NCBI GenBank assembly: GCA_020630395.1
Contig: JAHDBM010000024.1
Span: 1 to 32,510 of the forward strand
Direction: 5' to 3'
DNA from: Flavobacteriales bacterium
GTDB lineage: Bacteria; Bacteroidota; Bacteroidia; Flavobacteriales_D; CAJJDF01
DNA length: 32,510 nucleotides
Shown: positions 1 through 32,510 of the stretch, in pieces
Layout of the letters: each line of letters begins with the position of its first letter
Numbering within the stretch: the stretch's first letter is position 1
Position numbers and translations under genes: made by a program
Notes under the pieces: model-generated
Told to the model about the DNA's origin: nothing
Seen by the model: only the letters and a program-made list of their open reading frames with translations
Database searches by the model: none

Positions 1-1795
1 GTATGGTTCCTGCCCCTGTTGCTGTTAACGTATCGCCTACTCCTAAAGTACCTGGGCCAGATAATATTGTCCAGTTACCTCCTGTTGGACTTGCTGATAA
101 TTGACGCTTATCCCCTACACACATATTAGCAGTACTACTTGTTATAGATGGTGTAACAGCACTCACTATATTAATGTTTTGTGTTGTAGTATAGGTCCCA
201 CAAGCATTTGTTACACTATATTGAACCGTTATCGTTCCTGTTGCTGTTGCATTTAATTGATTACCACTAGTAATATTTGCAAAACCTCCACCAGCTGTTA
301 TACTCCATGTTCCACCTGATGGTGTGCCTGTTAATGTTCGGGTATCACTCACACACATATCAGCATTACTACTTGTTATCACTGGTGTTAATGTTCCTAC
401 TACTGTTATTGTTTGTGTTGTATTATATGTTCCACAAGCATTCGTTACACTATATTGAACTGTTATGTTTCCTGGTGAGGTTGCATTTAATTGATTACCG
501 CCACTTATATTCCCAAAGCCTCCACCTGAGGTTATACTCCAACTTCCTCCAATAGGTGTGCCTGTTAATAATCTCGTATTACCTACACACATATCAGCTC
601 CACTATTCGTAATAGCAGGGCTTAATGTTCCTTCGACTGTTATGGTTTGAGTTGTGGTATAAGTTCCGCAAGCGTTCGTTACACTATATTGAACTGTTAT
701 ATTTCCTGCTGCTGTAGCATTAAGTACATTACCTCCACTTATGTTTCCAAAACCAGATCCAGCTGTTATACTCCATGTACCCCCTGATGGTGTACCAGTT
801 AACGCTCTATTGCTACCTATACATAAACCTGCACCACTACTCGTAATAGCAGGACTTAATGTACCTACCACTGTTATAGTTTGGGTTGTAGTATATGTAC
901 CACAAGCATTTGTAACGCTATATTGAACTGTTATATTTCCTGCTGCTGTAGCATTTAGTTGATTACCTCCACTTATGTTTCCAAAACCAGTTCCAGCAGT
1001 TATGCTCCATGTTCCACCTGATGGTGTTCCTGATAATAATCTATTACTACCAACACACATATCAGCTCCACTACTTGTAATAGAAGGACTTAATGCTCCT
1101 ACAACTGTTATGGTTTGAGTGGCATCTACATTACCACATGCATTTGTAACTCTATAGCGAATATTAACTGTACCTGCTGCAGTAGCTGTAAACGTATTAC
1201 CAACAATATTAGCACTACCTGTACCCCCTGTAATACTCCAAACTCCCCCTGAAGGTGTAGCGGTTAACGCTCGTGATGATCCAATGCATATATCTGCTGA
1301 GCTACTTGTAATATTTGGAGAAGGTGCATCTTCAACTGTTATGTTTTGAAAATTTCCATAAGTACCACATGCATTAGTAACACTATACTGGACTTGTATA
1401 GTACCTGTACCTGTCGCATTTAATGTATTACCTCCAGTAATATTCCCTGGCCCACTTACAACTGACCAAGTTCCTCCTGCTGGAGTACCTGTTAAGGATC
1501 GTGTTCCTCCATTACACATATTCCCATTAGAACTCGTAATATTAGCCGACAATGGAGCTACTATTGTAATAGATTGATTTGCTGTTTGAGTTCCACAAGC
1601 ATTTGTAATCGTGTAACGAACATTTATAGTTCCTGCATTGGTCGCATTTAATTGATTTCCGCCAGTAATATTTGCAAAAGCACCACCACTCGTTATAGTA
1701 AATATTCCTCCTGCTGGTGTGGCAGTAAGTGTTCTAGTAGTACCTGTACACATATTGGCAGAACTGCTTGTAATAGATGGCGTAGCTATTGGGTC
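1..1795 (-). repeat. Tandem 231-234 bp coding repeats (Ig-like type B)
   Basis: Within the giant gene the same coding unit recurs with a 234-bp period. The segment ACACACATAT-CAGC and its variants appear near 118, 352, 586, 820 and 1054, and again near 1284 after a 231-bp unit. Units between about 120 and 1100 encode almost identical 78-residue repeats (GTLSPAITSSGA... to ...TTTQTITVV). Older units from 1100 to 1795 are more diverged. The similarity at DNA level suggests recent duplication. Confidence 0.85.
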
Positions 1796-3943
1796 TACTA
1801 AAAAAGTAACATCATCAGTACTTCCAGGACAAGCTCCATTAGCTGAAACTGTTAACCTTACAGTTACACTTGTTTGAACAATAATATTAGCAGGGGTATA
1901 AGTTGTTCCTGATATTGATCCTCCTCCACTTATTATACTCCATGTGCCTGAACCAGATCCAAAAGCACTAAGTGATTTTGTTTGATTTTCACATATTGTT
2001 GCTGTTGATGTTGTATTTATTAATGTGTTAGTATTATTAACTGTAAACACTCTATCACTAGTAGTTGCAGGACAAGCTCCATTAGTTGGTATGGTATATC
2101 TTATCCTTACAGTTGTATTACTTGCAACATTTTGAGGTGTATAGGTTGTTCCAGATATAGAACCTCCTCCAGTTACTATACTCCAAGTTCCTCCACTTGG
2201 ACTACCTACTAATGTTTTGGTTCCTGTTTCACATATTGCCGCAGTACTAGTTGTATTATTTGCTATATTTCTAACATTTACTGTAAATGTACGATCACTT
2301 GTATTCCCACATCCATCTGTATACCTTATCGTTACTGTTGTATTAACACTTACATTATTAGGCGTATAGGTTGTTCCTGATATAGAACCACCTCCTGTTA
2401 CTATACTCCATGTTCCTCCTGTTGTACTAGAGGTTAATGTCTTCGTCTGATTCTCACATATAGAGGCTGTACTTGTTGTGTTGGTTCCAGAAATACATAA
2501 GGAATAATGAGCTATAAATGAATCATCCCCATAAGTTCCTTCAACATGCTGCTGAGTAGATGGGTTATTGTAATCCAAATTAACATAAGAACTAAATTGA
2601 ATACCAAAATAAACCCCTCCATTATTATCTGTATCAAAACTAGGATAATAATTAACCCCTCCATATTTTGCTAAAAACTCACACGAAACATATGTCTGAG
2701 ATGGTGTCCATTCTAAAAATAAATGAGGTGCAGAGCCAGTATACAATATTGTTTTATTCTGAGTTCCTACGCCTGGATCATAATCAATTCCTGTACCAGC
2801 ATACCTAGGTACCATTACTAAATTACCACCAACAATTTCAATTGGAACATAACTACCTGTTGCACCAGGAATAGTATCTGCCCAATATGCTGCCATGGTA
2901 TTTTTGTTATATCTAACTATCGCGACATTCGCAGAACCTCCATCACTTACATTTGCAGTACCTCCAGTAGGATCAAAATCAATTGTACCATTAAATTGAG
3001 TTGTGAAATACAAATCATTTCCGTCTAATTCAATATCATAAGCTCTTTCATAACTGGCACTACCAAAACCAAACGCATATCCATAAGCACCAGTAGCACA
3101 TGAATATCTTGCTATATATGCATCAGTATTTCCAACTGATGTAAGATTTGCAACACCTCCATCAGGGTTAAAATCTACTGTATTTACAAAGCCTCCACTT
3201 ATGTATACATGCGTACCATCAGTTTCTATATCATATTGTTCTTGAAAACCAGAGCTTCCCATTGTTTTTACCCAAACGGCAGTTGGTGAAGCTCCAGAAA
3301 CATTATATCTTGCTAGAAACAAATCATAATTACCAGATGCAGTTCTGTTAACAACTCCAGGACCTGGATCTAAATCTTGAGTACCAGTAAATCTTCCAAG
3401 CATATACAAGTTTCCGCTAGCATCAAGTGTAATCATATCCTCAGTGTTTTGATTAGAATAACAACCTGAATATGTACTAAGCCAACTTTGAGTACCTGTT
3501 GAAGTGTAACGAGCTAAAAACAGTCCTAATCCTCCATCATACATACTTCCTGCAACATACACATTACCGGATGCGTCTACTGCTAAACTTGTGCCTCTAT
3601 CGTTACTAGTACCTCCATTTACAGGATTATCGATTCTCCTTACCCATAGAAAAGCGCCAGTAGAACTGTATTTTGCAATATAAGGATCTTCAGAGGGTGT
3701 TCCTCCTACAGAAGTTATATCACCACCTGGACCACTAACATTAAAATCAACTTGACCCCTAAAGACACCTGTAATGTAAATATTACCACTGGGATCTGAT
3801 TCCAGATCATGTATGTGTATATCATTTAAAAAGTATGATCCACTTATTTGGTCTTGATGAACAGACCAATCTAAATTTGGTTGTGAAAATGAATAAACTG
3901 AAAAAATAAATACAAGTATTGATAAAATTGCCGTGTGTTTCAT
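1..3943 (-). CDS. Giant secreted beta-propeller/Ig-like repeat protein, 3' end beyond window
   Basis: An uninterrupted frame runs from ATG at 3943 to the left edge, giving about 1314 residues without a stop. Residues 1-20 form a signal peptide (MKHTAILSILVFIF..., ending near SFSQ). Residues about 30-480 contain seven spaced blade motifs such as SGNIYITG, SGNVYVAG, SGNLYMLG, HVYISGG and NDLYFTT, often followed by an acidic D-x-DP turn, as in SBBP-type seven-bladed propellers. From about residue 485 follow Ig/PKD-like repeats: three of about 78-80 residues (ICENQTKTL...GGSISGTTYTP) and then eight of about 77-78 residues (MCVGSNR...TVQYSVTNACGT), the last cut by the edge. The second type carries two conserved cysteines each. 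Such proteins in Bacteroidota are commonly type IX secretion cargo acting at the cell surface; the sorting domain would lie outside the window. Adhesin or gliding-related function is inference. Confidence 0.88.
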   Translation of the reverse strand, partial: MKHTAILSILVFIFSVYSFSQPNLDWSVHQDQISGSYFLNDIHIHDLESDPSGNIYITGVFRGQVDFNVSGPGGDITSVGGTPSEDPYIAKYSSTGAFLWVRRIDNPVNGGTSNDRGTSLAVDASGNVYVAGSMYDGGLGLFLARYTSTGTQSWLSTYSGCYSNQNTEDMITLDASGNLYMLGRFTGTQDLDPGPGVVNRTASGNYDLFLARYNVSGASPTAVWVKTMGSSGFQEQYDIETDGTHVYISGGFVNTVDFNPDGGVANLTSVGNTDAYIARYSCATGAYGYAFGFGSASYERAYDIELDGNDLYFTTQFNGTIDFDPTGGTANVSDGGSANVAIVRYNKNTMAAYWADTIPGATGSYVPIEIVGGNLVMVPRYAGTGIDYDPGVGTQNKTILYTGSAPHLFLEWTPSQTYVSCEFLAKYGGVNYYPSFDTDNNGGVYFGIQFSSYVNLDYNNPSTQQHVEGTYGDDSFIAHYSLCISGTNTTSTASICENQTKTLTSSTTGGTWSIVTGGGSISGTTYTPNNVSVNTTVTIRYTDGCGNTSDRTFTVNVRNIANNTTSTAAICETGTKTLVGSPSGGTWSIVTGGGSISGTTYTPQNVASNTTVRIRYTIPTNGACPATTSDRVFTVNNTNTLINTTSTATICENQTKSLSAFGSGSGTWSIISGGGSISGTTYTPANIIVQTSVTVRLTVSANGACPGSTDDVTFLVDPIATPSITSSSANMCTGTTRTLTATPAGGIFTITSGGAFANITGGNQLNATNAGTINVRYTITNACGTQTANQSITIVAPLSANITSSNGNMCNGGTRSLTGTPAGGTWSVVSGPGNITGGNTLNATGTGTIQVQYSVTNACGTYGNFQNITVEDAPSPNITSSSADICIGSSRALTATPSGGVWSITGGTGSANIVGNTFTATAAGTVNIRYRVTNACGNVDATQTITVVGALSPSITSSGADMCVGSNRLLSGTPSGGTWSITAGTGFGNISGGNQLNATAAGNITVQYSVTNACGTYTTTQTITVVGTLSPAITSSGAGLCIGSNRALTGTPSGGTWSITAGSGFGNISGGNVLNATAAGNITVQYSVTNACGTYTTTQTITVEGTLSPAITNSGADMCVGNTRLLTGTPIGGSWSITSGGGFGNISGGNQLNATSPGNITVQYSVTNACGTYNTTQTITVVGTLTPVITSSNADMCVSDTRTLTGTPSGGTWSITAGGGFANITSGNQLNATATGTITVQYSVTNACGTYTTTQNINIVSAVTPSITSSTANMCVGDKRQLSASPTGGNWTILSGPGTLGVGDTLTATGAGTI
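1796..2490 (-). repeat. Three tandem Ig-like type A coding repeats
   Basis: Three consecutive units encode a second repeat family with the pattern TTSTAxICExxTKTL, then GGTWSIVTGGGSISGTTYTP, then TTVxIRYT and GACPxTT. They share the GGTWSI core with the type B units but differ in their second half, so they are a related, older or separately amplified subfamily placed between the propeller and the type B stack. Confidence 0.75.
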
Positions 3944-4061
3944 TCTGTATATAATTTTAATCATTTAAATATACGAGTAATCTTTAATAATTTCATCAGG
4001 AAATAAACATAACAGATAGAATGCAAAAAAATCATATTGAAATGCAAAAAACCAGTATTTG

Positions 4062-6164
4062 TTATGCAATTCTCCCCCAATTAGGTGATTTTTTAACGAG
4101 AAGTGCCATATACTTTCGCATCATTAAATGACTAGGATGTTCTAAATTTGGATCGTCTTTAAGTATTTCTAACGCTTTGTTTCTTGCAGCTGTAAGTACA
4201 ATTTGATCTTTAGCTAAATCAGCTATTTTTAAATCTAACACACCACTTTGCTGTGTACCCAATAAATCTCCTGGACCTCTTAATTTTAAATCTACTTCAG
4301 CAATTTCGAACCCATCATTAGTTCGAACCATTGTTTCTATTCTCGTTTTAGCATCATGAGATAATTTAAAATCTGTCATCAATACACAATACGATTGGCT
4401 TGCTCCTCTTCCTACTCTTCCTCTTAATTGATGCAATTGTGAAAGCCCAAACTTGTTAGCACTCTCAATTATCATAACTGAAGCATTTGGCACGTTAACT
4501 CCTACTTCAATAACAGTTGTCGCTACTAAAATTTGAGTTTCTCCTTTTGCAAAGCGATTCATCTCATGCTCTTTGTCTTTTGGCTTCATTTTACCATGAA
4601 CGACACTTATTTTATATTTTGGAAGTGGGAATCTTCTTGACAAACTCTCATAACCATCCATTAAATCCTTAAAATCTAATTTTTCTGATTCTTCTATTAA
4701 TGGATAAACAACATAAATTTGTCTTCCTTCCTTAATTTGTTTATCAATAAATCCAAAAACAGATGACCTATTGGAATCATATTTATGTACTGTTTTAATT
4801 GGTTTTCTACCTGGAGGCAACTCATCTATAACCGAAATATCTAAATCTCCATAGAGTGTCATAGCTAGTGTTCTAGGAATTGGTGTTGCCGTCATTACCA
4901 ACACATGAGGTGGCAATATGTTTTTTTTCCATAACCGTGCTCTTTGTTTTACACCAAATCTATGTTGCTCATCAATAACTGCTAATCCAAGGTTTTTAAA
5001 TTTCACTGGATCTTCCAATAAGGCATGGGTACCTATTAATATATGTAATGCCCCAGAAGCTAATTTTTCATGAATAATTGATCGTTCGCTTTTCTTGGTT
5101 GATCCAGTCAAAAGCATGACTTGAATATCCATTTCCTGTAAAAATTCACAAATTGTGTGATAATGTTGAATGGCTAAAATTTCGGTTGGAGCCATTAAAC
5201 ATGCTTGATAATCATTATCTATTGCCAACAGCATGGATAATAAAGCCACCAGGGTTTTTCCACTTCCAACATCTCCCTGTAACAACCTATTCATTTGCTT
5301 TCCAGAACCTAAATCTCGTCTAATTTCTTTGATTACTCTTTTTTGAGCATTGGTTAATTGGAATGGTATATACTCTTTGAAAAAGGTATTAAACGTTACT
5401 CCTACTTCGTTAAAATTATGCCCTCTTATTTTTTCTTCTTTTATTAGTTTTTGTTTGATGAGCCTTAACTGTAGAAAAATAAATTCTTCGAATTTTAATC
5501 TAAAAATCGCTTTCTTTAGTGTATTGTAATCTTGAGGTTGATGTGCGTTAATTATGGCATGCTCCCTTGAAAGTAAATTTAAATCTGTTAGAATATCTTT
5601 AGCTAAATTTTCAGGGACTTGTCTTGATAGTTGAGCCACCAAAAATTTAATTACTTTTTCTATTCCTTTACTATTTAATCCTCCATTTGAAGCTTTTTCT
5701 GTAGTATGATATACAGGCTGTAAAGTTACATTTGATGTTTTAATGACTGAGAATTCTTCAAAATCGGGATGAGCAATGTTATATTTTGTTTTATATCGGG
5801 TTGGCTTTCCAAAAAACACAAATTCTTTGCCTATTGTAAGCTTTGGCTTTATCCATTTAACACCTTTAAACCATATTAACTCCATCATACCAGAGCTATC
5901 TTCTATCGTTACTGATAATCTTTTGGCTCTTCCTGTTCCAATTTCTTTAACGTTGTTAACAATTGCCTTAATCTGCACATAAACCTCATCAGAATTTACT
6001 TCGTTTATCTTTGTTATTTTAGATTTATCTACATAACGAAAAGGAAAATGATGTAATAATTGCTCTACTGTATAAATACCAAATTCTTTATTAAAAAGTT
6101 CTCCTTTTTTAGGTCCAACTCCTTTAACAAATTCAATTGATGTAGAAAGCAAACTAGGTTTCAT
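4062..6164 (-). CDS. recG: ATP-dependent DNA helicase RecG
   Basis: A 700-residue superfamily 2 helicase that remodels stalled replication forks and Holliday junctions. The N-terminal wedge/OB region (about 1-150) is followed by Walker A GDVGSGKT at 297-304, the DEQH box at 398-401, TATP at 425-428 and motif VI QLRGRVGR at 579-586. The C-terminal LRGPGDLLGTQQSG signature is diagnostic of RecG. Length is normal for the family. It lies downstream of the ompH pair, separated by a terminator at 6305-6328, so it probably has its own promoter in 6165-6300, although I could not find a canonical TAnnTTTG there. Cytoplasmic. Nothing odd in the sequence. Confidence 0.97.
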   Translation of the reverse strand: MKPSLLSTSIEFVKGVGPKKGELFNKEFGIYTVEQLLHHFPFRYVDKSKITKINEVNSDEVYVQIKAIVNNVKEIGTGRAKRLSVTIEDSSGMMELIWFKGVKWIKPKLTIGKEFVFFGKPTRYKTKYNIAHPDFEEFSVIKTSNVTLQPVYHTTEKASNGGLNSKGIEKVIKFLVAQLSRQVPENLAKDILTDLNLLSREHAIINAHQPQDYNTLKKAIFRLKFEEFIFLQLRLIKQKLIKEEKIRGHNFNEVGVTFNTFFKEYIPFQLTNAQKRVIKEIRRDLGSGKQMNRLLQGDVGSGKTLVALLSMLLAIDNDYQACLMAPTEILAIQHYHTICEFLQEMDIQVMLLTGSTKKSERSIIHEKLASGALHILIGTHALLEDPVKFKNLGLAVIDEQHRFGVKQRARLWKKNILPPHVLVMTATPIPRTLAMTLYGDLDISVIDELPPGRKPIKTVHKYDSNRSSVFGFIDKQIKEGRQIYVVYPLIEESEKLDFKDLMDGYESLSRRFPLPKYKISVVHGKMKPKDKEHEMNRFAKGETQILVATTVIEVGVNVPNASVMIIESANKFGLSQLHQLRGRVGRGASQSYCVLMTDFKLSHDAKTRIETMVRTNDGFEIAEVDLKLRGPGDLLGTQQSGVLDLKIADLAKDQIVLTAARNKALEILKDDPNLEHPSHLMMRKYMALLVKKSPNWGRIA

Positions 6165-6298
6165 ATCATAAAGTTATCATTTCTTTAAATGAAGAACATA
6201 TTGATTGATATAAATTAATTTTGATACAAGTCTGAGATTGGTTTTATCTTGGATTAAAATATAGATCCCATAAACACATCTAAGTGAAAAATAAGGCA

Positions 6299-6328
6299 TA
6301 AAAAAAGGCGAGATAAATATCTCGCCTT
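6299..6328 (-). terminator. Intrinsic terminator after ompH pair
   Basis: Arms AAGGCGAGAT (6305-6314) and ATCTCGCCTT (6319-6328) form a perfect 10-bp stem with a 4-nt loop. On the minus strand the stem is followed by a run of seven T (6306-6300). It sits 24 bp beyond the stop of the last OmpH-like gene. Confidence 0.9.
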
Positions 6329-6351
6329 GCAACTTTGTATTGTAGTTTTTT

Positions 6352-6918
6352 TTATTGACCACCTGCTGGTAATTGCGCTCCCATTTTTTTAGAAAGCTCT
6401 TCCATTGTAGGGATGAACTCGGTTACTTTTAGTTCATCTGCTATAAGCTTAGAAATATCCTTAGCATCTTTACTGATATAAGCTAAAGCTCCTTTACCAA
6501 TATCGAATACATATGTATAACCATTAGCTTCACATACTTTATTAATCGCTTCCTGTACTTTAACAGAAATCGGATTTAATAAATCTTGCTCTTTATTTGC
6601 CACATCTTTTTCTGCTTTAGAATAGAATGTTTGAAAACTTTGTTTCATTTCATCTAAATCTTTTTGTCTAGATTTTTTAATCTCAGCAGGTAATGAAGCA
6701 CCTTCTTTTTGCATTTTTTCTTCTTCAGCAATAATTGTTTGTTGCATTTGTTGAAGCTGAGTTTGCTTTTGCTGGCTATACCTCATTATTTCTTCCTGTG
6801 CAGTTTTATACTCATTTGTTTGTACAATAATAAGCGTAGAATTTAAATGAGCCATTTTTTGTGCTGCAGACACTGTCGTAATCAAAGCAGCTGTTGCTAT
6901 AAGTAATATCTTTTTCAT
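6352..6918 (-). CDS. OmpH/Skp-like periplasmic chaperone (second copy)
   Basis: A 188-residue protein with a cleavable signal peptide (MKKILLIATAALITTVSA, cut near residue 19) and a Gln/Glu/Lys-rich stretch from about 35 to 120 expected to form the two long helices of the Skp prongs. Conserved end-domain motifs are KMAHLNSTLII near the start and YTYVFDIGKGALAYIS near 135-150. Skp-family trimers hold unfolded outer-membrane proteins in the periplasm and pass them to BamA. It follows the first ompH-like gene by 28 nt and bamA further upstream, the usual Bacteroidota arrangement. The C-terminal tail (MGAQLPAGGQ) is longer than that of the sister copy. Terminated by the hairpin at 6305-6328. Confidence 0.92.
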   Translation of the reverse strand: MKKILLIATAALITTVSAAQKMAHLNSTLIIVQTNEYKTAQEEIMRYSQQKQTQLQQMQQTIIAEEEKMQKEGASLPAEIKKSRQKDLDEMKQSFQTFYSKAEKDVANKEQDLLNPISVKVQEAINKVCEANGYTYVFDIGKGALAYISKDAKDISKLIADELKVTEFIPTMEELSKKMGAQLPAGGQ

Positions 6919-6946
6919 GTTGTTTCGGTTTTTTGTTTGTTATTCA

Positions 6947-7453
6947 TTAATATCCAAGCTCTTTAAGAACTCGTTTACTTTTATCTAGTTTTGGATCTGC
7001 ATATAAAATATTTGACTGATTAGCTTTATCAAATACGAACGCGTAGTTGCTTGTTGTAGCTAATTCTTTAATCGCATTATAAACTTTATTTTGGATAGGC
7101 TCGATTAATTCTTTTCTTTTTTGAAATAACTCTCCGTCTTTACCAAATTTCTTTTGTTGAAATGCTTTAACTTCTTCTTCTAAACGAATTATTTCATCTT
7201 CTTTTTTAACTTTCATATCCTCAGGAAGCAAAACTTGTTCTGCTTGATAGTCTTTATACTTCTTATCAATGACTTTATACTTTGCTGCTACCTCTTTTTG
7301 CCATTTTTCCGACAATTCATCTAATTCTTTTTGCGCTTCTTTATATTCTGGTATGTTTTCTAGAATATACTTAGAATCAACATAAGCATACTTTTGAGCA
7401 AACATGGTTAACGTAAATATACTTAATGCTATTGTTGCTATAAACTTTTTCAT
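6947..7453 (-). CDS. OmpH/Skp-like periplasmic chaperone (first copy)
   Basis: A 168-residue protein with signal peptide MKKFIATIALSIFTLTMFAQ followed by KYAYVDSKYILENIPEYKEA, the typical OmpH opening in Bacteroidota. Residues about 38-125 are highly charged and helical (KELDELSEKWQKEVAAKYKV and following), matching the coiled-coil arms. Then come the core strands NYAFVFDKANQSNILYADP. Role: periplasmic holdase for outer-membrane proteins, working with the adjacent BamA. It is separated from bamA by 104 bp containing a -7-like element (7474-7481) and may have its own promoter in addition to read-through. Confidence 0.93.
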   Translation of the reverse strand: MKKFIATIALSIFTLTMFAQKYAYVDSKYILENIPEYKEAQKELDELSEKWQKEVAAKYKVIDKKYKDYQAEQVLLPEDMKVKKEDEIIRLEEEVKAFQQKKFGKDGELFQKRKELIEPIQNKVYNAIKELATTSNYAFVFDKANQSNILYADPKLDKSKRVLKELGY

Positions 7454-7473
7454 TTCTTGTTTTTTAACGATTA

Positions 7474-7481
7474 CAAATTTA
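7474..7481 (-). promoter_or_regulatory. Candidate -7 element before ompH pair
   Basis: The minus strand reads TAAATTTG, matching the Bacteroidota TAnnTTTG box, 20 bp upstream of the first ompH-like start. No TTG is present at the expected -33 distance, so this is a weak call. Confidence 0.3.
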
Positions 7482-7557
7482 ATATTTAATACTTAATGCG
7501 GAAGTTTTTATTGTGTGATAAGAAATTTATAACACTTATTAAAATACACTTCCTATA

Positions 7558-10122
7558 TTATAGTTCTCCAATATTCATGCCAATTGTAAAATGAAATTCT
7601 CCTTGAGGTCTAAATACAGACTTCTCATGTAAGCTAGGTATATAACCAGAGTCTCCTGGTGAAAGTGGATCTAAGCCCCATCCATAATCTAATCCTATTA
7701 AACCAAACATAGGCAAGAATAAACGCAATCCCATACCGGCAGATTTCTTAACTTGAAAAGGGTTAAACTCACTATAAGAGTTCCATGAATTACCTGCTTC
7801 TGCAAATCCTAACACAAACACTGTTGCATTTGGATTAAGTGATACTGGGAATCTTAGCTCTGCTTTATATTTTACAAGTAATGCATCCCCTTCATCAGGA
7901 GAGATAGAATTATCTCCATATCCTCTCAGTGCAATATATTCACGACCTGCTAAACGGAAACCTGTTAATCCGCTACCTCCATAATAGAATCTTTCAAAAG
8001 GTGACACACCTTTTTCTCTACTCCAAGAGTTTAATAATCCAAATCCAGCACTTGTATGCAGTACCATTTTGTTTTTACCTTTTGTTAATGGTGTGTACCA
8101 ATTGGTAACAAATTTAATCTTATTATACTCTACCCATTTAAATTTTTCTTGATTAGTAAGACCGGAATAATCATCAATCCCATCAAACCAAGAATATGGA
8201 GCAGTAGCTTTTAAGGTTAAACTTATATTTGACCCTCCTGTTGGATATATTGGTGTACCATCCAATGAGTTTCTAGATAAAACAACTTTAGCACTTAGGT
8301 TGTTTGCAAATCCGTTTTGAAAATCTTCAACAAAATTATAATTACGTAAGGTATAATATTCATAGCCAATCTCTCCATATAATGTGAAGTAATCATCTGG
8401 CACTTTTAGTCGAGTTCCTAGACCAACTGATGTACCTAATACATCAAAAATTGGTGTTTCTGGATCACTTCTTTTACCTTGTCTAAGCTTTTGTAAACTG
8501 TAATATGCATTAAAACTGAAATTTGTAGGTCTTTTTCCTCCAAACCAAGGCTCAGAAAACGTAAAACTTAAGGATTGGAAGAATAAATTAGCCGATCCTC
8601 TTAAACTTAATGTTTGTCCATCACCAGCAGGAATTGGGTTCCAAGATTCTTTCTTTAGCAAATTTTTAGAACTGAAGTTTGTAAATCTTAATCCAAGAGA
8701 ACCAACAAACTGGCCGCCACCCCAACCTCCAGAAAGTTCAATTTGATCGGATGGTTTTTCTGCAACTTTATATTCTATATCCACAGTACCATCAGCTGGA
8801 TTTGGCTTAGGGTTAACTCCCATTGCTTGAGGGTCGAAATAACCTAACTGCGCTAATTCTCTTTGTGTTCTAATAATATCACTACGGTTAAATAACTCTC
8901 CTGGTTTTGTTCTTATTTCTCGTAAAATTACATGATCGTTCGTTTTTGTATTGCCAACCACAGTAATTTTATTATTGGTAGCTTGCTTCCCTTCGTAAAC
9001 AAAGATATCAATATCTATCGTGTCATTATTAATGTTCTTTTCAACAGGATTTACTTGAAAAAATAAGTATCCTTGATCCATGTATAACGAACTAATGTCT
9101 AACTCTGTTTGACTCATAAATAACATAGACTCTAACCTTGTTCTATTATATAAATCGCCCTTTTTAATCCCTAAAATAGTATCTAATTGTCCTGATCTAT
9201 ATTTACTGTTACCTACCCAATTAATGTCTCCAAAATAATATCGAGAACCTTCATCCATCACTAATTTGATATCGATACCTTCTTTTTTATTCATTACGGT
9301 ATCAAAACTAATTCTTGCATCTCTTAACGCTTCGCCATTATATTTAGCTATTAACTCTTGTTTACCCTCGTTATATTTTTCTTTAATAAATTTAGATCTC
9401 TTCCAAATTCTCCACCATCTTTTTTCTTTAACGTCTTTAAATTGTCTTTTAACACGGGCATCTGAGAATAATTTCTTTTCTTTTCCAAAAATCCTCATAA
9501 ATCCTTTTCGCTCCACCATCATATCATTACCCTCGACAACAATTTTATTAATTTTAATTCTTTCTCCTTTGTTAATTTTTATGGTTAATACTGATGCATT
9601 ATTTACTCCAGTATCAACTTTTTGTTCTAATCTTACTTTTGCATTTAAATAACCTTTTTCTACAAAATAATCTTTACATACGAATCTTGTCCTATCTAAT
9701 AATGCTTCTGTAATTACTTTTCCGCTATATAAGTCTAAACTCTCTCTTATAGTCTTAGCCTGAGATTTAGTTGCTCCAATAATTTTATACTTCGACAAAC
9801 GACTTCTTTCTTTTAAAGAAATTCTTAAGAATATGGTACTTCCAATAATTTTCTCTTTGTATATATTAATATCTGAAAATAAATTTTGATCCCACAACTT
9901 CCTAATTGCCTGTGTAATATCATCTCCAGGAACAGTAACTTTATTTCCTCTCTTTAAACCTGATAAAGAAATAACTCGTTCGGTATCGTAATTTACAACA
10001 CCATCTACTGTTATTCCTCCAATTTCATAATCTCTTGGAGTTTCATAATTAACCGCTCCTGTTTGGCCATAAATTAAGCCTGAAACTAGGACTAAGATTA
10101 ATATTGTAAATAAGTTCTTCAT
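7558..10122 (-). CDS. bamA: Outer-membrane assembly factor BamA
   Basis: An 854-residue Omp85 protein that inserts beta-barrel proteins into the outer membrane. Signal peptide MKNLFTILILVLVSGLIYGQ is followed by POTRA domains up to about residue 460 (IGGITVDGVVNYDTERVISL begins POTRA1; NKITVVGNTKTNDHVILREI begins the last). The 16-strand barrel region starts near IELSGGWGGGQFVGSLGL. The conserved barrel-lid tripeptide appears as RGY at 733-735. A Lys/Arg/Trp-rich insert in the third POTRA (KEKRWWRIWKRSKFIKEKY, about residues 230-250) is frequent in Bacteroidota BamA. The C terminus ends MNIGEL rather than with an aromatic residue, a small departure from the beta-signal, which may instead lie a few residues earlier (FHFTIG). 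It starts 9 bp after uppS, so the two are co-transcribed. Confidence 0.97.
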   Translation of the reverse strand: MKNLFTILILVLVSGLIYGQTGAVNYETPRDYEIGGITVDGVVNYDTERVISLSGLKRGNKVTVPGDDITQAIRKLWDQNLFSDINIYKEKIIGSTIFLRISLKERSRLSKYKIIGATKSQAKTIRESLDLYSGKVITEALLDRTRFVCKDYFVEKGYLNAKVRLEQKVDTGVNNASVLTIKINKGERIKINKIVVEGNDMMVERKGFMRIFGKEKKLFSDARVKRQFKDVKEKRWWRIWKRSKFIKEKYNEGKQELIAKYNGEALRDARISFDTVMNKKEGIDIKLVMDEGSRYYFGDINWVGNSKYRSGQLDTILGIKKGDLYNRTRLESMLFMSQTELDISSLYMDQGYLFFQVNPVEKNINNDTIDIDIFVYEGKQATNNKITVVGNTKTNDHVILREIRTKPGELFNRSDIIRTQRELAQLGYFDPQAMGVNPKPNPADGTVDIEYKVAEKPSDQIELSGGWGGGQFVGSLGLRFTNFSSKNLLKKESWNPIPAGDGQTLSLRGSANLFFQSLSFTFSEPWFGGKRPTNFSFNAYYSLQKLRQGKRSDPETPIFDVLGTSVGLGTRLKVPDDYFTLYGEIGYEYYTLRNYNFVEDFQNGFANNLSAKVVLSRNSLDGTPIYPTGGSNISLTLKATAPYSWFDGIDDYSGLTNQEKFKWVEYNKIKFVTNWYTPLTKGKNKMVLHTSAGFGLLNSWSREKGVSPFERFYYGGSGLTGFRLAGREYIALRGYGDNSISPDEGDALLVKYKAELRFPVSLNPNATVFVLGFAEAGNSWNSYSEFNPFQVKKSAGMGLRLFLPMFGLIGLDYGWGLDPLSPGDSGYIPSLHEKSVFRPQGEFHFTIGMNIGEL

Positions 10123-10131
10123 CTAATTATA

Positions 10132-10884
10132 TTAATTATTCATCTTTATTTGTTCGCCCGTTTTACCAAACCTTCTTTCTCTATTTTGAAAACATAAAAT
10201 TGCTTCGTAAAAATTCTCTTCATTGAAAACCGGCCACAATACATCTGTAAAATAAAACTCAGCATATGCTATTTGCCACAACAAAAAATTACTAATTCTA
10301 TGTTCTCCACTGGTTCGTATTACTAATTCAGGATCGGGTAAACCATTTGTGGCAAGGTAAGAACTAAACAAATCTTCGTTTATTTCTTCTTTAACAATTT
10401 TTGAGGAATTAACATCATTTGCTAATTCTTTAATGGCGCTAATAATTTCCCATCTTGAACTATAACTTAATGCTAGCGTTAACGTAATCCCTCCATTATT
10501 TTTGGTATAATCTACAGCACTCTGCAAAGCTTTTTGTGCCATTGAAGGTAACTTATCCAACTGTCCTATTACATTAATTTTTACCTTATTCTTATGTAAT
10601 TCTTCTACTTCTCCAGTTATGGTTTGAACAAATAAATTCATCAATCCATCTACTTCCTCTTTAGGTCTATTCCAATTTTCGGTTGAAAACGTATATAATG
10701 TCAAATACTTAACACCTGCATGTTGAGCTGCTTTTAATGTTCTTCTTACAGATTCTACACCAGAATTGTGGCCATGTAAACGGTCTTTACCTTGGCTTTT
10801 AGCCCATCTTCCGTTTCCATCCATGATAACTGCCACATGGTCTGGAACGGCTTCTTTATTTATTTGATTGAGTAATGAATTCAT
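10132..10884 (-). CDS. uppS: Isoprenyl transferase (undecaprenyl diphosphate synthase)
   Basis: A 250-residue cis-prenyltransferase that condenses isopentenyl diphosphate onto farnesyl diphosphate to give the C55 lipid carrier for peptidoglycan and surface polysaccharide. Signatures: HVAVIMDGNGRWAK with the catalytic Asp at residue 22, LYTFSTENWNRPKEEV, and the C-terminal RTSGEHRISNFLLWQIAYAE block. Length is typical. It is the first gene of the uppS-bamA-ompH-ompH group, with bamA 9 bp downstream. The 424-bp region upstream carries a possible -7 element at 11021-11028. The start at MNSLLNQINKEAVPDH fits the family. Confidence 0.97.
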   Translation of the reverse strand: MNSLLNQINKEAVPDHVAVIMDGNGRWAKSQGKDRLHGHNSGVESVRRTLKAAQHAGVKYLTLYTFSTENWNRPKEEVDGLMNLFVQTITGEVEELHKNKVKINVIGQLDKLPSMAQKALQSAVDYTKNNGGITLTLALSYSSRWEIISAIKELANDVNSSKIVKEEINEDLFSSYLATNGLPDPELVIRTSGEHRISNFLLWQIAYAEFYFTDVLWPVFNEENFYEAILCFQNRERRFGKTGEQIKMNN

Positions 10885-11308
10885 TATAGATTGCGAATTT
10901 GCTACATTTTTTTCGCTATTAAAAGAGTTGACCTCATTTTTTCGTCTTCTTTAACAGTTTTTAGTATTAGGCTGTAATATTATGGTTTCATTATTCTCGA
11001 TATAATTTTAATTTACTGGTCAAATTTACTCTAACCTGCCTGTAGTTTTAATTTAATTTGCACCTATTTTTTTATTACGTTTTACTTTTTCCATTGATGA
11101 AAAAGTAAACAAAAAATCTAGTCAGAAAAATCCTACAGCACACATTCCCCCACACCCTCGGCTTTCTGACCTGCCTTCACACTTTATACAGCTAACAATT
11201 CTTACTGAATTTAAACCTTGACAAAATTAAATCAAACATATATTTAAAAATGATTAAATTCTCAAAACAAATTATTCGCTTTAAAAACCTTAAATTTATA
11301 TTTAATGA
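10885..11308. other. 424-bp intergenic region between gpmI and uppS
   Basis: No coding sequence is supported here. The uppS-proximal half (10885-11078) is plain A+T-rich DNA with a possible minus-strand -7 box TAAATTTG at 11021-11028 but no matching -33 TTG. The middle (11079-11170) holds an inverted-repeat element described separately, with a distinctly C-rich patch (11136-11160). The remaining 138 bp up to the gpmI stop show nothing recognisable. Confidence 0.7.
11079..11170. repeat. Intergenic element with two nested inverted repeats
   Basis: Arms TTTACTTTTTC (11081-11091) and GAAAAAGTAAA (11099-11109) form an 11-bp stem with a 7-nt loop. Twelve bases on, GTCAGAAA (11121-11128) pairs with TTTCTGAC (11163-11170) around a 34-nt C-rich loop. 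On the minus strand the second hairpin is followed by TAGATTTTTTG, so it could end transcription of the gpmI operon. From memory, very similar AAAAGTAAACAAAAAATC-type sequences recur between genes in many Flavobacteriales genomes, so I take it as a dispersed intergenic repeat. That identity is not tested here. Confidence 0.6.
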
Positions 11309-12838
11309 CTAATCATTATTAAACAACAATGAATCTCCTGTCATTTCTATTGGTTTTTTGATATCCATAATATCTAAAATAGTTGGAGCAACATCTGCTA
11401 ATGAACCATCATTTAAATTCTTTTTGACTGTATTTAAAGCGAAACAAGGTACTAAATTAGTAGTATGAGCAGTATGGATTGATCCATCAGGATTGATGTT
11501 TAATTCGGCATTACCATGATCGGCAATTATGACGATACCATAATTATGCGCCAATGCTGTTTCAACAACACTTTGTGCCGAAGCATCTATCGTTTCAATA
11601 GCTTTAATAATAGCCAACTGGTCTCCAGTATGTCCTACCATATCTGGGTTAGCAAAGTTTAAACAAACAAAATCGGGCTGATTATGATTTATCTCTTCAT
11701 TAATCTTATCAACTACTTCATTTGCACTCATTTCTGGTTGCAAATCGTAAGTTGCTACTTTTGGAGAGTTTACCACTATTCTTTTATCTTGTTTAAATGG
11801 CTGTTCCCTTCCTCCAGAAAAGAAAAATGTAACATGAGGGTATTTTTCGGTTTCAGCAATTCTAACTTGACTTTTCCCTGCATTACTAACTACCTCACCT
11901 AATGTCATTTTTAAATCATCTTTCTCATACAAGACATTAACATTAACAAAGCTTTTATTATAGTTTGTCATAGTAACATAATGCAATGGCAAAGTATTCA
12001 TTCCATGACGTTTTAAATCTTCTTGAGTTAAAGCAATTGTTATTTGGCGACATCTATCTGTTCTAAAATTAAAGCAAATCACTACATCATGTTCTTGAAT
12101 TTTAGCTATTGGATTACCCTGTTCGTCTACACAAACAAGAGCTTCCATGAATTCATCAGTAATGTCTTGATTGTATAAATCTTGAATACTTTTTAACGCA
12201 TCAGTTGTTTTTATACCAACTCCATTAACTAACAAATCATACGCTTTTTTAATTCTTTCCCATCTATTATCTCTGTCCATTGCATAATAGCGACCAATTA
12301 CAGAAGCTAGTTGAACTGGTGTATCGTTAATGTTTTCTTTTACAAATTCTATTGAAGATTTACCGCTAGTTGGAGCTGTATCTCTTCCATCAGTAAAGGC
12401 ATGTATAAATGCTTTATTAAGGCCATAATCATTAGCTGCTTTACATAAACTAACTAAATGATTCTGATGAGCATGTATTCCTCCATCAGAAACTAACCCA
12501 ATAAAATGAACGGTTTTATTGTTCTTTTTTGCGTAATCAAAAGCTTCTAGAAGTTTTGGGTTTGATGCAAACTCATTATCATCTATTGCTTTGTTTATTT
12601 TAGCGAAGTCTTGATACACTATTCTACCCGCTCCAATATTTAAGTGACCAACTTCAGAGTTTCCCATTTGACCTTTTGGAAGACCAACATGTTCGCCAAA
12701 TGTTTTTAATTCTGAATTAGGATATTGTTTGTAGAGGCTATCTACGAAAGATGTTCTGGCCAGATGAATTGCATTGGTTTCGTCTTTTTTTCCATGACCC
12801 CACCCATCAAGAATCATGAGCATTGCTTTTTGCTCCAT
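11309..12838 (-). CDS. gpmI: 2,3-bisphosphoglycerate-independent phosphoglycerate mutase
   Basis: A 509-residue, two-metal (Mn2+) enzyme of the alkaline phosphatase superfamily interconverting 3- and 2-phosphoglycerate in glycolysis. Metal ligand Asp11 lies in MLMILDGWGHG; the phosphorylated Ser61 lies in MGNSEVGHLNIGAGR; further blocks are HAFTDGRDTAP, FNFRTDRCRQ, FANPDMVGHTGD and IIADHGNAE near the C terminus, all present. Length is as expected. It is the last gene of the five-gene operon beginning at 17436 and starts 3 bp after the upstream membrane-protein gene, so translation may be coupled. Cytoplasmic. Confidence 0.97.
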   Translation of the reverse strand: MEQKAMLMILDGWGHGKKDETNAIHLARTSFVDSLYKQYPNSELKTFGEHVGLPKGQMGNSEVGHLNIGAGRIVYQDFAKINKAIDDNEFASNPKLLEAFDYAKKNNKTVHFIGLVSDGGIHAHQNHLVSLCKAANDYGLNKAFIHAFTDGRDTAPTSGKSSIEFVKENINDTPVQLASVIGRYYAMDRDNRWERIKKAYDLLVNGVGIKTTDALKSIQDLYNQDITDEFMEALVCVDEQGNPIAKIQEHDVVICFNFRTDRCRQITIALTQEDLKRHGMNTLPLHYVTMTNYNKSFVNVNVLYEKDDLKMTLGEVVSNAGKSQVRIAETEKYPHVTFFFSGGREQPFKQDKRIVVNSPKVATYDLQPEMSANEVVDKINEEINHNQPDFVCLNFANPDMVGHTGDQLAIIKAIETIDASAQSVVETALAHNYGIVIIADHGNAELNINPDGSIHTAHTTNLVPCFALNTVKKNLNDGSLADVAPTILDIMDIKKPIEMTGDSLLFNND

Positions 12839-12841
12839 TAT

Positions 12842-13396
12842 TTACCCATTGATTAATTGCTTAACTTCCTTATGAATATAATCTAACGCTATATTAGAAG
12901 GCGATCGTTCGAGCTGCATCATCATCTCAAAAATTGCCTTACTTAAATCTATACCAGAAGCGTCATCAGCCATATTGCCTAAGCCAAGGTTAATAATCTT
13001 AATTGTTTCTTCTTTGGCTTGTTTAGATAACTCCCATGAGTTTTCACTGATGTAAACTTGTTGAGCCACATTATGTTCAAACTCTTCTCGAATAGCCTTT
13101 AATAAATCAGCATGTAAAAGTTTTGCACTCATCCCGGGTTTATGTATTCTCATAATTAAACTACTGGGTGCAATTCGTTCTAAAAAAACCGTTATTCGTT
13201 CGTATGCTTGCAGTTTTAATGGTAATACTATTTTTATTTTTTCTCCTCCATCAACTCCTGTTTTTTGCTGTGGCACTTTATTTTGATTAGCAACTTTAGC
13301 TAGTCGTTCGTTTTGCTTTTTTAGCATTATATACACAAGCAATACCAACACTAAAGATGGCAGTGTAATTTTTATTATTTCTAGTAAAATATCCAT
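12842..13396 (-). CDS. DUF7935-like membrane-anchored protein of unknown function
   Basis: A 184-residue protein with one N-terminal transmembrane helix (about residues 8-26, ITLPSLVLVLLVYIML) followed by a basic, charged linker and a helical cytoplasmic domain. The segment LPLKLQAYERITVFLERIAP (about 60-79) is the most conserved-looking part and matches my memory of a Bacteroidota-only family (DUF7935) found beside central metabolic genes. No catalytic motif is visible. It sits between glmS (20 bp upstream) and gpmI (3 bp downstream), so it is co-expressed with them. A structural or regulatory role at the inner membrane is possible but not shown. Confidence 0.75.
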   Translation of the reverse strand: MDILLEIIKITLPSLVLVLLVYIMLKKQNERLAKVANQNKVPQQKTGVDGGEKIKIVLPLKLQAYERITVFLERIAPSSLIMRIHKPGMSAKLLHADLLKAIREEFEHNVAQQVYISENSWELSKQAKEETIKIINLGLGNMADDASGIDLSKAIFEMMMQLERSPSNIALDYIHKEVKQLING

Positions 13397-13416
13397 AGTA
13401 TTGGTTTACGGTTAAC

Positions 13417-15261
13417 TTACTCTACCGTTACAGATTTTGCAAGGTTTCTTGGTTGATCTACATTACATTCTCTCATGACAGCAATGTGATAACTTAATAA
13501 TTGAAATGGTATTGTAGCTAGTAATGGGATAAACATATCTTCTGTATGTGGTATTTCAATATAGTGATCTGCCATCTCTCGGATAGTCTCATCTCCTTTA
13601 GAACTAATAACAATGACTTTACCTTTTCTAGCTTTAACTTCTTGAATATTACTTAATACTTTTTCGTAAGAAGCTCCTTTAGTAGCTACAACAAAAACTG
13701 GCATTTCTTCATCTATCAAAGCAATTGGACCGTGTTTCATTTCTGCTGCAGGATATCCTTCTGCATGAATATAAGAGATCTCTTTCAACTTAAGTGCTCC
13801 TTCAAGAGCAACTGGAAAACTAGACCCTCTACCTAAATACAAAGCATTGGATGCATTCATATAAATATCAGCAATAAACCTACAGATACCATCTGTTTTT
13901 AGCGCTTCTTCTACTTTTTCGGGAATAGATTCTAATTCAAATAATAGCCTATTTAACTTAGAAGCCTCAACAGCACCTTTTTCTTTTGCTAACATTAATG
14001 CTAACAATGAAAGCACGGTAACTTGAGCTGTGAACGCCTTAGTGGATGCAACTCCAACCTCAGGACCTGCATGCGTATAAGAACCCGCATGAGTTTCTCT
14101 TGAAATAGTAGACCCCACCACATTACAAATACCTAATATAGTTGCTCCTTTTTCTTTAGCTAATTTAATTGCTGCTAATGTATCAGCAGTTTCTCCAGAT
14201 TGAGAAATAGCTAATACAATGTCATTTTCATTAATGATTGGATTTCTGTATCTAAATTCAGATGCATATTCCACTTCAACAGGAATTCTTGCTAAATCTT
14301 CTATTAAATATTCTCCAACTAAGCCTGCGTGCCATGATGTTCCACAAGCAATTATAATAATTCTTGGAGCTGCTAAAATTTTGTCTTTATATTCACTTAT
14401 ACCACCTAAAGAAACATGCCCTTTTTGAGCATTAACCCTTCCTCTCATGCAGTCCATGATGGTTTTAGGTTGCTCAAAAATTTCCTTTAACATAAAATGC
14501 TCATAACCTCCTTTCTCTAAAGCTTCAAGTTTAATTTGAAGCTCTTGAATTGACGGGGTTATTTCTTGATTGTCTAATTGTTTGATTTTAAGACCAGTAT
14601 CTAGACTTACATGTGCAATTTCTCCATCTTCTAAATACACAACATTATTTGTATACTCTACAATTGGTGTTGCATCTGAGCCTATATAAAAGTCATCATC
14701 TCCCATTCCGATAACTAACGGACTACTTTTTTTAGCTGCAATTAACTCTCTAGGATTATCTTTATCTATTACCACTATGGCATAAGCACCTATTACTTCG
14801 TTCAATGCTAAACGGACAGCCTCAAAAAGAGATACCGCTTCGTTCTTTTTCACTTCTTCAATTAAGTGTATAAGAACTTCTGTATCGGTATCACTTTTAA
14901 ACTCATGGCCCCTTTTACCAAGTTCCTTTTTTAAAACATCATAATTTTCAATAATACCATTATGAATTAACGCTAATTTACCATCACCCGAAACATGAGG
15001 GTGAGCATTAACATCATTTGCTGGTCCGTGAGTTGCCCATCTTGTATGACCTATACCAATAGACCCTTTTTTTGATTGCTCTCCAATAAACTCTTCAAGA
15101 TTGGATACTTTTCCTTTACACTTATAATGCAAAAATTCTCCTGGATTATCGATCATTGCAATTCCAGCACTATCATATCCTCTATATTCTAAACGCTTTA
15201 ATCCTTTAATTAAAACTTCATAAGCATCTTTTTCTCCTACGTAAGCAACAATTCCACACAT
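13417..15261 (-). CDS. glmS: Glutamine--fructose-6-phosphate aminotransferase (isomerizing)
   Basis: A 614-residue enzyme making glucosamine-6-phosphate from fructose-6-phosphate and glutamine, the entry to amino-sugar and peptidoglycan synthesis. The N terminus MCGIVAYVG exposes the nucleophile Cys after Met removal, followed by GHTRWATHG of the class II amidotransferase domain (to about 230). Two SIS isomerase domains follow, with IIACGTSWHAG, SQSGETADT and GRGSSFPVALEGALKLKE, and the C terminus ends NLAKSVTVE, the classic GlmS ending. It lies 12 bp after the DUF4270 gene in the operon. No glmS ribozyme-like leader is apparent in the short upstream gap. Confidence 0.98.
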   Translation of the reverse strand: MCGIVAYVGEKDAYEVLIKGLKRLEYRGYDSAGIAMIDNPGEFLHYKCKGKVSNLEEFIGEQSKKGSIGIGHTRWATHGPANDVNAHPHVSGDGKLALIHNGIIENYDVLKKELGKRGHEFKSDTDTEVLIHLIEEVKKNEAVSLFEAVRLALNEVIGAYAIVVIDKDNPRELIAAKKSSPLVIGMGDDDFYIGSDATPIVEYTNNVVYLEDGEIAHVSLDTGLKIKQLDNQEITPSIQELQIKLEALEKGGYEHFMLKEIFEQPKTIMDCMRGRVNAQKGHVSLGGISEYKDKILAAPRIIIIACGTSWHAGLVGEYLIEDLARIPVEVEYASEFRYRNPIINENDIVLAISQSGETADTLAAIKLAKEKGATILGICNVVGSTISRETHAGSYTHAGPEVGVASTKAFTAQVTVLSLLALMLAKEKGAVEASKLNRLLFELESIPEKVEEALKTDGICRFIADIYMNASNALYLGRGSSFPVALEGALKLKEISYIHAEGYPAAEMKHGPIALIDEEMPVFVVATKGASYEKVLSNIQEVKARKGKVIVISSKGDETIREMADHYIEIPHTEDMFIPLLATIPFQLLSYHIAVMRECNVDQPRNLAKSVTVE

Positions 15262-15273
15262 AAGCGTATCGTT

Positions 15274-16599
15274 TTAGTATTTTGTATAAGTTAATGTAAG
15301 CTTCGGTTTGTTAGCCGAACCAGTTCCAAACAGCACTGCTCTATTTGGTGTCACCATAGAAGATGCTGTTTCTATCGAAAGCATATTATTAGGATATGTT
15401 TCCTTTAAAATATTGTTAATGTAACGTGTGATAACAAATTCATAAGACGAATTATCTTCGTTCCATTTTCCTCCTACTACAGCCAAACCATAAGTTAATT
15501 GATCTGCAATAAACAGTTGCTCTCCATCCTCATTTCTAAGAATTAATAATTGATCGTTAGGAGTATAAGCTCCGCTTGTATAATCTACAGGCAAACTTAA
15601 TACAGCCTTATTTATAATGATATTAGAGTCTTTTAAATTCAATAGATTAGGAATTTCTACTTGAGTTTTAACACCTTGAACACCTTGAATATAAGTTTCG
15701 TTAACACCAAGAGTAGAATCATTTAATTGATTCTGAACCATAGTACCTGAATAATCATGAACTATATTATTAACTCTTTCATTGTTTTCATTTATTAACA
15801 AATCAAAACTAGCAGTATCATCTAAAACAGTGTCTCTGTAATAAATCGTCATTTTTGAGTTAGCACTTAATAAATCTAGTGATAAAATAGCTCCTTGTCC
15901 TGATGCGAAAGCATTATTAGTTTTAATATAAACCCCCTTTATAAATTGAAGAAAATTATCATTATTTGTTAGATTACTAGATCCAGACTCATCCACTATT
16001 TGTTGACCGAAAGACTTATCTATTCTTATACGTAGTTGTGGATTAAGTGAATCTCCATCAACAAACACCTTATTATTTGGGTCAGGAGTGATTACTGAGC
16101 TGCCAACTTCAACTAAATCTAATCCGTCATCTAAAAACGTTCGATTACTATAATAAGTTGAATCTTTGATTAAATCTTCCGTAATTTTATAAACTTCAAA
16201 CGTTTGAGGCTCAAGTGTTCCATAATGATCAAATATTTCGAAAGCCAAAACAACTGAATCTATTTCAATATCAGCTGAAGTTCCTGTTGGAGCAAAGTTT
16301 ACATTATCAGCCGAAAGTCTTAGTTGAGTGTAAATTGATGCTGATGTGTTTCCAAAAACTGGATCTACATAACTACCAAGTGTAGATATACTTAATTCAT
16401 CTGCTTTAATAGAGTCTTGTTTTGTTGTATATGTTAACAAAGACAAAGTGTCTATAACATTAACACCAAGCTTATCTCCTTGAAGATTAGCCCCAACAAA
16501 ATTATCTTTCTTTTTACAACTTACAGCAAAAAACAAAGCGGAAAGTATAACTACTTTCCGCATGTTTAATTTATTATATTTTCTCATTAACTTTTGCAA
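15274..16599 (-). CDS. DUF4270 lipoprotein
   Basis: A 441-residue protein with a lipoprotein signal: VVILSALFFAVSC with the lipidated Cys at residue 28, followed by KKKD. The rest is beta-rich, with acidic and Asn/Ser-rich segments such as DSIKADELSISTLGSYVDP and a C terminus ...VLFGTGSANKPKLTLTYTKY. This matches the Bacteroidota DUF4270 family, which typically sits between a short glycogen-synthase homologue and glmS, exactly as here. Function is unknown; surface or periplasmic location is inferred. An internal Met at residue 13 (ATG at 16563) would give a more compact signal peptide and is a credible alternative start. The gap to the preceding gene is only 3 bp with the longer start. Confidence 0.88.
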   Translation of the reverse strand: MQKLMRKYNKLNMRKVVILSALFFAVSCKKKDNFVGANLQGDKLGVNVIDTLSLLTYTTKQDSIKADELSISTLGSYVDPVFGNTSASIYTQLRLSADNVNFAPTGTSADIEIDSVVLAFEIFDHYGTLEPQTFEVYKITEDLIKDSTYYSNRTFLDDGLDLVEVGSSVITPDPNNKVFVDGDSLNPQLRIRIDKSFGQQIVDESGSSNLTNNDNFLQFIKGVYIKTNNAFASGQGAILSLDLLSANSKMTIYYRDTVLDDTASFDLLINENNERVNNIVHDYSGTMVQNQLNDSTLGVNETYIQGVQGVKTQVEIPNLLNLKDSNIIINKAVLSLPVDYTSGAYTPNDQLLILRNEDGEQLFIADQLTYGLAVVGGKWNEDNSSYEFVITRYINNILKETYPNNMLSIETASSMVTPNRAVLFGTGSANKPKLTLTYTKY

Positions 16600-16602
16600 T
16601 AA

Positions 16603-17436
16603 TTACTCAGCTAATATAGCATCTTTTTCAATCACGGTATCATAGAAATCGTAGCATTGATCAAAATACTCATCACCTTTAACATAATTTAACGTCTCAA
16701 TCTCAGTGTTACCAAGATACTCCTCAACATTTTTATCAATCTTTTCAGCATTAATTACAACACCATCAGAATAATCTACAGCTGTTTTCATTAGATTAAC
16801 AAAATCAGACTTTTCATTTAAATGAGGGAATGCTTCAGATTTAATACCATCAAATTCTAGTTTTCCAGCTAATCCTTCTCCAAACTCTCCTTTAAAGCCA
16901 TTGTCATAAATTGAAGTAACAATTTTTGTATTTTCAAAATGAGGATCTTCTCCGAAATATGTCTTTAAATAAAGAGGTAGTAACCCTGTCATCCACCCAT
17001 GGCAGTGAATTACATCTGGAATCCAACCTAATTTTTTAACCGTTTCTAGTGTTCCTCTAATGAAAAACATTGAACGTTCTTCATTATCTTTGAATAATTT
17101 TCCTTTGTCATCAGCAACAACTGCTTTTCTTTTAAAATACTCTTCATTATCAATAAAATACACCTGCATTTTTGCAGCTTGTATAGAAGCTACTTTTATA
17201 ATTAATGGATGATCTACATCATTAATGATCATATTCATTCCTGACAAACGAATAACTTCATGTAATTGATTTCTTCTTTCATTAACGACTCCATAACGGG
17301 GCATAAACACTCTAATCTCTTTTCCTTTCTCTTGTGTTTTTTGTGCTAATTCTTTAACATTAGTCGCTATCTCTCCCTTCGGTAAAAAAGGTGTTACTTC
17401 TTGCGAAATAAATAAAACTCTTTTTTTCGTACTCAT
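16603..17436 (-). CDS. Short glycogen/starch synthase homologue (GT5 N-terminal domain only)
   Basis: A 277-residue protein resembling the N-terminal Rossmann domain of GT5 glycogen synthases: RVLFISQEVTPFLPKGEIA at the start, then VFMPRYGVV, and PDVIHCHGWMTGLLPLYLK around residue 140-158. The C-terminal nucleotide-sugar domain, about half of a normal 480-residue GlgA, is absent. The KTGGLGD loop that binds ADP-glucose is replaced by a P-K-G-E sequence. Short homologues of this form are frequent in Bacteroidota beside DUF4270 and glmS, so this is a family rather than a truncation. Catalysis as a full glycogen synthase is doubtful. First gene of the operon, 43 bp behind the promoter at 17479-17509. 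Confidence 0.85.
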   Translation of the reverse strand: MSTKKRVLFISQEVTPFLPKGEIATNVKELAQKTQEKGKEIRVFMPRYGVVNERRNQLHEVIRLSGMNMIINDVDHPLIIKVASIQAAKMQVYFIDNEEYFKRKAVVADDKGKLFKDNEERSMFFIRGTLETVKKLGWIPDVIHCHGWMTGLLPLYLKTYFGEDPHFENTKIVTSIYDNGFKGEFGEGLAGKLEFDGIKSEAFPHLNEKSDFVNLMKTAVDYSDGVVINAEKIDKNVEEYLGNTEIETLNYVKGDEYFDQCYDFYDTVIEKDAILAE

Positions 17437-17478
17437 ATATTATATTAACTTAGTTGTTCTTCTTTATGTAACTATTTG

Positions 17479-17509
17479 CAAAGGTACTAAAAATACTGCA
17501 TAAAGTCAA
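17479..17509 (-). promoter_or_regulatory. Bacteroidota-type promoter of the glycogen-synthase-like/glmS/gpmI operon
   Basis: On the minus strand TTG (17509-17507) is followed after exactly 20 nt by TACCTTTG (17486-17479), a full match to the Bacteroidota sigma factor consensus. Predicted transcription starts near 17475, giving a leader of about 40 nt before the ATG at 17436. The 113-bp region is shared with the divergent panC. Confidence 0.8.
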
Positions 17510-17549
17510 TTAATCTATTGAATTAACGGCATCTAAACATTAAATACAA

Positions 17550-18395
17550 ATGGAAATACTACATATATCAAACGAACTAAAAGCTCGCATATTGCTTGAA
17601 AAACAAGCGGGCAGGTCAATTGGCTTTGTTCCAACTATGGGGGCTCTACATAAAGGACACCTTTCTTTAGTGAAAAAAGCTAAAAAAGCATGTGATGTTG
17701 TGGTTGTTAGTATTTATGTTAATCCTACACAATTTAACGTAAAAGAAGATCTAGATAAATACCCTAGAACGTTAAAAGAAGACGCAAAAAAACTTACTGG
17801 TTTTGCCGATTTAATCTTTAATCCTAAAACAAATGAAGAAGTATATGGCGACTCTATGGAGCTAAAGGAATATGATTTTGATGGATTAGACCAACCTCTT
17901 GAGGGATCTTTTAGACCAGGCCACTTTAAAGGCATGGCTAATGTAGTGAGTAAACTTTTCAGCATAGTACAACCTGACAAAGCATTTTTTGGCTTAAAAG
18001 ATTATCAGCAATTTCTCTTAGTAAAGAAAATGGTAGAGATTGACAACCATCCTGTTGATGTAATTGGCTGCTCTATCATTAGAGAATCACATGGATTAGC
18101 TATGAGCTCTAGAAATGAACGATTAACACCAAAAGGTAGAGAGGCTGCCGGCATTATATTTTATGCCCTAAACTTTGTACGTAAATTTTATTCGAATTAT
18201 TCGGTTGAGGAACTACAAACTAGAGCTCTGTTTCTAATTGATGGCATTTTAGATGTTGAATACCTTGAGTTTAGAAATGCTGATACACTTGAAGAAATAA
18301 CGGAACTTAAAAAAGGAGTCCATGTGTTTTTATCGTTTGCGGGTTACATTGATGAAGTTCGTTTGATTGATAATATTCGATTTGAGGTTGAATAA
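17550..18395 (+). CDS. panC: Pantoate--beta-alanine ligase (pantothenate synthetase)
   Basis: A 281-residue enzyme that joins pantoate and beta-alanine with ATP to make pantothenate, the precursor of coenzyme A. The nucleotidyltransferase signature FVPTMGALHKGHLSL carries the HxGH-type histidines (His34, His37). Further blocks are VSIYVNPTQF, RPGHFKGMANVV, FFGLKDYQQFLLV and AMSSRNERL, all expected for PanC. Divergent from the glmS operon across 113 bp. A neighbouring panD (aspartate decarboxylase), often found next to panC in relatives, is not present in this window. It converges with the gene at 18400-18843, leaving only 4 bp and no visible terminator. Confidence 0.97.
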   Translation: MEILHISNELKARILLEKQAGRSIGFVPTMGALHKGHLSLVKKAKKACDVVVVSIYVNPTQFNVKEDLDKYPRTLKEDAKKLTGFADLIFNPKTNEEVYGDSMELKEYDFDGLDQPLEGSFRPGHFKGMANVVSKLFSIVQPDKAFFGLKDYQQFLLVKKMVEIDNHPVDVIGCSIIRESHGLAMSSRNERLTPKGREAAGIIFYALNFVRKFYSNYSVEELQTRALFLIDGILDVEYLEFRNADTLEEITELKKGVHVFLSFAGYIDEVRLIDNIRFEVE

Positions 18396-18399
18396 TCCT

Positions 18400-18843
18400 T
18401 TATTTCTTTTTCAAGAATTTACGAAGCTTAGAGTCAATTTTAATATCGTATTTTTTACTTAATGTATCACATCCGTATTGGCCTCCATTAACCGGCAAGT
18501 CTATCACATATATACTGGAATCCTCAAAATTAACGGCAAATTTTAAATCTAAACTTCCATTAGATAACGCATATATCCTTGGTGAATTTTCGGTATTACT
18601 TTGATTAAAATTCACTGAACTTCCAACTACATATTTAGCTAAGGAATCTGGTTTAAATGCCGAATTTTCCATCAAACAAGTTAAGTAATTACTTGTCTTT
18701 ACTTCAAAATCTAAAATTGCAGCTTTTACCCTATTTCCTGGTAACCAACCACCACAACTTCTGTTTCCAAAAAACATGTAAGAGATTAAAATTCCTATAC
18801 CCAAACCAAAGATGTAAAACTTTAAACGATTAGCAAATTTCAT
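18400..18843 (-). CDS. Small membrane-anchored protein, possibly DUF4258-like
   Basis: A 147-residue protein with a basic N terminus and one transmembrane helix (about residues 8-25, KFYIFGLGIGILISYMFF), then GNRSCGGWLPGNRVKAAILD. The rest is a soluble domain with three further cysteines or none in obvious metal pattern (TCLMEN, YGCDTL). The opening matches a small family common in Flavobacteriia that I remember annotated as DUF4258; that label is tentative. It is preceded by a good promoter (18979-19008) and an unusually long, structured leader of about 130 nt. Convergent with panC. Function unknown. Confidence 0.7.
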   Translation of the reverse strand: MKFANRLKFYIFGLGIGILISYMFFGNRSCGGWLPGNRVKAAILDFEVKTSNYLTCLMENSAFKPDSLAKYVVGSSVNFNQSNTENSPRIYALSNGSLDLKFAVNFEDSSIYVIDLPVNGGQYGCDTLSKKYDIKIDSKLRKFLKKK

Positions 18844-18872
18844 ATTTTGATTATATTTTAAAGATGAACTTT

Positions 18873-18947
18873 GGTTTATTTTTACTTATTCTCGATACTA
18901 TTTAACCTAAAAGGTAAAATCACTCAAACTAACAGTAAAAATAAACC
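18873..18947 (-). promoter_or_regulatory. Long-stem inverted repeat in 5' leader
   Basis: GGTTTATTTTTAC (18873-18885) and GTAAAAATAAACC (18935-18947) are perfectly complementary over 13 bp and enclose 49 nt. Inside, ACCT-AAA-AGGT can form a smaller hairpin. The element lies within the predicted transcript leader of the 18400-18843 gene, not next to a T-run, so it is not a normal terminator. A leader control element is possible; no known riboswitch class is recognised. Confidence 0.5.
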
Positions 18948-18978
18948 TCTAAATATTTCAACTTATGTAAATGTTACA

Positions 18979-19008
18979 CAAAGTTACTCTTATTGATCCT
19001 AACCTCAA
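18979..19008 (-). promoter_or_regulatory. Bacteroidota-type promoter of the small membrane-protein gene
   Basis: Minus strand: TTG (19008-19006), 19 nt, then TAACTTTG (18986-18979). This is a full consensus match with normal spacing. Predicted transcription start near 18975, about 130 nt before the ATG at 18843. Confidence 0.7.
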
Positions 19009-19040
19009 AAATAAGGTCTACTCATTTTATTCAATTAAAA

Positions 19041-19760
19041 CTAAGACACAACATCTATCATTTCTTTGTCTATCATTTCCTCTCCTTTATACTTTAAAAT
19101 AAGTTGAGCTATAGTGACAACATCTCCTTGGCAATATGTTTTGATTTTTTCTAAGTCTTTTTCCTCATAATAAGTGTAAGCTACCTTACTTCCATCTAAA
19201 TCTACTTTTGGTGACGGAATATTAAATACATGAGCCAACAAATTAAGAGATGTGTAATTTTTATAATCTCCAAATCTCCATAAATCCATTGTGTCTAAAT
19301 GTGGCACTTCCCATGGTTTTTTCCCTGCCAATGCTAATTGAGATGGTAATTTTAGCCCGTTTATAAGATTTCTTCTCCCAAGAAATGGAAAATCAAATTC
19401 TTTACCGTTATGCGCACAAAGAATATAATTATCTTTTAAGGTTTTGTTTAAAAGCGAATTGAACTTAGTAAGAATTTCTTTTTCATCATCTCCATAAAAA
19501 GATTTAACCCTTAGTTTTCTTCCTTTTTTCTCATCCAAAATATACCCAACAGATATGCAAATAATCTTACCAAATTCAGCATAAATCCCTGCTTTTTGAT
19601 AAGCTTCTTCCACAGAAACCTCTTGTGATTTTTGAATATATTTTGATTTTCTATTCCAAAGATCAGCTGTTTCTTCATTCAGTTCCTTAAAATTATAAAC
19701 AATAGGAACAGTCTCTACATCTAAAAAGATGATTTTATTTACATCAATGTGATTTAGCAT
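19041..19760 (-). CDS. Predicted 3'-5' exonuclease related to PolB exonuclease domain
   Basis: A 239-residue DEDD-type nuclease (PF10108-like). Exo I is IIFLDVETVP with Asp14 and Glu16; Exo II is LCAHNGKEFDFPFLGRR; Exo III is TYCQGDVVTIAQLIL, with the acidic residues needed for two-metal catalysis present. Such stand-alone exonucleases degrade single-stranded DNA or RNA ends; the substrate here is unknown. I choose ATG at 19760; an in-frame TTG two codons earlier (19766) would give 241 residues. A TACATTTG box at 19771-19764 would place transcription start at or next to this ATG, so the message may be leaderless. Single gene, downstream of the terminator at 19851-19879. Confidence 0.88.
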   Translation of the reverse strand: MLNHIDVNKIIFLDVETVPIVYNFKELNEETADLWNRKSKYIQKSQEVSVEEAYQKAGIYAEFGKIICISVGYILDEKKGRKLRVKSFYGDDEKEILTKFNSLLNKTLKDNYILCAHNGKEFDFPFLGRRNLINGLKLPSQLALAGKKPWEVPHLDTMDLWRFGDYKNYTSLNLLAHVFNIPSPKVDLDGSKVAYTYYEEKDLEKIKTYCQGDVVTIAQLILKYKGEEMIDKEMIDVVS

Positions 19761-19763
19761 ACT

Positions 19764-19771
19764 CAAATGTA
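19764..19771 (-). promoter_or_regulatory. Candidate -7 element overlapping exonuclease start region
   Basis: Minus strand TACATTTG ends 3 nt before the ATG at 19760. It matches TAnnTTTG fully, but no TTG is found at 19-20 nt upstream, so it is a half-supported promoter. Confidence 0.35.
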
Positions 19772-19816
19772 TAAATATCTATTATTAATATTTCACTTCA
19801 AGAGGTATAAAAACAC

Positions 19817-19840
19817 ACTTCGACTTCGCTCAGCATGACA
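19817..19840. repeat. Short dispersed-type intergenic repeat
   Basis: The segment CTTCGACTTCGCTCAGC followed by ATGACA is markedly richer in G+C than its surroundings and matches, from memory, a sequence scattered between genes in many Bacteroidota genomes. It lies between the exonuclease start and the terminator of the M16 genes. Function unknown. Confidence 0.5.
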
Positions 19841-19850
19841 ATACCCACAA

Positions 19851-19879
19851 AAAAAGCCATCATTGAATGATGGCTTTTT
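19851..19879 (-). terminator. Strong intrinsic terminator after M16 peptidase genes
   Basis: AAAAAGCCATCA (19851-19862) pairs with TGATGGCTTTTT (19868-19879) around a 5-nt loop. The minus-strand copy ends in a run of T (19855-19849). The symmetric A and T tracts would allow function in both directions, but the gene it serves is the M16 pair ending at 19898. Confidence 0.9.
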
Positions 19880-19897
19880 AATTTTTGTGATAAAATA

Positions 19898-22036
19898 TTA
19901 CTTCAACATAAATACTGAAGGATCTATCTTTTCATTAATTTTTACACTTTTAACAGTTGCATCCATATTCATACCTGGACCTAACGGCATAGATATTCTA
20001 CTTGGGAATTTAACACCACTATACTCTTTATATTCACTGTAATCCGTAGATAATGTCATTGGACCAGTTGGACCTTCTTCAGTATTTGTTTCTCTTATTT
20101 TATAACTAGTAGTTTTATCAAAATAAACTAGACTTTTAGCTCCAGATGGCATTTCAACTTCAATTTCATACGCCTTTTTCCCTTTAATATCTTTTAATCC
20201 CTTCAAAGTTGTCTTCACACCTTTTTCGGCATACACTAACTCAGGTATAAAATAACGCTCTATTTTCATATCCTCTAAATCTTCTTTAGAAACTTCTTGT
20301 GTTTGACCTTGCGCTACTATTTTTCCCTTTTTACCATCAAATGTTTGCTCCATCATCACCATTTCTCCCATCTTCATTTTAAAGTTTGATTTATTAGGTG
20401 CTAATTGCTTTTGCTCAAGTGTTAAACTCATTCCTTGTAAAGAACCACTCATGGTAGTTTCGATAGACTTTAAACCTCTCAGCTTATCTTCACCACCAAT
20501 TGCTTTAATGTAATTATTCAACACTTTTTCGGCAGTGATATCACTAGATAATTCTTCCATTGGTTTAGGCGCTCTAGTTCTAAAACCTCCTTTGTCGTAA
20601 TACATAACGTTTCCAAAACGCTCTAGTTTAGGACCAACTTCAGCTGCATTTCCTACTACCACAATATGAATATTATCTGGCTTCATATATTTATTTGCCA
20701 CTCGCTTTACATCATCTGCAGTAACAGCATTAATTCTTTTTAAGTATCCCTTAAAATAATCTTTTGGTAATCCATACTCATCAATATTAGACGCAAAAGA
20801 TGCCAATGTTCTTGGACTCTCTAATGCTTGAGCAAAAGTACCTGCGATATATTGTTTTGTAGATTTTAAATCTTCTTCAGATACTTTCTCCTTTCTAATT
20901 CTATTAATTTCATATAAAAATTGCTCAACAGCACTATCAGTTACTTCGTTTCTTGTTTTCGCACTAGCAGAAAATGAACCAATATACTTATCAGCATTAA
21001 CCGAACCATACGCTCCATAAGTATACTCCTTGTCTTCTCTTAAATTTTGAAATAATCTTCCTGAAAAACCACCTCCAAAAATTTCGTTCATTACTTGAAC
21101 TGCTTCATAATCTGGATCACCTAACTTTAATGACACTATATTACCAACTGCAATATTAGATTGTACTGCTCCATCTTTATTTACTACAGCAACTTGAGGT
21201 GTTGATGGTAAATCTGGAATATCAATTTCATTCTTCTTAAGTTCACCTTTACCCCATTTCGCTAAATTCTTTTTGGTTAATTCTTTAGCTTCAGCCAATG
21301 TAATATCACCTACTATTGTTAACACTGATGAATTTGCTTTAAAATTATTTTCATAATATTTGATAACATCATTCATCTCAATTCTTTTTACGGTCTCTTT
21401 TCTCATAAACTCTCCATAAGGATGTTGCTTACCATAAAACACTTGCCCCTTGATGTTTCTGGTGATTGCATCTGGGTTTTCTGATTCTGCCTCTAAGCTA
21501 GTAAGCGTTTGCTTCACCAACTTATCAAACTCTTTTTGAGGAAATACAGGGTTTAGAATGACATCTGACAAAATCTCCATCATTTCTCCTTTATATTTTG
21601 ATAACCCTGATGCGTATGCTCCTGAGGCATAAGCTCCAATTGAAGCTCCCATAAAATCTACCTCTTCATCTAACTTTTCTTTAGTTCTAGTAAGTGTACC
21701 TGCTTCTAACATTCCCCCAACTAAACTTGTGTAACCCGCTTTTTCTCCTTCAAAAATAGGATCTACATCAATTGATAGACTATAGGTAATGGTTGGCAGT
21801 TTATGATTTTCAATTACAAAAACCTTTAATCCATTCTCTAACACAAACTCTTCATAACCTCCAATTGTTAACTCCTTAGCTTTTCCTGCTTTAGGTCTAA
21901 CACTACGATCTAAATCCTCCCCTATTTTTTCATCACCAGTAACTTCCTTAACAACAGTTTTTGTTGCTTTCTTTGTTGTATCACATGACATAAAAACTGC
22001 CATTAATGCTACAAACGATATATATTTTAATTTCAT
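19898..22036 (-). CDS. M16-family lipoprotein lacking the zinc site, with C-terminal LolA-like domain
   Basis: A 712-residue protein with a lipoprotein signal (FVALMAVFMSCD, Cys18). Residues about 60-490 are two M16 (insulinase/pitrilysin-like) halves, e.g. FVLENGLKVFVIENHKLPT and YGAYGSVNADKYIGSFSASA. At the place of the HxxEH zinc motif it has S-L-V-G-G (104-108), so it cannot bind zinc in the usual way. From about residue 505 a distinct domain follows (LNNYIKAIGGEDKLRGLKSI, then TMSGSLQGMSLTLEQKQ), resembling periplasmic LolA/lipoprotein-sorting folds; this is a shape-level judgement. It starts 30 bp after the active M16 gene, matching the known pattern of active plus inactive M16 subunits forming one processing peptidase. 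Envelope-located. Confidence 0.9.
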   Translation of the reverse strand: MKLKYISFVALMAVFMSCDTTKKATKTVVKEVTGDEKIGEDLDRSVRPKAGKAKELTIGGYEEFVLENGLKVFVIENHKLPTITYSLSIDVDPIFEGEKAGYTSLVGGMLEAGTLTRTKEKLDEEVDFMGASIGAYASGAYASGLSKYKGEMMEILSDVILNPVFPQKEFDKLVKQTLTSLEAESENPDAITRNIKGQVFYGKQHPYGEFMRKETVKRIEMNDVIKYYENNFKANSSVLTIVGDITLAEAKELTKKNLAKWGKGELKKNEIDIPDLPSTPQVAVVNKDGAVQSNIAVGNIVSLKLGDPDYEAVQVMNEIFGGGFSGRLFQNLREDKEYTYGAYGSVNADKYIGSFSASAKTRNEVTDSAVEQFLYEINRIRKEKVSEEDLKSTKQYIAGTFAQALESPRTLASFASNIDEYGLPKDYFKGYLKRINAVTADDVKRVANKYMKPDNIHIVVVGNAAEVGPKLERFGNVMYYDKGGFRTRAPKPMEELSSDITAEKVLNNYIKAIGGEDKLRGLKSIETTMSGSLQGMSLTLEQKQLAPNKSNFKMKMGEMVMMEQTFDGKKGKIVAQGQTQEVSKEDLEDMKIERYFIPELVYAEKGVKTTLKGLKDIKGKKAYEIEVEMPSGAKSLVYFDKTTSYKIRETNTEEGPTGPMTLSTDYSEYKEYSGVKFPSRISMPLGPGMNMDATVKSVKINEKIDPSVFMLK

Positions 22037-22066
22037 CTTCTTTACTTTAATTCTTTAAAAACTAAC

Positions 22067-23389
22067 TTATTTCTCTTCGCTTTTTGGCAAATAATACAAC
22101 ACTGTTCTATTTGTTTTAACTAGATATTTATTCGCTACTCGTTTAATATCTTCTCTAGTAACCTTATTGTATTTTTCAATCTCAGTGTTAATTAAGTTTG
22201 CGTCTTTAAAGTATACATGATAATTTGCAAGACTTTCTGCGATACCACCAACTCTAGAGTTACTAGAAACAAAATTAGATTCAGCTTGATTCTTAAGTTT
22301 TTCCATTTCTTTCTCCGAGATTAATTCTGTCTTAACGTCATTTAATACTTTTTCTATTCCTGCTTCTAATTCAGTTAATTCCTTTCCTTGACTTGGTAAT
22401 CCAAATACCGCAAAAAAGCCAGAACCCTCCATTTGCATAGGAAACCCCATACTTTGTAACGCTAATTGCTTTTCTTCTACCAATTCTTTATTTAATCTAG
22501 AACTTTTACCTTGCGATAATAACATGGATAGCATTTCTAAGGCATAAGCATCATCAGTTCCTTGAGGTGTAGTTTTATATGCTTGAATTACAGCAGGTAA
22601 TTGAATGTTATCGTAAACTGTATCTACAATCTCTTTAATTAATAGATTTTGAGGTATATCAGGCCTTTTAATTTCTTTAGTCCCTTTCGGAATAGTTGAA
22701 AAATATCTATTAATAAATCTTTTAGCTTCTGCTGGGTCAATATCTCCTGCTATACTTAATGTTGCATTGTTAGGCACATAATACGTATCATAAAATTCCT
22801 GAAAATCAGCTATTGAAGCATTATTTAAATCTTCAAAAGAACCAATTGGAGGCCAAGCATATCCAGTATTAGGAAATAACCTTTCTAATACTTTTTTAAA
22901 GAAACTAGAATATGGCTGATTATCTGAGGTTCTCTTCTCTTCTTTTACAACCTCTCTTTGGTTATCAACTCCACTTTGATTTACAACAGCATTTAACATT
23001 CTTTCTGATTCCATCCACAATCCTAACTCTAATTGATTAGATGGTATAACACAAAAATAAAATGTTCTATCTGGAGAAGTATTGGCATTAATTGTTCCTC
23101 CAACTGCTTTTACAAGCTTAGCATATTCGTCTTTTTTAATATTTTTAGATTCTTCGAACATTAAATGCTCAAAAAAGTGAGCGTACCCTGTTTTTCCTTC
23201 TACTTCATTTTTTGATCCTACGTGATATAATACTGTAACAGCTACAATTGGTGTAGTGTGATCTTCATGTAAAATTACATGTAAGCCGTTATCTAAATCA
23301 AACTCTTCGAATTTGATAGCTCCTTTCTCTTGAGCAAAGCTAGCCCCAATAAGAAATAATGAAGCAAAAGCTATAATTGATTTTTTCAT
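22067..23389 (-). CDS. Secreted M16-family zinc peptidase
   Basis: A 440-residue insulinase-family metallopeptidase. Signal peptide MKKSIIAFASLFLIGASFAQ; then LDNGLHVILHEDHTTPIVAV; the inverted zinc motif H-F-F-E-H at residues 71-75 with Glu74 as general base; and a further acidic ligand in REVVKEEKR (Glu146-151). The second half (about 215-440) is the usual non-catalytic M16 domain. The protein probably pairs with the zinc-less M16 lipoprotein encoded 30 bp downstream and cleaves peptides in the periplasm. A -7 box TACTTTTG is 20 bp before the start. Substrate unknown. Confidence 0.94.
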   Translation of the reverse strand: MKKSIIAFASLFLIGASFAQEKGAIKFEEFDLDNGLHVILHEDHTTPIVAVTVLYHVGSKNEVEGKTGYAHFFEHLMFEESKNIKKDEYAKLVKAVGGTINANTSPDRTFYFCVIPSNQLELGLWMESERMLNAVVNQSGVDNQREVVKEEKRTSDNQPYSSFFKKVLERLFPNTGYAWPPIGSFEDLNNASIADFQEFYDTYYVPNNATLSIAGDIDPAEAKRFINRYFSTIPKGTKEIKRPDIPQNLLIKEIVDTVYDNIQLPAVIQAYKTTPQGTDDAYALEMLSMLLSQGKSSRLNKELVEEKQLALQSMGFPMQMEGSGFFAVFGLPSQGKELTELEAGIEKVLNDVKTELISEKEMEKLKNQAESNFVSSNSRVGGIAESLANYHVYFKDANLINTEIEKYNKVTREDIKRVANKYLVKTNRTVLYYLPKSEEK

Positions 23390-23408
23390 AGTACTCTTTT
23401 AATTTGAA

Positions 23409-23416
23409 CAAAAGTA
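23409..23416 (-). promoter_or_regulatory. Candidate -7 element of the M16 operon
   Basis: Minus strand TACTTTTG, a full TAnnTTTG match, lies 20 bp before the ATG at 23389. The -33 TTG is not seen at the expected spacing. Confidence 0.4.
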
Positions 23417-23486
23417 ACTATTTAAATCTCGATATTGTTAGAACTTATTTAAAAGGTTCTTAAAATTGACAAACGGAAAATTATAG

Positions 23487-23693
23487 CTAAACCTTTTTAT
23501 ATTCAAGAATATCTCCAGGCTGACAATCAAGGGCTTCACAAATTGCCTCAAGAGTACTAAATCTAATAGCTTTAGCTTTACCAACCTTAAGAATGGATAA
23601 ATTAACAGTAGAAATGCCTGTTATTTCAGAAAGAGTTTTTAATTTCATTTTTCTCTGAGCTAAAACAACATCCAAGTTTATTATTGTAGACAT
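23487..23693 (-). CDS. Small XRE-family (YozG-like) transcriptional regulator
   Basis: A 68-residue helix-turn-helix protein of the Cro/C1 type: LDVVLAQRKMKLKTLSEITG is helices 1-2, ISTVNLSILKVGKAKAIRFS the recognition region, and TLEAICEALDCQPGDILEY the typical closing helices of YozG-like regulators. I choose ATG at 23693 (MSTIINLD), 4 bp after the stop of the upstream membrane-protein gene; a longer frame starting at 23729 would overlap that gene by 32 bp and adds nothing conserved. It probably controls its own operon. In other bacteria YozG-like regulators are commonly paired with a small membrane protein, as here. Confidence 0.9.
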   Translation of the reverse strand: MSTIINLDVVLAQRKMKLKTLSEITGISTVNLSILKVGKAKAIRFSTLEAICEALDCQPGDILEYKKV

Positions 23694-23697
23694 AACA

Positions 23698-24213
23698 TTA
23701 TATTGTAAGTGATTTATTAAACTCATCAAGAATCAAAATGTGATTTGTTTTGTTTTTACCCCAATCAGTAACTTGAAATAATGTTGAAGATTCAAACTTC
23801 ATTTTACTCCCTCCTTTTGATTCGATAAATTGAATGTAAATATTTTCTCCCCATGACCTCATTGTTAAAGGAGTAATAGCAAATATCTCATAGTTTACTT
23901 TATTACTACTCGAAACTTTAAAAGTTGACCCCTCAATAATATCAATGAATTTTTCAAATAATAAATCTGGAGAAATATCTATAAAATCTTCTTTTTTGTA
24001 TTTAGTTGTAAAAACATTCCATTTACTCATGAAGAAACTCTTATATTTTACATTCTTCCTAAGAAAAAAATGTAGCAAGAACAAAAATAAAAATAAAGCA
24101 AACAAAACAACTGCTATCTCTTTTCCATTAATACTTTTTCTTAATAAATAGCTTAGTCCCAAGGCAAATACAATAGAACCAGTAAAAATCAAAATACTTT
24201 TAGTGTTTTTCAT
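23698..24213 (-). CDS. Two-helix membrane protein with cytoplasmic domain, partner of XRE regulator
   Basis: A 171-residue protein not firmly recognised. Two transmembrane helices are clear (about 6-25, SILIFTGSIVFALGLSYLL; about 32-52, IAVVLFALFLFLFLLHFF). The soluble C-terminal domain (about 75-171) contains WGENIYIQF and FESSTLFQVTDWGKNKTNHI, which in pattern recalls the end of DUF1499-type domains (polar strand, D-x-G-x-N, helix). That resemblance is by eye only. It is translated just ahead of the XRE regulator (4-bp gap), from the promoter at 24243-24272. Confidence 0.75.
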   Translation of the reverse strand: MKNTKSILIFTGSIVFALGLSYLLRKSINGKEIAVVLFALFLFLFLLHFFLRKNVKYKSFFMSKWNVFTTKYKKEDFIDISPDLLFEKFIDIIEGSTFKVSSSNKVNYEIFAITPLTMRSWGENIYIQFIESKGGSKMKFESSTLFQVTDWGKNKTNHILILDEFNKSLTI

Positions 24214-24242
24214 AAAATGATATAATTTAAATAATGTTTAAT

Positions 24243-24272
24243 CAAATGTAATTATTAAAATTAAAAAAACAA
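24243..24272 (-). promoter_or_regulatory. Bacteroidota-type promoter of the membrane protein/XRE operon
   Basis: Minus strand: TTG (24272-24270), 19 nt, TACATTTG (24250-24243). Full consensus with normal spacing. Predicted start near 24239 and leader of about 26 nt before the ATG at 24213. Confidence 0.75.
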
Positions 24273-24283
24273 TGATTATCATT
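24271..24283. promoter_or_regulatory. 13-bp palindrome overlapping the -33 element
   Basis: AATGATTATCATT is a perfect dyad around a central T. It equals the core of the Fur box consensus (ATGAT-n-ATCAT) and overlaps the -33 TTG of the promoter at 24243-24272, where a bound repressor would block transcription. The ligand could be Fur or the operon's own XRE regulator; the A+T-rich setting makes chance occurrence possible. Confidence 0.4.
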
Positions 24284-24357
24284 AATTTTTATATGTTAAA
24301 TATATATAAATTGTATTCATGTAACTTTAACTACTTTTACATTTTAGACATTCATTA

Positions 24358-25125
24358 ATGGTAAAAGCAAAAAAACACCTAGGTCAACACTTTCTTATTG
24401 ATGAGGAAGTAACAAAAAACATTGCAGAAGCATTACTATATACTGATAAGTATAATGATGTGCTAGAAGTAGGTCCTGGAACAGGAGCTGTTACAAAATA
24501 TTTACTTGAAGAAGACTTTAACCTTTCGGTAGTGGAAGTAGATCAAGAATCAATACACTATTTACAACAACATTACCCTAATTTAACGATTATAAATGAA
24601 GACTTTCTTAAGCTAGATACAGATGCTATTTATAAAAATAAACCAATAGGAGTTGTAGGAAATTTCCCTTACTACATATCTTCTCAGATATTATTTAAAG
24701 CTTATGAGAATCGAGATAAAATAGTTGAAGTAGTAGGTATGTTTCAAAAAGAAGTAGCGGTTAGAATTGCATCTGAACCGGGTAACAAAAGCTATGGTAT
24801 TTTAAGTGTTTTGCTACAAGCATTTTATGACATTGATTATTTGTTTACGGTTCACGAAGAAGCTTTTAATCCGCCTCCAAAAGTAAAATCTAGTGTAATT
24901 AGATTAACAAGGAATAATGTAAAACATCTTGATTGTGACGAAAAACTCTTTAAACAAGTCGTTAAAATGGGCTTTAATATGAGAAGAAAAACACTCCGGA
25001 ATTCGCTTAAAGCTATCCTGCATGATGACATTAGACACCAAGAAATATTTAGCAAACGACCAGAGCAATTAGGCGTTCAAGAATTTGTTGAAATTTGTAA
25101 ATTAGTTGAAGCGAATAAAAAATAA
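24358..25125 (+). CDS. rsmA: 16S rRNA (adenine1518-N6/adenine1519-N6)-dimethyltransferase
   Basis: A 255-residue SAM-dependent enzyme that dimethylates two adjacent adenosines in helix 45 of 16S rRNA, a late checkpoint in small-subunit assembly. Signatures: KKHLGQHFLID at the start, SAM-binding motif I EVGPGTGAVT at 37-46, VEVDQ at motif II, and the catalytic motif IV GNFPYYISS with Asn102. The C-terminal domain carries NPPPKVKSSVIRL and GFNMRRKTLRNSLK. It is followed by polA after 12 bp. An imperfect promoter (TTG at 24311, 18 nt, TACTTTTA at 24332) could serve it. Cytoplasmic. Confidence 0.97.
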   Translation: MVKAKKHLGQHFLIDEEVTKNIAEALLYTDKYNDVLEVGPGTGAVTKYLLEEDFNLSVVEVDQESIHYLQQHYPNLTIINEDFLKLDTDAIYKNKPIGVVGNFPYYISSQILFKAYENRDKIVEVVGMFQKEVAVRIASEPGNKSYGILSVLLQAFYDIDYLFTVHEEAFNPPPKVKSSVIRLTRNNVKHLDCDEKLFKQVVKMGFNMRRKTLRNSLKAILHDDIRHQEIFSKRPEQLGVQEFVEICKLVEANKK

Positions 25126-25137
25126 TAAACCAACCAC

Positions 25138-27924
25138 ATGGCTGAAGAAAAAAAACTATTTCTACTTGATGCTTACGCATTAATATATCGTTCTTATTAC
25201 GCATTTATTAAAAATCCTAGAGTTAATTCTAAAGGATTAAATACATCTGCCATATTTGGTTTTACAACCACCATGTTAGATGTAATAAAAAATCAAAAAC
25301 CCACACATCTTGCAGTTTGTTTTGATTATCCTGCAGCTACCCTTCGTCAGCAAGATTTTACTGCTTACAAAGCCAACAGACAAGAAACACCAGATGACAT
25401 TAAAAAATCTATTCCTATTATAATGGATATCGTTAAAGCGTTTAATATTCCTATTTTAATGAAAGAGGGATATGAAGCTGATGATGTAATTGGAACAATA
25501 GCAAAAAAAGCTGAGCAAGAAGGTTTTAAAACCTTCATGATGACCCCTGATAAGGATTTTGGTCAATTGGTAAGTGAAAATATATTTATGTATCGACCAG
25601 GAAGAGGGGGGAAACCTGCAGAAACATGGGGAATACCTGAAATATGTGAAAAATTTGAAGTAGAACATCCTTTACAAGTAATTGATATTTTAGGCTTATG
25701 GGGAGATGCGGTTGATAATATACCGGGCATACCTGGTATTGGAGAAAAAACATCTAAAAAATTAATTGCTAAATACGGAAGTATTGAAAATTTAATTGCC
25801 AATACAGATGATTTAAAAGGAAAGCAAAAAGAAAACGTAATTAATTTTGCCGAACAAGGTTTACTATCGAAACAATTAGCTACGATAATTCTGGATGTAG
25901 ATGTTCCCTTTGAAGAAGAAAATTTAATCATTTCTGAACCAAATCAAGATAAGGTAATAGAAATTTTTAGCGAATTAGAATTTAGAACTTTAGCTCAAAG
26001 GGCCTTTGGAGTTACCATTCAAAGTACAGCACCATCAACTAACGGTCAATTAGATATTTTTGGAGGTGGTGCATCCCAACAAGAAGAAGAAACAGTAACA
26101 CCTACCGAATTTAAAACCATTGAAACAACTGAACATACTTATCATTTAGTGAATAATGATAAAGCAATAGATGATTTAATTTTGATTTTATCTAAACAGC
26201 CTTCTTTCTGTTTTGATACAGAGACAACCGGATTAGATCCTCTATTGGCTAAAATAGTAGGGATGTCCTTTTCTTTTAAGAAAGGTGAAGCCTATTATGT
26301 ACCAGTATCTCAAGATGAGAAAGAAGCTATGTCATTAATGAGCAAGTTTAAATCTCTTTTCGAAAATGAAGCAATCGAAAAAGTTGCGCATAACATCAAG
26401 TATGATTTAGCTATTTTAAAGAATTATGAAATTAATACCAAAGGGCATTTCTTTGATACTATGATCGCTCATTATCTTATTAAACCAGATATGAGGCATA
26501 ATATGGATATATTGGCTGAGACTTATTTAGGTTATACGCCAATATCTATTGAAAGTATTATAGGTAAAAAAGGAAAAAACCAGCTAAACATGGCTGATCT
26601 TGAACCAGAAAAGGTAGTAGATTATGCAAGTGAGGATGCTGACATTACCTGGCAACTAAAAGAAGTTTTCGACAAACAAGTAAAAGAATCTCATTTATCT
26701 TCTATATATAACGATATCGAATTTCCATTAGTAAATGTGCTAGAAAAAATGGAACGAGAGGGTGTATTTCTTGATAAAGAAGCTTTAGCTATTTTTTCTA
26801 AAGAATTAGAAAACGACTTAGCAAGCTATCAAGCTAAGATTTTTGAACTATCTGGAGAGGAGTTTAATATCGATAGTCCAAGGCAATTGGGAGAAGTACT
26901 ATTTGATAAGATGGTCATCTCTACTAAAGCGAAAAAGACCAAAACCGGACAATATTCTACCAATGAAGAAACGTTAGTTAAGCTTCAAGATAAACATGAA
27001 ATTATAGGGGTAATACTTGATTATCGATCTACTAAAAAATTAAAATCTACTTATGTAGATGCTTTACCTTTATTAATTAACGAAAAAACAGGTAGGCTAC
27101 ACACCAACTACATGCAAACTGTTGCGGCAACTGGTCGATTAAGCTCGGTTAATCCTAACCTACAAAACATTCCTATTAGAACAGAGAAAGGAAGAGCTAT
27201 ACGTAAAGCGTTTATCCCAAAAGATGAAAACCACACCTTACTAGCTGCTGATTATTCTCAAATTGAGTTACGTATTATTGCCGCACTTAGTGAAGATGCT
27301 GATATGATAGAAGCTTTTAAAACTGGAACTGATATTCACTCGGTTACTGCCTCTAAGGTATTTGGTGTTGACTTAAGAGATGTAGACCGTGACATGCGTA
27401 GCAAAGCAAAAATGGTGAATTTTGGAATCATATACGGCATCTCTGCATTTGGATTAAGCCAAAGGTTATCGATACCAAGAAAAGAAGCTAAAACTATTAT
27501 TGACAATTATTTTGCTCAATACAGCAAAGTAAAGGAGTATATGGATAATGCAATTCTTGTTGCTCGTGAAAAAGGATACGTAGAAACCTTATTGGGAAGA
27601 AGAAGAAACTTAAAGGACATTAATTCTCCTAATGCGATTGTAAGAGGACATGCAGAGCGTAATGCTATTAATGCTCCTATACAAGGAACTGCTGCTGATA
27701 TTATTAAAATAGCCATGATTAATATTGATCGTGTGTTTACAGAGAAAAACATACAATCTAAAATGATTTTGCAAGTACATGATGAACTTGTATTTGATGT
27801 ATTAAAAACTGAAGTTGACCAGGTACAAGAGATTGTACAACACGAAATGGAAAATGCGGTTAATATTGCTGTACCATTAACTGTTGAGTATAGCACAGGT
27901 GAAAATTGGCTGGAAGCGCATTGA
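25138..27924 (+). CDS. polA: DNA polymerase I
   Basis: A 928-residue enzyme for Okazaki-fragment maturation and repair. Residues 1-300 are the 5'-3' FEN-like exonuclease (LFLLDAYALIYRSYYAF, EADDVIG, TPDKDFGQL, WGDAVDNIPGIPGIGEKT). Residues about 340-530 are a 3'-5' exonuclease with intact acidic residues: FDTETTGLD (Asp360), HNIKYDLAIL and YASEDADITW, so proofreading is expected. The polymerase domain holds motif A DYSQIELR (Asp705), motif B RSKAKMVNFGIIYG and motif C QVHDELVFD (Asp882). Length is as in E. coli. Co-transcribed with rsmA. Confidence 0.98.
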   Translation: MAEEKKLFLLDAYALIYRSYYAFIKNPRVNSKGLNTSAIFGFTTTMLDVIKNQKPTHLAVCFDYPAATLRQQDFTAYKANRQETPDDIKKSIPIIMDIVKAFNIPILMKEGYEADDVIGTIAKKAEQEGFKTFMMTPDKDFGQLVSENIFMYRPGRGGKPAETWGIPEICEKFEVEHPLQVIDILGLWGDAVDNIPGIPGIGEKTSKKLIAKYGSIENLIANTDDLKGKQKENVINFAEQGLLSKQLATIILDVDVPFEEENLIISEPNQDKVIEIFSELEFRTLAQRAFGVTIQSTAPSTNGQLDIFGGGASQQEEETVTPTEFKTIETTEHTYHLVNNDKAIDDLILILSKQPSFCFDTETTGLDPLLAKIVGMSFSFKKGEAYYVPVSQDEKEAMSLMSKFKSLFENEAIEKVAHNIKYDLAILKNYEINTKGHFFDTMIAHYLIKPDMRHNMDILAETYLGYTPISIESIIGKKGKNQLNMADLEPEKVVDYASEDADITWQLKEVFDKQVKESHLSSIYNDIEFPLVNVLEKMEREGVFLDKEALAIFSKELENDLASYQAKIFELSGEEFNIDSPRQLGEVLFDKMVISTKAKKTKTGQYSTNEETLVKLQDKHEIIGVILDYRSTKKLKSTYVDALPLLINEKTGRLHTNYMQTVAATGRLSSVNPNLQNIPIRTEKGRAIRKAFIPKDENHTLLAADYSQIELRIIAALSEDADMIEAFKTGTDIHSVTASKVFGVDLRDVDRDMRSKAKMVNFGIIYGISAFGLSQRLSIPRKEAKTIIDNYFAQYSKVKEYMDNAILVAREKGYVETLLGRRRNLKDINSPNAIVRGHAERNAINAPIQGTAADIIKIAMINIDRVFTEKNIQSKMILQVHDELVFDVLKTEVDQVQEIVQHEMENAVNIAVPLTVEYSTGENWLEAH

Positions 27925-27986
27925 TTTTTTTTAGATTGTTAGATTTTCGGATAACTAGATAATGGATTATCAGACAGTAAAAAGAA

Positions 27987-28493
27987 ATGACTAAACTAGA
28001 AGACATAATAGACCATATTCCATATCACAATGAAATTGAATCGTTTAATTATGATTTAGTTGTTGATTGGGCAATAAACCTTATAAAAAACAATCAAGAA
28101 TCGGAAAATATTTTTATGCTAACATCTTTCACTAAGCCAGTTGACTCTCAAGAAATAAAGCCTTTTTTAAGTTTAGTTCTTGAAGATTTAGATATTGAAG
28201 AAAAAAAAGGAAAAGAGGCTACACTAAATCTTATAAAATATTATCTATTAAAAGTAATTGAATTACCATCAGAAGACACTCTTAATCCACTATATAAATT
28301 GTTTCTAGAAAGAGATGGATTTGGCTCTGATCCTTTCGAGTTGTCTTATTTTTATTTTTTATATCATTCTTATGGTGAGATAAAGGAATTTAATAACTGT
28401 TATTACATAGAAGATGTTAGTCCAGCTAGCATTGATCTTGTTTCAAGAGAAAAGGCAAGACACTGGCTTGCAAACTTTAGAAATATTTTATGA
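27987..28493 (+). CDS. Unknown 168-residue acidic helical protein
   Basis: Not recognised. No signal peptide or transmembrane helix; strongly acidic, mostly helical in appearance. The stretch ESENIFMLTSFTKPVDSQEI (about 38-57) recalls short helical modules seen in Bacteroidota immunity-like proteins, but this is weak. Its C terminus is YIEDVSPASIDLVSREKARH followed by WLANF. It begins 62 bp after polA in a gap with TTAGATTGTTAGATTTT and a GATAAT/ATTATC dyad. Its stop overlaps by ATGA with the start of a truncated globin copy (28490-28567), which is the notable feature of its context. Confidence 0.75.
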   Translation: MTKLEDIIDHIPYHNEIESFNYDLVVDWAINLIKNNQESENIFMLTSFTKPVDSQEIKPFLSLVLEDLDIEEKKGKEATLNLIKYYLLKVIELPSEDTLNPLYKLFLERDGFGSDPFELSYFYFLYHSYGEIKEFNNCYYIEDVSPASIDLVSREKARHWLANFRNIL

Positions 28494-28567
28494 AAGACAT
28501 AAAAACAAAAGAAGACATTAAACTTATGGTGAATACCTTTTACGAAAAGGTTAACCAAGACAAATAA
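28490..28567 (+). pseudogene. Remnant of a globin gene 5' end (25 codons)
   Basis: ATG at 28490 opens a 25-codon frame ending TAA at 28565-28567. It matches the first 25 codons of the intact globin at 28817: 20 of 25 residues agree (e.g. EDIKLMV and FYEKVNQD are shared) and 64 of 78 bases agree. After the stop the similarity fades quickly. Several differences are silent, so the copies have diverged as coding DNA or come from different lineages. Its ATG overlaps the stop of the 168-residue gene (ATGA), the same junction that the intact globin shows with its own upstream neighbour. It is taken as a leftover of an insertion or recombination event rather than a functional peptide. Confidence 0.8.
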
Positions 28568-28616
28568 ATACTTACATTAAACTGATTACGTTTTCCAAAA
28601 TTTAATATTAATAGGC

Positions 28617-28820
28617 ATGGAAGATATGGGAAATATAATATGGGGTATACTTGAAGGGCTACACAATATAATTGGAGGGAATATCAGATGGTTTATTTTT
28701 AAAAACAAATCCAGAAAAGAATATAAAAGTCAATTTGTATTAAATTTAATAGTTACACTTTCTCTTCTGTTTATAGTAGCATATATTATTATACTAATTG
28801 CTGATAAAGTTAATTCATGA
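28617..28820 (+). CDS. Small single-pass membrane protein, inserted before globin
   Basis: A 67-residue protein with an amphipathic N-terminal half (GNIIWGILEGLHNIIGGNIR), a basic middle (FKNKSRKEYKSQ) and one transmembrane helix (about 42-62, LNLIVTLSLLFIVAYIIILI). ATG at 28617 and at 28626 are both possible starts. Its stop overlaps the globin start (ATGA at 28817-28820), so translation is probably coupled. The function is unknown; proteins of this look occur in Bacteroidota as orphan small membrane proteins. Together with the upstream globin remnant it looks like cargo brought in ahead of the globin gene. Confidence 0.7.
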   Translation: MEDMGNIIWGILEGLHNIIGGNIRWFIFKNKSRKEYKSQFVLNLIVTLSLLFIVAYIIILIADKVNS

Positions 28821-29179
28821 AAGACATCCAAACTCCAGAAGACATTAAACTAATGGTTGATAGGTTTTACGAAAAGGTTAACCAGGATGAATTATTGTCT
28901 AATATTTTTAACGATTTTGCTAGAATAGATTGGGATGCTCATTTACCAAGAATGTATAATTTTTGGAATACTGTTTTGCTCTCTAAAGGGGATTATAAAG
29001 GGAGTCCGTTCCAAAAGCATGTTCCACTTCCCATTAATAGCGAACACTTTGAAAGATGGCTATCCCTTTTTCACTCCAATATAGATGAACATTTTAAAGG
29101 TTTGGTTGCAGAAGATGCAAAAAAAGTTGCCTCCACAATCGGGGCAACTTTTCAAGCTAAGCTTAAACATATGAGGTGA
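28817..29179 (+). CDS. Group III truncated haemoglobin
   Basis: A 120-residue globin with the 2-on-2 truncated fold. Blocks fit group III: IKLMVDRFYEKVNQDELLSN in helices A-B, LPRMYNFWNTVLL in the B-C/E region, then PFQKHVPLPINSEHFERW with His77 as the likely proximal haem ligand and His68 nearby, and a closing helix DAKKVASTIGATFQAKLKHM. Members bind haem and O2/NO and are thought to act in nitrosative or redox chemistry; the exact role is uncertain. Translation is coupled to the small membrane protein by an ATGA overlap. A diverged copy of its first 25 codons lies 327 bp upstream. Confidence 0.92.
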   Translation: MKDIQTPEDIKLMVDRFYEKVNQDELLSNIFNDFARIDWDAHLPRMYNFWNTVLLSKGDYKGSPFQKHVPLPINSEHFERWLSLFHSNIDEHFKGLVAEDAKKVASTIGATFQAKLKHMR

Positions 29180-29194
29180 ATTATTTATTTTGTT

Positions 29195-29202
29195 TATATT
29201 TG
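29195..29202 (+). promoter_or_regulatory. Candidate -7 element of the outer-membrane protein gene
   Basis: TATATTTG fits TAnnTTTG and lies 25 bp before the ATG at 29228. No -33 TTG at the expected spacing. Confidence 0.4.
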
Positions 29203-29227
29203 ATTGTTAAAAAATTAAACAAAAAAA

Positions 29228-30058
29228 ATGAAACCCTATATAATCAGCATATTAATTTTAATACCGTTCATCAATTTTTCACAGGACACTATAACCAAAT
29301 CTAAAAATATTAAAATAAGTACTGTCGCAGAATTAGGTTTTCTTGGTGTTCTAGATCATAAAATTCAATTTAGTCAAAACGGTACTTATTTTGATTATGT
29401 TAAAGATGGCGGACAAGATGTTGTTTTTCCTATAAGCCGATTATCAACAGAACTAGAATGGAATAAACAAAATACAGTATACTTCCTTTATCAACCTCTT
29501 CGAATAGAATCTCAAGTATTGTTAAAAGAAGATTTATTAGTAGATAGCTTAACTTTTCCTGCATCAACTAAACTAAATTTATTATATAATTTTCCCTTTT
29601 ATAGAATAAGTTATACCAGAGAGTTGATAAAAAACGTGAATAAATTTTCGTTTCAGTTAGGAGGTAGTATACAATTAAGAAATGCTACCATAAATTTTGA
29701 ATCTGGTGACGGTAGTCTTTTTAGAACAAACCGTGACATTGGTATTGTTCCTGCTTTAAAAATCAAAACTACGTACTTTGTAAATGAATTCGTTTATACA
29801 GAATTAGAAGCAGATGGTATTTACGCCCCTGTAAGCTATTTAAATGGAAGTGATAATGAAGTTGTAGGCGCTATTTTAGACGCAAGTATTCGAACAGGTT
29901 TAAATATTAATCAAAACCTCAGCTCATTTTTTAATCTTCGTTATTTAGGTGGTGGAGCGGTTGGAACCTCTGAAAATGATCCCGGACCTGGTGATGGCTA
30001 CGTTAGAAACTGGTTAAACTTTTTAACGGTTTCGATTGGAGCTAAGTATAGTTGGTAA
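29228..30058 (+). CDS. Predicted outer-membrane beta-barrel protein
   Basis: A 276-residue protein with signal peptide MKPYIISILILIPFINFSQ. The mature part alternates polar and hydrophobic residues in strand-like segments (e.g. RISYTRELIKNVNKFSFQLG, TGLNINQNLSSFFNLRYLGG) and ends TVSIGAKYSW, a C-terminal aromatic of the kind recognised by BamA. An insert EVVGAILDASIR and a GTSENDPGPGDGY loop suggest external loops. No enzymatic motif. It may be a porin-like or hypothetical barrel; the ligand is unknown. Converges with the barrel gene at 30116-30655. Confidence 0.8.
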   Translation: MKPYIISILILIPFINFSQDTITKSKNIKISTVAELGFLGVLDHKIQFSQNGTYFDYVKDGGQDVVFPISRLSTELEWNKQNTVYFLYQPLRIESQVLLKEDLLVDSLTFPASTKLNLLYNFPFYRISYTRELIKNVNKFSFQLGGSIQLRNATINFESGDGSLFRTNRDIGIVPALKIKTTYFVNEFVYTELEADGIYAPVSYLNGSDNEVVGAILDASIRTGLNINQNLSSFFNLRYLGGGAVGTSENDPGPGDGYVRNWLNFLTVSIGAKYSW

Positions 30059-30115
30059 TCTAATACATAAAGGTTAGTATAAGTTAGCTTTTACTCGTTT
30101 TTAATTTGGATTACT

Positions 30116-30655
30116 TTAGTTAAACGTAAAACCAACTGATAAAAAAGCACGAAAACCAATTTGGTCAGGTCCGTAATCATTTACTTTAGCTGATAACTTA
30201 AAAGTCCAAATATTGTTGTTTTCTTTTCTAACAGCTAATCCGCTTGACAACAATAAAGACTGTCCGGATGTTTCAGTTGCCTTATGAAAATCCACTCCAT
30301 ATCTTAATCCTAATACGGGAGATATTTTGTCTTTGTAAGGAATTACTTGGAAATCTAAGAAAACAGGAATATTTCTTTCTCCAAAAGAATTTTCTAAACC
30401 AATTCCGGCCCCAACACATACAACATCTTTAATGTTAACACCATTCACAATATCAACTCCTACATTTATAGCAGGGTAAATAAGTATAAATTCCATACCT
30501 AAATATCCATTTACATTACTATACATGCTATAAGTTGACCTTTCCTTCTTAGTGTTTAAATCATTAGAGTTATTAGTAGTAGTTTGAGCAAAAGAATGAT
30601 TGTTTACAGTGAAAAAACTAGTAACTGATAATATTAATATTTTTATACCTTTCAT
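30116..30655 (-). CDS. Small outer-membrane beta-barrel protein
   Basis: With ATG at 30655 the protein has 179 residues: signal peptide MKGIKILILSVTSFFTVNNH ending near SFAQ, a Thr/Asn/Ser-rich linker, then strands such as GYLGMEFILIYPAINVGVDI, ISPVLGLRYGVDF and FRAFLSVGFTFN with a terminal aromatic two from the end. A longer frame up to 30745 adds 30 residues without signal-peptide character, so the downstream Met is preferred. Membership of a specific family is not clear. Divergent from the DUF1456 gene by about 100 bp. Confidence 0.78.
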   Translation of the reverse strand: MKGIKILILSVTSFFTVNNHSFAQTTTNNSNDLNTKKERSTYSMYSNVNGYLGMEFILIYPAINVGVDIVNGVNIKDVVCVGAGIGLENSFGERNIPVFLDFQVIPYKDKISPVLGLRYGVDFHKATETSGQSLLLSSGLAVRKENNNIWTFKLSAKVNDYGPDQIGFRAFLSVGFTFN

Positions 30656-30757
30656 TTTTGAATATTTAAAATTACAAATTGAGATGTTCAAATAGTCTGC
30701 CAAAGTAATGAAAAGAGTTAAAAAGGACGTATATTTATAAAACAATTCAAAGTAATT

Positions 30758-31153
30758 ATGACCAATAACGATATTTTCAAAAAATTACGAGTAGCCCTTA
30801 AAATGAAGGACACTGATATACTAGAAGTGTTAAAGCTTGTTGATTTTAAAATATCTAAGAGTGAGTTGGGTGCTATTTTCCAAGCGGAAGACCATCCTAA
30901 CTATCGTCCTTGCGGAGATCAATTATTGCGTAATTTTTTAAATGGTCTTATTATCCACAAAAGAGGTGTTAGACCAAGAAAAGGAGAGGAACAAAACAGT
31001 AATAAAAAACACGAAAGCCCTAATAAATCTTTTAACAAAAAAACTTCCTCAAAATCTTCATTTAAAAAGAAAGATTACAATAAAAGTGATGATTTAATAA
31101 AGGTTTATAAAGATGATGGTGATAAACCTTTTAAGAGACGAAAGAAGAATTAA
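30758..31153 (+). CDS. Half-length DUF1456 (YehS-like) protein with basic tail
   Basis: A 131-residue protein. Residues 1-72 form one DUF1456 unit: NNDIFKKLRVALKMKDTDIL, FKISKSELGAIFQAEDHPNY and CGDQLLRNFLNGLI. By comparison with E. coli YehS, which has two such units, this one aligns with the second. The remainder (73-131) is a low-complexity Lys/Ser/Asn/Asp tail (KKTSSKSSFKKKDYNKSDD and similar), likely disordered and possibly nucleic-acid binding. Function of DUF1456 is unknown. It converges with the M15 gene and overlaps its 3' end by 4 bp. Confidence 0.85.
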   Translation: MTNNDIFKKLRVALKMKDTDILEVLKLVDFKISKSELGAIFQAEDHPNYRPCGDQLLRNFLNGLIIHKRGVRPRKGEEQNSNKKHESPNKSFNKKTSSKSSFKKKDYNKSDDLIKVYKDDGDKPFKRRKKN

Positions 31154-31920
31154 TCTTCATAGTTTTTCACATCATTTGCTACACCATTTACATGATCTTC
31201 TATAACATTTAAAGAATCAGCATATTTTGCTCCTTTAAATCCACTAATCGTTTTATAGGTTATATTTTCATTATAGTATAGAAGGTATTTACTTGCTAAA
31301 GACAAATAAGACCAGTGCCATTTTTCTAATTCATACCCTCCCCTGTTTTCATGTGCATCATATACTTGATAGAATCCAAATCTATTGGCATTCATTACTA
31401 ACCAATCATATTCTTGCCTACCTTTACCTTTTTCAAAGTAATCATTTTCAACACTATTAATATCAACATCTGTTCCCCAATGATGCCTTGATGTTGTTGG
31501 CATAGCACTATACTTCATTATCTCCTTAACTCTATCTATTTTAGACAGATATTCATACTTTTTCCATTTCCTATTCCAAATCCATTTTTGTTCTTCAAAG
31601 TTTCTCGTGCCAGATATAACTTTCAGGACTACATCATCCTTTAATGCTGAATCATGCATACGTTTAAAAGCTTTAGCTACTTCTTTTTTCAAGTAAACCT
31701 TTTTATTACTATAAGAATCAGCCAATACAATAAAACTAGTATCTGTTCTATAATTAAATTTTCCTATTACTAAATCGTTAGTAATAGGATTGATTTTATT
31801 ATTTAATGTTTCCATTTTTGGTTTTTCAACCACATTTTTCTGCTCTTTTCTTTTTTTAGAACATGAAAAGAAAAACAATACATTTAAGAACATCAAAAAC
31901 CTAAAATCTATGGTTATCAT
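31150..31920 (-). CDS. M15-family D,D-carboxypeptidase-like lipoprotein
   Basis: A 256-residue VanY/DdcY-type zinc peptidase predicted to trim peptidoglycan stem peptides in the periplasm. Lipoprotein signal FLMFLNVLFFFSCSKK (Cys20). The zinc site is S-R-H-H-W-G-T-D-V-D with His146 and Asp153, and the catalytic Glu199 and ligand His202 in ELEKWHWSY; VISGTRNFEEQKWIW is the conserved substrate-side block. All key residues are present. Preceded by 100 bp of A+T-rich DNA with no consensus promoter. It overlaps the DUF1456 gene end by 4 bp, so the two messages converge. Confidence 0.92.
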   Translation of the reverse strand: MITIDFRFLMFLNVLFFFSCSKKRKEQKNVVEKPKMETLNNKINPITNDLVIGKFNYRTDTSFIVLADSYSNKKVYLKKEVAKAFKRMHDSALKDDVVLKVISGTRNFEEQKWIWNRKWKKYEYLSKIDRVKEIMKYSAMPTTSRHHWGTDVDINSVENDYFEKGKGRQEYDWLVMNANRFGFYQVYDAHENRGGYELEKWHWSYLSLASKYLLYYNENITYKTISGFKGAKYADSLNVIEDHVNGVANDVKNYED

Positions 31921-32020
31921 ATTTATTTTTGTTTAGGAAATGTAAAAAGGATGAAAAGTAACATCTTCATCTTTTATTATTGAAAACCAATATAGAATCA
32001 ATCTAATATATAACTCAAAA

Positions 32021-32426
32021 TCATTTAATTGGAACTAATATAATTTCATCATCTAATAATTCATCTATTTTTATTTTAACTAGACTCCCATCCGGATCCT
32101 CCCAATAAACCCTATTTTGCTTAACAAATGAAACTTCAGTAGAATTTGAAATTTTTTGAAGTTGGGTTTTACCCCGAAGATCTCCAGAGCTTGTAGGTCC
32201 ATTAATATAATAAACTATAGCGTTTTTTATTAACTTTCGAGTTGCATGACATGTAAAAACCTAAACCCTTTTCTGAATAGACAAACCTCAAAAAATACAT
32301 GTCTTTATAATAGACAATAGATGGAGATTCTTTAAACATATTATCATTATGCGACACAATGCTTTTTTTTGACAAGCAACTAGTCAGAGTAATTAATCCA
32401 AATGTTATACAAAACAACTTATTCAT
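32021..32426 (-). pseudogene. Small lipoprotein gene with a frameshift
   Basis: ATG at 32426 encodes a lipoprotein signal (LFCITFGLITLTSC, Cys17) and a frame that stops after 74 codons at 32202. Coding-like sequence continues in the next frame (AIVYYINGPTSSGDLRGKTQ ... RVYWEDPDGSLVKIKIDE ...) and ends TGA at 32023-32021. Removing one A from the run of six (T6 at 32223-32228 on the plus strand) joins the two frames into a 134-residue protein. So either the gene is broken or slips at this tract, or the sequence has a homopolymer error. The family is not recognised. Its start lies 14 bp after the stop of the gene entering from the right edge, suggesting one operon. Confidence 0.65.
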
Positions 32427-32439
32427 GAGTCTATCTTTA

Positions 32440-32510
32440 TTATTTATTTAAACCCTTTTTCACTTTTTTAGCATCTGTTCCTGCCAATTCTAGTGTTTTA
32501 TTATTAGAGT
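32440..32510 (-). CDS. C-terminal end of a gene entering from the right edge
   Basis: An open minus-strand frame comes in from the edge and ends TAA at 32442-32440, encoding a last stretch that reads NNKTLELAGTDAKKVKKGLN. Lysine-rich and soluble-looking. Too short for identification. The other two frames contain stops. It would be the upstream partner of the frameshifted lipoprotein. Confidence 0.5.
   Translation of the reverse strand, partial: SNNKTLELAGTDAKKVKKGLNK

Follow-up and report, generated by a model that had tools for sequence, protein, structure and literature searches.

The interval between the genes for DNA polymerase I and a truncated-haemoglobin-type globin in a 32,510-nucleotide stretch of Flavobacteriales DNA (the window, i.e., the whole stretch that was analysed) holds two small accessory genes and, between them, a truncated second copy of the globin start. 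On balance, we read this interval as a recombination scar, probably left by a two-step process in which one gene was inserted and another was imported by means of one homologous and one illegitimate joint.

The duplicated globin start and its surroundings

The globin start at 28817–28894 recurs at 28490–28567 with 64 of 78 bases identical, which bears out the recurrence pointed to in the earlier note on this DNA; the runner-up match anywhere in the window reaches 39/78, and shuffling the upstream 2 kb 200 times gave at most 41/78. The same pair is recovered by blastn, which aligns 28484–28560 with 28811–28887 (83% identity, E = 5.6e-16). The similarity sets in exactly at the ATG and drops to background level past about base 72, that is, after codon 24. 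The fragment proper (28490–28561, + strand) hence comprises 24 codons, with 60 of its 72 bases identical to the globin start, followed by AAA TAA; its frame reads MKDIKTKEDIKLMVNTFYEKVNQDK, then TAA. It is succeeded by a spacer of 55 bases (28562–28616, + strand) with 20% G+C, in which alignment to the rest of the globin detected no remnant of that gene, 285 of 300 shuffles aligning equally well. A direct repeat of the globin start flanks the 255-bp segment 28562–28816.

Both copies overlap the preceding gene in the same way, as had also been noted before: The 168-aa ORF ends at 28493, with the ATG of the fragment at 28490, and the 67-aa ORF ends at 28820, with the ATG of the globin at 28817, each pair being joined in an ATGA. 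Because 11 of the 244 pairs of same-strand neighbours in the sampled stretches of the window's genome have such a 4-bp overlap, a single junction of this kind is unremarkable and two consecutive ones are mildly unusual.

The left flank of the locus is polA (25138–27924, + strand), encoding the 928-aa DNA polymerase I and 79% identical to the polA of the one genus-mate available for comparison (G001, locus L007). The intact globin (28817–29179, + strand; 120 aa) matches the Pfam family Bac_globin with an E-value of 4.1e-8, exceeding the family cut-off, and is 70% identical to the globin of the genus-mate. Two genes for proteins with unassigned families, of 276 aa (29228–30058, + strand) and 209 aa (30116–30745, − strand), separate it from the right flank, a DUF1456 gene (30758–31153, + strand; PF07308, E 4.7e-31), and are absent from that position in the genus-mate. 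No toxin, effector or secretion gene was recognised at the polA–globin locus.

The cargo genes

The first cargo gene (27987–28493, + strand), which is missing in the genus-mate, encodes a 168-aa, apparently all-helical immunity-type protein resembling DUF2247/Imm38; its TGA stop lies inside the ATGA of the fragment. DUF2247 corresponds to Imm38, an immunity family of polymorphic toxin systems that has been reported in heterogeneous polyimmunity loci and paired with toxin domains of the Ntox19 and HNH nuclease types (PMC3482391). The likeness to these proteins consists in a match to PF10004 over residues 18–105 (E 2.5e-4) and in a mostly helical make-up, the AlphaFold2 model having nine helices and no strand at a mean pLDDT of 78, i.e., a mostly alpha-helical fold. 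The differences are that the match scores 21.2 bits against a curated cut-off of 25, which leaves the protein below the score for membership in DUF2247, and that no toxin partner was recognised nearby, neither a polyimmunity locus nor a polymorphic toxin adjoining the gene in the window. A search of solved structures with the model gave no match below E 0.001. Going by the family resemblance, the protein would likely serve to neutralise a toxin of competing bacteria, and the likeness that the earlier note drew to arrays of immunity-type or cargo genes finds support, by way of this weak match, in one of the two cargo genes.

Imm38-like relatives occur in four other genomes out of 299 in the order, and a profile search of the class found them in four other genomes out of 295, as well as one further copy in the genome of the window itself; none was found in viral contigs. 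Such a rare and patchy spread is consistent with that of mobile genes. Some have small neighbours that are immunity-like or uncharacterised, in that one relative adjoins a gene for a SUKH-1 domain (L119) and another a DUF6193/DUF6585 pair (L116), while those of three other genomes (L042, L044 and L118) sit between direct repeats of 197 to ~430 bp. Between its direct repeats, the L042 gene is accompanied by an apparent HigB–HigA toxin–antitoxin pair.

The second cargo gene (28617–28820, + strand) encodes a 67-aa protein with one likely membrane span, as read from the sequence, and its stop is located inside the ATGA of the globin. It has no convincing relatives, the search returning just two matches (E 0.003–0.009) to parts of longer frames. 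Both cargo genes are richer in A+T than their surroundings, with 28% G+C in the first and 25.5% in the second vs 32% for the whole window.

Origin of the arrangement

In the genus-mate, polA ends at 4967 and the ATG of its only globin copy lies at 4995, leaving a gap of 27 bp that harbours neither cargo nor fragment, and the globin stop overlaps the start of the DUF1456 gene by ATGA. Given this order of genes in the genus-mate, it was probably within the window's lineage that the interval became filled, and the earlier proposal that a gene was inserted upstream of the globin is probably right, the cargo being there in the window and missing in its relative. Since polA was not seen adjoining the globin in more distant relatives, in the stretches fetched, the ancestral state is taken from one genome, and the cargo-free state of the genus-mate could be a secondary loss. 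The other globin loci that were compared contain none of the 168-aa, 67-aa, 276-aa and 209-aa genes.

We infer the direction of change (insertion, not loss), the order of events, the donor and the recombination route as follows. In the ancestor the globin would have stood close behind polA, and the Imm38-like immunity-type gene would have entered just ahead of the globin start, its stop coming to lie within the globin's ATGA. In a later step, a related lineage may have contributed DNA that carried the small membrane-protein gene likewise fused to its own globin start; this DNA would have paired with the recipient via the globin body, while its other side joined illegitimately near globin codon 24. 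The outcome would be that the 72-base globin start of the recipient was left as a stump and that an intact, probably chimeric globin came to stand beyond the new gene. The anatomy fits a homologous anchor combined with an illegitimate joint, and the sharp break past codon 24 together with a spacer free of globin remnants speaks for it; no donor sequence was found, and with one genus-mate for comparison, at 70% globin protein identity, the donor lineage is not seen. A ComEC-type competence gene is present in the window's genome, and lends weak support to import because 10 of the 14 controls have one as well.

The divergence of the two copies bears on this. Out of 72 sites, the fragment and the intact copy differ at 12, the intact copy and the genus-mate at 18, and the fragment and the genus-mate at 15, so that the divergence between the two copies (17%) amounts to two thirds of that to the genus-mate. 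Third codon positions account for 7 of the 12 differences (binomial p 0.066; not significant), and in the three-way comparison with the genus-mate the fragment has one unique site and the intact copy four (p 0.19; not significant). A freely decaying stump should be the faster of the two copies; as the fragment is not, the pattern mildly favours the joining of two alleles that had diverged earlier, under selection, over the decay of a local duplicate. The comparison with globin orthologues put forward in the earlier note, made here with one genus-mate, hence leans mildly towards its idea of import from a related lineage, although import is unproved at these counts and the sites are too few to decide. 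Mosaicism is not visible along the globin when the window is compared with the genus-mate, and is not demonstrated, because the 5′ end of the gene is no more different than the remainder.

Because the site counts are small, two other origins have to be weighed alongside the recombination scar. In one, the membrane-protein gene would have entered as the segment 28562–28816 and doubled a 72-bp target, the copies of which then diverged. The direct repeat around that segment has exactly the geometry of such an event, described for restriction-modification genes (PMC3154945, PMC4978471), and the genus-mate, at its 70% globin identity, offers an empty site with a single target copy. We nevertheless regard it as unlikely, in that the copies are already so far apart, measured against the genus-mate, and the stump shows no excess of changes. 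We hold it equally doubtful that the stump is what a tandem second globin left behind after losing ~95 codons from its end. Such a history would yield diverged copies with a past under selection, matching the data, and some relatives do carry two or three globins; however, in the multi-copy genomes with listed copies the globins are either spread over different contigs or separated by at least 58 kb and in no case tandem, the spacer retains nothing of a globin, and the genus-mate has a single one.

Two further readings are far less probable. That the ORF of 25 codons functions as a leader or coupling peptide maintaining the translation of the downstream genes might be suggested by its preserved open frame and its ATGA overlap with the preceding gene; yet 49 bp lie between its stop and the next start, relatives have no counterpart, and 24 stop-free codons are uninformative, all of which makes this reading very improbable. 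An assembly artefact might be suspected in a draft genome of 138 contigs that elsewhere contains scaffold gaps with duplicated 55-bp ends, but at 82% identity the copies here are not the same, and no run of N interrupts the stretch, which renders the chance of an artefact negligible.

The scar reading has parallels in known systems. Minimal mobile elements of Neisseria consist of different small genes that take the place between a pair of conserved genes and are moved through the homology of the flanks. The globin locus is similar in that small genes fill the interval between conserved genes; unlike it, that model is not known to include a gene-end duplication, and our comparison is with one genus-mate, not with strains. 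Another parallel is the sequential displacement of orphan immunity genes in the type VI secretion (T6SS) arrays of Vibrio cholerae, for which homology-facilitated illegitimate recombination has been proposed (PMC5361080): There, as here, an immunity-type gene is accompanied by a truncated fragment of a neighbouring gene, and one homologous anchor with one illegitimate end would explain the globin locus too. The differences are that no toxin, effector or secretion gene was recognised next to the globin, which itself is the anchor, and that the cargo is found on its upstream side. For Helicobacter pylori restriction-modification genes, insertion with long target duplication has been reported (Nobusato 2000, cited in PMC3154945 and PMC4978471); this shares with our locus an accessory gene between direct repeats derived from the target, unlike which our locus is not one of restriction-modification, has diverged copies, and has its empty site only from a genus-mate.

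If the interval is a recombination scar, it would be the footprint of a process that places small accessory genes, of which one is immunity-like here, beside housekeeping genes without a recognisable mobile element and without damage to the neighbour. Being one case, it contributes an instance from outside toxin loci to a kind of event already known; it would gain in importance if a survey found the stops of cargo genes repeatedly falling in the starts of host genes.

Gene-end duplications at other loci

A second globin 5′ fragment was found in none of 35 other globin loci, most of which were covered for at least 1.5 kb upstream and a few of which were shortened by contig ends. The variable numbers of such fragments that the earlier note expected among relatives were thus not encountered, and its proposal that the globin start is a recurrent insertion hot spot finds no support, both on account of these loci and because other gene-end duplications exist elsewhere in the genome. 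Stretches amounting to ~540 kb of the window's genome contain two of these, similar in size and divergence to the globin case. The first (L052), on the same contig ~3.2–4.0 kb past the right end of the window, is a 116-bp, 79% identical promoter-and-start repeat (3301–3416 and 4035–4149) placed around a 206-aa gene and upstream of a gene for a SIMPL-domain protein, which has no match in the genus-mate. In the other (L071, C19 of the window's genome), the final codons of a gene for a 478-aa protein recur together with the terminator as a 129-bp, 88% identical repeat (2540–2668 and 4111–4239); the extra copy follows an unrelated gene of 229 aa and precedes the gene whose end it duplicates.

In a more distant relative (L049), the 5′ end of a gene for 151 aa recurs as a 92-bp stretch (9435–9525 and 12426–12517) 3 kb downstream, which stops after ~17 codons; an Imm38-like gene and one of 594 aa lie in between. 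These three loci point to gene-end stumps as something that recombination leaves behind in general, not specifically at the globin. A 400-kb sample of the genus-mate yielded no stump of the globin kind; its repeats lie inside paralogous genes, and a palindromic one surrounds a gene that is presumably DUF559-like. A bolder version would have the group importing small immunity-type genes as modules whose end falls exactly on a host gene's ATGA and which bring along its 5′ end as a homology arm, making host starts reusable docking points, a generalisation that we consider very improbable.

The second Imm38-like gene of the window's genome, together with a 134-aa gene, is preceded by a repeat of another kind (L121, C97): Its 150-bp copies (8340–8489 and 8903–9051) have the ends TTCTCGATAC and GTATCGAGAA and, as single-stranded DNA, form a strong hairpin (z −3.5 to −7.6). 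An identification of this repeat as an integron attC site was set aside, its ends being at odds with the attC core. Other parts of the genome contain ends related to those of the repeat, and for TATCGAGAA the window has three occurrences vs 0.16 expected. The window also has, at 1–2482, a tandem array of ~234-bp units that is probably a piece of the gene for a long repetitive surface protein.
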